55,739 bases of DNA from Natronomonas sp. CBA1123 (GCF_009741925.1 NZ_WPCC01000020.1:1-55739), one strand, 5' to 3'. Counted from the stretch's first letter, positions 1 through 55,739 are shown. Notes: generated from the letters alone by a model not told the origin. Made by a program: numbers and translations.

Positions 1-370
1 CCCCGACGAAGGAGGCGAAGACGAGTTCGCCCGCGGGGTCGGCCTCGGCGAAGGCGACCATCGCGGCCGCGAGACTCCCCTTCATATCGGCGCTCCCGCG
101 GCCGTAGAGGCGGCCGTCGCGTTCCCCGACGACGTACTCGCCGTCGGTGAGTTGGCTCTCGTCCGGCGGCACCACGTCGTGGTGGCCGACGAGCGCGAGC
201 GACGGCCCCGAACCGGCGTTGCGTCTGGCGATGACGTTGCCGGAACCGTCGCGTTCGACCGCCGCGTCGGTGCGGTCACGAAGCCACGCCGCGAGGACAT
301 CACCGAGCACGGATTCGTCTTCGTGACTCGGCGTCTCGACGAGACGCCGGGTCAGTTCCGTGGCGTCCAT
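1..370 (-). CDS. M20 family metallopeptidase (N-terminal part, cut by window edge)
   Basis: Only the first 123 codons, from ATG at 370, lie in the window. The visible part carries the M20 zinc-binding pattern: GHHDVVPP (first metal His and Asp) near residue 66 and GRGSADMKGSLA (bridging Asp) near residue 97. This is the family of ArgE, DapE and carboxypeptidase G2, which hydrolyse N-acyl or peptide bonds in the cytoplasm. Which member it is cannot be told, because the catalytic Glu and dimerisation domain lie outside. The upstream 370 bases are AT-rich and should hold its promoter. Confidence 0.85.
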   Translation of the reverse strand, partial: MDATELTRRLVETPSHEDESVLGDVLAAWLRDRTDAAVERDGSGNVIARRNAGSGPSLALVGHHDVVPPDESQLTDGEYVVGERDGRLYGRGSADMKGSLAAAMVAFAEADPAGELVFASFVG

Positions 371-737
371 ACCCCACCGACGGGCGGTGGGGGCTTGAGT
401 TTCGGGGAGATTCAATCGAACTATAATATTTCTGTTATTTTATAGCAATAGTAATAGAAAATATATGAATATCAAAACTAACAAATTTTTTGTCAATATC
501 CCAAAATGCCCGCCAAAATACATATTTTACACCATATTTGAGTAGAATTTCGTTATTTATACTATTTTTCCTATCAAAGATGGATTTATTAGATAGATAA
601 AATCAATACATCGTTAATTACGTCTTTATGCCCCAAATGGCCCACTTATTTCGGCTTGTGATGATAGGGAAAACCAAATCTATCGACAAGTACCATATTC
701 TTATACATATAAATTTTCAGTAAGGTATGGCATCGAG
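371..737. other. AT-rich intergenic island (left)
   Basis: No gene is supported in this gap. From about 411 to 730 the DNA is strongly AT-rich, with runs of A and T and many TATA-like words, while all neighbouring genes are GC-rich. It lies before the M20 peptidase start and after the end of the DUF7260-like gene. A similar AT-rich gap occurs at 48350-48625, and both carry a related word (tagcaa, then agaaaatatat, at 443-466 here). Confidence 0.8.
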
Positions 738-1568
738 TTAGGATTCGGTTCGTCCGCGGGTGTCGGTGTCGCCCGTGAAATAGGAGTCCCGGTCGGCCTC
801 GTAATGGCTCGCCGCGTGGCTGATGTCCGACCGAATCGCCTCGATTCGGTCGCCGAGAGCAGCGATAAAGGAGAGAATCGGGAACGTCGAATCGAACCCC
901 TGATACAGGTATAGCGGAACGGCGGCAATCCCCTCCGACAGCGCGGCCGTCGTTCGGTGTTCACGGAGGGCCCTCTGTCGGCAGTCGGCGGCGGCGTCGC
1001 ACCGGTCGACTAGCGTATCGAGCCGGGCGCGGTACGCGTCGAGCGAGCCGAACGATTCGGCCCGGAACTCCACGTCCGCCATGGTGTCCAGTTCCTCGGC
1101 GACGGGCCGGAGGCGCTCGGCGGCCGCCTCGATTGATTCACACTCGGCGTCGATGATGTCGAGGAGGGTCACCCGACGAGACCGCGAGTCGGCCGCGAGC
1201 GCGAGGAGCGTTCGCTTCGTCTGTACGTCGAGGGGGCCGCCGCGTTCGAGTATCGTCGCGATTGTCGACCCGAACTCCTCGGTCACGTCCTCGGTGAAGT
1301 TGTTGTCGTACTCCTCGTCGTAGTGTGGCACGTCCATCACCGTCGAGCGGTACGCCTCCCGGACGGACGCGAGCCCACCCCCCGAGGACCGTTCGGTCAA
1401 CGCCGATGGCCCCGACGGCGACGCCACGCGACCCGTCGGAACGTCCTGGAGTCGGTCGATGAACGCGTCGAACGCGGACAGTTCGGCGGCGGTCTGTCGG
1501 CGTTCGGTGCGGAGCCATCGCTGCATCGCCTCGAACGGCGCTTTCGGAGTGGTCGTGCGGTCAATCAT
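738..1568 (-). CDS. DUF7260-like haloarchaeal protein of unknown function
   Basis: A 276-residue acidic protein without signal peptide or clear membrane segment. It resembles the haloarchaea-specific DUF7260 family by memory: a Tyr-rich stretch (VPHYDEEYDNNFTEDV, about residues 78-93), long charged helices likely to form coiled coil, and a C-terminal VPLYLYQGFDSTFPILSFIA motif. The function is unknown. ATG 1568 was chosen because it begins a typical N-terminus; the frame stays open to 1754, but that extension looks like noncoding DNA. No convincing TATA box sits 27 bases upstream; the nearest (1728-1737) would leave a long leader. Confidence 0.65.
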   Translation of the reverse strand: MIDRTTTPKAPFEAMQRWLRTERRQTAAELSAFDAFIDRLQDVPTGRVASPSGPSALTERSSGGGLASVREAYRSTVMDVPHYDEEYDNNFTEDVTEEFGSTIATILERGGPLDVQTKRTLLALAADSRSRRVTLLDIIDAECESIEAAAERLRPVAEELDTMADVEFRAESFGSLDAYRARLDTLVDRCDAAADCRQRALREHRTTAALSEGIAAVPLYLYQGFDSTFPILSFIAALGDRIEAIRSDISHAASHYEADRDSYFTGDTDTRGRTES

Positions 1569-1920
1569 GAGGGACTGTCGAGTGTGTCGTGCTGTGGTCT
1601 CCTCGTCCGTCGTCGGTTCGGCCCCGCGGCATGTGACTACGAACCCTCCGTCGGCGGGACAGCCGATTCCACCGGGTCGACCCGGAGGGCTTGGTATCGT
1701 GTTACACGATGAAATGGCCCGTATTTCATTATAAATCTTTCCCGCGGCGTCCACGGTAGTCGGCCACCGAGCGCTCCGGCCGGGGTAAACCTATAATTGC
1801 TTCGAGGGCGAACCCGATAGCGATGCGCTCGACACCGCAGGAAACGATAGACAGGACGCGAACGGGTCGGACCCACCCCGGCGGGGTCGAGCAACGGAGA
1901 CGACAATCGGAACTCACATA
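1569..1920. other. Divergent intergenic region before the hydroxyacid dehydrogenase
   Basis: About 350 bases between divergent genes. It holds a TATA-like word at 1728-1737 readable on either strand, a second at 1790-1797 on the + strand, and a possible 32-codon leaderless reading frame (1823-1921) that overlaps the start of the next gene. Nothing else is recognisable. Confidence 0.5.
1790..1797 (+). promoter_or_regulatory. TATA-like box upstream of the small frame at 1823
   Basis: The word ctataatt is centred 29 bases before ATG 1823, the usual haloarchaeal spacing for a leaderless transcript. If used, the transcript would begin at the small frame and read into the gene at 1921. Confidence 0.4.
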
Positions 1921-1921
1921 A
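1823..1921 (+). other. Possible 32-residue leader reading frame
   Basis: ATG 1823 to TAA 1919-1921. The stop overlaps the ATG of the next gene as TAATG, the geometry of translational coupling. The product would be basic (many Arg), unlike normal haloarchaeal proteins, so it may be a regulatory leader or chance. A TATA-like box fits its start and not that of the large gene. Confidence 0.3.
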
Positions 1922-4900
1922 TGTCTTCTCAGCACACGAATTCGGACCCCTCGACTCGGAGTTCGACCTACGATTATCGGTCCGACGGCGTCGAGCGCCC
2001 GGAATTGGCGGCGACGCTATCGTCGCTCGTCGACGGCGAGGTCCGCCTCGACGACTACACCCGGACGCTGTACGCCACCGACGCCAGCGCCTACGAGGTG
2101 CGGCCGGTCGGCGTCGTCTACCCCACCTCGACCGACGACGTGGCGGCGGTCGTCGCCTACTGCGACCGAAACGACATCGCGGTGCTCCCACGCGGCGGCG
2201 GCACCAGCCTCGCCGGCCAGAGCGTCAACGAAGCGGTCATCCTCGACTGTAGCAAACACATGGACGCGCTGCTCGATGTCGATTCGGACGGCCGACGCGT
2301 GACGGCGCAACCGGGCATCACCCTCGGAAAGCTCAACGAGGCGCTGGAACCCGAGGGCCTGAAGTTCGCACCTGACCCAGCGTGGGGCGACAAATCCGTC
2401 CTCGGCGGTGCCATCGGCAACAACTCGACTGGCGCCCACTCGCTCGTCTACGGCAAGACCGACGCCTACGTCGAGTCGGTCGAAGCGGTGTTGGCCGACG
2501 GGACCGTGACCCGCTTCGGCGACGTGACCGTCGGCGAACTGCGCGACTCCGCCGACGCCGACAGCGACGACCTCCTGCCGCGAATCCACGCCGGCGTCCT
2601 CGCCGTCCTCGACGACCACGCCGAGGACGTCGACCGCCGCTATCCGGAACTGAAGCGCAACGTCTCGGGGTACAACTTCGACCGACTCGTCGAGGAGGCC
2701 CGCGGCGACGACGGCGAAATCACCGACGACGCGACGGTCAACCTCGCACGCCTGCTCGCCGGCAGCGAGGGTACCCTTGCCATCGTCACCGAGGCGACCG
2801 TCTCCTTGGAGCCGATTCCGAACACGAAGGCAGTCGCTCTGCTCACCTACGACGACCTCCTCGATGCGCTGGCCGATGTCGAACCCATCCTCGAACACGA
2901 CCCCGCCGCCGTCGAGGTGATGGACGACGTGTTGCTCGGACTGGCCCGGGACACAGCCGAGTTCGCCGACGTGGTCGGGATGCTCCCGGAGGGCACCGAC
3001 TCGGTGTTGCTCGTGGAGTTCTACGCCGACGACGACGCCGAGGGGCGACGACTGGTCGCGGACCTGCTCGCCGACCGAGTCCCAGCCGCCGACAGCGAGG
3101 CCGACCCGACCGACGAACGGGTCCGGACGAACGCCGACCACCGCGCCGCCGCGGCGATGGAGGCCCACGACGCCGACACCCGGGCGAAGTTCTGGAAGAT
3201 GCGGAAGTCCGGCCTGCCGATTCTGCTGGGCAGGACCACCGACGAGAAACACATCGCCTACATCGAGGACACCGCCGTCCCGGCGCGAAACCTCCCGGAG
3301 TACGTCGCCGACGTACAGGAGATTCTCGACGACTACGACACCTACGCCAGTTACTACGCCCACGCCGGCCCCGGCGTGTTGCACATCCGGCCGCTCGTGA
3401 ACACCAAGAGTGTCGAGGGACTGGAAGCCTTCGAGGCCATTGCCGAGCGGGTGACCGATTTGGTCGTCAAGTACGGCGGGAGCGTCTCGGGGGAACACGG
3501 CGACGGCCGCGCCCGAACCCAGTGGAACCGGAAACTGTACGGCGACGACCTCTGGGCAGCGTTCCGTGACCTCAAGACCGCCTACGACCCCAACTGGACG
3601 CTCAACCCGGGCAACGTCTGCGGCGACCACGACCTGACCGAGAACCTCCGGTTCGACCCCGACTACGGGTTCGAATCCGGCTTCAGTCCCGAGTTGAACT
3701 GGGACAACGACAACGGCTTTCAGGGGATGGTCGAGTTGTGTCACGGCTGTGGCGGCTGTCGCGGCGAGCAATCGACCACCGGCGGCGTGATGTGTCCGAC
3801 CTACCGGGCCGCTCACGAGGAGATACAGTCGACTCGCGGCCGGGCGAACATGCTCCGGCAGGCGATGAGCGGCGGCCTTCCCGAAGAAGAACTGTTCTCC
3901 GATGAGTTCACCGAGGAGGTGCTCGACCTCTGTGTCGGCTGTAAGGGGTGTGCCCGCGATTGCCCCAGCGAGGTCGACATGGCGAAACTCCGCACCGAAG
4001 TCCTCCACGAGAAACACCAGCGTGACGGCACGAGCCTCCGTGACCGCCTGTTTGCGAACATCGACCAGTTGTCGGCACTCGGGAGTCGCTTCGCGCCGCT
4101 GGCCAACGCCGCCGCCTCCCTGCCCGGGGCAGGATTCCTCGCCGAGAAGACCCTCGGAATAGCGAGCGAGCGAGACGTTCCCTCGTTCGCAAGTGAGTCT
4201 CTCGTCGAGTGGTTCGAGGCCCGCGGCCCCGCCGTCTCCGAGGCCGACGCCGACCGCCACGTCGTCGTCTTCCCCGACACCTACACGAACTACAACGACC
4301 CCGCCGTGGGGAAGGCCGCAGTCGAGGTGCTGGAAGCCGCGGGAATCCACGTCGCCGTCCCCGACGGCCTGCCGGGGAGCGGTCGGCCGCCGCTGTCGAA
4401 GGGGTTCGTCGAGAAGGCACGCGAGGACGCCCGAGCGAACGTCGAAACGCTTGCACCGATGGTCGAAGACGGATGGGACGTGGTCGTGGTCGAACCCTCC
4501 GACGCCGTCATGTTCCAGTCGGATTACCTCGATTTGCTGTCGGGCGAGGGCGTCGAACGACTCGCGGCCAACACCTACGGCGTCTGTGAGTACCTCGACC
4601 GGTTCCGGTTGGACGAGGCCCTCGATTTCGAGACGGCCAGGGAATCGCTGTCGTATCACGGCCACTGCCACCAGAAGGCGACGAAGAAGGACCACCACGC
4701 CGTCGGCGTGCTTCGGCGCGCCGGGTACGCCGTCGACCCCGTCGATTCGACCTGCTGTGGGATGGCCGGCTCGTTCGGCTACGAGGCCGAACACTACTCG
4801 ATGAGTCAGGCCATCGCGGACCTCCTCCGTGACCAGCTCGAATCGAGTGACGGCGAATCGGTCGTCGCGCCCGGTACCTCCTGTCGGACCCAACTCGACG

Positions 4901-4950
4901 AGGCGTCGCCGGACCACCCCATCCAGAAACTGGCCGACGCGCTCGTCTGA
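1921..4950 (+). CDS. FAD-linked and Fe-S 2-hydroxyacid dehydrogenase (GlcD/YdiJ type)
   Basis: A 1009-residue fusion. Residues about 55-240 form a FAD-binding PCMH domain (PRGGGTSLAGQSV; GGAIGNNSTGAHS). About 290-570 is the FAD-linked oxidase C-domain with the GSVSGEHGDG motif. Two 4Fe-4S clusters follow (CHGCGGCRG near 606; CVGCKGCARDCP near 671). The end is a CCG domain (HCHQK near 918, CCGMAGSFG near 944); the first CCG repeat looks degenerate. This is the layout of bacterial YdiJ-type D-2-hydroxyacid dehydrogenases and of haloarchaeal lactate/glycolate dehydrogenases, which pass electrons to the respiratory chain. The exact 2-hydroxyacid (lactate, glycolate or 2-hydroxyglutarate) is unknown. 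A MaoC and an enoyl-CoA hydratase follow on the same strand. Confidence 0.88.
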   Translation: MSSQHTNSDPSTRSSTYDYRSDGVERPELAATLSSLVDGEVRLDDYTRTLYATDASAYEVRPVGVVYPTSTDDVAAVVAYCDRNDIAVLPRGGGTSLAGQSVNEAVILDCSKHMDALLDVDSDGRRVTAQPGITLGKLNEALEPEGLKFAPDPAWGDKSVLGGAIGNNSTGAHSLVYGKTDAYVESVEAVLADGTVTRFGDVTVGELRDSADADSDDLLPRIHAGVLAVLDDHAEDVDRRYPELKRNVSGYNFDRLVEEARGDDGEITDDATVNLARLLAGSEGTLAIVTEATVSLEPIPNTKAVALLTYDDLLDALADVEPILEHDPAAVEVMDDVLLGLARDTAEFADVVGMLPEGTDSVLLVEFYADDDAEGRRLVADLLADRVPAADSEADPTDERVRTNADHRAAAAMEAHDADTRAKFWKMRKSGLPILLGRTTDEKHIAYIEDTAVPARNLPEYVADVQEILDDYDTYASYYAHAGPGVLHIRPLVNTKSVEGLEAFEAIAERVTDLVVKYGGSVSGEHGDGRARTQWNRKLYGDDLWAAFRDLKTAYDPNWTLNPGNVCGDHDLTENLRFDPDYGFESGFSPELNWDNDNGFQGMVELCHGCGGCRGEQSTTGGVMCPTYRAAHEEIQSTRGRANMLRQAMSGGLPEEELFSDEFTEEVLDLCVGCKGCARDCPSEVDMAKLRTEVLHEKHQRDGTSLRDRLFANIDQLSALGSRFAPLANAAASLPGAGFLAEKTLGIASERDVPSFASESLVEWFEARGPAVSEADADRHVVVFPDTYTNYNDPAVGKAAVEVLEAAGIHVAVPDGLPGSGRPPLSKGFVEKAREDARANVETLAPMVEDGWDVVVVEPSDAVMFQSDYLDLLSGEGVERLAANTYGVCEYLDRFRLDEALDFETARESLSYHGHCHQKATKKDHHAVGVLRRAGYAVDPVDSTCCGMAGSFGYEAEHYSMSQAIADLLRDQLESSDGESVVAPGTSCRTQLDEASPDHPIQKLADALV

Positions 4951-4957
4951 GTCGGCG

Positions 4958-4969
4958 CTGGGTTTATTA
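4958..4969 (+). promoter_or_regulatory. TATA-like box for the MaoC gene at 4993
   Basis: The word ggtttattatcc is centred about 29 bases before ATG 4993, which suggests a leaderless start and a promoter separate from the upstream dehydrogenase. Confidence 0.55.
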
Positions 4970-4992
4970 TCCGAACCATCGAGTACTCTTCG

Positions 4993-5472
4993 ATGGAACT
5001 GAAGCGATACTTCGACGACTTCGAAATCGGTGATTCGGGCCGTTCGAACGGCGGCCGGACGGTGACCGAGACGGACATTTTCAGAGCGGTCGGCTACGGT
5101 GCCGGCGAACGGATGCACGTCGACCGCGAACACGTCGAGACGACGGAGTTCGACGACTTACTCGTCCAGAACACGGTCCTCATCGTCATCTCCAGTGCGC
5201 TGTGGGGCGACGTGCCGGGCTGGGACTACGAGACGCCGGTGGCCTACGGCCGCGACGGGATGCGCTTCGTCAACCCCGCCTACCCGGGCGACACGCTCCA
5301 CCTGGAGGTCGAAGTCGTCGACAAGCGAATCCGAGAGAAGGACCGCGAGGCGGGGCGACGGCGAGGGCTTATCACCATCAACGAGGAGTTGCGCAATCAG
5401 GACGACGACCTCGTGATGGTCAATGACCACCACTCGCTGGTGCCGTTCTCGCCGAATTTCGACCCCGAGTGA
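4993..5472 (+). CDS. MaoC-like hotdog protein, probably an acyl-CoA hydratase relative
   Basis: A 159-residue single hotdog domain of the MaoC type (FDDFEIGD start; YPGDTLHLEVEVVDKR late strand). The family adds water to enoyl-CoA or removes it. The hydratase-2 motif is altered: GYGAGERMHVD at about 34-44 keeps the His, but Ala stands where the catalytic Asp of the usual GDxNPxH motif is expected. It may act on a different acyl-CoA, or be a thioesterase or binding subunit. It lies 42 bases after the hydroxyacid dehydrogenase and 40 before an enoyl-CoA hydratase. The start is supported by a TATA-like box. Confidence 0.75.
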   Translation: MELKRYFDDFEIGDSGRSNGGRTVTETDIFRAVGYGAGERMHVDREHVETTEFDDLLVQNTVLIVISSALWGDVPGWDYETPVAYGRDGMRFVNPAYPGDTLHLEVEVVDKRIREKDREAGRRRGLITINEELRNQDDDLVMVNDHHSLVPFSPNFDPE

Positions 5473-5512
5473 CCGCCCGAAGCTTCATTTTCCGAGGCGT
5501 CGTTCGTGCGGT

Positions 5513-6292
5513 ATGGCAGTCACGCTGACTCGCAGAGACGACTACGACCACGCGGCAACGCTCCGCATCGACAGCGGCGAACTGAACCTCTTCGGAACCG
5601 ACACCATAGCGGCGATTCGGGAGACGGTCGAGGACGTTCCCTCGGACGTGTCGGTGCTGGTGATTCGGGGCTCGGACGACGGCGGCGACGGTGGACTGAC
5701 CGCCGGCATCCCGCTCGACGAGGTGAAGGACCTCTCGACGACCGAGGCCCGAGGAGTCATGACGGACCTCCACGGGATGATGGACGCCGTACGGAACCTC
5801 GATGCCGTCACGGTGTGTTGCTGTGGCGAGTACGCCCTCGGCGCCGGACTGGAGTTGGCGATGTCCTGTGACTTCCGGCTGGCGACCGAGGAGGCGAGTC
5901 TCGGACTGCCGGAAATCGACATCGGTCTCGTCACCGGGGTTCAGGGCGGTCTCCTCGTTCGACTCGTCGGCCTCCAGAAGGCGAAGGAACTCGTCTACAC
6001 CGGCGAGGTGATATCGGGGACCGAAGCCGAAGACATCGGACTGGTCAACGACGCCGTCGCGCCCGAGGAGTACGAGGCGGAAATCGACGCCCTCGTCGGG
6101 CGACTCGCCGAGAAGAGCCCGCTCGTCGTCCAGATGCAGACGCGGGTGTTTCGTGGACTGCGCTCCAACGGCGTCGAATCGGGCGTCGACGCCAGCCTCG
6201 AAACCATCGCCGCCTGTTTCGACACGTACGACCAGACTGAAGCCATGGCGGCGTTCCTCGAATCCCGCGACCCGTCTTTTGAGGGGCGATAG
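5513..6292 (+). CDS. Enoyl-CoA hydratase/isomerase family protein
   Basis: A 259-residue crotonase-fold protein. The two crotonase glutamates are present in GAGLELAMSC (near residue 108) and GLPEIDIGL (near 128). The first oxyanion-hole loop reads LTAGIPLDEV. The usual GAGGTQRL is changed to GVQGGLLVRL, so double-bond isomerisation or another crotonase reaction is as likely as hydration. ATG 5513 was chosen over an upstream in-frame ATG (5423) that falls inside the MaoC gene. It probably belongs to the acyl-CoA breakdown set with the two genes before it. Confidence 0.82.
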   Translation: MAVTLTRRDDYDHAATLRIDSGELNLFGTDTIAAIRETVEDVPSDVSVLVIRGSDDGGDGGLTAGIPLDEVKDLSTTEARGVMTDLHGMMDAVRNLDAVTVCCCGEYALGAGLELAMSCDFRLATEEASLGLPEIDIGLVTGVQGGLLVRLVGLQKAKELVYTGEVISGTEAEDIGLVNDAVAPEEYEAEIDALVGRLAEKSPLVVQMQTRVFRGLRSNGVESGVDASLETIAACFDTYDQTEAMAAFLESRDPSFEGR

Positions 6293-6295
6293 GCG

Positions 6296-6889
6296 TCAGA
6301 ACTCCCGGGTCATCTCCATCCGGTTGACGCTGGTGTAGTAGGGGCCGCCGAGGCGGCCGACGGTGTCGAGGTGGTCCATCTCGACCTTGCCGTCTTCGAG
6401 TACCTCGTCGGCGATGTGGAACGTCTCGACTTCGCCGAAGAACACGCCGCGGTCATGGATGTCGAGCGACTCGATGGCCGTACACTCCATGCTGATGAGC
6501 GCGTCGGCGACCCGTGGGGGCGTGACGTGGGTCGACTCCGCGCGGTCGAGTTCCGCGAAGTCGAACTCGCTTTCCTCCGGCGGCAACTCCGCCGATGTAC
6601 GGTCCATGCGCTCGGCGAGGTCCTCGGTGACGACGTTGACGACGAACTCACCACTCGAAGCGACGTTTCGGGCGGTGTCCTTCGGCTTGCCGCCGTCTTT
6701 GACCTTCGAACTGAACATCACGGTCGGGTAGTCGGAACTGATGTAGTTGTAGCAGCTGAACGGCGCGAGGTTGTCGACGCCGTCGTCGCTCGTCGTCGAA
6801 ACCCACCCGATAGGGCGGGGCGTGACGGCGGATTTGACGATACGGCTGCTCACTCGCGTGTCGATGTCTCGGACTGGGAACTCCTGCAT
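6296..6889 (-). CDS. Flavin reductase-like FMN-binding protein
   Basis: A 197-residue split-barrel flavoprotein. The N-terminal PRPIGWVSTTSDDGVDNLAP and SCYNYISSDYPTVMFSS stretches are typical of the flavin reductase / DUF447-like FMN-binding fold. Related proteins reduce FMN or F420-linked substrates, or act as oxidoreductases in hydrocarbon and aromatic breakdown. The gene converges on the enoyl-CoA hydratase with 3 bases between. Start 6889 is supported by a TATA-like word at 6914-6924; the longer open frame to 7075 is noncoding in character and runs through that box. Confidence 0.82.
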   Translation of the reverse strand: MQEFPVRDIDTRVSSRIVKSAVTPRPIGWVSTTSDDGVDNLAPFSCYNYISSDYPTVMFSSKVKDGGKPKDTARNVASSGEFVVNVVTEDLAERMDRTSAELPPEESEFDFAELDRAESTHVTPPRVADALISMECTAIESLDIHDRGVFFGEVETFHIADEVLEDGKVEMDHLDTVGRLGGPYYTSVNRMEMTREF

Positions 6890-6913
6890 CACTACCGACC
6901 CATCCCGCACGAA

Positions 6914-6924
6914 CACATAAATAT
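6914..6924 (-). promoter_or_regulatory. TATA-like box for the flavin reductase gene
   Basis: Reads atatttatgtg on the minus strand, centred 30 bases before ATG 6889. It pairs with a divergent box at 6961-6969. Confidence 0.55.
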
Positions 6925-6960
6925 GTTGAGAACGGGGATAGTTACGGAACCGTTCGAGCG

Positions 6961-6969
6961 GTATAATTA
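6961..6969 (+). promoter_or_regulatory. TATA-like box for the small membrane protein at 6996
   Basis: The word gtataatta is centred 31 bases before ATG 6996. Together with the box at 6914-6924 it makes a compact divergent promoter region. Confidence 0.55.
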
Positions 6970-6995
6970 ACCGGGTCGGCGACCAGTAGCGTCGT

Positions 6996-7235
6996 ATGGT
7001 CAGTTCCGAAACGCTCCGTCGCGGTGCCCGGATGGCGGTCATCCTCGCCGGCTTCGTTGCCGGCTTCCTGCTCATGGCCGGCCTCTACGGCTTCGTCTTC
7101 CCGGAGCGGCTCGTCGAGCGAGGGCTGGGGTCGGTTTCGACGGCGTATCTCGTCAGCGCGGTGTTACTCGTGACCGGCGCTGTCGGCATGTACCTCCAGC
7201 GATACGTCTCCCAGCGGTTCCTCGAGGGGGCGTAG
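6996..7235 (+). CDS. Small two-helix membrane protein of unknown function
   Basis: 79 residues. Two hydrophobic segments (about 14-34 and 47-67) are joined by a charged loop with FPERLVERG, and the C-terminus is short and basic/polar. The start is supported by a well-placed TATA-like box, and the gene stops 6 bases before the convergent DJ-1 gene. No family was recognised beyond resemblance to the many small haloarchaeal membrane proteins. It sits in a divergent pair with the flavin reductase, but no functional link can be inferred. Confidence 0.7.
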   Translation: MVSSETLRRGARMAVILAGFVAGFLLMAGLYGFVFPERLVERGLGSVSTAYLVSAVLLVTGAVGMYLQRYVSQRFLEGA

Positions 7236-7241
7236 TCACGC

Positions 7242-7826
7242 CTACGAGACGCCGGTGTCGTCGCGGTAGTGTGGGTAGTCCATCTGCTCTGCGATGCGGT
7301 CACGCGTGCCGGCGTCGGTGAGCAGTTCCGCGAAGTACAGTCCCACGTCGACCGCCGAACTCACGCCGCCACCAGTTATCACGTCGCCGTCGCGGACGAC
7401 GCGCCGTTCGGTTACCGCAGCGCGTTCGGCGAGCGCCTCGTAGGCGCTCGGATGGGTCGTCGCCCGACGACCATCGAGGAGGCCGGCGGCAGCCAGCAGT
7501 AACGACCCCGTACACACCGAAATCTTGTACCGACAGTCCTCAGCAGTTCGGAGCCACGACACGACCGGGTGGTCGTCGTCGGGAAGCGTCGTACCGATAC
7601 CGCCGGGGACGACGACTGCGTCGTAGCCGTCGAGCGGTTCGTCGGTCACCGTCGTTTCGAAGGTGAGCCCACCCGTCGCCGTCACCGTCGGCGAGAGGCC
7701 ACAGACCTCCCACTCGACGTCCTCCCGAAAGCCCATCGTCCCGACCCGCGTGATGGGGTCGTAGGCACCGACGAAGTCGAGCGCCGTGAGGCCGTCGTAG
7801 ACGACGAAGGCGATTCGCACCGTCAT
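7242..7826 (-). CDS. DJ-1/PfpI family protein
   Basis: A 194-residue class I glutamine amidotransferase-like domain. The nucleophile elbow is SVCTGSLLLAAAGLL, with Cys near residue 104. YDAVVVPGGIGT precedes it, and an acidic residue in the N-terminal YDGLTALDFVG fits the family's Cys-His-Asp/Glu site. Relatives include isonitrile hydratase InhA (which also begins with a LDxVGP-like segment), proteases and glyoxalase III. The start overlaps the stop of the deacetylase gene by four bases (7823-7826), so the two are one operon and probably translationally coupled. Confidence 0.85.
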   Translation of the reverse strand: MTVRIAFVVYDGLTALDFVGAYDPITRVGTMGFREDVEWEVCGLSPTVTATGGLTFETTVTDEPLDGYDAVVVPGGIGTTLPDDDHPVVSWLRTAEDCRYKISVCTGSLLLAAAGLLDGRRATTHPSAYEALAERAAVTERRVVRDGDVITGGGVSSAVDVGLYFAELLTDAGTRDRIAEQMDYPHYRDDTGVS

Positions 7827-8596
7827 CGTACCTGAAACGGCGGGAACAAATCGAGGAGCAGTCCCGGTCGGTCAGCCTCGCCGGCCGCGACGGCGCTCGG
7901 TGTGGCGAACGACTCCGCCTCGAGGAACGACGCGAACGACTCGCGTGCGCCGTGGACGGCGTGGATGTTCGGGTGAGACAGCAACAGCGACCCGTCCTCG
8001 GCGGCCGCCGCCATCCGGTCGGTGACTGCCGGTCCGTCGTGGCCTCGCTCGAACAACTGGAGGTCGTAGGGCGATTCGGGTTGGAGGAACGTAATCGAGG
8101 TATCGACGCCGGACGGTTCGGCGCCGACTATCCACTCGATGCCGTGTTCTTCGGCCGCTCGAACGGTTCCCGAACTGCATCGCATGAACGGGATGTGAAA
8201 GCCCGTCGGTCGAGCGTCGAGGTCCGCCTCGAAACGGTCGAGGATGGCCGTCAGTTCCTCGTCGACCGTCTCGTAGGGCGTCTCCATGTAGGAGGTGTGC
8301 CGATAGCCGTGGACGACAACTTCGGCGCCCGACTCGAGGAGTCGGCCGACGCCGTCGCGGACGGCCTCGTCTTCGAGGTGTATCGCCGGCACGGAGACGC
8401 CGGCGGAGACGTCGGCGGCTCCCAGGGCGTCGACGAGCCAGTCGATGCCGTCCTCGAAGACGTCGTAGGCGATGTGTTCGATGCGGGTCTCGAGGCTCGT
8501 CTCGGGGTCGAGGTTCCGGACGAACTTGAGGTACGGACTGAGTGCTCGGCGTTTCTGGTCGTGGGCGGTCGTTGGGTCGTTGAATCGTTCTGTCAT
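7823..8596 (-). CDS. Polysaccharide deacetylase-like protein
   Basis: 257 residues with the NodB-type barrel pattern: SAGVSVPAIHLEDEAVR, then AEVVVHGYRHTSYM (metal-binding HxxxH near residues 94-98), then RPTGFHIPFMRCS and a C-terminal LLLSHPNIHAVHG. The usual first-motif TFDD is not evident, so the reaction could be hydrolysis of a small amide instead of a sugar N-acetyl group. The gene begins 22 bases after the CitE-like gene and overlaps the DJ-1 start, which places it in a catabolic operon. ATG 8596 was chosen over an upstream one that overlaps the CitE gene. Confidence 0.75.
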   Translation of the reverse strand: MTERFNDPTTAHDQKRRALSPYLKFVRNLDPETSLETRIEHIAYDVFEDGIDWLVDALGAADVSAGVSVPAIHLEDEAVRDGVGRLLESGAEVVVHGYRHTSYMETPYETVDEELTAILDRFEADLDARPTGFHIPFMRCSSGTVRAAEEHGIEWIVGAEPSGVDTSITFLQPESPYDLQLFERGHDGPAVTDRMAAAAEDGSLLLSHPNIHAVHGARESFASFLEAESFATPSAVAAGEADRPGLLLDLFPPFQVR

Positions 8597-8618
8597 GGTA
8601 CGTTGTTTCGTCGTCGTT

Positions 8619-9569
8619 TTACTCCGGTCGTAACTCCGAGAAGTCGACATCGCCGAAGTCGACGTCGAGGTCGTCGGCGAACGCTTCGGCGTACTCGATG
8701 TAGCGGCGAGCGGTCTCGATGTTGGCGATGTCTATCATGTCACCTTCATACCGGACGGCGCTTTTGCCCTCGTTTTCGGCCTCCAGTAGCGCCTCCATCG
8801 CACCCACCCAGTACTCGACGGTGTCGGCATCGGGTAGGAAGATTTCGTTGGCGTGTTCGACGTGGGAGGGGTGGATGACGAGATAGCCGGTGTAGCCCAT
8901 CTCCCGGGAGAACTGCATGTCCTTCCGGAGTCCCTCGATGTCACCCACGTCGACGTAGGTGCCGGCGAGCGGGAACTCGATTTCTGCGGCGCGAGCGTCC
9001 ATCAGCGCCTGTTCGCGGAGGTGCAGCGTCTCCAGTCCCTCCCGTCCGGGACCGGTCCACTCGAAGCCGAGCGCGCGGTTCGTGTCGGTGCCTTTCACGG
9101 CGCCACAGCCGATGGTGCCGACCCGGTCGGCAGCCTCACAGAGTTCGTACACCTGCCGCATCGCTTGGGCGGTTTCGACGCTGACGGTCAACTCGATGCC
9201 GCCGACCTCCAGGCCCTCCCGGCGCTCGATGTGAGTCAACACCGTATCGAGCCGTTCGATGTCGTTCGGTTCCCGGACCTTCGGGACGGTTATCGCCTCC
9301 AGTTCCTCACAGGCGATGGCCTCGAAATCGTGTTCGGCGAAGCCCTCGCTTGCGTTGGGGTGGGCGTTGACGCGGACGTGGACGCGCTGGCCCTCGGCGT
9401 GGAGTTTCGGGAGGTGTTCGGCGACGATGTCGCGGGCGGCCTCCTTCTCTTCGGGTGGGACCGAATCCTCCAAATCGAGGATGATGACGTCGGCGTCGTT
9501 CTCGTGGGCGCTTTCGACCCAGCCCTCACGATTCCCGGGAATGAACAGCACTGAGCGAGCGGGTTCCAT
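8619..9569 (-). CDS. HpcH/HpaI aldolase family CoA-ester lyase (CitE-like)
   Basis: 316 residues, the usual size for CitE, malyl-CoA and citramalyl-CoA lyases. Visible marks: RSVLFIPGN at the start, ADVIILDLEDSVPPEEK, RVNAHPN, the metal Glu in ELTVSVETAQAM, and CGAVKGTDTNRALG with the second metal ligand. The family splits (3S)-malyl-, beta-methylmalyl- or citramalyl-CoA to acetyl-/propionyl-CoA plus glyoxylate or pyruvate. The substrate cannot be fixed from sequence. It follows the LLM oxidoreductase by 41 bases and has its own TATA-like box at about 9592-9600. Confidence 0.85.
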   Translation of the reverse strand: MEPARSVLFIPGNREGWVESAHENDADVIILDLEDSVPPEEKEAARDIVAEHLPKLHAEGQRVHVRVNAHPNASEGFAEHDFEAIACEELEAITVPKVREPNDIERLDTVLTHIERREGLEVGGIELTVSVETAQAMRQVYELCEAADRVGTIGCGAVKGTDTNRALGFEWTGPGREGLETLHLREQALMDARAAEIEFPLAGTYVDVGDIEGLRKDMQFSREMGYTGYLVIHPSHVEHANEIFLPDADTVEYWVGAMEALLEAENEGKSAVRYEGDMIDIANIETARRYIEYAEAFADDLDVDFGDVDFSELRPE

Positions 9570-9590
9570 GTATCGAACTCGTCGGAGGAC

Positions 9591-9600
9591 TCCTTATACC
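9591..9600 (-). promoter_or_regulatory. TATA-like box for the CitE-like gene
   Basis: The minus strand reads aaggtataag, centred about 26 bases before ATG 9569. It gives the CitE-deacetylase-DJ-1 set its own leaderless promoter within the longer gene row. Confidence 0.5.
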
Positions 9601-9610
9601 TTGTCCCGAA

Positions 9611-10609
9611 TCACAGGTCGGCGACGCGTGGGATTACCTCCTCTCCGAGCAGGTCGATGGCGTCGACGGCGCGTTCGTGGTCCATTCCGGGCCACTGGAC
9701 GCGGGCGACGAGGTGGTCGACGCCGAGGGTCTCGTTAAGCGATTCGAGGTCGGCGACCACCTCATCGGGCGTGCCGATGAGATACCGACCTTCGCTGACT
9801 CGCTCGAAGCGCTCCCGTCTGCTCAAATCCTCGCCGTCGTCGTCGATGATGCCCCACTCCGACAGCGAGTCGAACTTGTCGAGGATGTACGGCGCGGCGG
9901 TGTCGATGGCTTTCTCGGTCGTCTCGGCGACGTACACGTCGCGTCGAATCGGCCGGCAGGACGGCTCCTCGGTGAGTTCGCGCTCGTAGAGCCCGACGGC
10001 CTTCTTCAGTTTCGAGACGGGCGAGACGGGGTCGATGAGCCACGCGTCGCCGAGAGCGGCGGCCCGCCGGACGGCCGAGGGTGCCGACCCGCCGAGCCAT
10101 ATCGGCGGCCCGGATTCCTGTACCGGACGCGGGCGGAGCGTCACGTCCTCGAAGGCGTAGTGGTCGCCGTCGTAGGAGACGTCGTCCTCACTCCACAGCG
10201 CCCGGAGGATTTCGACGCCTTCAGTGACGCGGCCGGCGCGTTCGGCCTTGTCGACGCCGACGGTGTCGAACTCGGCGTCGCGGTAGCCGGCGGCGGCACC
10301 GAAAACGACGTTTCCGCCCGAAATCACGTCGAGCGTGGCGACGCGCTCGGCGACCAGCGCGGGGTTGTGCAGCGGCAACAGACAGACGCTCGTCCCGACG
10401 CGGACGTCGCCGTCGAACTCCGCGGCGAGACGGGCGAGCGTCTGGAAGTTGTCGAAGTAGATGTCGTCGGTGAAGTGGTGTTCGCCGACGAACAATCCCT
10501 CGAAGCCGCTCGATTCGGCGATTCGAGCCTGTTCGAGCAACTCGGTGAGACACGTCTCGGGGTCGCGGTCGCCGGGGTGTTGCGTCAGCCCCATCAGGCT
10601 GACGTCCAC
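9611..10609 (-). CDS. LLM class (luciferase-like) flavin or F420-dependent oxidoreductase
   Basis: 332 residues of luciferase-like TIM barrel: GFEGLFVGEHHFTDDIYFDN near the start, VRVGTSVCLLPLHNPALVAE, then NVVFGAAAGYRDAEFD. These are typical of bacterial-luciferase-type monooxygenases and F420-dependent reductases; haloarchaea make F420. GTG 10609 was chosen because it falls 2 bases after the stop of the previous gene and starts the usual VSLMGLTQ segment; ATG 10594 is the alternative. It probably forms one transcript with the DUF6282 gene before it. Confidence 0.85.
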   Translation of the reverse strand: MDVSLMGLTQHPGDRDPETCLTELLEQARIAESSGFEGLFVGEHHFTDDIYFDNFQTLARLAAEFDGDVRVGTSVCLLPLHNPALVAERVATLDVISGGNVVFGAAAGYRDAEFDTVGVDKAERAGRVTEGVEILRALWSEDDVSYDGDHYAFEDVTLRPRPVQESGPPIWLGGSAPSAVRRAAALGDAWLIDPVSPVSKLKKAVGLYERELTEEPSCRPIRRDVYVAETTEKAIDTAAPYILDKFDSLSEWGIIDDDGEDLSRRERFERVSEGRYLIGTPDEVVADLESLNETLGVDHLVARVQWPGMDHERAVDAIDLLGEEVIPRVADL

Positions 10610-10611
10610 GG

Positions 10612-11508
10612 TCAGGCACCTCCGAAGATGGTTTCTGGGTTGTCCCGCGCCATCTGCTCGATGTCGGCACGCGGGATGCCGGCGGCTTCGAGGTCGGCGT
10701 GGAACGCCGCCAGCGCGTCCGGTGGCGACATCCGACCCGGTTGGCCGTAGTCCGTCGAAAGCAGGTTGTGTTCGGGACCCGTCGCCTCGATGCCGGCGAC
10801 GATTTCGTCGAACATCGCGCCGTCGGCGAAGGCGTCGTGGGCCGCCTCCGGAGCCTCCGGAAGGAACAACTCCCGGACGGTCTCGTCGGAGACGATGGAG
10901 CAGCGTTCGAAGTACACCCCATCGCGGGCCAGTCGAGCCTGGTGTTCGGGAGTGAGACCGACGCCGTCGCGGGCGGCGTGGAACTCCGGGTGCGTCACGA
11001 TGACCTCGCCGTCGACCTCCGTGACGGCGTCGACGACGGCCTCGACCTCCTCGACGCCGATGTGACCCGTCCCGACGACCATCCCGTCGTTTACCGTCTC
11101 CGAAATCACCGACCAGACGCCGTCTTTCAGTTCGTCGTTCCCGTTCAGCAGGTCGATGGTTTTCGGTTCGCCCTGTTCGAGCATGTTCCGTTTGGCGGTC
11201 ATCGTCGGGAGTTCGACGCGACTGGCACCCATCCGGGCGGCGGCGATGACGGCGTCGATGTTGATGCCGCCGACCGAGCGGTTCAAAACGACCGTCGACG
11301 CGAGACGGATGTCGGAATCGCAGGCCCGCTCGACGAGCGCCGCCGCCATCGTCGTCGGGGCGTGGTGGTTCTTGAGAACCAATCCACCCATGCCGGCATC
11401 GGCGGCGCGCCGAGCGAGTTCCACGATGTCGTGCTTTCTGTCGGTTACGTCCGGTCCCGCGTGGACGTGTGTGTCCCACGCGCCGGCGACGGGGTGCTGA
11501 GTGTCCAT
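10612..11508 (-). CDS. DUF6282 amidohydrolase-like protein
   Basis: 298 residues resembling the DUF6282 family (amidohydrolase-like metal-dependent barrel). Metal-binding candidates are DTHVHAGPD near residue 13, LKNHHAPT near 46, GTGHIGVEE near 146, IVTHPEFH near 170 and STDYGQPG near 253. The reaction is unknown; the fold predicts hydrolysis or decarboxylation of a small acid or lactone. ATG 11508 was preferred to GTG 11541 because the TATA-like word at 11542-11550 abuts the GTG. It is the first gene of the leftward cluster with LLM oxidoreductase and CitE-like lyase. Confidence 0.75.
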   Translation of the reverse strand: MDTQHPVAGAWDTHVHAGPDVTDRKHDIVELARRAADAGMGGLVLKNHHAPTTMAAALVERACDSDIRLASTVVLNRSVGGINIDAVIAAARMGASRVELPTMTAKRNMLEQGEPKTIDLLNGNDELKDGVWSVISETVNDGMVVGTGHIGVEEVEAVVDAVTEVDGEVIVTHPEFHAARDGVGLTPEHQARLARDGVYFERCSIVSDETVRELFLPEAPEAAHDAFADGAMFDEIVAGIEATGPEHNLLSTDYGQPGRMSPPDALAAFHADLEAAGIPRADIEQMARDNPETIFGGA

Positions 11509-11541
11509 CTGTTGTCCTCGGGGTGTGTGTATTCTTGCCAC

Positions 11542-11550
11542 GAGTATTAA
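11542..11550 (-). promoter_or_regulatory. TATA-like box for the DUF6282-LLM operon
   Basis: The minus strand reads ttaatactc, centred 38 bases before ATG 11508. This implies a leader of about 10 bases and argues against the GTG at 11541 as start. Confidence 0.45.
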
Positions 11551-11600
11551 GCCCTCTGGGACAGGTCAGTTCCGTTTCACGACGGGCCCGCGGCGCTCAA

Positions 11601-11610
11601 CTTATTTATG
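11601..11610 (+). promoter_or_regulatory. TATA-like box upstream of the mini-frame at 11632
   Basis: The word cttatttatg is centred 26 bases before ATG 11632, not before the real gene start at 11664. Confidence 0.5.
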
Positions 11611-11631
11611 CACAGGACGCGACGAACGCGT

Positions 11632-11673
11632 ATGAACCAACGTACAGCCGTCCGCTGGGGGCGATGTCCGTGA
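11632..11673 (+). other. Possible 13-residue leaderless mini-frame before the PanE-like gene
   Basis: ATG 11632 falls where transcription should start, so a leaderless mRNA would begin here. The frame encodes 13 residues (MNQRTAVRWGRCP) and its stop lies inside the next gene, overlapping its ATG at 11664. It could drive reinitiation or attenuation, or be chance. Confidence 0.35.
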
Positions 11674-12584
11674 ACATCGCGGTCATCGGCGCCGGCGCCC
11701 TCGGTTGTCTGTTCGGCGGCCGCCTCACCGAGAGCGGCCACGACGTCCACCTCCTGCACTACCGGCAGTCGTACGTCGACCGGTTGAACGAAGAGGGCTT
11801 GACAATCGAGAGCGAGGACGGCGAGACGACCGACATCGCCGTCAGGGCGACGACCGACGCCAGCGAGGTCGGCCCCGTTGACTTCGCAATCGTCTTTGTC
11901 AAATCCCACCAGACCGAGGCGGCGCTGGCCGAACACGCCGCCTGTATCGGTCCCGAGACCGACCTGCTGTCGCTGCAGAACGGTCTCAGACACTACGACA
12001 GACTGCTCGACGTCGTCGGGGAAGACCGCGCCTTCGCAGGCGTGACGTATCAGGGCGCCGTCGCCGAGGAGCCGGGATACGTTCGCGTGACATCGGGCGG
12101 TCCTTCGACGTTCGGTGGGACGAACGACGCTGGTGCACGCCGAATCGAGTCCGCCCTCGAGGACGCCGGCTTCCCCGTCGAGTTGGTCGACGACCCGCGA
12201 GCGTACATCTGGGCCAAACAGCTGATGAGCCTCCCCATCAAGCCGCTGGCGGCGCTGACACACCTCTCGAACGGCGAACTCGTCGCGACGCCGGAGACGC
12301 GGGAATTGATGGAGCAAATCGTCGCCGAGGCCGAAGCCGTCGCCGAGTGCCGCGGCATCGACATCCCGATGGACGACCCGATGGAAGAGGTCGTCACCAC
12401 TTGCGAGGAGTCACACTCACACTACTCCAGTATGCTGCAGGACGTTCGGGCCGAACGGAAGACCGAAATCGACGACGTGAACGGCGCTATCGTCGACATC
12501 GCCCACGAGGAGGGCGTCGACGTACCGGTGAACGAACTCGCGACGAACCTCGTTCGGGCCTTAGAGAAGAGCTACCTCGACTGA
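11664..12584 (+). CDS. Ketopantoate reductase-like (PanE/ApbA family) oxidoreductase
   Basis: 306 residues with an N-terminal dinucleotide-binding site (VIGAGALGCLFGGRL) and the family's NADP domain and helical C-domain. The catalytic Lys lies in WAKQLMSLPIKPLAAL, near residue 183. Two asparagines that bind ketopantoate in E. coli PanE are Ser and Lys at the matching spacing, while the late SMLQD and TEIDDVNG segments are kept. It probably reduces another 2-oxo acid or oxidises a 2-hydroxyacid. It faces the DUF6282 operon divergently and converges on the thioesterase gene. Confidence 0.8.
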   Translation: MSVNIAVIGAGALGCLFGGRLTESGHDVHLLHYRQSYVDRLNEEGLTIESEDGETTDIAVRATTDASEVGPVDFAIVFVKSHQTEAALAEHAACIGPETDLLSLQNGLRHYDRLLDVVGEDRAFAGVTYQGAVAEEPGYVRVTSGGPSTFGGTNDAGARRIESALEDAGFPVELVDDPRAYIWAKQLMSLPIKPLAALTHLSNGELVATPETRELMEQIVAEAEAVAECRGIDIPMDDPMEEVVTTCEESHSHYSSMLQDVRAERKTEIDDVNGAIVDIAHEEGVDVPVNELATNLVRALEKSYLD

Positions 12585-12585
12585 T

Positions 12586-13020
12586 TCACGTCCCGCTTTC
12601 GTCGACGTAGTAGGAGGCGCGGCCGACGGCGACGGTGGTCCACTCGCCGGGGTCGCGCTCGGAGTCGATATCGCACTCGATGACGACGAGCGAGCGCCCG
12701 TGACGCCGGACGCGGGCTTCCGCCCGCAGGTCGCCGGTCGCCGGCCGGAGATACGAGAGGTTCATTTCGGTCGTGGCGTAGAGCGCCGTGTCGGGGTCCT
12801 CGAGCACCGTTCGGAGTGCGGTGCCAGCAGCGTTGTCCAAAAGCGTCGCGAGAACGCCACCGTGGAGCGTATCGCCGTTGGGGTTCGTGAGTTCCGCGCG
12901 GTGGGGCAGGCCGAGTACGGCGCGGCCCTCCGCTTCGGACTCGATGAAGACGCCGAGCCACGACAGCAGGCCGGTCTCGGCGACGACTCGCTCGGAGGCC
13001 GTCTCGGGTGCGTTCGTCAT
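12586..13020 (-). CDS. PaaI-type hotdog thioesterase
   Basis: 144 residues. The hotdog signature is NGDTLHGGVLATLLDNAAGTAL (Asn, His-Gly-Gly and the Asp near 66 as in PaaI thioesterases), followed by ATTEMNLSYLRPATGDL. The family hydrolyses acyl-CoA thioesters in the cytoplasm. It starts 3 bases after the SDR gene, which itself follows the BKACE gene, so the three form one leftward cassette. That order resembles carnitine breakdown, where a hotdog thioesterase releases the acyl-CoA formed by the BKACE enzyme. Confidence 0.85.
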   Translation of the reverse strand: MTNAPETASERVVAETGLLSWLGVFIESEAEGRAVLGLPHRAELTNPNGDTLHGGVLATLLDNAAGTALRTVLEDPDTALYATTEMNLSYLRPATGDLRAEARVRRHGRSLVVIECDIDSERDPGEWTTVAVGRASYYVDESGT

Positions 13021-13023
13021 GGC

Positions 13024-13797
13024 TTACTTCGGGTCCTCGGAGTGCGGTGGAACGCCCCGGACGGTCAGGATTTCCCCGTCGATGAACGACGCCGCCGGAC
13101 TGGCGAGGAACTCGACGACGTCGGCGATTTCGGCCGTCGTTCCGGTCTTTCGGTCCACTTCCGAGCGGTCGATGTCGGCGGGGTCGGTGTCGCCGGCGGT
13201 GACCGCACCGGGCGTGGCGATAAAGCCCGGCGCGACGCAGTTGACGCGGACGCCATCCGAGGCCCACTCGCTGGCCAGCGATTTCGTGAGGTTGTTGACG
13301 CCGGCTTTCGCGGCACCGTAGTGGGTTTCGTGAGGGGCGGCCTCCTGGCTCCGGACGCTGGAGATGTTGACGACCGACCCGCCGCCGTCCTGGAGCGCCT
13401 CGCGGGCGGCGTGGGTGCAGTTGAACACGCCGTGGAGGTTGATGTCGACGATGGTCTTCCAGCCGTTCTCGCTGAGGTCGTTGAAATCACATTTGAAGAC
13501 GGCGCCGGCGTTGTTTACGAGGACATCGAGACCGCCGAACTCCTCGACGGTGGTCTCGACCATCGCCTCGACGGAGTCGCGGTCCCGTACGTCACACTCG
13601 ATTGGGAGAACCCGCCCCGGCGCGTCGCCGTCGTTGATTTCTTCGGCGACGGGGTCGACGTTGTCCTGCTCGCGGGAACAGATGGTCGTGTCGACGCCCT
13701 GGGCGGCGAAGCCCTCGGCGATTCGTCGGCCAATACCGCTGGACGCACCGGTGACGATGGCACTCGAGCCATCGACGGTGAACTTGTTGTCGGACAT
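13024..13797 (-). CDS. Short-chain dehydrogenase/reductase (FabG-like)
   Basis: 257 residues, a classical SDR. It has the NAD(P) motif TGASSGIG near residue 17, NNAG near 95, a Ser in NISSVRS and the catalytic pair in HYGAAKAG (Tyr and Lys four apart). The C-terminal GEILTVRGV segment is like other FabG proteins. In this cassette a plausible role is oxidation of a beta-hydroxy acid to the beta-keto acid used by BKACE. A TATA-like word at 13823-13833 lies 31 bases before the start, so it can be transcribed apart from BKACE. Confidence 0.85.
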   Translation of the reverse strand: MSDNKFTVDGSSAIVTGASSGIGRRIAEGFAAQGVDTTICSREQDNVDPVAEEINDGDAPGRVLPIECDVRDRDSVEAMVETTVEEFGGLDVLVNNAGAVFKCDFNDLSENGWKTIVDINLHGVFNCTHAAREALQDGGGSVVNISSVRSQEAAPHETHYGAAKAGVNNLTKSLASEWASDGVRVNCVAPGFIATPGAVTAGDTDPADIDRSEVDRKTGTTAEIADVVEFLASPAASFIDGEILTVRGVPPHSEDPK

Positions 13798-13822
13798 GCT
13801 GAAGCGTGGATAGATTCGGTGT

Positions 13823-13833
13823 GTGCTTAACTG
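13823..13833 (-). promoter_or_regulatory. TATA-like box for the SDR-thioesterase pair
   Basis: The minus strand reads acagttaagca around a centre 31 bases before ATG 13797. It lies in the 42-base gap after the BKACE gene. Confidence 0.45.
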
Positions 13834-13839
13834 TAGGGG

Positions 13840-14775
13840 TCAGAACGCGACGTTCTCCTGTCCCTTCAAATCGAGGAACGACCGGACTTCGTCGGGGGAG
13901 GCGATTTCGCGGCCGGTCACCTCTTTGGTCAAATCGACCATCTTCTCGACCTGCTGGGCGTTGCTCTCGGCGAGTTCGCCCTTCCGGATGTAGAGGCTGT
14001 CTTCGAGGCCGACGCGGGCGTGTCCGCCCATGCTGACCGCCGTGGTGCCGAGGGCCATCTGCATGCGGCCGGCACCGATGACCGAAAACGAGAACTCGTC
14101 GCCGAACAGTTTCTCGGCGGTGTCGACCAGGTGCAGCAGGTGGTCGTGGTCGGCGCTGATGCCGCCGTGAATCCCCATCACGAACTGGATGTGGATGGGC
14201 GTCTCGAGGATGCCGCGGTCGACGAAGTGCTTGGCATTGTAGAGGTGGCCAACGTCGTAACACTCCAGTTCCGGCTTCGTGCCGTGTGACTCGAACATCG
14301 GCAGAATCGTTTCGAGGGACTCGAAGGAGTTCGGGAAGATGAGGTCGCGAGTCCCCTCGAGATACTCCGTCTCCCACTCGTATTTGAACTCCTCGAAGGC
14401 GTCGAGGATGGGGTAGAGCCCGAAGTTTATCGACCCCATGTTACAGGAGGCCATCTCGGGTTCCAGTTCGGGGACGACGGCGGTTCGCTCCTCGACGGTC
14501 ATCGTCGGCGCGCCGCCGGTCGTCGGCTGGACGACGGCGTCACAGCGGTCCTTGACGCGTTCGGCCACATCACGGAACAACTCGAGGTCCGAGGTCGGTT
14601 CGCCGTTTTCGGGGTCTCGGACGTGGAGGTGGACGATGCTGGCGCCCGCCTCGGCAGCCCCGACCGCCTCCTCGACGATTTCGTCGGGCGTTATCGGCAG
14701 GTGCGGCGACATGGTCGGCACGTGGATGGCACCCGTCACTGCACACGTTACTATCGCTTTATCGAGCTTCCTCAT
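13840..14775 (-). CDS. Beta-keto acid cleavage enzyme (BKACE, DUF849)
   Basis: 311 residues. BKACE (Kce-type) proteins use a zinc ion to condense a beta-keto acid with acetyl-CoA, giving acetoacetyl-CoA and a shorter acyl-CoA. Visible marks are the zinc pair in IVHLHVRD (His near 49 and 51), QPTTGGAP, SCNMGSINFG and the conserved GGHARVGLEDSLY. ATG 14775 was chosen over GTG/ATG further upstream since it starts the typical KAIVTCAVTGA strand. It is followed by an SDR and a thioesterase, and preceded, beyond a palindromic operator, by a divergent IclR regulator. Confidence 0.9.
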   Translation of the reverse strand: MRKLDKAIVTCAVTGAIHVPTMSPHLPITPDEIVEEAVGAAEAGASIVHLHVRDPENGEPTSDLELFRDVAERVKDRCDAVVQPTTGGAPTMTVEERTAVVPELEPEMASCNMGSINFGLYPILDAFEEFKYEWETEYLEGTRDLIFPNSFESLETILPMFESHGTKPELECYDVGHLYNAKHFVDRGILETPIHIQFVMGIHGGISADHDHLLHLVDTAEKLFGDEFSFSVIGAGRMQMALGTTAVSMGGHARVGLEDSLYIRKGELAESNAQQVEKMVDLTKEVTGREIASPDEVRSFLDLKGQENVAF

Positions 14776-14798
14776 GAGGTAGAGTGACACACATGGCC

Positions 14799-14808
14799 GA
14801 ATAAGCGT
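14799..14808 (-). promoter_or_regulatory. TATA-like box for the BKACE gene
   Basis: The minus strand reads cttattcggc around a centre 29-30 bases before ATG 14775. Confidence 0.45.
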
Positions 14809-14920
14809 TCCGGTCAGGATAACTTCGAGAAGATGTGAACGTCCAACACACGCGTTCGGTATCGCTGAACGGGCATCGTCCGTTCGAGGCTCACGGAACC
14901 GACGGTCCGTACGTATTTCG

Positions 14921-14974
14921 ATAACAGTATTATGTTTGTTATTGTGGTGGGCATAACAAACATAGTGTTGTTAT
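14921..14974. promoter_or_regulatory. Tandem palindromic operator, probably bound by the adjacent IclR protein
   Basis: Four copies of a half-site alternate in direction at an exact 16-base step: ATAACA 14921-14926, TGTTAT 14937-14942, ATAACA 14953-14958, TGTTAT 14969-14974. Each pair is therefore ATAACA-N10-TGTTAT, and the pairs are also 10 bases apart. The inner two half-sites extend to a perfect 12-base inverted repeat (14931-14942 with 14953-14964). It sits about 110 bases beyond the BKACE promoter and 75 bases before the IclR promoter. IclR proteins bind palindromes as dimers or paired dimers, which fits. Confidence 0.75.
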
Positions 14975-15049
14975 TCGAGGGGGCCGATTCGGGACGTACG
15001 GGTGCGGACAGTACAGGCAAATATCACGTTAGTCGTTCACCGATGATGA

Positions 15050-15059
15050 ACTTTATTTG
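15050..15059 (+). promoter_or_regulatory. TATA-like box for the IclR gene
   Basis: The word actttatttg is centred 27 bases before ATG 15082, giving a leaderless start. Confidence 0.55.
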
Positions 15060-15081
15060 CTTCGGGATGAAAGGGGAAGAC

Positions 15082-15855
15082 ATGGCAAAACACCGCACAC
15101 GCGGAAACGAGGTCGGGGCGGTCAGGAAGACGCTTCGCATCCTCGAGTTGCTGAAGGACTTCGAGGGCGCCCGGGTGACCCAGCTGGCGAACGAGCTCGA
15201 CTGGCCGAAGAGCACCGTCCACAGCCACCTCGAAACCCTCGAAAACGCCGGCTACATCGTCAAAGAGGACGAAACGTACCAGCTCGGCTTCCGGTTTCTC
15301 GACCTCGGCGAGCACGTCAAATACCGCAACGAGGTGTACGGGATGGTCGAACCCCGCATCGAGGCCCTCGCCAACAGCACCGGCGAGCGCGTCCAGTTCG
15401 TCATCAGTGAACACGGTGACTGCGTCTACGTCCGCATCGCCGAAGGCGAACACGCCGTCAGCACCGGCAGCAGGCTCGGACGCCGCCGACACATGCTCCA
15501 CGCCACGGCCGCCGGGAAGTCCATTCTGGCGTTCACCGACCGCGAAGAAGTCGAGCGAATCATCGACGAGAAGGGTCTCCCGGAGCTGGCAGCGAACACT
15601 ATCACCGACGAGGACGCCCTTTTCGAGGAGTTAGCGGAGGTCAGAGAGCGCGGCTACGCGTTCAACTATGAGGAACACATCGAGGGACTGCGTGCGGCGG
15701 CGGCTCCCGTACGGGAACCGGACGGCACCGTCGTCGGCGCAATAAGCGTCTCCGGGCCGGCCCACCGGATGCACGGCGAACAGTTCACCAAGGAGTTGCC
15801 CGAGAACATCCTCGGCGTCTGCAACGAAATCGAACTCGACATCGTTTACCAGTAG
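15082..15855 (+). CDS. IclR family transcriptional regulator
   Basis: 257 residues. A winged helix-turn-helix fills about residues 10-75 (RVTQLANELDWPKSTVHSHL is the recognition region). The IclR effector domain follows: RLGRRRHMLHATAAGKSILA, then RGYAFNYEEHIEGLRAAAAP and GAISVSGPAHRM. Such proteins sense small acids and control the neighbouring catabolic genes. A four-half-site palindrome lies 108-161 bases before its start and next to the divergent BKACE operon, the likely target. ATG 15082 is placed by the TATA-like box; an earlier ATG at 14932 lies in the operator. Confidence 0.92.
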   Translation: MAKHRTRGNEVGAVRKTLRILELLKDFEGARVTQLANELDWPKSTVHSHLETLENAGYIVKEDETYQLGFRFLDLGEHVKYRNEVYGMVEPRIEALANSTGERVQFVISEHGDCVYVRIAEGEHAVSTGSRLGRRRHMLHATAAGKSILAFTDREEVERIIDEKGLPELAANTITDEDALFEELAEVRERGYAFNYEEHIEGLRAAAAPVREPDGTVVGAISVSGPAHRMHGEQFTKELPENILGVCNEIELDIVYQ

Positions 15856-15962
15856 CCGAAAGTCCGGAGCAACCCACCCCGAATCGGAGTCCCGTCCCGC
15901 TGGGCGTTGGTACCCAAACACTTACATCGGATTTCCGCTTACACTCTCCCGGTAGCAGACGC

Positions 15963-17234
15963 ATGGAGCTAGAATTCTCTAACGCAACGAAGATGCTTCG
16001 CCGGGAGGTTCGGCGGTTCGTCGACGAGGAGTTCCGACCGATCCTCAACGACCTGCCGGACGAAATCGAGCGATACCACGACCTCGACCCCGAGAATCCC
16101 GAACTCACGGACAACGTTCGCCCCCACCCCATCAAGATTCCCGAGGAGGACCGGAAGCGCCTCCGGGAGAAGGCCAAGGAATCCGGCTTCTGGGCGATGG
16201 GCGTCCCCGAGGAGTACGGTGGCGGTGGCCTCAGCCTCGTCGAGCGGTGTGTCGTCCTCGAAGAGCTGTCGAAACACCGGATGGGGCTGTATCAGGCCGG
16301 CCTCGGCGTCATCGAACTCGGTCCGGGACTGACCGTCGGCGAACCGGCCGCATACCTCGAAAACGCCGACGAGTACCAAATCGAGGAGTTCTTCCAGCCG
16401 TGTATCGACGGCGAGAAGCAGAGCTGTTTCGGCCTCACCGAACCCGCGGCCGGGTCCGACCCCCGCGGCATGGAGACGCGCGCCGAGAAGGACGGCGACG
16501 AGTGGGTCATCAACGGCACGAAACACTACATCTCGTGGGCGGGTGACTCCGATTTCATCATCCTCTTTGCCCGCACCGAGCCGAAAGACGACGACATCAA
16601 CGACCACGGCATCACGTCGTTCCTCGTCCCCTCCGACAGCGACGGCGTCTCGATGCGGTCGATGCCGGTCATCCGACCGGAGTACCCCTTCGAGGTGCGA
16701 CTCAACGACGTGCGCGTGCCCGACGAGAACGTCCTCGGCGAGGTCGGCGGCGGCCTCGGCATCGCAAAGCAGTGTCTCGGCGAATCGCGCGTGCTGTACG
16801 CCGCGAACTCGCTGGGACCCATCGACCAGTCCATCCGGATGGGTATCGACTGGGCCAACGACCGCGTCGTCGGCGAGGAGAAACTCGCCGACAAGCAGGC
16901 CATCCAGTGGAAAATCGCGAAGTCCGCCGTCGATTACCAGGCCGCGAAGTACTCGGTGTACCACGCCGCCCAGCGCTTCGACGACGGCGAGGACATCCGC
17001 CATGCGGCCTCAATCACGAAGTACCAGACGACGGAGACGCTGTGGACGGTGCTGGACCGGATGGTCCAGATACACGGCGGCGCCGGCGTCGACGGCGACC
17101 TCCCGCTGGAACGGTGGCTCCGGGAGTCCCGGGTGCGCCGCATTGGCGAAGGTCCCTCCGAGGTCCAACTGAAAACCATCGCCCGGAACCTGCTGAAGGG
17201 GTACGAAGACCCCGACCCGCTCCCGCTGAACTGA
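15963..17234 (+). CDS. Acyl-CoA dehydrogenase
   Basis: 423 residues with full acyl-CoA dehydrogenase architecture. The N-terminal helical domain is followed by FGLTEPAAGSDPRGMETRA (FAD/substrate motif near 158) and INGTKHYISWAGDSDF, and the C-terminal domain ends in RRIGEGPSEVQLKTIA. The catalytic base is probably Glu near 396, in the place of the usual YEGT. FAD-dependent oxidation of an acyl-CoA to an enoyl-CoA is expected, with electrons passed to ETF. It lies 107 bases after IclR on the same strand, so IclR may affect it too. Chain specificity is not readable. Confidence 0.9.
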   Translation: MELEFSNATKMLRREVRRFVDEEFRPILNDLPDEIERYHDLDPENPELTDNVRPHPIKIPEEDRKRLREKAKESGFWAMGVPEEYGGGGLSLVERCVVLEELSKHRMGLYQAGLGVIELGPGLTVGEPAAYLENADEYQIEEFFQPCIDGEKQSCFGLTEPAAGSDPRGMETRAEKDGDEWVINGTKHYISWAGDSDFIILFARTEPKDDDINDHGITSFLVPSDSDGVSMRSMPVIRPEYPFEVRLNDVRVPDENVLGEVGGGLGIAKQCLGESRVLYAANSLGPIDQSIRMGIDWANDRVVGEEKLADKQAIQWKIAKSAVDYQAAKYSVYHAAQRFDDGEDIRHAASITKYQTTETLWTVLDRMVQIHGGAGVDGDLPLERWLRESRVRRIGEGPSEVQLKTIARNLLKGYEDPDPLPLN

Positions 17235-17250
17235 CCGCTCGCCCCCTATT

Positions 17251-18456
17251 TTAGGCCGCTTCGTCCCCGCCCTCGACGCCGAAGAACGCCGCGATACCTG
17301 CCAACAGCGTCACGGGCCCGAGCGTCGCCAGCGGGAGGCCGTACCCGCCCGTCGCGTCGATTGCCACGCCGACGATGGGCGGTGAGACGACCGCGCCAAT
17401 CATGATGGCCGCGACGCCGATGGCCGTTCCCGTTCCCGCTTCGTCGCCGTCCATGACCTCACTGGCCATCGTGAGATACACGCCGTTGTACCCCAGCGAG
17501 ACGGCACCGACACAGAGCAACACGACCAGAGCCAGCGAGAACTCCGTCTCCGGTGAGAGAACCAACAGCGGGACATAAAACACGAAGCCGACGATGCCGA
17601 TACCGGCGAGGACGAGGTGTTTGCTCCCCACGAAATAGGAGTCAGTCAGGAATCCGAAGCCGATTCGCGACCCCATCCCCATCAGTTGCATCCCCGTGTA
17701 CACCAGTCCCGCGATAGCCGGCGCGAGAAGCAGGCTCTCGGTGAGATACAGCACGATGTAGGCCATCAGCGTGAACTGCGTCGCACCGAACAGCACGCCG
17801 CTGACCAAGAACGGGAAGACGTCCCGGGTCGCCGCGAGCCGGAGTATCCGTCGATGCTGGTCGAGAACGCGCGTTGCCGACGGCACACGTCGCCCGGACG
17901 GTTCCGTCTTCGGCGAGTACAGATAGATGGCTCCGAGCATCAGTATCGTCGTCACCGCGACGACCCGGACGGCGGTTCGCCACCCGAACACCGACGCGAT
18001 TGCGGGCAGGAACGCTGCACCCGCGGCGCCACCGAGCATCACGCCAGTCTGTTTGATGCTGATGCCGATGGTGCGCTGGTCGGTCGGGAACCAATCGAAG
18101 ATGCCCTTGTTGGTCCCCGAGGGGACGGTTCCGTACCCCAATCCGACGACGTATGCACCCCCAGCCACTGTCCAGAACGTCGGGAGGACGCTCAACAGCA
18201 GTGAAATCGAGCCGATGAGCGCCAGCCCCACACCGAGGGCGAACCGTTCACCGGCGTAGTCGGTGACGATGCCACCGGTGGTGACCGACGAGAAGTAGCC
18301 GGCGTACAGCAGCGTCACGAGGAGACCGATTTCGGTCGTCGTGACGCCGAAATCGCTCTTGACGAACGGCGTCAGGACGGTGAGCGTGAGGAAGGTGAGG
18401 CTGCCGACGACCTGGATGGCGAACATTATCCACAGCGTCTGCCAACGGGGTTTCAT
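17251..18456 (-). CDS. MFS transporter (probable carboxylate transporter)
   Basis: 401 residues with about 12 hydrophobic segments. It has MFS traits: a first-loop GIVTDYAGERFALG in the place of the GxxxDRxGRR motif, PSGTNKGIFDWFP between helices 4 and 5, and ISIKQTGVMLGGAAGA in helix 5, as in the oxalate/formate and cyanate-type carriers. The neighbourhood suggests uptake of an organic acid. It converges on the acyl-CoA dehydrogenase (16 bases apart) and diverges from an enoyl-CoA hydratase. Confidence 0.85.
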   Translation of the reverse strand: MKPRWQTLWIMFAIQVVGSLTFLTLTVLTPFVKSDFGVTTTEIGLLVTLLYAGYFSSVTTGGIVTDYAGERFALGVGLALIGSISLLLSVLPTFWTVAGGAYVVGLGYGTVPSGTNKGIFDWFPTDQRTIGISIKQTGVMLGGAAGAAFLPAIASVFGWRTAVRVVAVTTILMLGAIYLYSPKTEPSGRRVPSATRVLDQHRRILRLAATRDVFPFLVSGVLFGATQFTLMAYIVLYLTESLLLAPAIAGLVYTGMQLMGMGSRIGFGFLTDSYFVGSKHLVLAGIGIVGFVFYVPLLVLSPETEFSLALVVLLCVGAVSLGYNGVYLTMASEVMDGDEAGTGTAIGVAAIMIGAVVSPPIVGVAIDATGGYGLPLATLGPVTLLAGIAAFFGVEGGDEAA

Positions 18457-18523
18457 CGAGTACTGAGAGAAGGCCAGCGTGAGGCCAAATAAATTCCCCT
18501 TCGCGTGGGGAGTGCTAACGAAG

Positions 18524-18533
18524 AATTATATGG
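18524..18533 (+). promoter_or_regulatory. TATA-like box for the enoyl-CoA hydratase at 18555
   Basis: The word aattatatgg is centred 26-27 bases before ATG 18555. A second AT-rich word (18487-18497) could serve the divergent MFS gene with a short leader. Confidence 0.6.
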
Positions 18534-18554
18534 CCGTACCGCAATTACCGAACG

Positions 18555-19331
18555 ATGGCAGACAGAGTGCTCATCGACCGAGACGACAGCATCGCGACCG
18601 TGACCGTCAACCGACCGGAGAAGCGCAACGCGATGGACATCCCGACCCGGAAGGCGCTGTACGAGGCCTTCGAAGAGGTCGGCGAAGACGACGAGGTGCG
18701 TGCAATCGTGCTTCGGGGCGCCGGCGACGGCTCGTTCATCGCCGGCGGTGACATCGACTCCTTCGCCGAGTTCGACCACATGGACGGCATGGAGTACGGC
18801 GAGAAGTACGCCCAGGGGCTGTACAACTACGTCGCGGACCTCCACAAGCCGACCATCGCGGCGGTCGACGGCTACGCCCTCGGCGGCGGTACCGAAATCG
18901 CGCTGGCTTGCGACATCCGACTGGCGACCGAGGACGCGAAGTTCGGCCTCCCGGAGGTCGGCATCGGCGTCATCCCCGCCGGCGGCGGTACCCAGCGACT
19001 CGTCCAGGTCGTCGGGGCCGGCATCGCCAGCGAACTCATCCTCACCGGCCGCGTCATCGACGCCGACTACGCGAAGGAAATCGGCCTCGCGAATCACGTC
19101 TACACCGACGAGGAGTTCGACGACGAAGTCCGCGCGATGGCCGAGGACCTCGCCTCGAAGGCGCCGGTCGCCCAGCGACTCGCCAAGGAGTCCATCCGGC
19201 GGAGCCTCGACATCGACGCGGGTCTGGAGTACGAGCGACTCGCCGGCGCATTCCTGTTCGGCACCGACGACCAGAAAGAGGGAGCGAACGCCTTCCTCGA
19301 AGACAGAGAACCGGAGTACGAGAACCGATAA
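18555..19331 (+). CDS. Enoyl-CoA hydratase
   Basis: 258 residues and a canonical crotonase. Oxyanion-hole segment SFIAGGDIDSF is near residue 55. Both catalytic glutamates are present, in GGGTEIALACD and FGLPEVGIGVIP, and GGGTQRLVQVVG follows. It hydrates enoyl-CoA to 3-hydroxyacyl-CoA and fits the product of the nearby acyl-CoA dehydrogenase. The start is supported by a leaderless TATA-like box. It ends 6 bases before the convergent ALDH. Confidence 0.9.
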   Translation: MADRVLIDRDDSIATVTVNRPEKRNAMDIPTRKALYEAFEEVGEDDEVRAIVLRGAGDGSFIAGGDIDSFAEFDHMDGMEYGEKYAQGLYNYVADLHKPTIAAVDGYALGGGTEIALACDIRLATEDAKFGLPEVGIGVIPAGGGTQRLVQVVGAGIASELILTGRVIDADYAKEIGLANHVYTDEEFDDEVRAMAEDLASKAPVAQRLAKESIRRSLDIDAGLEYERLAGAFLFGTDDQKEGANAFLEDREPEYENR

Positions 19332-19337
19332 GCCGCG

Positions 19338-20801
19338 TTACTCGCCGATACTGAGACAGACGTTCTTCGTCGTGGTGAACTGGTCGAGGGCCTCCAGCCC
19401 CTTTTCGCGGCCGAAGCCGCTGTCGCGGTGGCCGCCAAAGGGCGTCTCGACGCCGCCGGCGAACCACTCGTTGACGTACACCTGCCCGGCGACGACATCA
19501 CGGGCGAAGCGGTGGGCGCGTTCGAGGTCGTTCGTGAAGATGCCGGCCGACAGCCCGTAGTCGCTGTCGTTGGCGATTTCGAGTGCTTCCTCCTCCGTCG
19601 CGAACGGAATCACTGCGAGCACCGGCCCGAAGATCTCCTCGCGCGCGATGCGGAGGTCGTTGTTCGCGTCGTCGAAAATCGTCGGGCCGACGAAGTAGCC
19701 GGTCGACTCCTCGGCGTCGTCGGGCACGCCGTCGACGACCGGTTCGCCCAACTCCTGTTTGCCGACGTCGACGTAGCTGCGGACCTTCTCGTACTGCTCT
19801 TTGGAGACCAACGCACCCACGTCGGGGTCCTCCAGTCCGGGGCCCATCGTCAGGTCCTCGACGGCCTCGACGAGTCGGTCGAGGAACTCCTCGTGGATGT
19901 CCTCGTGGACGAGCAGGCGGTCGCCCGCCGAGCACACCTGTCCAGCGTTCCGAGTGAAAATCGAAATCAGCGTCCCCTCAATGGCGTCTTCGAGGTCGGC
20001 GTCGGGGAAGACGACGTTCGGGTTCTTTCCACCGGCCTCGATGTGGACGTGTTTCAGTTGGCGCGCGGCGGTCGCAGCGACCTCCTTGCCGGTCGGAACC
20101 GACCCCGTGAAGGCGATGGCGTTGACTCCGGCGTGGGTCGTCAGTGCGGCGCCGGCGTCGGCGCCGTAGCCGGGAACGACGTTGATGGTGCCGTCGGGGA
20201 CGCCCGCCTCGTCGAGCAGTTTCCCGAGTTCGACGGAGGTCAGCGGCGTCTGTTCGGCGGATTTCACGACGACGGCGTTGCCGGCGGCCAACGACGGCGC
20301 GACGCTCCGGGCGAACAGCGACACCGGGAAGTTCCACGGCACGATGTGGCCGGTGACGCCGAGCGGCTCTCGGATGGTGAAGTCGACGTACTCCCGGCCG
20401 AGCGGAATCGTCTCGCCCTGAATCTTGTCGGTCGCGCCGGCGTAGTACTCGAAGTAGCGTGCCCCCACCTCGATTTCGGTGCGAGCCTGCGAGATGGGTT
20501 TGCCGTTCTCCCGCGTCAGCAACTCCGCGAGGGAATCCTTGTTCTCCCGAATCAGCGCTGCCGCCCGATTGAGGACGCGCCCGCGCTCCGGCGGCGACAT
20601 TCCGAGCCACTCGGTCGTCGACGCCTCGGCGGCGGCGACCGCGCGGTCGATGTCGTCTGCGCCGCCGGCGGCGACTTCGGCGAAGGCCGCCTCGGTCGCG
20701 GAGTCGACTATCGGTATCGTCTCGCCGGATGCGGCCGGGGCGGATTCGCCGTCGATGAACAACTCGAACTGCTGGACGGTGCTCGTGCTATGACCAGTCA
20801 T
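19338..20801 (-). CDS. Aldehyde dehydrogenase (NAD(P)-dependent)
   Basis: 487 residues, a full-length ALDH. It has PWNFPVS (cofactor site), FTGSVPTGKEV, the general-base Glu in HIEAGGKNPNVV (Ala replaces the usual Leu) and the nucleophile Cys in NAGQVCSAGDRLLVHE near residue 287. The C-terminal EEIFGPVLAVIPF and PFGGHRDSGFGREKG are standard. It oxidises an aldehyde to an acid in the cytoplasm. The first residues QFELFIDGE fit betaine or succinate-semialdehyde-type members, but the substrate is not decided. It follows the SDR gene by 42 bases on the same strand. Confidence 0.9.
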   Translation of the reverse strand: MTGHSTSTVQQFELFIDGESAPAASGETIPIVDSATEAAFAEVAAGGADDIDRAVAAAEASTTEWLGMSPPERGRVLNRAAALIRENKDSLAELLTRENGKPISQARTEIEVGARYFEYYAGATDKIQGETIPLGREYVDFTIREPLGVTGHIVPWNFPVSLFARSVAPSLAAGNAVVVKSAEQTPLTSVELGKLLDEAGVPDGTINVVPGYGADAGAALTTHAGVNAIAFTGSVPTGKEVAATAARQLKHVHIEAGGKNPNVVFPDADLEDAIEGTLISIFTRNAGQVCSAGDRLLVHEDIHEEFLDRLVEAVEDLTMGPGLEDPDVGALVSKEQYEKVRSYVDVGKQELGEPVVDGVPDDAEESTGYFVGPTIFDDANNDLRIAREEIFGPVLAVIPFATEEEALEIANDSDYGLSAGIFTNDLERAHRFARDVVAGQVYVNEWFAGGVETPFGGHRDSGFGREKGLEALDQFTTTKNVCLSIGE

Positions 20802-20843
20802 GTGCTACCGGTCGCCCGGCAGGAGAATCAACCTTTCGCACCG

Positions 20844-21566
20844 CTAGAGGTACCGACCGCCCGCGACTTCGATGACTTTCCCCGAATCGTAGGAGTTCGA
20901 GACGAGGAACCGAATCGCGTCGGCGACCTCCGAGGGGTCGGCGATGCGGTTCTGAGGGAACAGTTCGGCGGCCTCCTCCCGGCGCTGTTTCGAGAGCAGG
21001 GGCGTGTCGGTCACGGACGGCGCCACCGCGTTCGTCAGAATGCCGTCTTCGGTGTAACCCTTCGCCAGCGAGCGCGTGAAGCCGGCGACGGCTGCCTTCG
21101 TCGCGCCGTAGACGGGGTCGGAGGGACTGCCGTGGAGACCGGCCGTCGAGGCGACGTTGACGATGCGGCCGTAGCCACGGTCGGCCATCTCGCCGACGAC
21201 CTCCTGCGCACAGTACATGACGCCGTTGACGTTCACCCTGACCATCCGGTCGATGCTCTCGGCAGTGCGTTCCTCGAACCCTCGCTCCGGCGGCGCGGCC
21301 GCGTTGTTGACGAGGGTGTCGACGCCGCCGAACGCCGAGCGCGCCTCCTCGAAGAGGGCGGCGACCGACTCGCGGTCGCTCACGTCGGCCTGAACCGCGA
21401 TTGCCTCGCTGCCGGCGTCGGTGGCCGCCTCGACGGCCGCCTCGGCACCGGCCTCGTCGCTGAAATAGTGGACGACTACGTCGTGGTCCTCGGCGAGTTC
21501 TTCGACAGTTGCGCGTCCGATACCGCCGCTCCCACCGGTGACGACTGCTACGTCTGTGTCAGCCAT
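20844..21566 (-). CDS. Short-chain dehydrogenase/reductase
   Basis: 240 residues, a classical SDR. It has TGGSGGIG near residue 10, NNAAAPPERG, a Ser in NVASTAGLHG and the catalytic VYGATKAAV (Tyr and Lys). It ends in the typical GKVIEVAGGRYL. ATG 21566 was preferred to GTG 21572 because the TATA-like word at 21588-21597 is 27 bases before it. It oxidises or reduces a hydroxy/keto substrate and precedes the ALDH on the same strand, which fits an alcohol-aldehyde-acid series. Confidence 0.87.
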   Translation of the reverse strand: MADTDVAVVTGGSGGIGRATVEELAEDHDVVVHYFSDEAGAEAAVEAATDAGSEAIAVQADVSDRESVAALFEEARSAFGGVDTLVNNAAAPPERGFEERTAESIDRMVRVNVNGVMYCAQEVVGEMADRGYGRIVNVASTAGLHGSPSDPVYGATKAAVAGFTRSLAKGYTEDGILTNAVAPSVTDTPLLSKQRREEAAELFPQNRIADPSEVADAIRFLVSNSYDSGKVIEVAGGRYL

Positions 21567-21587
21567 ACACACAGATACACGGACGGC

Positions 21588-21597
21588 TACAATAACT
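21588..21597 (-). promoter_or_regulatory. TATA-like box for the SDR-ALDH pair
   Basis: The minus strand reads gttattgtag, centred 27 bases before ATG 21566. Confidence 0.5.
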
Positions 21598-21659
21598 CAC
21601 CGGTCGCTGCGGGAGTAGCTGTCAAAAAACGAGTCGCTACGCGTCGAACGGTCCGGGAC

Positions 21660-22811
21660 TCAGCCTTCGAACTCGTCGAGGGTGGTGAGACTCTCGTCCC
21701 ACATGTCGTTTTCTTTGTAGTACTGTTCGGCGCCGGGGTGGACGGGGACGCCGGACGGCTGGAGCCACTCCGTCGCGAAGTCGGGACCGTGTCGCGAGAG
21801 AACCGCGCTGGCGTCGCGGACGGGTTGGACGTTCTCCATGAGGACCTTCGTGTACTCGTAGACGAGGTCGTTGGAGATTTCCGCGGGAATCGCCGTCGTG
21901 TACCCCAGCGGCAGGGCCGTGTAGGGGTCGTGGGTGATTTCCTGGTTCCACGTGTCGCCCGGCACCTCGGCGACGGAGACGGGCACGTCGGCACTGGCCG
22001 CTTGGTCCTCGGAGATGCCCCACTCGAGGACGTCGACGTCGACTTGGGCGTCGAGTTGCTGAATCCAGCCGATGAGCGTCTCCTGATTCGCGGTGTAACA
22101 CGTACACACGTCGATTCGGCCGTCGTTCATCGCGTCGGCCTGGTCGCCGAGTCCCATCGTGCTGACGTTGAAGTAGTCCTGGGAGTTCTCGATGCCGAGG
22201 ATGCTCAGACCGTCGTTGGCCGCGTCCCACGCACTGGTCCCGCGCGGACCGAAGGAGATGCTCGTCCCCTCCGGGAGGTTCTCGACACGAGTGACGCCTT
22301 CGAGGTCGGAGGCCTCCTGTCGCTTGACGAGGAAGATGTCCAGCGTCATGTAGGAGAACGTCTGACAGATGGTCTTCTCGATTGGCGGGTCTGCGTACGG
22401 GCCGGCGTCACGGTTGGCACGCCACAGCAGGTTGTGCGTCGACTGGGCGATGTCGATTTGCCCTTGGTCGATGAGGCGGTTGTTCGCCGTGGTGCCGCCC
22501 GTCGTCTGGGCGCTCATCTGGATGCGGTCGGAGTTGTCGTTCATCACCGAAGAGAACGCGACACCGGAGGCGTGGGTTGCCGTCTCCTCGCCGCTGGTAC
22601 CGATGGTCCACGACACCGACTCGCTGCCGCCACCGTTTCCGTCACCGTTGCCATTTCCGTTGCCGTTGCCGTTTCCGTTGCCGTTCCCGTTGCCGTTCCC
22701 GTTTCCGCCACCGTTGCCCGAACAGCCGGCGAGGCCGAGCATCCCCGCGGTTGCTCCGGCACCGACTGTTTTAATGACTGACCGACGGTCGAACTTGTTG
22801 CTATCTACCAT
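21660..22811 (-). CDS. TAXI family TRAP transporter substrate-binding lipoprotein
   Basis: 383 residues. A Tat signal with twin Arg at 9-10 (DRRSVIK) runs into the lipobox LAGC, so Cys30 should be lipid-linked on the outer face. A Gly-Asn repeat linker of about 30 residues follows. The domain is that of TAXI binding proteins (TIGTSGEETATHASGVAF; GQIDIAQSTHNLLWRA; LPEGTSISFGPRG). It binds a carboxylate for the permease at 23845, which is on the other strand with an SDR gene between. ATG 22811 is 28 bases after a strong TATA-like word; ATG 22817 is the alternative. Confidence 0.88.
   Translation of the reverse strand: MVDSNKFDRRSVIKTVGAGATAGMLGLAGCSGNGGGNGNGNGNGNGNGNGNGNGNGDGNGGGSESVSWTIGTSGEETATHASGVAFSSVMNDNSDRIQMSAQTTGGTTANNRLIDQGQIDIAQSTHNLLWRANRDAGPYADPPIEKTICQTFSYMTLDIFLVKRQEASDLEGVTRVENLPEGTSISFGPRGTSAWDAANDGLSILGIENSQDYFNVSTMGLGDQADAMNDGRIDVCTCYTANQETLIGWIQQLDAQVDVDVLEWGISEDQAASADVPVSVAEVPGDTWNQEITHDPYTALPLGYTTAIPAEISNDLVYEYTKVLMENVQPVRDASAVLSRHGPDFATEWLQPSGVPVHPGAEQYYKENDMWDESLTTLDEFEG
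22627..22712. repeat. Hexanucleotide-type repeat encoding the Gly-Asn linker
   Basis: A run of near-identical six-base units (ccgttg, with ccgttt and ccgttc variants, on the + strand) encodes alternating Gly and Asn after the lipobox of the binding protein. Such runs can gain or lose units during replication without breaking the frame. Confidence 0.8.
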
Positions 22812-22834
22812 GCTCATCGATACATAGAGACAGT

Positions 22835-22844
22835 ATTATATAAA
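22835..22844 (-). promoter_or_regulatory. TATA box for the TAXI binding-protein gene
   Basis: The minus strand reads tttatataat, centred 28 bases before ATG 22811. One of the best TATA matches in the window. Confidence 0.65.
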
Positions 22845-22878
22845 GACTGGGGTAGCCCGGCGAGTTGTCGGGCGTTTC

Positions 22879-23625
22879 TTACAGCGTCGAGTCGAGCGCG
22901 CCCCCGTCGATGGGGATGGCTGCCCCTGTGAGGTAACTGGAGTATCCGGAGGAGAGGAACGCCACTACGTCGCCCAGCTCTCGGGCCTCGCCCATCCGGT
23001 CGAGCGGTACCTCCGAGAGGTCGACGCCAGCTTCACCCGCATCGTGTCGTCGAGGCGTGTAGTACAGCCCCGGCAGGACGGAGTTCACTCGGACCTCGGG
23101 CGCCAGTTCCTCCGAAAGCACCTTCGCCAGCCCTTGGACGCACATCCGGACCGAACTCGACAGGACGTTGGCGCCAGACGCCTCCTTCGTGACCATCGAG
23201 GTGATGTTGACGATTGTGCCCTCCGCTTCGATGAGATGCGGCATCGCCTCTCGAACCGCCCGGACGACGCTCATCACGAGCATGTCGTAGGCGTAGTACC
23301 AGTCGTCGTCCTCGGTTTCGGCGAAGGCGTACCGCGTCGGCCCGCCCGCGCTGGTGACGAGATGGTCGAGTCGACCGAACTCCTCGACGGTGGTCTCGAC
23401 CATCCGAGCGATGTCGTCGGCGTCGGTCATATCGCCCGCACAGCCGACGACCCGTCCGGTCGCCGTCTCGCGCAACTCCTCGACGGCCGACTCGAGGCGC
23501 TCCTCGTCGCGGCCGTTGATGACCACGTCGACGCCGGACTCCGCAAGGGAGGCCGCCGACGCCTTCCCGAGACCGCTGCTCGATGCGATGACTAACGCTG
23601 CATTGCCGTCTAGGTCCAATTGCAT
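22879..23625 (-). CDS. Divergent SDR family protein lacking the Tyr-Lys pair
   Basis: 248 residues with an SDR fold: ASSSGLGKASA in the dinucleotide site, VTSAGGPTRYAF in place of NNAG, NITSMVTKEASG with Ser, and NSVLPGLYYTP. Where the catalytic YxxxK is expected the sequence reads NVLSSSVRMCVQGLAK, without Tyr or Lys at the needed positions. A divergent SDR subgroup with such a site is known; its chemistry is unclear. ATG 23625 is placed by a TATA-like word at 23649-23659. It lies between the TAXI binding protein and the divergent permease. Confidence 0.8.
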   Translation of the reverse strand: MQLDLDGNAALVIASSSGLGKASAASLAESGVDVVINGRDEERLESAVEELRETATGRVVGCAGDMTDADDIARMVETTVEEFGRLDHLVTSAGGPTRYAFAETEDDDWYYAYDMLVMSVVRAVREAMPHLIEAEGTIVNITSMVTKEASGANVLSSSVRMCVQGLAKVLSEELAPEVRVNSVLPGLYYTPRRHDAGEAGVDLSEVPLDRMGEARELGDVVAFLSSGYSSYLTGAAIPIDGGALDSTL

Positions 23626-23648
23626 ACAGCGGTTGTACCCGGGGTGTC

Positions 23649-23659
23649 GTGATAAGTCT
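23649..23659 (-). promoter_or_regulatory. TATA-like box for the divergent SDR gene
   Basis: The minus strand reads agacttatcac, centred 29 bases before ATG 23625. Confidence 0.5.
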
Positions 23660-23804
23660 TCGCGGCACGGTACCACGGAACGGCACACGGCGTGGTCTCG
23701 CCTTCTGAGCCCATCCACCCGAAGCGTAAATAACCGCATCCGGACTGGAGCCCGAAAAAATCGCCCGACAACGGTATTTGTGTCCTCAGTCTGAGATTTC
23801 CCGA

Positions 23805-23814
23805 CAAATATATC
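23805..23814 (+). promoter_or_regulatory. TATA-like box for the TRAP permease gene
   Basis: The word caaatatatc is centred about 35 bases before ATG 23845, which suggests a leader of several bases. It is divergent from the promoter at 23649-23659. Confidence 0.5.
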
Positions 23815-23844
23815 ACCCGTTCCAGTTACTCATTAACACACGCC

Positions 23845-25932
23845 ATGGAAACTTCCCGACCAGCCTGGCTAAACACAGATGAACCGTTGCTGACAGGCAA
23901 GTACATATTTTTAGTTCTTCTCGGGATAGCCGGAGTCGTCTATCACCTGTGGTTCGCCCGAACCTACGGCATCGAGATGCAGTTACATCTGGTGGTCCAC
24001 CTCGGATTCATGATGGTCGCCATCACTGCGATATCGTTCGACCCGCAGGTAAGTCGCGAGGACGGCTGGCTGAAAGTACTCGACAACTATCTCGTCTTGC
24101 CGGCCGAACTCGTCGGCTCCGCCGGAATCGCCATCTACCTGTGGATGAATTACGAGCGGCTGGCGATTTTCTCCATCGGGGTATACTCCGACGTCGACTT
24201 CTACCTCGGCATCCTGCTTTTGCTCCTCATCATCGACCAATCCCGCCGTGCGTTCGGGAACATCCTGCCGGCCGTCGGGGTCGTCGGTATCATCTATGCG
24301 CTCGCAGGGCCGTACTTCCCGTCGATTCTCCGCCACGGGGGCATCGACTTCCGCCGGCTCGTCACCTCACAGACCGTCGAGTTCGCGGGCGTCTACGACA
24401 CGCTCGTGCAGGTCGCCGCGACGTACATCGTGATTTTCATCGTGTTCGCGGCGTTCCTCGAAGCCTACGGCGCGATGGACTACTTCGTCAGAATCGGCGC
24501 GAAGGTCGGGAGTTACGTCAAATCCGGCATCACCCAGACGGCCGTCGTCACGAGCGTCGCCATGGGGTCGGTCAACGGGAGCGCGGCCGCAAACGCCGCG
24601 ACGACGGGCGCCTTTACGATTCCGCTGATGAAGAACCAGGGCATCAGCAAAGAAACGTCAGCGGCCATCGAATCGGTCGCTTCGAGTGGCGGCCAAATCA
24701 TGCCGCCCATCATGGGGGCGGCGGCGTTCGTCATGGCCGAAATCACGGGGACGAGCTATCTCCACATCATCACCATCGGCCTGTTGCCAGCGCTGCTGTT
24801 CTACGGCACCATCGCGGTCGCGGTCCACATGATTACGCTGAAGGAAGGCGCCGGGCTGACCAACCTCGAAGACGTCGGAAGTGGCGGTGACGAGGATGAA
24901 CCCGAAGAGGAAGCCAAGACCATCGAGGACATCTCGATGGGGACGGCGAGCGCGCCGAGCGACGTGTCGGTACTGGCGGAGGCGAGTCAGACCTCGTTCC
25001 TCGCCTCGTTCCTGAACGGCATGTATCTCTGGATACCGGTTTCCATCCTCGTGTACACGCTGGTCGTCCTGCAGTACGACCCGGTGTACGCCGGGTTCTT
25101 CTCGACGCTGTCGATTTTCCCCGTGGCGTTAGGCCAGAGTCTGTACTTCAACGACGACAAGAAGGCCGCCGTCCGGAACTTCGTCGAGAACACCATCGAG
25201 GGCTGTCGCCTCGGCATCAGCAACGCCGCGCCGATTACGATGGCCGTCGCGGTCATCGCCATCTTCGTCGGCGTGTTGAACATCACCGGCTTCACCCAAA
25301 CGCTCGCCCAGAGCCTGATTTCGCTGTCGGGCGGCGAGTTGGCCCTGCTGTTGTTCTTCGCGATGTTCGCGGCCATCCTCTTCGGGCTCGGGATGCCGAC
25401 CGTCGCGGCGTACATCGTCGCCGTGTTGCTCATCGCACCCGCGCTGGTGAACCTCGGCATCCGCCTGGAGACGGCGCACTTCTTCGTGTTCTACTTCGCC
25501 ATCCTCTCGGCGATTACGCCGCCGGTCGCCATCGCCTGTATCATCACCGCCGAAATATCGAAGGGGAACTTCTGGCGCGTCGCCGGGAAATCACTCATTC
25601 TCGGGATGCCGCTGTTCTTGCTCCCGTACGTGTTCGTCATCAACGACGCCATCATGTACTGGTCGTTCCCCGAGACGGCGATGCTGTTCCCGGTGCTGTT
25701 CCTCGGGATGGTGTGTCTGTCCATCGCGAGTATCAACTACCTCAACGGCGACCTCAGTTGGCCGTTCAGAATCGGCATCGGATTGGTCGGCGCCGGCATC
25801 CTGTTTGCCCCCCTGATTCCGGTCGCCGACCAGCTCATTCGCGCAGCGCTCATCGTCGTCGCTGTCGGGATGTTCTTCCAGCGAGGCACCTTCGACGGCC
25901 TCCGACAGTACGTCACGAGAGTGCTGCAGTAA
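23845..25932 (+). CDS. TRAP transporter permease, fused small and large subunits (TAXI type)
   Basis: 695 residues with many membrane helices (roughly 18). The fused 4TM (DctQ-like) and 12TM (DctM-like) layout is typical for TAXI systems. Signatures are GSVNGSAAANAATTGAFTIP (near 235-254), ASSGGQIMPPIMGAAAFVM and, in the second half, FGLGMPTVAAYIVAV and SAITPPVAIACI. A charged loop (DEDEPEEEAKTIED) divides the halves. It takes up an organic acid with a Na+ or H+ gradient, using the lipoprotein encoded at 21660. It probably imports the substrate for this catabolic block. Confidence 0.92.
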   Translation: METSRPAWLNTDEPLLTGKYIFLVLLGIAGVVYHLWFARTYGIEMQLHLVVHLGFMMVAITAISFDPQVSREDGWLKVLDNYLVLPAELVGSAGIAIYLWMNYERLAIFSIGVYSDVDFYLGILLLLLIIDQSRRAFGNILPAVGVVGIIYALAGPYFPSILRHGGIDFRRLVTSQTVEFAGVYDTLVQVAATYIVIFIVFAAFLEAYGAMDYFVRIGAKVGSYVKSGITQTAVVTSVAMGSVNGSAAANAATTGAFTIPLMKNQGISKETSAAIESVASSGGQIMPPIMGAAAFVMAEITGTSYLHIITIGLLPALLFYGTIAVAVHMITLKEGAGLTNLEDVGSGGDEDEPEEEAKTIEDISMGTASAPSDVSVLAEASQTSFLASFLNGMYLWIPVSILVYTLVVLQYDPVYAGFFSTLSIFPVALGQSLYFNDDKKAAVRNFVENTIEGCRLGISNAAPITMAVAVIAIFVGVLNITGFTQTLAQSLISLSGGELALLLFFAMFAAILFGLGMPTVAAYIVAVLLIAPALVNLGIRLETAHFFVFYFAILSAITPPVAIACIITAEISKGNFWRVAGKSLILGMPLFLLPYVFVINDAIMYWSFPETAMLFPVLFLGMVCLSIASINYLNGDLSWPFRIGIGLVGAGILFAPLIPVADQLIRAALIVVAVGMFFQRGTFDGLRQYVTRVLQ

Positions 25933-25997
25933 CTGGGCGGTCTCGTTTCTCCGTTTTCGAACCGTTCCGAAAAGAGTCGCCGGCCGTTCGTCGCGCG

Positions 25998-26417
25998 TTA
26001 CTTCGGACCGTTAATCGTCGTGACGGGGCAGTCGGCTTCGAGGATGACATCCTGGACGACGCTGCCGAAGACGGCCTTCCCGACCGGGCTGCGGCGGCGC
26101 CCCCCGAGGACGATTTGGTCGGCGTCCAACTCGCGGGTCGCCCGGACGAGTTCCTCGGCGGGGTCGCCGCTGCGTTGTTGGGCTTCGGCGCTGATGCCCT
26201 CGGATTCGAAAAACGAGAGCGCACTCGACGCGCTCTTGGGCATGTCGGCGTAGTCACCGATGTTGATTTTCCCGCCTTCGTCGCTTTGAACCTCCTTGGC
26301 GACGTTGATGACTACCACTTCGATTTCCTCGCTCGCACAGGGGTAGTTCGCGACGGCCTCCGCTTGAGCCATCACGCGCTCTTCGTGACCATCCGTCGCC
26401 AGTATCACTGTGAACAT
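25998..26417 (-). CDS. Universal stress protein (UspA family)
   Basis: 139 residues. The Usp fold starts with FTVILATDGHEER and has the ATP-binding G-2x-G-9x-G(S/T)-like pattern in VLGGRRRSPVGKAVFGSVVQ, ending in ADCPVTTING. Single-domain Usp proteins bind ATP and are often found beside transporters. Here it lies next to the TRAP permease (66 bases, convergent), a pairing also known for other TRAP systems such as TeaD. The start is supported by a TATA box at 26441-26450. Confidence 0.9.
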   Translation of the reverse strand: MFTVILATDGHEERVMAQAEAVANYPCASEEIEVVVINVAKEVQSDEGGKINIGDYADMPKSASSALSFFESEGISAEAQQRSGDPAEELVRATRELDADQIVLGGRRRSPVGKAVFGSVVQDVILEADCPVTTINGPK

Positions 26418-26440
26418 ACCCCAACGGAGTGAGGCCAGCG

Positions 26441-26450
26441 ATATAAAAGT
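26441..26450 (-). promoter_or_regulatory. TATA box for the Usp gene
   Basis: The minus strand reads acttttatat, centred 28-29 bases before ATG 26417. Confidence 0.6.
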
Positions 26451-26460
26451 ATACCCGCGG

Positions 26461-27459
26461 TCAGCGTTCGGGAATCGCCTTCGTCACCGACTCGGTGTCG
26501 CCGAAGCTCGGGTGGAACAGCGAGTGTCGTCCCGCGCCGCCGGTGACGGTCACGAGGACGTTCTCGGGTTTGGCCGCGAGGCCGACCGATTGGTACTCCC
26601 GGAGTCCCTGAGCGTGGGTCGGCCAGCCGCCGCCGGCCTCGTCGAACATCCCCTGGTCGCGGAGTTCCGACATCGGAATCCGGGCGTGGTCGTGGATGAA
26701 CCGCTTGACGTCGTCTTTCGACCAGCCATCGCGGGCGATAGTCGCCGCGTGCTCCGGCGACAACACGAGATGCGGTTCGCCCCGCTCGTTGAGGTACGCG
26801 AGGTTCGTCCCGACCGTCGCCATCGTGTGGGCTGCCGTCGTGAGGACGCCCGCGGCGCTGTCGGCGACGTGGTCGTTGATGTTGTGCGGCGATTCCGAAG
26901 CGACGACGGTGACGGTGCTGTCGTCTTCGTCGAAGCCGCGGTCGACGTGCAGCGGGTCCCACGGACTCTCGGCTTCGTTCTCGGCGACACATAGGCCGAA
27001 CTTGTGTGGCCCGCCGTGAGTCGCCTTGTCACCCTGTCCGGGGACGGCGCCGCCGATGTTCATGTAGACGAAGGTGAGCGCCCGCCCGATGGTCGCGTTG
27101 GGTTTCGACCCCTGGCCGTAGGCGTTGGCGCCGCCGTTGATGTCGAGGTCGTCCACTATCGGCCCGTTGACGATGACGGCGGGCCAACAGGGGTGGGTCG
27201 TCGCCAGCGCGCCGTAGAGGTTGAACTCCGGTTCCAGCGTCGCTTCGAGGGCAGCCAATACCACCGGGAAGTACGACGCCTCACACCCCGCCATCACCGC
27301 GTTCGCGGCCGCCTTCTGCACCGAGACGCTCCGGTAGGCAGGAGGGACCTCACCGACCGTCTCCGAGGGGTCGCGGTCGACCACCTCGAGGAAGTCCTCG
27401 ACGCGCTCGCGGGTGGGCTGGACGATGGGGAGTCCGTCGGGTGAGTCTATCTCGGACAT
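26461..27459 (-). CDS. CGSC-partner protein A (332 residues, unknown reaction)
   Basis: No enzyme family with a known reaction was recognised, but the gene always seems meant to work with the CGSC protein: it starts directly after that gene's stop (27460). Conserved blocks are NAVMAGCEASYFPVVLAALE (Cys59), FNLYGALATTHP, VIVNGPIVDDLDINGGANA, GQGSKPNATIGRAL, HGGPHKFGLCVAENE (Cys157), DDSTVTVV and SPHNINDH. It is soluble with no signal. Two Cys plus many His/Asn/Asp suggest a metal- or thiol-based enzyme subunit. Its paralog at 28122 has the same length and is very similar over the first 260 residues. Confidence 0.7.
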   Translation of the reverse strand: MSEIDSPDGLPIVQPTRERVEDFLEVVDRDPSETVGEVPPAYRSVSVQKAAANAVMAGCEASYFPVVLAALEATLEPEFNLYGALATTHPCWPAVIVNGPIVDDLDINGGANAYGQGSKPNATIGRALTFVYMNIGGAVPGQGDKATHGGPHKFGLCVAENEAESPWDPLHVDRGFDEDDSTVTVVASESPHNINDHVADSAAGVLTTAAHTMATVGTNLAYLNERGEPHLVLSPEHAATIARDGWSKDDVKRFIHDHARIPMSELRDQGMFDEAGGGWPTHAQGLREYQSVGLAAKPENVLVTVTGGAGRHSLFHPSFGDTESVTKAIPER

Positions 27460-28065
27460 TCAGGCCAGTTCGCTCGATGCCGCGTCGGTGTATTTGCCCT
27501 TGTACAACTCCAGCAGCTCCCCTGTGTCGTTGGTCAGCGCCTCGGTGACCGCCGTGAGGATGTCGTCGGTGACGCGCTCGCTCGCGACCGCTTTCGGGGA
27601 GAGGTCAGCGATTGGGTGTTCGATTTCGACGATTGGGAGGCCGGGAACGCCCTGGTTTTCGGCTTCGTACTGACAGAGGGTCGTGAACTCCTCGGTGCAG
27701 AAGACGACTGTCGGGACGCCGGCCTCCTCGAGTTGGAAGGCGTCGTGCATCGTCCACGACGAACAGGAGCCACAGTCGCCGTAGGCGATGAGGACCGCGT
27801 CGTATTCGCGAAGTTGCTCGTAGACAGCCTCGTCGGCCGCACTCGTCGCTACGTCCTTGTAGACGACCTCGGACACTTCGGCAGCGTGGTCGGCTTCGAG
27901 TCGCTCGCCGACCTCCCGCAGGAAGTGGTCGGCGTTCTTCTTCGTGTTCGAGAACAGCCCGATTCGGGCGTCGCCGACGGTCGACAGTCGGTCGGCCAGT
28001 ACGGTGCCTTTCGCCTCGACTTCGTCGGCGAAGGGGTTGAGAATCTCTTCGTCTTGGTCTGTCAT
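27460..28065 (-). CDS. UGSC-family protein, cysteine form (CGSC motif)
   Basis: 201 residues. The centre reads AYGDCGSCSSWTMHDA: Cys98 and Cys101 form CGSC at the place where UGSC-family selenoproteins carry Sec-Gly-Ser-Cys. Codon 98 is TGT, so Cys is encoded, not Sec. Around it are a Rossmann-like half (ARIGLFSNTKKNADHFL; AVLIAYGD) and further Cys near 123 and 131. The motif looks redox-active. The family's reaction is not known to me. It is flanked by two copies of a 332-residue partner and has its own TATA-like box at 28091-28100. A class III CoA-transferase lies beyond. Confidence 0.75.
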   Translation of the reverse strand: MTDQDEEILNPFADEVEAKGTVLADRLSTVGDARIGLFSNTKKNADHFLREVGERLEADHAAEVSEVVYKDVATSAADEAVYEQLREYDAVLIAYGDCGSCSSWTMHDAFQLEEAGVPTVVFCTEEFTTLCQYEAENQGVPGLPIVEIEHPIADLSPKAVASERVTDDILTAVTEALTNDTGELLELYKGKYTDAASSELA

Positions 28066-28090
28066 CCGTTACCTATCTCCATTCACGGGC

Positions 28091-28100
28091 AATAAGATTT
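28091..28100 (-). promoter_or_regulatory. TATA-like box for the CGSC operon
   Basis: The minus strand reads aaatcttatt, centred 30 bases before ATG 28065. It would drive CGSC plus partner A, apart from partner B. Confidence 0.5.
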
Positions 28101-28121
28101 GCCTAGCACGGGGGGCAGGGG

Positions 28122-29120
28122 CTATCGAATCCGACGCGTTATGGACCGACTGTCGCCGAACGACGACAGGAAGAGCGAGTGTCTCCCCGCACCGCCGGCG
28201 ACGAAGACGATGGGGTCGGCCGGCGAGCGACAGATGGGGACGCCGGCGTCGTCGTCGAGTTCCGATGCCGGGACGTGGCTCGGGCGGCTTCCGTCGCGGG
28301 TGTCGTACATTCCCTGGTCGCGGAGTTCCTCGTGTGGAACCCGCGCGTGGTCGTAGACGAACCGCTTGACGTCGTCCTTGGAGTAGCCGTCACGAGCGAT
28401 GGTCGCCGCGTGTTCCGGCGACAGCGCGAGACACGGTTCGGCCCGCTCGGAGAGATACGTCGTGTTCGCCCCGAGAACCGACATGGTGTCGGCGGCTGTC
28501 GTGAGGACGCCCGCGGCGCTGTCGGCGACGTGGTCGTTGATGTTGTGCGGCGCTTCGGTCGTCAGCACGGTGACGGTGCTGTCGTCTTCGTCGAAGCCGC
28601 GGTCGACGTGCAGCGGGTCCCACGGGTTTTCGGCTTCGTTCTCGGCGACACACAGCCCGAACTTGTGCGGTCCACCGTGAGTCGCCTTGTCCGTCGGCCC
28701 CGGTGTCGCGCCGGCGACGTTCATGTAGACGAAGGTGAGCGCCCGCCCGATGGTCGCGTTCGGTTTCGACCCCTGACCGAAGGCGTTGGCACCGCCGTTG
28801 ATGTCGAGGTCGTCCACTATCGGCCCGTTGACGACCACCATCGGCCAGTGTGGCTCCGTCGTCGCGAGCGTCCCGTAGAGGTTGAACTCGGGGTCCAGCG
28901 TCGCTTCGAGGGCGGCCAACACCACCGGGAAGTACGACGCCTCACACCCGGCCATCACCGCGTTCGCCGCGAGCGTCTCCATCGTCGCCGACCGCTCGCT
29001 CAACGGAAACGGGCCGAGGCGGTCCTCGCCTGCGACATCGGCGGCGTCGAGGAAGCGCTCGACGCGCTCGCGCGTGGGGTCGACGACGGGCAATCCGTCC
29101 GGAGAAGAAACGGTAGCCAT
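28122..29120 (-). CDS. CGSC-partner protein B (332 residues, paralog of A)
   Basis: Same length and blocks as the protein at 26461: NAVMAGCEASYF with Cys59, INGGANAFGQGSKPN, HGGPHKFGLCVAENE, APHNINDHVADSAAG and YSKDDVKRFVYDHAR. The first 260 residues match closely; the last 60 differ. The DNA also has identical runs of 55 and 58 bases, which points to recent duplication or gene conversion. ATG 29120 was chosen since it begins the shared SPDGLP segment; the open frame to 29276 runs into the divergent gene. Function unknown; possibly an alternative partner for the CGSC protein. Confidence 0.7.
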   Translation of the reverse strand: MATVSSPDGLPVVDPTRERVERFLDAADVAGEDRLGPFPLSERSATMETLAANAVMAGCEASYFPVVLAALEATLDPEFNLYGTLATTEPHWPMVVVNGPIVDDLDINGGANAFGQGSKPNATIGRALTFVYMNVAGATPGPTDKATHGGPHKFGLCVAENEAENPWDPLHVDRGFDEDDSTVTVLTTEAPHNINDHVADSAAGVLTTAADTMSVLGANTTYLSERAEPCLALSPEHAATIARDGYSKDDVKRFVYDHARVPHEELRDQGMYDTRDGSRPSHVPASELDDDAGVPICRSPADPIVFVAGGAGRHSLFLSSFGDSRSITRRIR

Positions 29121-29189
29121 ACACACACCGTACACCCGGCGGCCCATACCTGTTCCGACGACCCCTCGACGAGCAAAGCCACGGCAAAA

Positions 29190-29199
29190 GCTTAATAGA
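29190..29199 (+). promoter_or_regulatory. TATA-like box for the class III CoA-transferase at 29221
   Basis: The word gcttaataga is centred 27 bases before ATG 29221. Confidence 0.6.
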
Positions 29200-29220
29200 T
29201 TCACTACCCCCTTCGAACGT

Positions 29221-30408
29221 ATGAGCGACCAGTTGCTGGACGGCATCGACGTAGTCGACCTCGGGCAGATATACAACGGCCCCTACTGCTCTCTGTTGCT
29301 CTCCTATATGGGTGCGGACGTCACGAAAATCGAACCGCCACACGGCGAACCGCTTCGGGCCCGCGTCGACGACGGCGAGGCCCCGGAGTTCGTGATGCTC
29401 AACTCCAACAAGGAGGGAATGACACTCAACCTCAAGACCGAGGAGGGAAAGGAAATCTTCGAGGAACTCATCGAGGACGCCGATATCCTCGTCGAGAACT
29501 TCTCGGTCGGAGCGATGGAGCGCCTCGGCCTCGGCTACGAGGAACTCTCGGAGATAAACCCGGAACTCATCTACGCCCACAGCAGCGGCTTCGGCGAGGA
29601 GGGCCCCTACAACGAGTACCCCGCGATGGACCTCACGATTCAGGCCATCAGCGGCGTGATGGACGTGACAGGCTTCCCGGACGGCCCGCCGACGAAAGCC
29701 GGCATCGCCGTCGGCGACTTCATGGGCGGCATCCACCTGCTCGCCGGCATCCTCGGTGCGCTGTACGAACGGGAGTTGACCGGCGAGGGCCAGTTCGTCG
29801 AGGTGAGCATGCACGACTCGGTGTTCCCGACGCTGATGTCGCCGATGGCGGCGCACTTCAACGACGACGACGTGCCGCCGCGGACCGGCAACCGCCACAG
29901 CGGTCTCGCCCAAAGCCCCTACAACGTCTACGAAACATCCGACGGCTACATCGCCATCTTCGGCGTCACCGACCAGCACTGGCACTCGCTTTTGGAGGTC
30001 ATCGGCCGGGAGGATTTGAAGGGCGACCCCCGCTTCGAGAGCAACGTCAAACGGTCGAACCACCTCGACGCAGTCGACGAACTGGTCGAGGAGTGGACCA
30101 TCGAGCGAAAGCGCGACGACATCGAGGAAATCCTGCTCGACGCGGGCGTCCCCTGTGGCCCGGTCAAGGAACTCGACGAGGTCGCCGACGACCCCCACCT
30201 CAAGGAGCGACAGATGATAAACGAAATCGACCACCCCGACTACGGCGAGATATCGGTGCCCGGCATCCCGATTCGGTTCTCGGGGTCGGAGCTCCCCGAC
30301 ATCGAACCATCGCCGACGAAGGGACGGGACACCCGGAAGGTGATGTGCGAACGACTCGGCTACTCCGAGGCGGAGTACGAGGAACTGAAAGAGAAGGGCG
30401 TCTTCTAG
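29221..30408 (+). CDS. Class III CoA-transferase (CaiB/BaiF family)
   Basis: 395 residues. Marks are LLDGIDVVDLGQIYNGPYCS at the start, GADVTKIEPP, a VENFSVGAMERLGLGY segment, and the nucleophile Asp137 in YPAMDLTIQAISG, the position of the formyl-CoA transferase Asp. It moves CoA between carboxylic acids (donor often succinyl-CoA) with a covalent Asp thioester. In haloarchaea a member acts as succinyl-CoA:mesaconate CoA-transferase, so a similar acid is possible here. It is divergent from CGSC-partner B and its stop overlaps that of the RraA-like gene by four bases. Confidence 0.9.
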   Translation: MSDQLLDGIDVVDLGQIYNGPYCSLLLSYMGADVTKIEPPHGEPLRARVDDGEAPEFVMLNSNKEGMTLNLKTEEGKEIFEELIEDADILVENFSVGAMERLGLGYEELSEINPELIYAHSSGFGEEGPYNEYPAMDLTIQAISGVMDVTGFPDGPPTKAGIAVGDFMGGIHLLAGILGALYERELTGEGQFVEVSMHDSVFPTLMSPMAAHFNDDDVPPRTGNRHSGLAQSPYNVYETSDGYIAIFGVTDQHWHSLLEVIGREDLKGDPRFESNVKRSNHLDAVDELVEEWTIERKRDDIEEILLDAGVPCGPVKELDEVADDPHLKERQMINEIDHPDYGEISVPGIPIRFSGSELPDIEPSPTKGRDTRKVMCERLGYSEAEYEELKEKGVF

Positions 30409-31043
30409 AACTCGTGGTCGTCGCCCTGGAGGTCGGCGACCGTCGCACCTGTTTCGATTTTTCGCTCGACGAGTAGCTCCTCGCGGAGCGTCGCCTCGGC
30501 GGTTTCGGCGACCTCAGCGGCTTTCTCGGCGGGCACGACGACGACGCCCGTCGCGTCGGCGACGACGAGGTCGTCGGGATTGACCGTGACGCCGTCGATT
30601 TTCAGCGGTTCGCCGACCGCCTCGACGGTGAGGCGGCGCTGGCCGGATTTCGGCGTCGGCTGGCGGGCAAACACCGGGAACGACCCCTCACGAATCTCCG
30701 GGATGTCGCGGTAGCCGCCGTCGATGACCATGCCGGCGACGCCGGCGTTCTCGGCCAGTCGGGAGGCGTTGCCACCCCAACAGGAGATATCGGGGCCGAC
30801 GCCGTCGATGACGAGCACGCGGTCCTCGCGGAGTTCGTTCAACATCGCGTAGGGGAAGTTCGTCCGCTCGCCGGGGTCGTCGACCAACTCGAAGCGCATC
30901 GTGTGGGCGCGGCCGACCGTCGTCTGGGCGGGCGCCGCCGGCGGCAGGCCGGTGATGACGCCGTCGATGTCGTGTTTGTCCAAAGCGTCGGAGACGATGC
31001 TGGTGTCGAACATGCTGTACACGTCCGTGATACTCGATGCCAT
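30405..31043 (-). CDS. RraA-like aldolase/decarboxylase family protein
   Basis: 212 residues of the RraA/HMG-aldolase fold. The metal and substrate motif is GVAGMVIDGGYRDIPEIR near residue 98 (Asp and the Arg-Asp pair), with SCWGGNASRLAENAG before it. Members split 4-hydroxy-4-methyl-2-oxoglutarate or decarboxylate oxaloacetate; others only bind RNase E, which haloarchaea lack. Aldolase or decarboxylase activity on a 2-oxo acid is therefore the better guess. It is convergent with the CoA-transferase (CTAG shared by both stops) and has a TATA-like box at 31067-31077. Confidence 0.83.
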   Translation of the reverse strand: MASSITDVYSMFDTSIVSDALDKHDIDGVITGLPPAAPAQTTVGRAHTMRFELVDDPGERTNFPYAMLNELREDRVLVIDGVGPDISCWGGNASRLAENAGVAGMVIDGGYRDIPEIREGSFPVFARQPTPKSGQRRLTVEAVGEPLKIDGVTVNPDDLVVADATGVVVVPAEKAAEVAETAEATLREELLVERKIETGATVADLQGDDHEF

Positions 31044-31066
31044 GTACTCGTCTGCTGCGTGCGGCG

Positions 31067-31077
31067 GCTTATAGGTA
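31067..31077 (-). promoter_or_regulatory. TATA-like box for the RraA-like gene
   Basis: The minus strand reads acctataagcc, centred 29 bases before ATG 31043. Confidence 0.5.
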
Positions 31078-31153
31078 TCCCTCGTCGCTTGGCCGTCTTG
31101 GCCGGCAAAGCGACGGTGAAAACACCTATCATTGCTCGACCAGAACGGAAGGT

Positions 31154-32647
31154 ATGGCAGACCAACCCACGGAGTACGAACAGTTCATCGACGGTGAGTA
31201 CACACCCTCCGAGAGCGACGAGCGCATCGAGGTGTCGTTTCCCTACGACGGGTCGGTGTGGGCGACGGTACCTGACGGGGGTGAAGCCGACGTAGACCGG
31301 GCGGTTGACTCGGCGCGAGCGGCCTTCGAGTCCGACGAGTGGCGCGGGTTGTTGCCGAGCGAGCGGGCGTCGATACTCCACGACATCGCAGACTCCCTCG
31401 ACGACCACGCCGAGGAACTCGCGGAACTGGAGACCCGACAGAACGGCAAACTCATTCGGGAGATGAGTTCCCAGATGGGCGGCCTCGGCGAGTGGTTCCG
31501 CTACTACGCCAGCCAATGTCGAACCCACGAGGGGCGGACGATTCCCGTCGAGAGCAAAGGCGGTGAGATGTTCACCTACGTCCGCGAGGAGCCACGCGGC
31601 GTCGTCGGCGCGATTACACCGTGGAACTCCCCGCTGCTGTTGACCGTGTTCAAATTGGCGCCGGCGCTGGCGGCAGGGTGTACCTTCGTCCACAAGCCGA
31701 GTTCCTACACGCCGGTGAGCGCGTTGCGGTTCGCCGAGATACTCCACGAGGAGGCCGGCCTGCCGGCGGGCGTCTACAACGTCGTCACCGGCGGCGGGTC
31801 GACGGCCGGCGAGGCGCTCATCAACCACGACGACGTGGACAAACTCGCCTTCACCGGCTCCACCGGCGTCGGCCGACACATCGGGAAAGCCGCCGGCGAG
31901 GCGCTGATTCCCGCCTCACTGGAGTTGGGCGGCAAGAGCCCCAACGTCGTCTTCCCGAGTGCGGACCTCGACAACGCCATCAACGGCGTCATCAAGGGCA
32001 TCTTCGCGGCGACGGGTCAGACCTGCCTCGCCGGCTCGCGCGTGTTCGTCCACGAGGACGTCCACGACGAGTTCGTCGACCGCTTTACGAGTCGGGCCGA
32101 AGCCATCGAGTTGGGCGACCCGTTGGACCCCGACACCGAGATGGGGCCGGTCGCCTTCCGCGACCAGTGGGAGACCGACGTGTCCTACATCGAGACCGGC
32201 ATCGAGGAGGGCGCGACGCTCGCCTTCGGCGGCGAGCAACCCGATGACTTGCCGGGGGAGTGCTTCCTCCAGCCGACGATTCTGACCGACGTGGACAACG
32301 AGATGACCGTCGCTCGCGAGGAGATTTTCGGCCCCGTCGCCAGCGTCATCACCTTCTCCGATGAGGGGGAGGTCATCGAACTCGCCAACGACACCGACTT
32401 CGGGCTTGCGGCGGGCGTCTGGACCGAGGACATGCGGCAGGCACGGCGCTTCGCCAACCGAGTCGAGGCCGGGACAGTCTGGATAAACGAGTACCGGACG
32501 CTGTCGTACAACGCGCCCTTCGGCGGCTACAAGGACAGCGGCCTCGGCCGGGAGAACGGCAAAGAGGGCATCGAGGAGTACCGCCGGACGAAGACCGTCT
32601 GGGTCGACGAATCCGGCTCCGTCGACGACCCGTTCAAACTCGGCTAA
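31154..32647 (+). CDS. Aldehyde dehydrogenase (second copy)
   Basis: 497 residues with all ALDH marks: TPWNSPLLLTVFKLAPALA, FTGSTGVGRHIGKAA, general-base Glu in LELGGKSPNVVF, nucleophile Cys in ATGQTCLAGSRVFVHE near residue 290, EEIFGPVASVITF and PFGGYKDSGLGRENG. ATG 31154 follows a TATA-like word (acctatcatt, 31124-31133) at the leaderless distance. It lies 42 bases before a ThDP-dependent decarboxylase-like gene. The pair would turn a 2-oxo acid into an aldehyde and then an acid, as in mandelate breakdown. Confidence 0.9.
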   Translation: MADQPTEYEQFIDGEYTPSESDERIEVSFPYDGSVWATVPDGGEADVDRAVDSARAAFESDEWRGLLPSERASILHDIADSLDDHAEELAELETRQNGKLIREMSSQMGGLGEWFRYYASQCRTHEGRTIPVESKGGEMFTYVREEPRGVVGAITPWNSPLLLTVFKLAPALAAGCTFVHKPSSYTPVSALRFAEILHEEAGLPAGVYNVVTGGGSTAGEALINHDDVDKLAFTGSTGVGRHIGKAAGEALIPASLELGGKSPNVVFPSADLDNAINGVIKGIFAATGQTCLAGSRVFVHEDVHDEFVDRFTSRAEAIELGDPLDPDTEMGPVAFRDQWETDVSYIETGIEEGATLAFGGEQPDDLPGECFLQPTILTDVDNEMTVAREEIFGPVASVITFSDEGEVIELANDTDFGLAAGVWTEDMRQARRFANRVEAGTVWINEYRTLSYNAPFGGYKDSGLGRENGKEGIEEYRRTKTVWVDESGSVDDPFKLG

Positions 32648-32689
32648 CCGACCGAAACGATAACGGGGACACGTCACTTCGGGGGTGGT

Positions 32690-34330
32690 ATGGTAGAATC
32701 CGGCCCGGAAGCCACCGGCAGTAGCTACGTCCTCGACGCCGTTTCGGCGGAGGGCGTCGATTCGGTGTTCGGCATCATCGGCGAGGGCAACGCCCACCTC
32801 ATCGACAGCCTCAACGAGAGCGACCTCACGTTCAAGCAGGCCCGCCACGAGCAGGCCGCCGTCTCGATGGCCGACGGCCACGCCCGAACCCGTCACGGCG
32901 TCGCGGTGTGTACGCTCACCCACGGCCCCGGTCTCACGAACGGCGCGACGGGCATCGCCGCCGCCGACCGCGACAACGTTCCCATCGTCGTCCTCGTGGG
33001 CGACACCGGCATCGAGGGGCGGGAGACCTCGCTGCAGTATCTCGACCATCCCGCGTTCTCGAAGCCGATTTCGACGTATCAGACGCGTATCGAGACCGCC
33101 GAGACGATTCCCGAGGTGCTCTCGCGAGCGTTCGACCGCGCGCGGACCCGAAGCGGTCCCGTCATCGTCGAGGTGCCGACGGACGTACAGGAAGCGCCCG
33201 CCCCCGAAGCCGAGTACACGCCGGTGCCACGTCCACGCCAACGCATCGCACCCGACGAAGACCGCCTCGAAGAGGCCGTCGAACTGCTCGCCGACGCCGA
33301 CCACCCCGTCGTGTTGGCGGGCGGCGGCGCGATGCGCTCGAACGCCGGCGACGCGCTGGCGGAGTTCGCCAAGAAAGCCGGCGCGCCAATCGCGACGACG
33401 TACTTCGGCCGCGGCGTTCTGTCGGAGTCTCACCCCTTCGTGTCGGGCATCTCGGGGACGTTCATGTCGCCGGCCAACGACGAACTGCTGTGGGACGCCG
33501 ACGTGGCGGTCGTCGTCGGCGCGCGGCTCTCGGGGAAGACGACCCGATACGGTGAGCTGTACGCCGACGCCGACGTGATTCAAATCGACATCGATGAGGA
33601 GTCGATAGCGACCCACCAAATCCCGGCCGTCGGGATGGTCGCCGACGCTCGCCGTGCCGTCGAGGCGCTGACCGACCGCATCGAGGCGAACCCCGACCGC
33701 GCGGCAGCGGTCGAGGAGACCATCGCCGGGGCGCCGTTCCCGTGGGCCGACGGCTTCGAACAGCGACCCGACGAAATCGACCCCGGCGAGTTCACCGTCG
33801 AACTCTCGAAACGCGTCCCAGACGACGCCATCGTGACCGTCGATTCGGGCAACAACACCGGCTTCCCCGCCGTCTTCCACGACATCGGCGAGGACGGAAC
33901 GATGCTCGTCAACGGCAACTTCGGGACGATGGGCTACTCCCTGCCGGCCGCCCTGGGCGCACAGGCGACCGCCCCCGAGAAGACCGTCGTCTGTTACACC
34001 GGCGACGGCGCGCTGCTGCAGGTGATACAGGAGATAGAAACGGGCGTCCGACTTGGTCTGCCGGTCATCGTCGCGATACTCAACGACCGGAGTTACGGCA
34101 TCATCCGACACCGCCAGAACATGATTTACGAGCGGGAAACCGCGAGTACGTACGACAGCGCCGACTTCGTGAAAGTCGCCGAAGGGTTCGGCGCCGAGGG
34201 TGCGGTCGTCCGCTCGCCGGAGGACCTCGACGTCGTCGAGGAGTTCCTCGCGTCGGACCCCGACGTGCCGCTCGTCCTCGACGCGCGGACGATTCCCGAA
34301 GTTTCGCGGCCGGGGTTCCCGCCGTACTGA
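32690..34330 (+). CDS. ThDP-dependent enzyme (acetolactate synthase / benzoylformate decarboxylase type)
   Basis: 546 residues with the three domains of the family. The cofactor-activating Glu54 is in KQARHEQAAVSMADG. The ThDP/Mg motif starts at GDGALLQ and ends with LNDRSYG about 30 residues later. GTFMSPANDELLWDADVAVVVGARL is the middle domain. It decarboxylates a 2-oxo acid and releases an aldehyde or joins it to a second acceptor. The neighbour ALDH favours simple decarboxylation. No acetolactate synthase small subunit or ilvC lies nearby, which argues against a role in branched-chain amino acid synthesis. Confidence 0.87.
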   Translation: MVESGPEATGSSYVLDAVSAEGVDSVFGIIGEGNAHLIDSLNESDLTFKQARHEQAAVSMADGHARTRHGVAVCTLTHGPGLTNGATGIAAADRDNVPIVVLVGDTGIEGRETSLQYLDHPAFSKPISTYQTRIETAETIPEVLSRAFDRARTRSGPVIVEVPTDVQEAPAPEAEYTPVPRPRQRIAPDEDRLEEAVELLADADHPVVLAGGGAMRSNAGDALAEFAKKAGAPIATTYFGRGVLSESHPFVSGISGTFMSPANDELLWDADVAVVVGARLSGKTTRYGELYADADVIQIDIDEESIATHQIPAVGMVADARRAVEALTDRIEANPDRAAAVEETIAGAPFPWADGFEQRPDEIDPGEFTVELSKRVPDDAIVTVDSGNNTGFPAVFHDIGEDGTMLVNGNFGTMGYSLPAALGAQATAPEKTVVCYTGDGALLQVIQEIETGVRLGLPVIVAILNDRSYGIIRHRQNMIYERETASTYDSADFVKVAEGFGAEGAVVRSPEDLDVVEEFLASDPDVPLVLDARTIPEVSRPGFPPY

Positions 34331-34335
34331 CCCGC

Positions 34336-34346
34336 ACGTTTATTTA
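34336..34346 (+). promoter_or_regulatory. TATA-like box upstream of the MaoC/CoA-transferase pair
   Basis: The word acgtttattta sits 34 bases before a GTG at 34376 and about 114 before the MaoC ATG at 34455. The transcript therefore has a long leader or a leading small frame. Confidence 0.45.
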
Positions 34347-34375
34347 CGATTCGGCGGAAACACACACCGACAACC

Positions 34376-34462
34376 GTGACGGAACACACGACGGCGCCGA
34401 TGCGGGACGCGACGGCCGCGAACCGACACGCGGCGACGGAGAGACACACAACCCATGGCTGA
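34376..34462 (+). other. Possible 28-residue leader reading frame
   Basis: GTG 34376 to TGA 34460-34462. The stop lies just inside the MaoC gene and the frame overlaps its ATG (34455). The product would be rich in Thr, Ala, His and Arg. This is the third small frame in the window that overlaps the start of a catabolic gene. It may be chance. Confidence 0.22.
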
Positions 34463-35012
34463 ACAAGAGACACAACGACGACTGGTACAGGGCTGGGAAG
34501 GACGGTACTACGAGGACTTCTCGGTCGGCGACATCTACAAACACCCCTACGGACGGACGGTCACCGAGACCGACGACGTGTGGTTTACGAACGTGACGAT
34601 GAACACCAACCCGATGCACTTCAACGAGGCCTACGCCGCCGAGACGGAGTTCGGCGAGCGCCTCGTCAACGGCACGTTCGTCATCGCCCTCGCCGTCGGC
34701 ATGAGCGTCATCGACGTGAGCGCGAACGCCACCGCCAACCTCGGCTACGACGCGGTGCGCCACCACGGTCCCGTCTTCCACGGCGACACCATCTTCGTCG
34801 AAAGCGAAGTGACCGAGAAACGCGAGTCGTCCTCACGGGACCACGTCGGCATCGTCACCACCGAACTCCGGGCGTACAACCAGGACGACGAGTTGGTGTT
34901 GTCCCTGGAGCGAACGCCGATGGTGTTGAAACGCGAACACGCCCAACCGACGGCGGCCCAACCGACCGGCTGGCCCGAGGGCATCGGCACCCAACCGGAG
35001 GACCTCGAATGA
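34455..35012 (+). CDS. MaoC family hydratase, itaconyl-/mesaconyl-CoA hydratase-like
   Basis: 185 residues. After YYEDFSVGDIYKHPYGRTVTETD the active segment reads VTMNTNPMHFNEAYAAET, then FGERLVNGTFVIALAVGMS, NLGYDAVRHHGPVFHGDT and KRESSSRDHVGIVT. This run resembles MaoC hydratases acting on branched C5 dicarboxylyl-CoA (mesaconyl-/itaconyl-CoA) more than (R)-specific enoyl-CoA hydratases; Asn stands where the common Asp is. Its stop overlaps the start of the CoA-transferase gene (ATGA, 35009-35012). The pair fits activation of a C5 acid to its CoA ester followed by hydration. The substrate is inferred. Confidence 0.82.
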   Translation: MAEQETQRRLVQGWEGRYYEDFSVGDIYKHPYGRTVTETDDVWFTNVTMNTNPMHFNEAYAAETEFGERLVNGTFVIALAVGMSVIDVSANATANLGYDAVRHHGPVFHGDTIFVESEVTEKRESSSRDHVGIVTTELRAYNQDDELVLSLERTPMVLKREHAQPTAAQPTGWPEGIGTQPEDLE

Positions 35013-36466
35013 GCGACCACATCACCGAGCGGTATGCGGGCGAGTTGCCGATGGCCGAGGCCGACGACGCGGCCGACCTCGTTGCCGACGACGCGGTTGT
35101 CCTCGTTAGCGGGTTCGGCAGCGTGGGCTACCCGAAAGCCCTGCCGCTGGCGCTGGCCGACTCCGGACGCGACCTCGAACTCACAGTCGTCAGCGGCGGC
35201 AGCGTCGGCGAGGAAATCGACACCGCCCTCGTCGAGGCCGATGCCATCGCCCGGCGGTACCCGTATCAGTCGACGCCGGAAGCACGAGAAAAGGTCAACA
35301 ACAACGAAATCGCCTTCAGCGACCGCAACGTCTCCTCGCTGGGCGACGAAGTGCAGTACGGCGGATTGGTCGACCCCGACGTGGCCATCGTCGAGGCCGT
35401 CGCCGTCGGCGAAGACTGGCTGATTCCCTCCACCTCCATCGGACAGACGCCCGCCTTCGTCGATGCGGCCGACGAACTCATCGTCGAGGTCAACCACAAC
35501 CAACCGCTGGAACTGCAGGCAGTCCACGACGTGTACCGCCCCGACGCGCCGCCGGACCGCGAGCCGATTCCGCTGTCGGAGCCGGACGGCCGCATCGGTG
35601 ATTCGCGGATTCGGTTCGACCCCGAGAAACTCATCGCCGTCGTCGAGACCGACCGCTCGGACTCGACGTACACGTTCCGTGACCCCACCGACGACGACAA
35701 GGCAATCGCGCGGAACTTCGGGTCGTTCCTCGCCGAGGAGATGGAGCGAACGCCCGTCTTCGAGGAGGAACTGTACCTCCAGTTCGGCGTCGGCAGCCTC
35801 GGGAACGCCTTGATGGGCGAACTCATCGACCTCGATTTCGCCGGCCGGGACGTGATTTACTTCGGCGAGGTGATTCAGGACGGCCTGCTGGACATGCTCG
35901 ATGCGGGCCGACTGGAGTGTGCCAGCGCGACGACGCTCGCGCTCACCGACGAGGGCCAACAGCGACTGTTCGAGGACGTCGAGGGCTACGCCGAAGACAT
36001 CGTGTTGCGGCCGACCGACGTGTCGAACGACGCCCGCCTCATCAATCAGTTCGGCGTCGTCGGCGTCAACAGCGCCGTGGAAGTCGACATCTACGGCCAC
36101 GCTAACTCGACGCACGTCCGCGGGTCGAAGGCCATCAATGGCGTCGGCGGCTCGGGCGACTTCAACCGCAACTCGCTGGTGTCGGTGTGTGCGCTCCCGT
36201 CGACGCTGAAGGGCGGCGAAATCTCACGCATCGTTCCGATGGCGTTCCACGTCGACCACACCGAACACGACCTCGACGTCGTCGTCACCGAGCAGGGCGT
36301 CGCCGACCTCCGGGGCTGTTCACCTGTCGAGCGCGCCGAGGAAATCATCGAGAACTGCGCCCATCCCTCGTTCGAGCCGGCGCTGTGGGAGTACTTCGAG
36401 GCGGCAAAAGAGCAGGGCGGTCACATCCCCCACGACCTCCAGCGGGCGGTCGAGTGGCCGAACTGA
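35009..36466 (+). CDS. Succinyl-CoA:acetate-type CoA-transferase (acetyl-CoA hydrolase/transferase family)
   Basis: 485 residues, class I CoA-transferase of the Cat1/AarC/Ach1 type. The catalytic Glu is probably 287 in VIYFGEVIQDGLLD. Other marks are FGVGSLGNALMGEL, AINGVGGSGDFNRNS (CoA loop) and the late RIVPMAFHVDHTEHD and VVVTEQGVADLRG. The family swaps CoA between succinate, acetate, propionate or related acids. It is cotranslated with the MaoC gene, so a substituted C4-C5 acid may be the acceptor. It converges on the SdhA-like gene, 14 bases apart. Confidence 0.9.
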   Translation: MSDHITERYAGELPMAEADDAADLVADDAVVLVSGFGSVGYPKALPLALADSGRDLELTVVSGGSVGEEIDTALVEADAIARRYPYQSTPEAREKVNNNEIAFSDRNVSSLGDEVQYGGLVDPDVAIVEAVAVGEDWLIPSTSIGQTPAFVDAADELIVEVNHNQPLELQAVHDVYRPDAPPDREPIPLSEPDGRIGDSRIRFDPEKLIAVVETDRSDSTYTFRDPTDDDKAIARNFGSFLAEEMERTPVFEEELYLQFGVGSLGNALMGELIDLDFAGRDVIYFGEVIQDGLLDMLDAGRLECASATTLALTDEGQQRLFEDVEGYAEDIVLRPTDVSNDARLINQFGVVGVNSAVEVDIYGHANSTHVRGSKAINGVGGSGDFNRNSLVSVCALPSTLKGGEISRIVPMAFHVDHTEHDLDVVVTEQGVADLRGCSPVERAEEIIENCAHPSFEPALWEYFEAAKEQGGHIPHDLQRAVEWPN

Positions 36467-36480
36467 CGACGAGACCGTTC

Positions 36481-38310
36481 TCAGTAACTCCGAACTTTCG
36501 GTTCGTACGTCTGGATGTCGCCGTCCAACAGCACGTCGCTGAAGTACAACTCGGGAGAGCCGTCGTTCCACGCGACGAGCGTGTGTTTGAGCCACTCGTC
36601 GTCGTCGCGTGCCTGGTGTTCCTGTCGCCAGTGGGCGCCGCGGAACTCCTCGCGGACGAGCGCGCCGAGCGTGATGGTTTCGGCCACGTCGATGAGGTTG
36701 CGCGTCTCGATGGTGTGGATGAGGTCGGTGTTGAACGTCCGTGAGGGGTCGGCGACGGCGACGTTCCGGTAACGCTTGCGGCACTCCCGAATCGTCTCCA
36801 GCGTCTCGAGGAGCCCCTCGCGGTTCCGGAAGACGTTGACGTGTTCCTCCATCGCGTCCTGGAGGTCCGCCCGGATTTCGGCGTGGTTCGTGCCGTCGCG
36901 TTCCAGTAACTCCTCGACGCGAGTGCGGGCGGTCGAGACGGCACGTTCGATGACCGCTTCGGGCGTTTCGGCAGCGTCGGTGCTGCCGTCGGTCGCGACA
37001 CCCGCGGCATCCGGTTGGCCGAGCGGTACCGCGGCGTCGACGGTTCCGGATTCGGTTCGGGCGTCGGCCCCTGTGGGAATCTCCGCGGATTCGCGCTCGC
37101 CCGAGGCGGCGTGACGGCCCGCACGAGCACCGAAGACGATGAGTTCCGGCAGGGCGTTGCCGCCCAGTCGGTTCGAGCCGTGGACGGAGACGCAGGCGCA
37201 CTCGCCGGCGGCGTAGAGGCCGTCGATGCACGTCTGGCCGTTCTCGTCGGTTTCGATGCCGCCCATCGCGAAGTGCTGGCCCGGCTTGACCGGCATGGGT
37301 TCCTCGACGGGGTCGACGCCCTCGAAATCCTTCGCGAGGTGGACGATGTTCTCGAGGCGGTCGTTGATGCGCTCCTCGCCGAGATGCCGCATGTCGAGGT
37401 AGACGTACTCGTCGTCGATGCCGCGACCGCCCTGTACTTCGAGGAGTTCCGCCCGCGAGACCACGTCGCGGGAGGCGAGTTCGCCGGCGTTGCTCGCGTA
37501 GCCGTACTCGAACATGAACCGCTCGCCCTCGCTGTTGTAGAGGATTCCGCCCTCCCCGCGGACGCCCTCGGAGATAAGCACGCCCGTCGAGGGGAGCGTC
37601 GTCGGGTGGAACTGGATGAACTCCATGTCCTCCAGCGGCACGCCGGCTCGGTAGGCCATCGCCGGGCCGTCGCCGGTGTTGGCGACGGCGTTCGTCGTGT
37701 GGTTGTACACCTGCCCGAGGCCGCCCGTCGCGAGGACGACGCCGTTTCGGGCGTGAAAGCCCTCGATTTCGCCGGATTTGATGTCGTAGGCGACGACGCC
37801 GTGACACGCCCGGTCGTCGGGGTCGGCCTCGCCGCTGACGGCCAACTCCAGGACGTACCGTTCCTCGTACACCTCGATGCCACGTTTGACGACCTGCTCG
37901 TACATCGTGTGCAGGAGGTGGTGGCCGGTCTCGGCGCCGGCGTAGGTCGTCCGCGGCGCGGAGTGGCCGGCGAGATATCGCTGGGCGATGCCGCCGTCGT
38001 CGTCCCGGGAGAAGGTCATCCCCCAGTGTTCGAGTTGGATGACCTCTTCGGGAGTATCGCGGGCCAGCGTCTCGATTGCAGGGGCGTCGCCGAGATAGTC
38101 GGAGCCCTTCATCGTGTCGTAGGCGTGCAGTTCGTCGGAGTCGTCGTCGTGTAGCGAGACGTTGATGCCGCCTTCCGCCGCGCCGGTGTGGGAGCGAACC
38201 GGATGCAACTTCGAGACGATGGCGACGTCCGCGCCGGCCTCGTGGGCCGCGATGGCCGCACGGAGACCGGCGCCGCCGCCGCCGACGACGACCACGTCGT
38301 GGGAAATCAT
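36481..38310 (-). CDS. Succinate dehydrogenase/fumarate reductase flavoprotein subunit-like (orphan SdhA)
   Basis: 609 residues. FAD site VVVGGGGAGLRAA at the start; His41 in RSHTGAAEGG is the place of covalent FAD attachment in SdhA. EFIQFHPTTLPSTGVLISE, GEGGIL and SNRLGGNALPELIVFG are succinate/fumarate site motifs. The acidic stretch near 410-450 (Ala/Thr/Asp-rich) is a haloarchaeal-type insertion. No SdhB, C or D gene is in the window; both flanking genes point elsewhere. It could serve the main Sdh complex as a spare, or be a soluble dehydrogenase for another dicarboxylate. A TATA-like word lies at 38335-38344. Confidence 0.87.
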   Translation of the reverse strand: MISHDVVVVGGGGAGLRAAIAAHEAGADVAIVSKLHPVRSHTGAAEGGINVSLHDDDSDELHAYDTMKGSDYLGDAPAIETLARDTPEEVIQLEHWGMTFSRDDDGGIAQRYLAGHSAPRTTYAGAETGHHLLHTMYEQVVKRGIEVYEERYVLELAVSGEADPDDRACHGVVAYDIKSGEIEGFHARNGVVLATGGLGQVYNHTTNAVANTGDGPAMAYRAGVPLEDMEFIQFHPTTLPSTGVLISEGVRGEGGILYNSEGERFMFEYGYASNAGELASRDVVSRAELLEVQGGRGIDDEYVYLDMRHLGEERINDRLENIVHLAKDFEGVDPVEEPMPVKPGQHFAMGGIETDENGQTCIDGLYAAGECACVSVHGSNRLGGNALPELIVFGARAGRHAASGERESAEIPTGADARTESGTVDAAVPLGQPDAAGVATDGSTDAAETPEAVIERAVSTARTRVEELLERDGTNHAEIRADLQDAMEEHVNVFRNREGLLETLETIRECRKRYRNVAVADPSRTFNTDLIHTIETRNLIDVAETITLGALVREEFRGAHWRQEHQARDDDEWLKHTLVAWNDGSPELYFSDVLLDGDIQTYEPKVRSY

Positions 38311-38334
38311 GTGTGGTTCCTTGGCAACCGCACG

Positions 38335-38344
38335 ACTTTAACGT
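38335..38344 (-). promoter_or_regulatory. TATA-like box for the SdhA-like gene
   Basis: The minus strand reads cgttaaagtc, centred 30 bases before ATG 38310. Confidence 0.5.
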
Positions 38345-38432
38345 ACGGTCCCGCGGCGAGTAGGGGAGACACCGACCGCGATAGTAATCTCCTTATGTCG
38401 TCTCGTGGACTTCGAAGTAGAGTTACTAGCCC

Positions 38433-39836
38433 ATGCAGCACAAAGAGTACGACGTGGTCGTGGTCGGCTGTGGTATCGCCGGTCTCGCCGCCGGCCTCCG
38501 TCTCGCCGAGGAGGACACCGACGTGGCGATACTGGAGAAGGCGCCGAAAGAGCACCGCGGCGGCCACACCCAGTTCACCGAATCGTTCCGCATCCCGACG
38601 GCCGACATCGACCTCGACGTCGAGTTCAACGTCCCCGATTACACGGCCTCGGACTTCTACTCGGACATCATGAAGGTCACCAACTACCGCGCCGACGAGG
38701 ACCTCGCGAAGACGGTGACCCGGGAGGCCGCAGAGACCTTCGAGTGGCTGACCCACAAAGGCCTCGAATGGGAGTATCAGGCGCCACACTCCGGGTACAC
38801 CGCCGGACGCGTCTGGCTCCACGGCGCCGACATGGTGACGGAACTTATCGACATCCTCGAAGACGAGGGCGCCGACGTGTACTACCGGGCGGAGGCCCAG
38901 GAGTTGATTCGTTCCGATGACGGCACCGTCACGGGCGTCGAGGGGTTCCTCGAGGGCTCCCGCGTCCGCTTCGAGGGCGACGCCGTCGTCCTCGCTGCGG
39001 GCGATTACGGCTCCAGCAAGGAGAAGCGGACCCGATACTACGGCCCCGGCTACGGCAACATGAAGGTCCGCGGCAGTCGGTACAACACCGGCGAGGCAAT
39101 CGAGGCCGCGATGGACGTCGGCGCCAAATCCGATGGCGAGTGGGGCGACGCCCACATGGCGCTCATCGACGCCGGGTCGCCGGACGTGGAGGGTGGAATC
39201 ACCCGCATCGACGGCTACCAGTACGGCCTCATCGTCAACCACGACGGCGAACGGTTCGTCGACGAGGGCGAGGATGCCCGTGCTCACACCTACGCGAAGT
39301 TCGGCCGCCGCATCTTCGAACAGCCCTACCACGAGGCGTTCATCATCGTCGACTCGAAAGTCGTCGACGACGTGGCCCACATGGGTCCCTCGCGGTCGAT
39401 GACCGCCGACTCCATCGAGGCGCTGGCCAACCGCCTCGGCATCGAGGACGTCGACCGCGCCGTCGAGACCGTCGAAGCCTACAACGAGGCCTGCGAAGAC
39501 GACGCCTTCGAGCGGTACGAAGCGAACAGCCTCGACGGCAACGAGGCGACCGACGTGACCCCGCCGAAATCCAACTGGGCGCTCCCCTTGGACGACCCGC
39601 CGTACACCGGCTACCCCGTCACCGGCGGGATGACCTTCGCCTTCGGCGGCGTCGGCATCACGCCGGAAGCCGAGGTGCTCGACACGACGGATACGGTCAT
39701 TCCGGGCCTGTTCGCGGCGGGCAACGCCACCGGCGGCCTCTTCTACAACAACTACCCCGGCGGAACGGGACTGACGAACGCCGCCGTCTTCGGGAAAATC
39801 GCCGGCGAGAACGCGGCCGAGTTCGTCAGCGAGTAG
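38433..39836 (+). CDS. FAD-dependent oxidoreductase (TcuA / fumarate reductase flavoprotein-like)
   Basis: 467 residues. Dinucleotide site VVVGCGIAGLAAGLRLAEE, then GGHTQFTESFRIP, LAAGDYGSSKEKR in the mid domain and the C-terminal FAD segment GLFAAGNATGGLFYNNYPGG. The layout is that of tricarballylate dehydrogenase TcuA and flavocytochrome-type fumarate reductases without haem. Such enzymes oxidise or reduce a C-C bond in a polycarboxylate. It is divergent from the SdhA-like gene, so two related flavoproteins sit back to back. The substrate is unknown. Confidence 0.83.
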   Translation: MQHKEYDVVVVGCGIAGLAAGLRLAEEDTDVAILEKAPKEHRGGHTQFTESFRIPTADIDLDVEFNVPDYTASDFYSDIMKVTNYRADEDLAKTVTREAAETFEWLTHKGLEWEYQAPHSGYTAGRVWLHGADMVTELIDILEDEGADVYYRAEAQELIRSDDGTVTGVEGFLEGSRVRFEGDAVVLAAGDYGSSKEKRTRYYGPGYGNMKVRGSRYNTGEAIEAAMDVGAKSDGEWGDAHMALIDAGSPDVEGGITRIDGYQYGLIVNHDGERFVDEGEDARAHTYAKFGRRIFEQPYHEAFIIVDSKVVDDVAHMGPSRSMTADSIEALANRLGIEDVDRAVETVEAYNEACEDDAFERYEANSLDGNEATDVTPPKSNWALPLDDPPYTGYPVTGGMTFAFGGVGITPEAEVLDTTDTVIPGLFAAGNATGGLFYNNYPGGTGLTNAAVFGKIAGENAAEFVSE

Positions 39837-39880
39837 TCGGCGCTCGGTAGCTCTTTGTACGCCCGCTTCCCACACCGACT

Positions 39881-40417
39881 ATGCGAGGGATGAACATGAA
39901 CGACGAGGAGTTGGAGGCGTTTCTCGACGACCAGCGAACGCTGTATTTCGCGACGGTTTCCGAGAACGGCTGGCCCCACGTCGCGCCGGTGGGGTTCGCC
40001 CGGCTCGACGACGGCCACTTCTACGTGCTCACCCACCCGAGCCAGCGCAAGAGCAAGAACGTCTTCCACGACAACCGGGTCGGACTCACGCTGGACGTCG
40101 GCGAGAGCTACACCTCGCTTCGAGGCGTCTTCGTCCACGGCTACGCGACGGTCGTCACCGACGCCGAGAAACGCTCGAAACTGGAAGACGCGTGGGTCGA
40201 GCGGTTCTACGACGGCGAGATTCCCGACGTGGTCAAAAAGGTGTACGCCAAACGCGACGGCTGGATTTGGTTCGACGTCGAACCGGTCCACACCGTCACG
40301 TGGGACAACCGGAAACTCGACGCCTCGCGGTTGACCGACGAAGCGGCGCCCGAGGGGATGCCGTTCAGTTACGGCCTGCCCGATGATATGGGCGCGGCGG
40401 CACCCGACGACGACTGA
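39881..40417 (+). CDS. Pyridoxamine 5'-phosphate oxidase-like flavin/F420-binding protein
   Basis: 178 residues. A split barrel with LYFATVSENGWPHVAPVGF at about 22-40 and YVLTHPSQRKSKNVFHD, then VGLTLDV and VFVHGYATVV, as in PNPOx-like and F420-dependent reductases. A C-terminal tail of about 40 residues is specific. It may be an F420- or FMN-dependent reductase. It follows the TcuA-like gene by 44 bases on the same strand. ATG 39881 was used; internal ATGs (39890, 39896) are possible. Confidence 0.8.
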   Translation: MRGMNMNDEELEAFLDDQRTLYFATVSENGWPHVAPVGFARLDDGHFYVLTHPSQRKSKNVFHDNRVGLTLDVGESYTSLRGVFVHGYATVVTDAEKRSKLEDAWVERFYDGEIPDVVKKVYAKRDGWIWFDVEPVHTVTWDNRKLDASRLTDEAAPEGMPFSYGLPDDMGAAAPDDD

Positions 40418-40429
40418 GATGTATCGACC

Positions 40430-41860
40430 TCACAGTTCGTGAGACCACTCGCCGAGAGTCTCGACGAGTCGTGCGGCCCGAATCGCGGTCCGGTCGTCGA
40501 ACTGCGGGGCGAGCAGTTGGGCGCTCACCGGCAGGCCATCCCGTTCGGCAAAGGGGACCGACACCGCCGGAATCCCCGCGAGGCTGAACTGCTTGGCGAT
40601 TGTGTACTTGAAGCCGCCTTCGGCGTTCCGCAGTTGGTCGGGTTTCGGCGGCAGCGTCCGCAGCGTCGGCGTGAGAAGCACGTCGAAGCGCTCGAAGCGC
40701 TCGGCGAGAGTACGCTTGAACGCGACGACCTGCTGTTGGGCGAGGGCGTAGGCCCGACCATCGGTCGCGGCGTCCAGATACGCCCCCGGGAGCAGGCGTT
40801 CGGCGACGTGGTCGGTGAACAGCGAGCCGTCGATGCGGCCGGTCATCTCCGGAAGGGTCGGCACGCCGCCACGGTCGGCGAAGGACTGCCGGAGCAGCCA
40901 CGCGAACTCGGCACCGGAGATGACCGAGTACGCCTCCTCGATGTCCTCCATTGCGAGGTCGACCGACCCGACGGATACGTCGGGTTCGGCGTCGAGGTCG
41001 GCCGCGAGGTCGTCGATAGCCTCAACGACGGGCTCGGAGACGCCGTGCGGGGCGAGGTCGAGAACGCCGATTCGGAGCGAATCGAAGTCCTCGATATTGC
41101 GGTCCAGCGGCGGCAGTTCGACGGCGCTGGTCGTCGGGTCCCGAACGTCGGGGCCGCGAATCGCTTCGAGGACGCGGGCTGCCGTTTCCACGTCGCGGGC
41201 CAGCGGGCCGATGGTATCAGCCGAGGGAACGTTCTCGACGAAGCCGAACCGGGAGACGAGTCCGTGGGTCGGTTTGATGCCGACCACGCCACAGCAGGCC
41301 GCCGGCGACCGGACGCTGCCGCCCGTATCCGAGCCGAGGGCGGCGTCGGCCAATCCGGCGGCGACGGCGACACCAGAGCCGCTGGAAGTGCCGCCCGGAA
41401 TCCGCTCTGTATCGATAGGGTTCCGCACCCGGCCACGCTCGCTCCACAGGCCGCCGGGGCCGAAGGCGAAAGCGTCCATGTTGGCCTTCCCGAGGAGCGT
41501 GCCGCCGGCGTCAAGGAGGCGGTTGACGACCGTCGCGTCGCCCGCTGAGACCGTCTCGAAGGATTGCGAGCCGCAGGTCATGCGTAGTCCCTCGGCGGAG
41601 ATGTTGTCCTTCAGGACGAACGACAGCCCCGACAGCGGGCCGTCGGCGCGTCGGCGCCGCGGCTCGTCGTAGACGTCGAGGAGGGCGTTGTACTCGTCGT
41701 CGGCCCAGTGACCGCGCGGTTCGACCGCCCGCGGCCGGTCCCATCGGTCGGTGTACGACGCCAACTCCTCGGCGTAGCGAAGTGTCGCGGCTTTCGTCTC
41801 CTCGTCGACCGAGAGACCGAACTCGTCGATGAGCGTCTCGAGGCGTTGCTCGGCGTCCAT
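40430..41860 (-). CDS. Amidase (amidase signature family)
   Basis: 476 residues. The Ser-cis-Ser-Lys site is complete: Lys84 in SFVLKDNIS, the cis-Ser in GGTSSGSGVAVAAG near 159-160 and nucleophile Ser182 in GSDTGGSVRSPAACCG. It hydrolyses a small amide to acid plus ammonia. It is not a clear GatA: no gatB or gatC lies nearby, and the C-domain is longer. ATG 41860 is favoured by a TATA-like word (tttatcgcc, about 41882-41891). It lies convergent with the PNPOx-like gene. Confidence 0.88.
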   Translation of the reverse strand: MDAEQRLETLIDEFGLSVDEETKAATLRYAEELASYTDRWDRPRAVEPRGHWADDEYNALLDVYDEPRRRRADGPLSGLSFVLKDNISAEGLRMTCGSQSFETVSAGDATVVNRLLDAGGTLLGKANMDAFAFGPGGLWSERGRVRNPIDTERIPGGTSSGSGVAVAAGLADAALGSDTGGSVRSPAACCGVVGIKPTHGLVSRFGFVENVPSADTIGPLARDVETAARVLEAIRGPDVRDPTTSAVELPPLDRNIEDFDSLRIGVLDLAPHGVSEPVVEAIDDLAADLDAEPDVSVGSVDLAMEDIEEAYSVISGAEFAWLLRQSFADRGGVPTLPEMTGRIDGSLFTDHVAERLLPGAYLDAATDGRAYALAQQQVVAFKRTLAERFERFDVLLTPTLRTLPPKPDQLRNAEGGFKYTIAKQFSLAGIPAVSVPFAERDGLPVSAQLLAPQFDDRTAIRAARLVETLGEWSHEL

Positions 41861-41983
41861 GCGGTAGCAACCGACAGGGAGGGCGATAAACCCTCGGGCC
41901 CGGCGGCGGATACCGGCAACATACGCCCCCTCAAGAGGGATAATCACCCGACTCCGGAAACGGATAGGACGGAGTTATCAGTC

Positions 41984-43190
41984 GTGGTAGACACAGCAAC
42001 GGTCGGCGAGAGAGTGCGTACCGTCTGGAACGATGGCCGGAGTCGGACGCTCGTCGCCATCGCCGGCGGATGGTTCCTCTCGATGGGCGTCCGGCTCACC
42101 TACCCCGTGTTGTTGCCGAACCTTCGGGACGCCTACGGCCTGAGCCTCACGGCCGCGGGGGTTCCTGTTGAGCCTGCTGTGGATGGCATACGCCGTCGGA
42201 CAGCTCCCGGGCGGCATCCTCGCCGACAAGTTCGGCGAGCGGCGCATCCTCGTCGTCAGTACGGTCATCTCGGCGGTCACCATCGCCTTCGTCGCGGCGG
42301 CCACCTCGGCGCCGATACTGTTCGGCGCGACGACGCTGTTCGGCCTCGGGACGGCGCTGTACGGCGTCTCGCGGTTCACCGCGCTGTCGGAGATATACCC
42401 CGACAAGGACGGCTCGGCCATCGGCGTGACGATGGCGGCCGGCGAGGCCGGCAACGTCGTCATGCCGGCCATCGCGGGCGTCGTCGCCGCCGCCGTCGCG
42501 TGGCAACTCGGCTTCGGCATCGCCGTCCCCCTGTTCGCGCTCGTGGGCGTCAGTCTCTGGCTGTTCGTTCCCGAGCGGGCGGCCGACGACGAAAGCGCCA
42601 TCGACAGCATCTCCGTCGACGCCGTACGCTACATCTTCGAGGAGATTTCCCGACCGTCGATTCTGTTGGTCGGACTCCTGCAAATCCTCGGCTACAGCAT
42701 CTGGCAGGCGTTCACCGGCTTCTATCCGACGTATCTCATCGAGGTCAAGGAGTTCTCGCCGTCGACCGCCGCGGGGCTGTTCGCGCTGTTCTTCGCCGTC
42801 GGCATCCTCGTCCAGCCGCTGTCGGGCAACGCCTACGACCGAATCGGTCTCAACCGGATTCTCCCGATTCTCATGGGACTGACCGCCGTCGGCATGGTCG
42901 CCGTGTCGTTCGTTCAGTCGTTCTGGGCCGTCGTCGCCGCCACCGCCGTGTTGAGCAGTCTGCTCGGCCAGGCGACGGTGACGCTGTCGTACATCACGGC
43001 GGCGCTGCCGCGGGACATCCGCGGGACGGGACTGGGCGCGATTCGAACCGTCTACATGGGGCTGGGCGCGACGAGTCCACTCCTGTTCGGTGCCTTCGCC
43101 GACCGCGGGTTCTTCGACGAGGGGTTCCTCGTGTTGGCCGTCGTCGCGGCGGTGGTCTCGCTTCTCAGCCTCCGCATCCCGGACCGGTAG
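41984..43190 (+). pseudogene. MFS transporter interrupted by a one-base frameshift
   Basis: The N-terminal 58 codons (from GTG 41984, start uncertain: LVAIAGGWFLSMGVRLTYPV... GLSLTAAG) and the remaining 340 or so codons (SLLWMAYAVGQLPGGILAD... to 43190) lie in different frames. They join perfectly if one G is removed from the five-G run at 42157-42161, giving SLTAAGFLLSLLWMAYA, a normal MFS helix 2. The joined protein would be about 400 residues with 11-12 helices. It is either a true recent inactivation, a slippage-controlled gene or a sequencing error. The rest of the gene shows no decay, so the change is recent or artefactual. Confidence 0.8.
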
Positions 43191-43207
43191 CCCGCCGAGG
43201 GGAGCAA

Positions 43208-43216
43208 CACCTATGC
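43208..43216 (+). promoter_or_regulatory. TATA-like box for the quinone oxidoreductase-like gene
   Basis: The word cacctatgc is centred 28 bases before ATG 43240. It rules out the in-frame ATG at 43213, which lies inside it. Confidence 0.45.
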
Positions 43217-43239
43217 GTCCGGCGGCCGGTTCGAGAGGC

Positions 43240-44205
43240 ATGCGAGCAGTTCGATACCACGAAGCGGGCGACCCGTCCGTACTGAGCGTCGAAGACGTCG
43301 ACCGACCGACGCCGAAAGCCGACGAGGTTCTGGTCGTCGTCCGGGCGGCCAGCATCAACCCGACCGACGCCAAACGGCGGAAGTGGGGGCCGAAACACCT
43401 CCCGAAGACGACAGGGTCGGACTTCGCGGGCGTCGTCGAGTCGGTCGGCGACGACGTGACCGCCTTCGAGGCCGGCGACCGCGTGTGCGGTACTGGCCTC
43501 CACACCGACCGCTTCCAGCAGGGGTCGTTCGCGGAGTACGTCGCGGTTCCGACCGACATCGTCGCGACGCTGCCCGAAGAGGTATCTTTCGAAGCCGGCG
43601 CCGCGGCCGCACTCGCCGGCGTGACGGCGTGGCGAGCGCTCATCGACCACGCCGGGCTGGAGCCGGCCGAGACCTGCTTCGTCCACGGCGGGACCGGCGG
43701 CGTCGGCCACCTCGCAGTGCAGTTGTCGGCGGCGCTCGGCGCCGACACGATGACGACGGTCGGCTCCGAGGACGCCGAACGCGCCGCCACGGCATTCGGC
43801 GCCGACACCGTCCTCAGATACGACGACCCCGACCTCCGGGACGCGGTGGACCGGCCGGCAGACGTCGTTCTCGACCACCGCATCGGCGAGTACCTCGGCT
43901 TCGACATCGACATCGCGGCCTTCGGCGGCCGCATCGTCCAGTACGCCGGCGAGGACGGCCCTTTCGAGGGGGTACGCGAAGGCCGCGGGAAGAACCTCGC
44001 GTTGCACATGATGAACATGTCAAATCTCGCTTCGCGGCCCGATACGCCGCGGATTGCCGAGCCGCTGTCGTCGGTGCTGAAGCTCGTCGCCCGCGGCGAC
44101 CTCGACCCGCGAATTCACCACCGCTACGAACTCGAGGAGGCCGCCGAGATGCACCGCGCGATTTTGGAGGACAGTTTCGTCGGTAAACTGGTCGTGACGC
44201 CCTAA
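43240..44205 (+). CDS. Zinc-independent MDR / NADPH:quinone oxidoreductase-like protein
   Basis: 321 residues of the medium-chain dehydrogenase superfamily. It has AASINPTDAKRRKW (quinone reductase-type loop), GSDFAGVVESVGDDV, VHGGTGGVGHLAVQLS (NADP site near residue 150) and the end HHRYELEEAAEMHRAI. Zinc-binding Cys/His of alcohol dehydrogenases are absent. It may reduce quinones or enones with NADPH. The stop overlaps that of the MDH-like gene (44202-44205, convergent). Confidence 0.85.
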   Translation: MRAVRYHEAGDPSVLSVEDVDRPTPKADEVLVVVRAASINPTDAKRRKWGPKHLPKTTGSDFAGVVESVGDDVTAFEAGDRVCGTGLHTDRFQQGSFAEYVAVPTDIVATLPEEVSFEAGAAAALAGVTAWRALIDHAGLEPAETCFVHGGTGGVGHLAVQLSAALGADTMTTVGSEDAERAATAFGADTVLRYDDPDLRDAVDRPADVVLDHRIGEYLGFDIDIAAFGGRIVQYAGEDGPFEGVREGRGKNLALHMMNMSNLASRPDTPRIAEPLSSVLKLVARGDLDPRIHHRYELEEAAEMHRAILEDSFVGKLVVTP

Positions 44206-45161
44206 GGGTCGGTCTTGACCGCCCGGTACGCCGCCTCGAAGGCCGCCCGCTCCTCGTCGGCCAGGTCCCACTCGAGTATCTCGCCGACGCCGTCGTCGCC
44301 GAGTTCGACCGGCACGCTCAGCGAGACGTCTTCGAAGCCGTACTCGCCGTCCAGCGGCGTCGAGAGACACGCCGGCGTCTCGGCGCGGCCATCGTCGAGT
44401 CGGCGGACGATAGCCGCGACGCCGCGAGCGGTGACCCACCGCGAGGAGTCCCGCGCGCCCCGCAGTTTCAACACGTCGTAGGGCACGTCCCGGACGTACT
44501 CGACGATAGCTTCGCGTTCGGCTTCCGAGAACTCGACGGGGTCGCCGCCGACGGTCGCCCGCGAGAACAGGGGAACGACGTGTTCGCCGTGTTCGCCGAC
44601 GATTGGGCAGTACACCTCTCGCGGCGCGCTGTCGGTTCGACGGGCAATTTCGTCGGCGATGCGGGCCGTCTCCGACAGCGAGTAGCCGAGGAAGTGCCGC
44701 CGGGGCCACCCCGTCCGACGGTACAGGCGATGGGTGATGCGGTCGACGGGATTCGAAACGACGACGACGGGCGTCGGGGCGGCCTCACCGAGCCATCCCG
44801 CGATTTCGTCGGCGATTTCGAGGTTTCGTTCGAGGAAGGTTAGTCTGCCACCGCGGGCATCGCCGCCCTCGGGTCGCGGCGCGCTGGCGGTGACGACGAC
44901 GCAGTCGGCCGCCTCGGCGAGCGACGGCGAGGCGGCGGCGGCGCGGACGGTGCCGGGTTCCTCGGGGCCGAAGTCGGGGCGGCCGAGGCCGTGGGCGACG
45001 TGACGCGTCGAGTGGCGAACGTCGATAGCGTGGCCCTCCGCGGTCTCAGCGTCCGAATCGACGAGCGTGACGGTCGTTTCGGGGTCCTGTACGGACAGCG
45101 TGTAGGCGACGGTAGACCCGATGGTCCCTCCGCCACCGACGACGAGGACGTCCATACCCAT
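44202..45161 (-). CDS. Malate/lactate dehydrogenase family protein
   Basis: 319 residues. The NAD site is VLVVGGGGTIGSTVAYTL, with Asp in LVDSDAE marking NAD preference. Active-site marks are SNPVDRITHRL (Asp/Arg) and the catalytic His in VGEHGEHVVPLFS. The mobile substrate loop reads SAPRPEGGDARGGRLTFLER; it is about four residues longer than in the haloarchaeal MDH I recall (GIPRQPGQTR...), and alignment of the substrate Arg is unclear. It may be a side-branch 2-hydroxyacid dehydrogenase, not the central MDH. Two ATGs (45161, 45155) are possible. Confidence 0.82.
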   Translation of the reverse strand: MGMDVLVVGGGGTIGSTVAYTLSVQDPETTVTLVDSDAETAEGHAIDVRHSTRHVAHGLGRPDFGPEEPGTVRAAAASPSLAEAADCVVVTASAPRPEGGDARGGRLTFLERNLEIADEIAGWLGEAAPTPVVVVSNPVDRITHRLYRRTGWPRRHFLGYSLSETARIADEIARRTDSAPREVYCPIVGEHGEHVVPLFSRATVGGDPVEFSEAEREAIVEYVRDVPYDVLKLRGARDSSRWVTARGVAAIVRRLDDGRAETPACLSTPLDGEYGFEDVSLSVPVELGDDGVGEILEWDLADEERAAFEAAYRAVKTDP

Positions 45162-45197
45162 ACCGGGTGAGACACCCACTTGAAGCTACGTGCCGCG

Positions 45198-46415
45198 TTA
45201 GCGTTCGTCCGGCAGTTCGATGACGCCGTCTTCGATGAGCGAATCGATGTCGGCGTCGTCGTAGCCGGAGTCGGCCAACACCTCGCGGCTGTGTTCGCCG
45301 AGTCGCGGCGCGTCGAGGCGCTGTTCGGTTTCGATACGGTCGCCGGATAGCGGCGTCTTCACCGTCCGGAGACGCTTTCGCTCGCCGCCGTGGTCGCCCT
45401 CGAAGTCGACGAGCATGCCGGTTTCTCTGAGGTGGTCGTCCTCCAGTAACTCGGAAGGCTCATTGACTGGGGCTGCCGGAACACCCGCCTCCAGCAGCGC
45501 GTCGACGAGTTCCTCGCGGTTCCAGTCGGCGAGTTCCTCGGCGGCCGCCTCGGTGAGTTCCGATTTGTGGTCCAGTCGGGAGGCGGGCGTCTCGAAGCGC
45601 TCGTCGGCCAGCAGGTCCGGTCGGTCGACGGCCTCACAGAACGCCGGCCAGTGGCGGTCAGTGGTGACGCCGACGAAGACCCAGCGGTCCGATTCGTCGG
45701 TCTCGAAGACGTCGTACAGCGAGAAGGCGGGGTGTGAAGAGCCGAGCGGCGGGTGGTCGTGGCCGGTCATGTCGGCGTACGTCGCCCAGTAGCCCATCCA
45801 CTGGGCGGCGGACTCGAACAGTGTGGCGTCGACGAACTGGCCCTCGCCGGTTCGCTCCCGTTCGCGGAGGGCAGTGAGGACGCCGATGACGCCGTACAGC
45901 GCCGACCCGATGTCCGCGATTGAGGTGCCGACGCGGACGGGGCCGTCGCCGGGTCGGCCGGTCATGGCGGCGAGGCCGGACATCGCTTCGGCGACCATGT
46001 CCATTCCGGGGCGGTCGCCGTAGGGGCCGGGCTGGAACCCCTTGATGGAGAGGTAGACGAGGCCAGCATTCAGTTCGCTGAGGTCGTCGTAGCCGATGCC
46101 GAGGCGGTCTGCGACGCCGGGGCCGAGGTTCTCGATGACCACGTCGGCCGCCTCCGCGAGGTCGTGGTAGGCCGCCCGGCCGCGGTCGCTCTGTAAATCC
46201 AGCGCAATCGAGCGTTTGTTCCGGTTGAAGGCGTTGACGACGGCTTCGCCGCTTTCGCCCGCGTTGCGCATGATGTCGCCGGAACCGGGGCGTTCGACTT
46301 TCACCACGTCGGCGCCCAAATCGGCGAGCAGCAGGCTGGCGAACGGCGCGGAGACGATGTTCCCCAACTCGACGACCGAGACATCGGAGAGCGGTAACGC
46401 TTCTCGTTGCGTCAT
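45198..46415 (-). CDS. Class III CoA-transferase (CaiB/BaiF family), second copy
   Basis: 405 residues: LPLSDVSVVELGNIVSAPFA, GADVVKVERPGSGDIMRN, NRNKRSIALDLQSDRG, VIENLGPGVADRLGIGY and the nucleophile Asp in RPGMDMVAEAMSG near residue 144. It moves CoA onto an acid, donor unknown. It differs clearly from the copy at 29221, so the two probably have different acids. It lies 36 bases before the MDH-like gene on the same strand. ATG 46415 was chosen over an upstream in-frame start; a weak TATA-like word is at about 46439-46447. Confidence 0.88.
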   Translation of the reverse strand: MTQREALPLSDVSVVELGNIVSAPFASLLLADLGADVVKVERPGSGDIMRNAGESGEAVVNAFNRNKRSIALDLQSDRGRAAYHDLAEAADVVIENLGPGVADRLGIGYDDLSELNAGLVYLSIKGFQPGPYGDRPGMDMVAEAMSGLAAMTGRPGDGPVRVGTSIADIGSALYGVIGVLTALRERERTGEGQFVDATLFESAAQWMGYWATYADMTGHDHPPLGSSHPAFSLYDVFETDESDRWVFVGVTTDRHWPAFCEAVDRPDLLADERFETPASRLDHKSELTEAAAEELADWNREELVDALLEAGVPAAPVNEPSELLEDDHLRETGMLVDFEGDHGGERKRLRTVKTPLSGDRIETEQRLDAPRLGEHSREVLADSGYDDADIDSLIEDGVIELPDER

Positions 46416-46463
46416 TACCCCGAAAGTGGACCGCACTCGGGCTTAGTTCTACTGGAGGCTGTG

Positions 46464-46952
46464 CTACGTTTCGGTCTCTACCGCGGCCCGAACGTCGGCG
46501 ACGAGGGTCTCGAAGTCGGGATTCTCGCCGTCGCGGACCCACCGGTAGACGACCGTGCCGGACTCGTCGACGACGAACACGCTCCGCTCGGCGAGTTCCA
46601 TCCCGTGGCCGCTCTCGAGAGCCACGTCGTAGCTGTCGACGAGTTCGTGGTCCCAATCCGACAGCATCGGAAAGCCGAGGTCGTGTTCTCGAATCCAGAC
46701 GTTCTGGGCAAAGGGGAGGTCGACGCTGACGCCGTACACCGTCGCGTCGAGCGCCGCGAAGTCATCGTAGTGGTCTCGGAAGGTGCACATCTCCTCGGTA
46801 CAGCCGCTCGTGAACGCCGCGGGGTAGAACGCCAACACGACGGGGCCCGCTTCGAGTGCCTCCGAGAGCGACAGCGGTCCGATATCGTCGTACGTCGCCC
46901 CGCCGGCTTTCGGGACCGTGAACTGGGGTGCCTGCTCGCCGACAGTGACCAT
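46464..46952 (-). CDS. Peroxiredoxin (AhpC/TSA-Bcp type)
   Basis: 162 residues. The peroxidatic Cys is in FYPAAFTSGCTEEMCTF near residue 50, with a second Cys five residues on, the Bcp-type resolving position. LPFAQNVWIREHDLGFPMLSDW and the closing VVYRWVRDGENPDFE fit the thioredoxin-fold family. It reduces peroxides with thiols from a thioredoxin-like donor. ATG 46952 is 28 bases after a TATA-like word at 46975-46984. It may protect against peroxide made by the flavin enzymes of this block. Confidence 0.92.
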   Translation of the reverse strand: MVTVGEQAPQFTVPKAGGATYDDIGPLSLSEALEAGPVVLAFYPAAFTSGCTEEMCTFRDHYDDFAALDATVYGVSVDLPFAQNVWIREHDLGFPMLSDWDHELVDSYDVALESGHGMELAERSVFVVDESGTVVYRWVRDGENPDFETLVADVRAAVETET

Positions 46953-46974
46953 ACGCCGTCGTTCGGGTGAGTCG

Positions 46975-46984
46975 TGATAAGTAT
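46975..46984 (-). promoter_or_regulatory. TATA-like box for the peroxiredoxin gene
   Basis: The minus strand reads atacttatca, centred 28 bases before ATG 46952. The region also serves the divergent gene at 47040. Confidence 0.5.
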
Positions 46985-47039
46985 TGGCGTAGACTGCCGT
47001 CGTCGGGGGCTTCTTTAGGTGTGGGCGTCTCGGTTCGGT

Positions 47040-47579
47040 ATGGCTCGCGTGCCACTGCTCGAACAGGCGGAGTTGCCGGACGACTATCAGTACCTCCTCA
47101 GCGAGGACGCGATGGGGGAAATCAACCTCCTCTGTGCGATGGCGAACAACCCCGACGTGCTCCAGTCGTACATGCGCTACGGGACGACGCTGTGGCAGGA
47201 CGGCGGCCTCGACGGCGACGACCTCGAACGGTGTATCCTCTCGGTCGCCCGCGGTCTCGACGCCGAATACGAGTGGAACCAACACGTCCCAATCGCCCGG
47301 AACCTCGGCGTCCCCGACGAGGACATCGAAGCGATTGCGGCGGAGGACTTCGACCACTTCGACGACCGTCGGGCGGCGCTCATCCGGTACGTTCGGGCCG
47401 TCGCCGAAGGCGATGTCGACGACGCGACCCACGCCCAGCTGGCCGAACACGTCGACGACGCGACTATCGTCGGGGCGACACAGCTCGCGACGCACTACCT
47501 CGCGACGGCGCGGTTCCTCGATGCGCTCGATATCCCGCTTGAGGGCGAGTTCGTCGGCTGGACGCCAAACGAGGAGTAG
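47040..47579 (+). CDS. Carboxymuconolactone decarboxylase-like (AhpD fold) protein
   Basis: 179 residues with the AhpD/CMD helical fold. Key part is ILSVARGLDAEYEWNQHVPIA near residues 64-84: the YEW..H form found in carboxymuconolactone decarboxylases, without the CxxC of true AhpD peroxidases. The end (EGEFVGWTP) is common in CMD-like proteins of acid-degrading gene sets. It may decarboxylate or isomerise a lactone acid. Divergent from peroxiredoxin and convergent with the FAH-family hydrolase (1 base apart). Confidence 0.85.
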   Translation: MARVPLLEQAELPDDYQYLLSEDAMGEINLLCAMANNPDVLQSYMRYGTTLWQDGGLDGDDLERCILSVARGLDAEYEWNQHVPIARNLGVPDEDIEAIAAEDFDHFDDRRAALIRYVRAVAEGDVDDATHAQLAEHVDDATIVGATQLATHYLATARFLDALDIPLEGEFVGWTPNEE

Positions 47580-47580
47580 G

Positions 47581-48315
47581 CTACGGAATCCGGACGGCGT
47601 GCTGTAGCGTTCCGATACCCTCGATTTCTATTTCGACCTCGTCGCCGTCGGCGAGCGGCCCGACGCCCTTCGGTGTTCCCGTCGACACCACGTCGCCGGC
47701 TTCGAGGGTGATGTAGGCCGTAATCTCGGCGATGAGTTCCGGCACGGAGAAGATGAGTTCCGACAGCGAACCGTCCTGCTTTTGCTCACCGTTGACCCGC
47801 GTTCGGACGAAGGCGTCGTCGGGGACTGCTTCGGGCTCAACGACGACCGGACCGAGGGGGGCGGCGCCGTCGAACCCCTTCCCTCGGACGTAGTTCTGTT
47901 CGATGTGTTGATCGTCGCGATTCGAGAGGTCGTTCATGCAGGTGTACCCCTCGACGACGTCCATCGCCTCGCTCTCGTCGACGTTCCGGCACTGTTCGCC
48001 GATGACGACGCCGAGTTCGGCCTCGTACTCGATTCGGTCCTTGTCGGCCGGCAGCGTGACCGTAGCGCCGTGGCTCGACACCGTGTTCGGTGGTTTGAAG
48101 AACATCCGCGGACGGTCGGGGGGTTCCTTCCCGAGTTCCTCGGCGTGGCCCGCGTAGTTGAGGCCGACACAGACGATTTTCGACGGCTCGGAGGGCGCCA
48201 ACACGTCTACTTCGTCGGGCGTGTAGCGCTCGCCGCCGAATCGAATCTCGTCCGTGTCGGTCCACGTCCCGCGGCGTACGGCACCGGCTGGGTCCCGAAA
48301 TCTGACATACCGCAT
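47581..48315 (-). CDS. Fumarylacetoacetate hydrolase family protein
   Basis: 244 residues with the FAH C-domain. Metal ligands are the ExE pair in EYEAELGVVIG near 98-100 and Asp in CMNDLSNRDDQ near 128. MFFKPPNTVSSHG, FDGAAPLGP and LEAGDVVSTGTPKGVGPL are standard. Members hydrolyse or isomerise acylpyruvates and open-chain products of ring cleavage. ATG 48315 was used; a TTG six bases upstream is not needed. Together with the CMD-like gene it hints at breakdown of ring-derived diacids. Upstream is the right AT-rich gap. Confidence 0.88.
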   Translation of the reverse strand: MRYVRFRDPAGAVRRGTWTDTDEIRFGGERYTPDEVDVLAPSEPSKIVCVGLNYAGHAEELGKEPPDRPRMFFKPPNTVSSHGATVTLPADKDRIEYEAELGVVIGEQCRNVDESEAMDVVEGYTCMNDLSNRDDQHIEQNYVRGKGFDGAAPLGPVVVEPEAVPDDAFVRTRVNGEQKQDGSLSELIFSVPELIAEITAYITLEAGDVVSTGTPKGVGPLADGDEVEIEIEGIGTLQHAVRIP

Positions 48316-48695
48316 ACCCAACCGACCATGTTGATTGTAACCAAGGTTGAGGTACCGGCAATCGACACCGGAGCGGGGGCGGCAGATATGATAAAATTCG
48401 TATGTTTAAGACACATATCACACATCATAATATTCGGGGCCCAGAAAGTAATTCGATGAATTCTCTTATTTCCTATTAAAATATTTTTGTTTTTGTTTTT
48501 TAATAGCAAAAGAAAATATATTGAGCTGCTTTATACCATATATCTAAACTTAGAGGACTCAGGTATTTCAAATACAAATATATTTGTTATATCTGTATTT
48601 TTTATATTTATCGAACCATCGAACCGGAGGCGTTGTCTCGGAGCACAACGCTATTGCTGGTCGTGGGGCGAGTCTCCGGAGTGAAGACCGATCTC
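48316..48695. other. AT-rich intergenic island (right)
   Basis: 380 bases without an intact gene. About 48390-48620 is strongly AT-rich with T runs (48484-48501) and many TATA-like words, unlike the GC-rich genes around. It lies before the FAH-family gene and after the end of a broken DUF7522-like gene. It shares the word tagcaa...agaaaatatat (48504-48521) with the left AT-rich island. Confidence 0.8.
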
Positions 48696-49111
48696 TCAGT
48701 GGTGGGTGGTATCCTCGGCCGCCTCCCTGAGCCACTGTTTGCAGAATCGGATGAAATCGACGAGGTCGACGGATTGGTCGGCGTCGTAACTGACGACGAT
48801 GCCGGTGTGTTCGTGGCCGACGTGGAGGACGACGGCCTCCTCGAAGACGTGGACCGTCGACTGTAACGCACCGACCTCCCGAGTTGGTCGTGATACAGTT
48901 CCGGTTCGCTCGTCCGCATATCAGTGACGACGTTGGCGGCGACGACGCGTGCCTCGTCGGCGTCGGCGTACCGCTGGCGGATGTCCCGGCGGAAGCGGAC
49001 GATTCCGTAGTCGACGCTCGCGCCGAGGGAGTACCAGAACGCCAGACGGAGTTCCTTCCCGAACGTTTCCCGACACCGCCGTTTCAGGTCGCGTTGCGTT
49101 GCGTCGTCCAT
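48696..49111 (-). pseudogene. DUF7522-like haloarchaeal gene with a frameshift
   Basis: ATG 49111 opens a frame whose first 70 or so residues (DDATQRDLKRRCRETFGKEL, FWYSLGASVDYGIV, then MRTSEPELYHDQLG) look like a haloarchaeal DUF7522-type protein. After about 48880 that frame turns to Ser/Arg/Thr-rich noise. The second frame gives sensible acidic sequence (ALQSTVHVFEEAVVLHVGHE, GIVVSYDADQSVDLVDFIRF, CKQWLREAAEDTTHH) ending at TGA 48696-48698. One base is missing (or two added) between 48866 and 48885. Function of the family is unknown. The + strand frame over the 3' half is its shadow. Confidence 0.72.
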
Positions 49112-49179
49112 GCCCATCCACGCCCCCTGTTGGTGGAGGCGATTGTAAGTGCTTCGTCCGTTTCAGCGGCCATCACCGC

Positions 49180-49189
49180 GTTTATACGC
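49180..49189 (+). promoter_or_regulatory. TATA-like box for the PIN-ATPase gene
   Basis: The word gtttatacgc is centred 25-26 bases before ATG 49210, giving a leaderless start and ruling out upstream in-frame starts. Confidence 0.6.
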
Positions 49190-49209
49190 CTCGGTCACGG
49201 AGTTCCGAC

Positions 49210-51057
49210 ATGGATATTCTGCCGGACACGAGCGCGGTCATCGACGGCCGCGTGTCGGAGCGCGTCGACGGCGGCTTCGACGGCACCGTCTACATCGCGG
49301 AGGCTGTCGTCGGCGAGTTGGAGGCTCAGGCCAACGACGGCCGCGACAGCGGCTGGGAGGGACTCGAAGAGCTCCAGCGACTCGCGGACCTCGCCGACGA
49401 GGGGGCGATTACCGTCGAGTACGTCGGCCGCCGGCCCGACGCCGTCGAGAAACGCGAAGCCGGCGAGGGCGAAATCGACGCGCTCATTCGCGATTTGGCG
49501 GCCGAACACGACGCGACGCTGTTGACGAGCGACGTGGTCCAAAGCGAGGTCGCGAAGGCGAAGGGGCTGGCCGTCGAGTACGTCGAACCGCGCGAGCGGG
49601 ACGTCGACACCCTCGCTATCGAGCAGTTCCTCGACGAAAAGACCATGTCGGTCCACCTGAAGACCGGCGTTCGGCCGATGGCGAAACGCGGCTCCATCGG
49701 CGAGATGGTGTACGAGAAAATCGGCGACGAGGTGTTGGACGAGGCGACGATGCGGGAGTACGCCGCCGACGTCATCGAGTCCGCACGTGCCTCCTCGGAT
49801 GGATTCATCGAGTTGTCCCATCCGGGAATGGACATCGTCCAGTTCCGGGATATGCGTATCGCGGTGGCCCAACCGCCCTTCTCCGATGCCATCGAGGTGA
49901 CGGCGGTCCGTCCCATCGTCAAGACCGACCTCGACGACTACGACAAGGCCGACGACCTCCGGGAGCGGTTCACCGAACGCCAGCGTGGCGTCCTCATCTC
50001 CGGGGCACCGGGCGCCGGGAAGTCGACGTTCGCCCAGGCCGTCGCGGAGTTCCTCAACGACTCCGGCTTCGCCGTCAAGACGATGGAGAAACCGCGGGAC
50101 CTCCAAGTCGGCCCCGAAATCACCCAGTACACCGAGTTGGGCGGGTCGATGGCCAACACCGCCGACTCGCTGCTGATGGTCCGGCCGGACTACACCATCT
50201 ACGACGAGGTGCGGAAAACGTCGGACTTCGAGACGTTCGCCGACATGCGACTCGCCGGCGTCGGCATGATAGGCGTCGTCCACGCGACGCGCGCCATCGA
50301 CGCCCTCCAGCGACTCGTCGGCCGCGTCGAGTTGGGGATGATTCCGCAGGTCGTCGACACTGTCGTCTACATCGAGGCCGGACAGGTCCACACCGTCTAC
50401 GACGTGAAGACCGAGGTGAAAGTCCCCCACGGCCTCGTCGAGGAGGACCTCGCCCGACCCGTCATCGTCATCGAGGACTGGGAGACGGGCGAACCCGCCT
50501 ACGAGATTTACACGTTCAACCGACAGGTCGTCACCGTGCCCCTCGACGGTGCAGGGGAGGGTGAGGCCGAATCCGGTATCGAGCGTGTCGCCAAACAGGA
50601 AATCGAACGCGAGATTCGGTCGGTCGCCCGCGGCCACGTCGAAGTGGAGGTAACCGGCTCGAGCGGGGCTATCGTCTGGGTCGAAGACGACGACATCTCG
50701 TACGTCATCGGCAAGGGTGGCGGTCGCATCTCCCAAATCGAAGACCGCCTTGGCATCGACATCGACGTGCGCACCTTCGAGGACAAACCCGGCGGGAAGT
50801 CCGTCAGCACGGGCGGCGGAGACGGGTCCGGTCACGCCGGCGAAGTCGTCACCCCCGAGGTGACCAACCGCCACGTCGTCATCCCGCTCGGCAGCCACCA
50901 GGGCGAAACCGTCGAGGTCCGTGCCGACGGCGAGTATCTCTTCACCGCGACGGTCTCCCGGGGCGGCGAGATTCAGGTCTCTCGCGGGTCGGCCATCGCC
51001 GAGGAACTGGAGGAGGCCATCGACCGCGGCAACCGAATCACGGTCGTCCCGCAGTAA
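49210..51057 (+). CDS. Archaeal PIN domain-ATPase-KH protein (VirB11/PilT-like ATPase)
   Basis: 615 residues, a conserved archaeal fusion. Residues 1-125 are a PIN nuclease-like domain (LPDTSAVIDGRV, EAVVGELEAQ, GEIDALIRDL, TSDVV with the acidic residues). About 220-440 is a secretion-type ATPase: Walker A GAPGAGKST near 266, then DYTIYDEVRK and GVVHATRAIDALQRL. A KH RNA-binding domain follows near 490-530 (VIGKGGGRISQIEDRLG), and an OB/TRAM-like tail ends it. It is thought to act in RNA processing or ribosome-linked work; its exact role is open. It looks like a core gene. Confidence 0.9.
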   Translation: MDILPDTSAVIDGRVSERVDGGFDGTVYIAEAVVGELEAQANDGRDSGWEGLEELQRLADLADEGAITVEYVGRRPDAVEKREAGEGEIDALIRDLAAEHDATLLTSDVVQSEVAKAKGLAVEYVEPRERDVDTLAIEQFLDEKTMSVHLKTGVRPMAKRGSIGEMVYEKIGDEVLDEATMREYAADVIESARASSDGFIELSHPGMDIVQFRDMRIAVAQPPFSDAIEVTAVRPIVKTDLDDYDKADDLRERFTERQRGVLISGAPGAGKSTFAQAVAEFLNDSGFAVKTMEKPRDLQVGPEITQYTELGGSMANTADSLLMVRPDYTIYDEVRKTSDFETFADMRLAGVGMIGVVHATRAIDALQRLVGRVELGMIPQVVDTVVYIEAGQVHTVYDVKTEVKVPHGLVEEDLARPVIVIEDWETGEPAYEIYTFNRQVVTVPLDGAGEGEAESGIERVAKQEIEREIRSVARGHVEVEVTGSSGAIVWVEDDDISYVIGKGGGRISQIEDRLGIDIDVRTFEDKPGGKSVSTGGGDGSGHAGEVVTPEVTNRHVVIPLGSHQGETVEVRADGEYLFTATVSRGGEIQVSRGSAIAEELEEAIDRGNRITVVPQ

Positions 51058-51120
51058 CGGCCGGCGCCAGTCGTCCCCGTCTGGGACAGGTTTAAGCCCG
51101 AACCCCGCCCCTCTCGGCGC

Positions 51121-51537
51121 ATGCACGAGGTGTTCGAGAACACGGTTCGATTCGAGGAGACCGACGCACAGGGCATCGTCTTCTACGGCAACTACGTCAC
51201 CTTCCAGGACGAGACGGTGACGGCGTACCTCTCGGCGGTTGGGTACCCCTACGAGGAACTCGAAGCGGCAGACTGGGACGTCCACGTCGTCCACGTCGAC
51301 CTCGATTACCGCAAGCCAGCGGAGTTCGCCGACACCCTCCAGAACGCGATTCGGGTCGACGCCATCACGGAATCGAGCATCGAGTTCGACTACGAATGTC
51401 GCCGCGACGGCGAGGTGTTGGCTGAAGGCAGCGTCGTCCACGTCGCCGTCGACGAGTCGGGCGCGCCGACGCGGGTCCCCGAGGCGTTCCGCGATGCCGT
51501 CGTCGCGTTTCAAGAGGACCCGCCGGACCCGGTGTAG
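51121..51537 (+). CDS. 4HBT-type acyl-CoA thioesterase (hotdog)
   Basis: 138 residues. The 4-hydroxybenzoyl-CoA thioesterase/YbgC-type signature is ENTVRFEETDAQGIVFYGNY, with the catalytic Asp in TDAQGIVFYGN near residue 14, followed by WDVHVVHVDLDYRKPAEFAD. It hydrolyses acyl-CoA esters in the cytoplasm. It has its own TATA-like word (ggtttaagcc, 51091-51100) 26 bases upstream. The neighbours look like housekeeping genes, so it may not belong to the catabolic block. Confidence 0.87.
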   Translation: MHEVFENTVRFEETDAQGIVFYGNYVTFQDETVTAYLSAVGYPYEELEAADWDVHVVHVDLDYRKPAEFADTLQNAIRVDAITESSIEFDYECRRDGEVLAEGSVVHVAVDESGAPTRVPEAFRDAVVAFQEDPPDPV

Positions 51538-51574
51538 GCGGCACCTTCTTTTCGCTCGGCACGAAGGAACTGGT

Positions 51575-51973
51575 ATGCCAGGGGCCCCCGACATCGTCGA
51601 CCGATTGGCGGAGAACCTCATGAGTCTCGGCGTCTACGTCGAGCGGGGCGCCCGCGAAGACGACACGGTCCACGTCGAGTACGAAACGGCCGCCGATGGC
51701 CTCGTGCAGAACGACATCGGCAACGTCTGTGTCGAGGTGGTCGACGCCCACGGCGAGGGATGGGAACCGCGGAACTGCCACTTCTGGGCCTTCGACACCG
51801 ACGGCGGCTTCCACGGCGAGTGGGAGCTCCGTGCGGGGTGGCTCCGAGCGCTCGACAACGGCAACATCTCCGAGACCGACTTCTCGACGCTGGTCCTCTC
51901 GACGCGAGAGCCGGCCGATGACCCGCCGGCGACGGTGCCGGCGTGGGACGCCGACGCCGAGTCCGCGCGGTGA
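51575..51973 (+). CDS. Small haloarchaeal protein of unknown function
   Basis: 132 residues, acidic and soluble, no signal. The first part (DIVDRLAENLMSLGVYVERG) may be a helix followed by a beta-rich region with VHVEYETAADGL, CVEVVDAHGEGWEP and CHFWAFDTDGGFHGEW. No known family was recognised. It starts 37 bases after the thioesterase, and its stop overlaps the start of the next gene (GTGA at 51970-51973). The three probably form one transcript. Confidence 0.75.
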   Translation: MPGAPDIVDRLAENLMSLGVYVERGAREDDTVHVEYETAADGLVQNDIGNVCVEVVDAHGEGWEPRNCHFWAFDTDGGFHGEWELRAGWLRALDNGNISETDFSTLVLSTREPADDPPATVPAWDADAESAR

Positions 51974-52368
51974 CCGAGCGCCTTCGCCGCCGATTGCTCG
52001 ACGCCCACCGTCCGACACTCGGGACGGTGTTCGACTGCGCCGACGCGGTCGCGGCGTCGTTCGACGGCGGCACGACGACGGAGCGCGAGCGCGTCGTACC
52101 GCCGTTCCGAACCGTTTTGCGGGAGGCCGACGCACTTGAGGCGCTCGTCGGCGCGTGGGCGGAGAGTCTCTCACACGCCGGCTACGAACTGCCAGCACGG
52201 CCGGTCGCCGAACCGCCGTACGTCGTCGTCACGTCGGTCGGCGTCGTCCTGCGGGCGACCGTCTCGGAGGGCCGCCTCGTCGCGACGCTCCGGACGTTCG
52301 ATGTCGACCCCTACGAGCGCGCTGGCACGCTCCCGGAGGCCCTGACCGTCGAACACCGCGGCCGGTAG
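51970..52368 (+). CDS. Small haloarchaeal protein of unknown function (GTG start)
   Basis: 132 residues. GTG 51970 was chosen because it overlaps the previous stop by four bases, the common coupling layout; an upstream in-frame ATG (51943) lies inside the previous gene. N-terminal half is helical and charged (TERLRRRLLDAHRP); the C-half is beta-rich (YVVVTSVGVVLRATVSEGRL, VATLRTFDVDPYERAG). Function unknown. It ends right beside the convergent phosphodiesterase gene (52368/52369). Confidence 0.7.
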   Translation: MTERLRRRLLDAHRPTLGTVFDCADAVAASFDGGTTTERERVVPPFRTVLREADALEALVGAWAESLSHAGYELPARPVAEPPYVVVTSVGVVLRATVSEGRLVATLRTFDVDPYERAGTLPEALTVEHRGR

Positions 52369-53190
52369 TCAGGCCGTCTCCGTGCTGGTGGCGAGCAGCA
52401 ACGAGGGGTAGTCGGCCGTGATGGCGTCGACGCCCGCCTCGGCGAACCGCTGGGCGTCGTGCCACGTCTCCGCGGTCCAGCCGGCGATTTCGAGACCGGC
52501 GTCGTGGCTCGCCGCCACGAGGTCGAAGGCGGGCGTCGGTCCCCGGTACTCACCGACGATGGCATCGCTGCCCGCGTGAATCCCATCACAGCCGTGTTCG
52601 ACGGCGAACTCCAGGGTCGTCTCGGCGTTGGCGGCGACACAGATGGGCGCCGTCTCGTGGTCGTACTCGGACGCGACGGCGACGGCGGCCTCACAGAAGG
52701 AGGCCAACCGCACGTCGAGGTCGGTGTCCGTCTCGGCAATCGAGTCGGTGACGCGCTCGACGAACGGGACCCAGTGTTCTCGGGCGGCATCTAGCTCCGT
52801 CGGCGTGAGGTGTGCGCCGGGCCGGACGTTCGGCGTTCCGGGGTTCTTCAACTCGACTGTCAGGGAAGTGCCGTCGGGAAGCGCCGCGAGTACGTCTTCG
52901 AAGGGCGGGACGGTCCACCCGCTGTCGAGGACTTCGGCGCTCGTGACCGTCTCGGTGGGCAGCTCCCAGACGACGCCCTCGGCGTCGGTCAGTCCCGGCG
53001 ACCCGTCGTTCCGCTGTCCGAGGCGGGTATCGTGGAAGACGACGGGGTCGCCGTCGGCGGTGGCGTGGAGGTCGATTTCGACGCCATCACAGCGCGGGTG
53101 TGTCGCCGCCGCGAGGGCGGCACCGACGGTGTTCTCCGGAAACGCCCCGCCGAACCCCCGGTGGGCGATGACGCGCGGGTCGGGTGACAT
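52369..53190 (-). CDS. Glycerophosphodiester phosphodiesterase
   Basis: 273 residues, GDPD barrel. IAHRGFGGAFPENTVGA near residue 8 carries the catalytic His-Arg and the ENT motif. CDGVEIDLHATADGDPVVFHD follows with the metal Glu/Asp and the second catalytic His. LTVELKN is the next metal-site motif. It splits glycerophosphodiesters to an alcohol plus glycerol 3-phosphate, in haloarchaea perhaps from ether-lipid head groups or external substrates. No signal peptide, so it is cytoplasmic. Confidence 0.9.
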   Translation of the reverse strand: MSPDPRVIAHRGFGGAFPENTVGAALAAATHPRCDGVEIDLHATADGDPVVFHDTRLGQRNDGSPGLTDAEGVVWELPTETVTSAEVLDSGWTVPPFEDVLAALPDGTSLTVELKNPGTPNVRPGAHLTPTELDAAREHWVPFVERVTDSIAETDTDLDVRLASFCEAAVAVASEYDHETAPICVAANAETTLEFAVEHGCDGIHAGSDAIVGEYRGPTPAFDLVAASHDAGLEIAGWTAETWHDAQRFAEAGVDAITADYPSLLLATSTETA

Positions 53191-53254
53191 ATCCGGTAGT
53201 CACCCGCCGTCGACAAGAAGGTACGCCGACGGCGAACGGTCAGCCGTTAGCGAG

Positions 53255-53264
53255 GGTTTATGTC
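53255..53264 (+). promoter_or_regulatory. TATA-like box for the SDR at 53286
   Basis: The word ggtttatgtc (about 53255-53264) is centred 26 bases before ATG 53286. Confidence 0.55.
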
Positions 53265-53285
53265 GAGTGCTACCATCGTACGAGT

Positions 53286-54047
53286 ATGCGCTTCGAGAAC
53301 GATACGGTGTTCATCACTGGCGCCGGTTCGGGAATCGGTCGGGCGACCGCGGTTTCGGTCGCCGAAGAGGGCGGGTTCGTCGTGGCGACGGACATCAACG
53401 AGGACGGCGGCAAGCAGACCGTCGATGCAGTCGAGGAGGCGGGCGGTGAGGCCGTCTTCCACGAACTCGACGTGACCGACGCCGAGGCGTTCGAGGCCGT
53501 CGTCGAGACGGCTGTCGAGGAGTACGGACTGGACGCGCTGGTCAACAACGCCGGCGTCGGCCACCCGCCGGCGTACACCGAGGACGTCACCGACACGATG
53601 TTCGACTACGTGATGGACGTGAACCTGCGCGGCGTCTGGCACGGCTGTCAGGCCGCCCTGCCGCACTTCAAGGAACAGGAGTCGGGTGCCATCGTCAACG
53701 TCGGCTCCCTCGCCTCCTTCCTCGGCCTGCCGAAGCAGGCCGTCTACTCGCTGACGAAGGGCGCGGTGCTGAACCTGACCCGCGCGGTCGCCGCCGAGGC
53801 AGGTTCGAAGGGCGTCCGCGCCAACGCCGTCTGTCCGGGCTTCATCGAGACGCCGCTCGGAAACCAGTACTTCGACTCGAAGGATGACCCCGAGGCGGCC
53901 AAACAGCAGGCCGCCCAGCAGTACCCGCTGAAGCGACTGGGCGAGCCCGAGGAGGTCGCCGACGCCATCTCCTTCTTGCTGTCCGACGAGGCCTCCTTCG
54001 TCACGGGTCACGGACTCGTCGTCGACGGCGGCTTCTCGGTGAGTTAA
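53286..54047 (+). CDS. Short-chain dehydrogenase/reductase
   Basis: 253 residues, classical SDR. TGAGSGIG lies near residue 10 and VVATDINEDGG follows, where Asp suggests NAD preference. NNAG is near 86, with Ser in NVGSLASF and catalytic VYSLTKGAV (Tyr, Lys). It ends in GHGLVVDGGFSVS. It is likely a FabG-like 3-hydroxyacyl or alcohol dehydrogenase; the substrate is not readable. A TATA-like box supports the start over in-frame codons upstream. Confidence 0.88.
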   Translation: MRFENDTVFITGAGSGIGRATAVSVAEEGGFVVATDINEDGGKQTVDAVEEAGGEAVFHELDVTDAEAFEAVVETAVEEYGLDALVNNAGVGHPPAYTEDVTDTMFDYVMDVNLRGVWHGCQAALPHFKEQESGAIVNVGSLASFLGLPKQAVYSLTKGAVLNLTRAVAAEAGSKGVRANAVCPGFIETPLGNQYFDSKDDPEAAKQQAAQQYPLKRLGEPEEVADAISFLLSDEASFVTGHGLVVDGGFSVS

Positions 54048-54062
54048 TCGCCGGCTTCGAGC

Positions 54063-54071
54063 GTATTATTG
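54063..54071 (+). promoter_or_regulatory. TATA-like box for the tiny membrane protein at 54095
   Basis: The word gtattattg is centred 28 bases before ATG 54095, so the small gene has its own leaderless promoter. Confidence 0.55.
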
Positions 54072-54094
54072 TTTCCAAACCCGTACCGACGGGT

Positions 54095-54283
54095 ATGGAA
54101 TTCAGCCTTCCGGTCAGCCTCGGCGTACTGCTCGCGGTCATCGTCGTCGGCGTCGCCGGCCTCGTCGGCGGAGATATGATGCCGCTCCGGACGACGCTGA
54201 TGATGGTCGCGCCGTCGATGGCCGTCTTCGGTCTGCTGGCATTCGGATTGGGCGTCAAACACGGCGAGTTCCGCACCGCTTAG
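54095..54283 (+). CDS. Tiny two-helix membrane protein of unknown function
   Basis: 62 residues. Two hydrophobic helices (about 8-27 and 35-54) have the turn GGDMMPLRTT between them and a short polar end (KHGEFRTA). It matches the pattern of small haloarchaeal membrane proteins of the DUF7333 kind by memory, without certainty. A well-placed TATA-like box and codon use like its neighbours support a real gene. The stop overlaps the convergent MFS gene by four bases (54280-54283). Confidence 0.7.
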   Translation: MEFSLPVSLGVLLAVIVVGVAGLVGGDMMPLRTTLMMVAPSMAVFGLLAFGLGVKHGEFRTA

Positions 54284-55629
54284 GCCACCGCTTGCTCGAA
54301 CTCCTCGCCGAAGGCGAGAAAGAGGGCGAGGCCGACGAGACCGACTGCGGTCGCCGTCCCGAAGGCCGCCTCCGGCGAGAACGCGTAGATAGCGCCGCCG
54401 ATGGCCGCGGAGGGAACGACGACGACGTTTCTGAGGAGGTAGTACGTTCCCGTGACGCGGCCGCCGCTGCCGGCCTCTGCGGGGCCGACGACGAGCGCCT
54501 TGTGCGCCGGCAGGCCGGCGAATCGGAGCCCCGAGAACGCGAACAGCGCCGCGAGGACCGCGGCGTTCGGCGGCGCGTAGATGAGTAAGACGGGGAAGAC
54601 GGCGTAGACGGCGAAGCCCAATGCGACGACGGGCTTGAGACCGACCCGCCGGGAGAGCCGCGAGACGGGCACCATCACCAGCAACGCGACGGCCATCTCG
54701 ACGGCCAACAGGACGCCGAAGTAGGCGTCGGGCGACAGGTGGCCGACGAGAGGCACCGTGGCGCCGACTTCGAGGAACTCCGTGACGACGATGACGAAGA
54801 ACACGTACACCATCCCGTTGGCGAAGCGGACGAGGGTGTCGCCGACCAGAAGCGGCCGGAGTTCCTCAGGCATCGACCGGAGGTCCTCGATGACCGTCGA
54901 GACGCCGCCGAAGGACTTCCCCAGCGTGTCCTCGGAAGCGTCATAGAGGACGTACTGGAGGAGCGTCGCGGCCAGTCCGAACGCCGCGGCGACCGCAAGG
55001 ATGACGCGAAAGCCGGTCTCGAAGGCGAAGACGGTGAGGACGCCCGCCGCCAGAAGCGGGCCGAGCAGAAACGCCAGCCGTCGGAACGTCTCGGTGCTGG
55101 CAAACCCCGTCGCCAACTGGTCGGGAGTGACGGCCTGCTTGACGATGGCGAACGTCGCGCCCAGGCCGAGTGATTTCCACGCCTGCGCGAAGACGAGGCC
55201 GAGGAAGATGCCGACCGGGAGGACAGCGGGGTCGAGCCAGCCGACGACGATTCGGTAGCCGGCGAGGTCGACGGTCGTCCCGACTGCCGGAACGGTGAGC
55301 GTGCCGAAGGATTCGGCGAACAGCCACACGAGAAAGCCGGCCGTCGAGGCCAGTCCGAACAGCGTCAGAGCGAGGCGCGAACCGATACGGTCCGAGAGCG
55401 CCCCGCCCGGATACGGGTACACTGCCGAGACGAGGTTTCCGAACGTTCCGAACAGGCCGATTGCGACCGCACCCGCCCCGAGGACGGACATGTATCGCGG
55501 GACGTACCGACTCGTCATCTGAAAGCCGAGGCTGAACGCGAACATCGCAACGGAGAGGACGAGCACGTCGCCTTCGAGTGCGAAGAACTGCCTGAGAAGC
55601 GACCGCAAGCCGCCGTCGGCGTCGTCCAT
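54280..55629 (-). CDS. MFS transporter
   Basis: 449 residues with about 12 membrane helices. Motif A-like loop PYPGGALSDRIGSRLALT lies between helices 2 and 3, and a second basic loop SRLSRRVGLKPVV marks the start of the C-half. The central loop is charged. Extra length against the usual 400 residues comes from the segment near 100-160. Sugar, drug or other substrate cannot be told. It converges on the tiny membrane gene and lies 38 bases after the end of the PGF-CTERM protein on the same strand. Confidence 0.85.
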   Translation of the reverse strand: MDDADGGLRSLLRQFFALEGDVLVLSVAMFAFSLGFQMTSRYVPRYMSVLGAGAVAIGLFGTFGNLVSAVYPYPGGALSDRIGSRLALTLFGLASTAGFLVWLFAESFGTLTVPAVGTTVDLAGYRIVVGWLDPAVLPVGIFLGLVFAQAWKSLGLGATFAIVKQAVTPDQLATGFASTETFRRLAFLLGPLLAAGVLTVFAFETGFRVILAVAAAFGLAATLLQYVLYDASEDTLGKSFGGVSTVIEDLRSMPEELRPLLVGDTLVRFANGMVYVFFVIVVTEFLEVGATVPLVGHLSPDAYFGVLLAVEMAVALLVMVPVSRLSRRVGLKPVVALGFAVYAVFPVLLIYAPPNAAVLAALFAFSGLRFAGLPAHKALVVGPAEAGSGGRVTGTYYLLRNVVVVPSAAIGGAIYAFSPEAAFGTATAVGLVGLALFLAFGEEFEQAVA

Positions 55630-55667
55630 ACCGACCTATCGAATCCCGACCGAAATGAAACGGCCGG

Positions 55668-55739
55668 TCAGCGCCGGCGGAACAGCACGCCCAACGCGAG
55701 CAAGGCGGCGACGCCGACGCCGACACCGAAGCCCGGCCC
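55668..55739 (-). CDS. PGF-CTERM tail of an exported protein (rest outside window)
   Basis: The last 23 codons of a gene read PGFGVGVGVAALLALGVLF then three Arg and a TGA stop at 55668-55670. This is the PGF-CTERM sorting signal: a PGF motif, one hydrophobic helix, a short Arg-rich end. In haloarchaea archaeosortase ArtA cuts it and the protein is lipid-anchored at the cell surface. The protein itself lies beyond the edge, so its function is unknown. Confidence 0.85.
   Translation of the reverse strand, partial: GPGFGVGVGVAALLALGVLFRRR

Follow-up and report, generated by a model that had tools for sequence, protein, structure and literature searches.

The locus described here is most suitably classed as the Cys variant of a probable UGSC/partner reductase, an observation more general than one genome. 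On a haloarchaeal contig of Natronomonas sp. CBA1123, of which a stretch of 55,739 nucleotides (the window) was analyzed, three co-directional genes on the minus strand are arranged in the order B, U, A; all three reading frames put forward in the original prediction are present on that strand. Partner B (28122..29120, 332 amino acids, ATG at 29120) is the first gene of the unit and is followed by U (27460..28065), which encodes a 201-amino-acid UGSC-family protein, and by partner A (26461..27459, 332 amino acids), which belongs to an unnamed family. We favor, at a probability of roughly 0.55, a reading in which U, A, and B would make up one reductase complex acting on an organic acid, with the dithiol of U as the catalytic group, the partner as the substrate pocket, and thioredoxin reductase and NAD(P)H as the feed.

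The assignment of U as a UGSC-family protein with a CGSC motif held against both curated models, with 161.8 bits (E 2.3e-47) for Pfam PF24696, where the cut-off is 25, and 169.8 bits (E 3.6e-50) for NCBIfam NF041046, where it is 125. Residues 96 to 104 read GDCGSCSSW and contain the family motif [U/C]GSC as Cys98-Gly-Ser-Cys101 (27763..27774, minus strand), the place of TGA and selenocysteine (Sec) in most bacterial relatives. The first motif position of Natronomonas U is encoded by TGT and is thus Cys, not Sec, which does not disqualify the protein, since homologues with Cys count as members and the NCBIfam model bears the name "(seleno)protein". Of 109 distinct UGSC sequences encoded close to a partner, 79 have TGA at codon 98, 26 a Cys codon, 2 a Met codon, 1 a Gly codon, and a single one, that of Blastococcus, TAG. 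TAG-coded UGSC selenoproteins are already known in this actinobacterial family (PMC5330540), so the Blastococcus codon independently supports Sec at this position. The UGSC family was described in 2008 from ocean metagenomes and counts among the most abundant selenoproteins of aquatic metagenomes (PMC2398784). Natronomonas U shares with it a score above both curated cut-offs and the UxxC/CxxC motif, but has Cys for Sec and is encoded as a separate gene with a partner on either side.

At the boundary between U and A, the TGA stop of U (27460-27462) and the in-frame ATG start of A together occupy positions 27457..27462 on the minus strand, so that U and A constitute a single reading frame interrupted by one TGA. 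The same TGA/ATG junction is found in Halalkalicoccus jeotgali (locus L030) and Natronomonas gomsonensis (L034). A reading of this TGA as selenocysteine was considered and rejected: no tRNA-Sec above the Rfam threshold was found in the Natronomonas genome (best score 37.4 bits, threshold 47), and we therefore take the codon to be a real stop. By its sequence, the U-A pair looks like a fused gene split by a single codon; genuine fusions are found in other loci. In about 20 related loci, the Sec-coded UGSC gene and the partner gene form one open reading frame when the Sec codon is read through. One locus from Chloroflexi (L083:7260-12666) carries three such fusion genes in tandem.

Pairing of the UGSC protein with its partner is near-obligate. 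In 289 alphaproteobacterial genomes, the two families occur in the identical 28 genomes, and in 292 genomes of Halobacteria the partner was found in 16 and UGSC in 15, with an overlap of 15; the 16th partner-bearing genome showed a short, weak match only. Hypergeometric probabilities were approximately 1e-39 for Alphaproteobacteria and 3e-24 for Halobacteria, upper-end figures in that they ignore kinship, and the counts exclude chance as an explanation. The prediction that the two families would co-occur in other genomes was thus borne out (28/28 in Alphaproteobacteria and 15/15 of the UGSC-bearing Halobacteria). The two genes are usually adjacent, with 68 of 74 alphaproteobacterial UGSC genes located within 400 bp of a partner gene. 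At least 579 relatives came out of a pattern scan over bacterial and archaeal genomes, and 80 loci were kept; UGSC was present in 75 of the 80, usually just upstream of the partner and on the same strand. Among the five loci lacking UGSC, L037 and L081 end at a contig edge. No UGSC gene was found within the stretch examined for loci L050, L073, L111, and L169, the last from Haladaptatus.

The partner constitutes a large, multi-phylum family lacking a Pfam or NCBIfam entry and a solved relative. A and B are 71% identical, and neither they nor 66 relatives drawn from many phyla matched any Pfam or NCBIfam model; searches of PDB sequences with A, U, their profiles, and GrdE likewise found no relatives. 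Across 139 distinct partner sequences, Glu160, Arg126, and Gly99 were present in all 139, Asn121 in 138, and Asp8 in 137. Of the two cysteines that had been proposed as conserved, Cys59 deserved the description (136/139), while Cys157 was weaker, occurring in 106 of 139 sequences (76%). Cys59 is encoded at 27283..27285 in A and, as placed by alignment and sequence, at 28944..28946 in B (both minus strand), and the preceding Gly58 is among the strictest residues of the family together with it.

Structures were predicted with AlphaFold using alignments of natural relatives. Partner A alone gave a pLDDT of 93.6 and a pTM of 0.93, and U and A modeled as a single joined chain, with the intervening TGA read as Cys, gave a pLDDT of 91.8 and a pTM of 0.92, with poor values only at linker residues 196-203. 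The U-A chain is therefore confidently predicted to fold as one packed unit. Together with the co-occurrence and the natural fusions, this packed model supports the proposal that the two proteins constitute a redox unit. The 2008 description proposed a Trx-like fold for UGSC (PMC2398784). In our model, in contrast, strands and helices are predicted to alternate in U, with CGSC lying where a helix begins, and the weak matches that the U-A model gave in the PDB were mostly to Rossmann/flavodoxin-like proteins, not to the thioredoxin fold. For A itself, no PDB fold matched at E ≤ 0.001; the best was class I fumarate hydratase (Foldseek E 1.3e-3, probability 0.75, TM 0.30), a weak resemblance over most of the partner chain that marks a fold analogue only. 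Class I fumarate hydratase has three cluster-binding cysteines, whereas the partner has one near-invariant Cys. An identity of the partner as a class I fumarase was rejected, given an HHalign probability of 0.2% against PF05681 and the weak fold score. Homology of the partner to GrdE or PrdA was likewise rejected by profile comparison (0.1% against the GrdE profile).

U, in turn, is related to the Sec region of GrdB, the protein B of glycine/betaine reductase. When GrdB was read through its Sec codon, HHalign aligned it with the UGSC profile at a probability of 91% (E 9e-7), placing CGSC on the UGT(C) motif of GrdB; the alignment takes in the helix and, after it, the "GIP" strand. With these GrdB sequences ending at the Sec TGA, the probability was 0.2%. 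PrdB-like UPxC proteins aligned in the same register, more weakly than GrdB (34%); their motif is UPxC, which is why a Sec-motif pattern scan of this set found none. Only the Sec end of GrdB aligns with U; PF07355, the full-length GRDB domain, did not match U at E ≤ 0.1. Many UGSC/partner genomes also encode single-domain PrdB-like UPxC selenoproteins (L137-L145), which matched the C-terminal half of GrdB with an HHalign probability of 99.5%.

Glycine, sarcosine, and betaine reductase (GrdB with GrdE) and D-proline reductase (PrdB with PrdA) are two-component enzymes, as the UGSC/partner pair would be, and the UxxC domain is homologous to the Sec domain of GrdB and in register with it. U nevertheless lacks the other GrdB domains, and the partner has no profile similarity to GrdE. 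The Grd and Prd enzymes are known from amino-acid-fermenting Clostridia, whereas the UGSC/partner pair is found in Halobacteria, proteobacteria, and SAR202-type Chloroflexi. Our best reading is that U and its partner would carry out GrdB-like chemistry with a non-homologous partner. More tentatively, and at odds short of even, the pair may join the glycine/betaine and D-proline reductases as a third class of enzymes that depend on Sec or Cys to cleave bonds reductively, one with a partner fold unseen in the PDB that would act on dissolved organic acids in marine and soil bacteria and haloarchaea. PrdA and GrdE are processed to yield a pyruvoyl group, and in a further variant of the analogy Gly58-Cys59 of the partner might itself be processed in this way.

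In glycine reductase, GrdA and GrdB receive electrons that thioredoxin reductase and thioredoxin relay from NADPH (PMC3091704), and a supply of this kind may also serve the UGSC/partner proteins. By raw counts, genes for CxxC thioredoxin-reductase-like flavoproteins adjoin UGSC/partner genes in loci L028, L033, L063, L074, L079, L080, L092, L166, L167, and L173, and such neighbors also occur in 8 of 14 haloarchaeal regions (again a raw count). The organisms include Roseovarius, Variovorax, Haloterrigena (flavoprotein at L167:9065-9976), and Arthrobacter, where the reductase of L033 is accompanied by thioredoxin. In the 80-locus set, each of the six thioredoxin reductases is within 171 bp of UGSC, and in Blastococcus sp. 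CT_GayMR19 (L078:8460-9900) thioredoxin reductase and UGSC share one open reading frame, in which the Sec codon is TAG and behind which two partner genes follow. This fusion was found undescribed, while TAG-coded Sec is known for that bacterial family. No thioredoxin reductase gene was found in the window or beside the closest relatives of the Natronomonas copy; it is in other branches of the family that the association is seen. The best reading of these gene arrangements is that the UGSC/partner unit would be fed by a thioredoxin-reductase-type flavoprotein, the direction of electron flow being presumed.

One subfamily counts against a redox reading. In its members from Sporomusa, Vibrio, and L087, the UGSC part of the fusion has lost its cysteines, and in Sporomusa and L087, both of which were tabulated, the partner has kept Cys59. 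The retention of a partner fused to a cysteine-less U argues that the partner is usable, and has a role of its own, when the thiol pair of U is gone; that role is perhaps substrate activation. The fusions of Sporomusa termitida (L029:8281-10005) and Vibrio europaeus (L171:7323-9008) read GDMGTS and ADMGTS, respectively, at the motif, and both adjoin aconitase X and DUF126 genes. An unlikely alternative, though the best placed of those we weighed, would make the complex a redox-neutral lyase, hydratase, or isomerase of hydroxy- or dicarboxylates, whose cysteines are structural, regulatory, or acid/base groups merely kept reduced by the reductase. The aconitase X neighbors and the Foldseek resemblance of the partner to fumarate hydratase speak for it, but against it stand the selenocysteine at position 98 in 79 of 109 relatives, the thioredoxin reductase that shares the UGSC reading frame in one case, and the profile comparison of the partner with class I fumarase (0.2%).

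The presence of two partners beside one U had originally been read as allowing two substrates, with the single CGSC subunit serving either A or B. Consistent with that view, A and B both keep all invariant residues, and in a tree built by a quick method they fall into separate supported clades, each holding the copies of the window, N. gomsonensis, and H. jeotgali. Yet a further haloarchaeal group has a partner pair of its own, and an old pair, P1/P2, is common to Alphaproteobacteria and Blastococcus; by these sequence relationships, two-partner loci arose at least three times. Moreover, Cys59 has been lost from P2 in two members, the second partners of L076 and L079. Repeated paired duplication beside a single U fits better with a partner that was formerly a homodimer and became a heterodimer after duplication. 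We therefore consider a heteromer of A and B the more likely arrangement and the assignment of a separate substrate to each partner doubtful.

For the reductase complex that we favor, the following course of reaction is proposed. U would carry the catalytic dithiol, Cys98 and Cys101, in a GrdB/PrdB-type UxxC domain, and the partner would supply a substrate pocket lined by the invariant residues Asp8, Cys59, Asn121, Arg126, and Glu160. The partner would act as a dimer, which in Natronomonas would be the A-B heteromer. A carboxylate or its CoA ester, imported by the TRAP system, would bind the partner and be attacked by the Cys98 thiolate (selenolate in most relatives), so that the substrate is reduced or reductively cleaved. 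Cys101 would then resolve the intermediate to a 98-101 disulfide (a disulfide of Cys98 with Cys59 being the alternative), and a thioredoxin-reductase-type flavoprotein with NAD(P)H would restore the dithiol of U. We infer the A-B heteromer, the substrate class, the type of reaction, and the direction of electron flow.

Genes flanking the unit are those of uptake and CoA-ester metabolism. A class III CoA-transferase of the CaiB/BaiF type (29221..30408, plus strand; PF02515, E 8.8e-124) is divergent from B and is followed by an RraA-like/HMG-aldolase-type protein (30405..31043, minus strand; PF03737, E 7e-34). On the other side lie a universal stress protein gene (25998..26417, minus strand; PF00582, E 1.2e-17), co-directional and just downstream of A, an order that is the same in H. 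jeotgali (L030), a TRAP transporter fused permease (23845..25932, plus strand; TIGR02123, E 5.6e-140), and a TAXI-type TRAP solute-binding protein (21660..22817, minus strand; TIGR02122, E 2.2e-26). Further genes of the window encode aldehyde dehydrogenases, SDRs, an acyl-CoA dehydrogenase, an enoyl-CoA hydratase, a ThDP enzyme, and a MaoC-type hydratase. Among the 80 related loci, TctC binding proteins occur in 25 and CaiB-like genes in 19. The combination of transport and CoA-ester neighbors supports a place in organic-acid catabolism, and the carboxylate or CoA-ester setting suggested for the locus is plausible in view of the CoA-transferase, the TRAP/TAXI genes, and TctC. A peroxidase or detoxification enzyme is improbable: the universal stress protein gene after A, and a peroxidase activity of GrdB named in the title of a reference listed in PMC3091704, are set against catabolic neighbors and against the strongly conserved polar core of the partner, which includes an invariant Arg, as expected for a specific anionic substrate.

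Part of this system has been seen before. The 2008 paper (PMC2398784) already reported a fusion, UGSC/Unknown_1, in which UGSC is joined to a domain without a name, and Unknown_1 is probably this partner family. The view of the locus as an undescribed system thus holds in part: the UGSC family and its fusion are known, while the partner is a family that had no name, and the thioredoxin reductase link, the relation to GrdB, and the obligate pairing were found undescribed. With UGSC tied to one near-obligate partner, thioredoxin reductase, and GrdB, its function becomes testable, and the haloarchaeal Cys form is convenient for expression, as it requires no Sec insertion.

The substrate is probably not the same in every branch of the family. 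Phosphosulfolactate synthase genes adjoin the UGSC/partner genes in Arthrobacter (L033:6641-10785) and Natrinema (L168:4808-8972), and in Natrinema zhouii a gene of the adenylosuccinate lyase family also lies beside them; synthase and lyase neighbors of this kind may point to sulfonate or conjugate-addition chemistry in parts of the family. Much of the gene content of the window is common to plasmid 2 of H. jeotgali and to N. gomsonensis, and a catabolic island at 14932-36466 is largely syntenic with both. The partner was absent from six sampled congeners, which, with the synteny of the island, suggests horizontal or plasmid transfer. On plasmid pFER4 of Paracoccus ferrooxidans (L031:1-15098), Sec-coded UGSC and partner genes lie between selA and selB, in a segment that also carries TusA, DsrE, and cysteine desulfurase genes and is possibly a mobile selenocysteine cassette.
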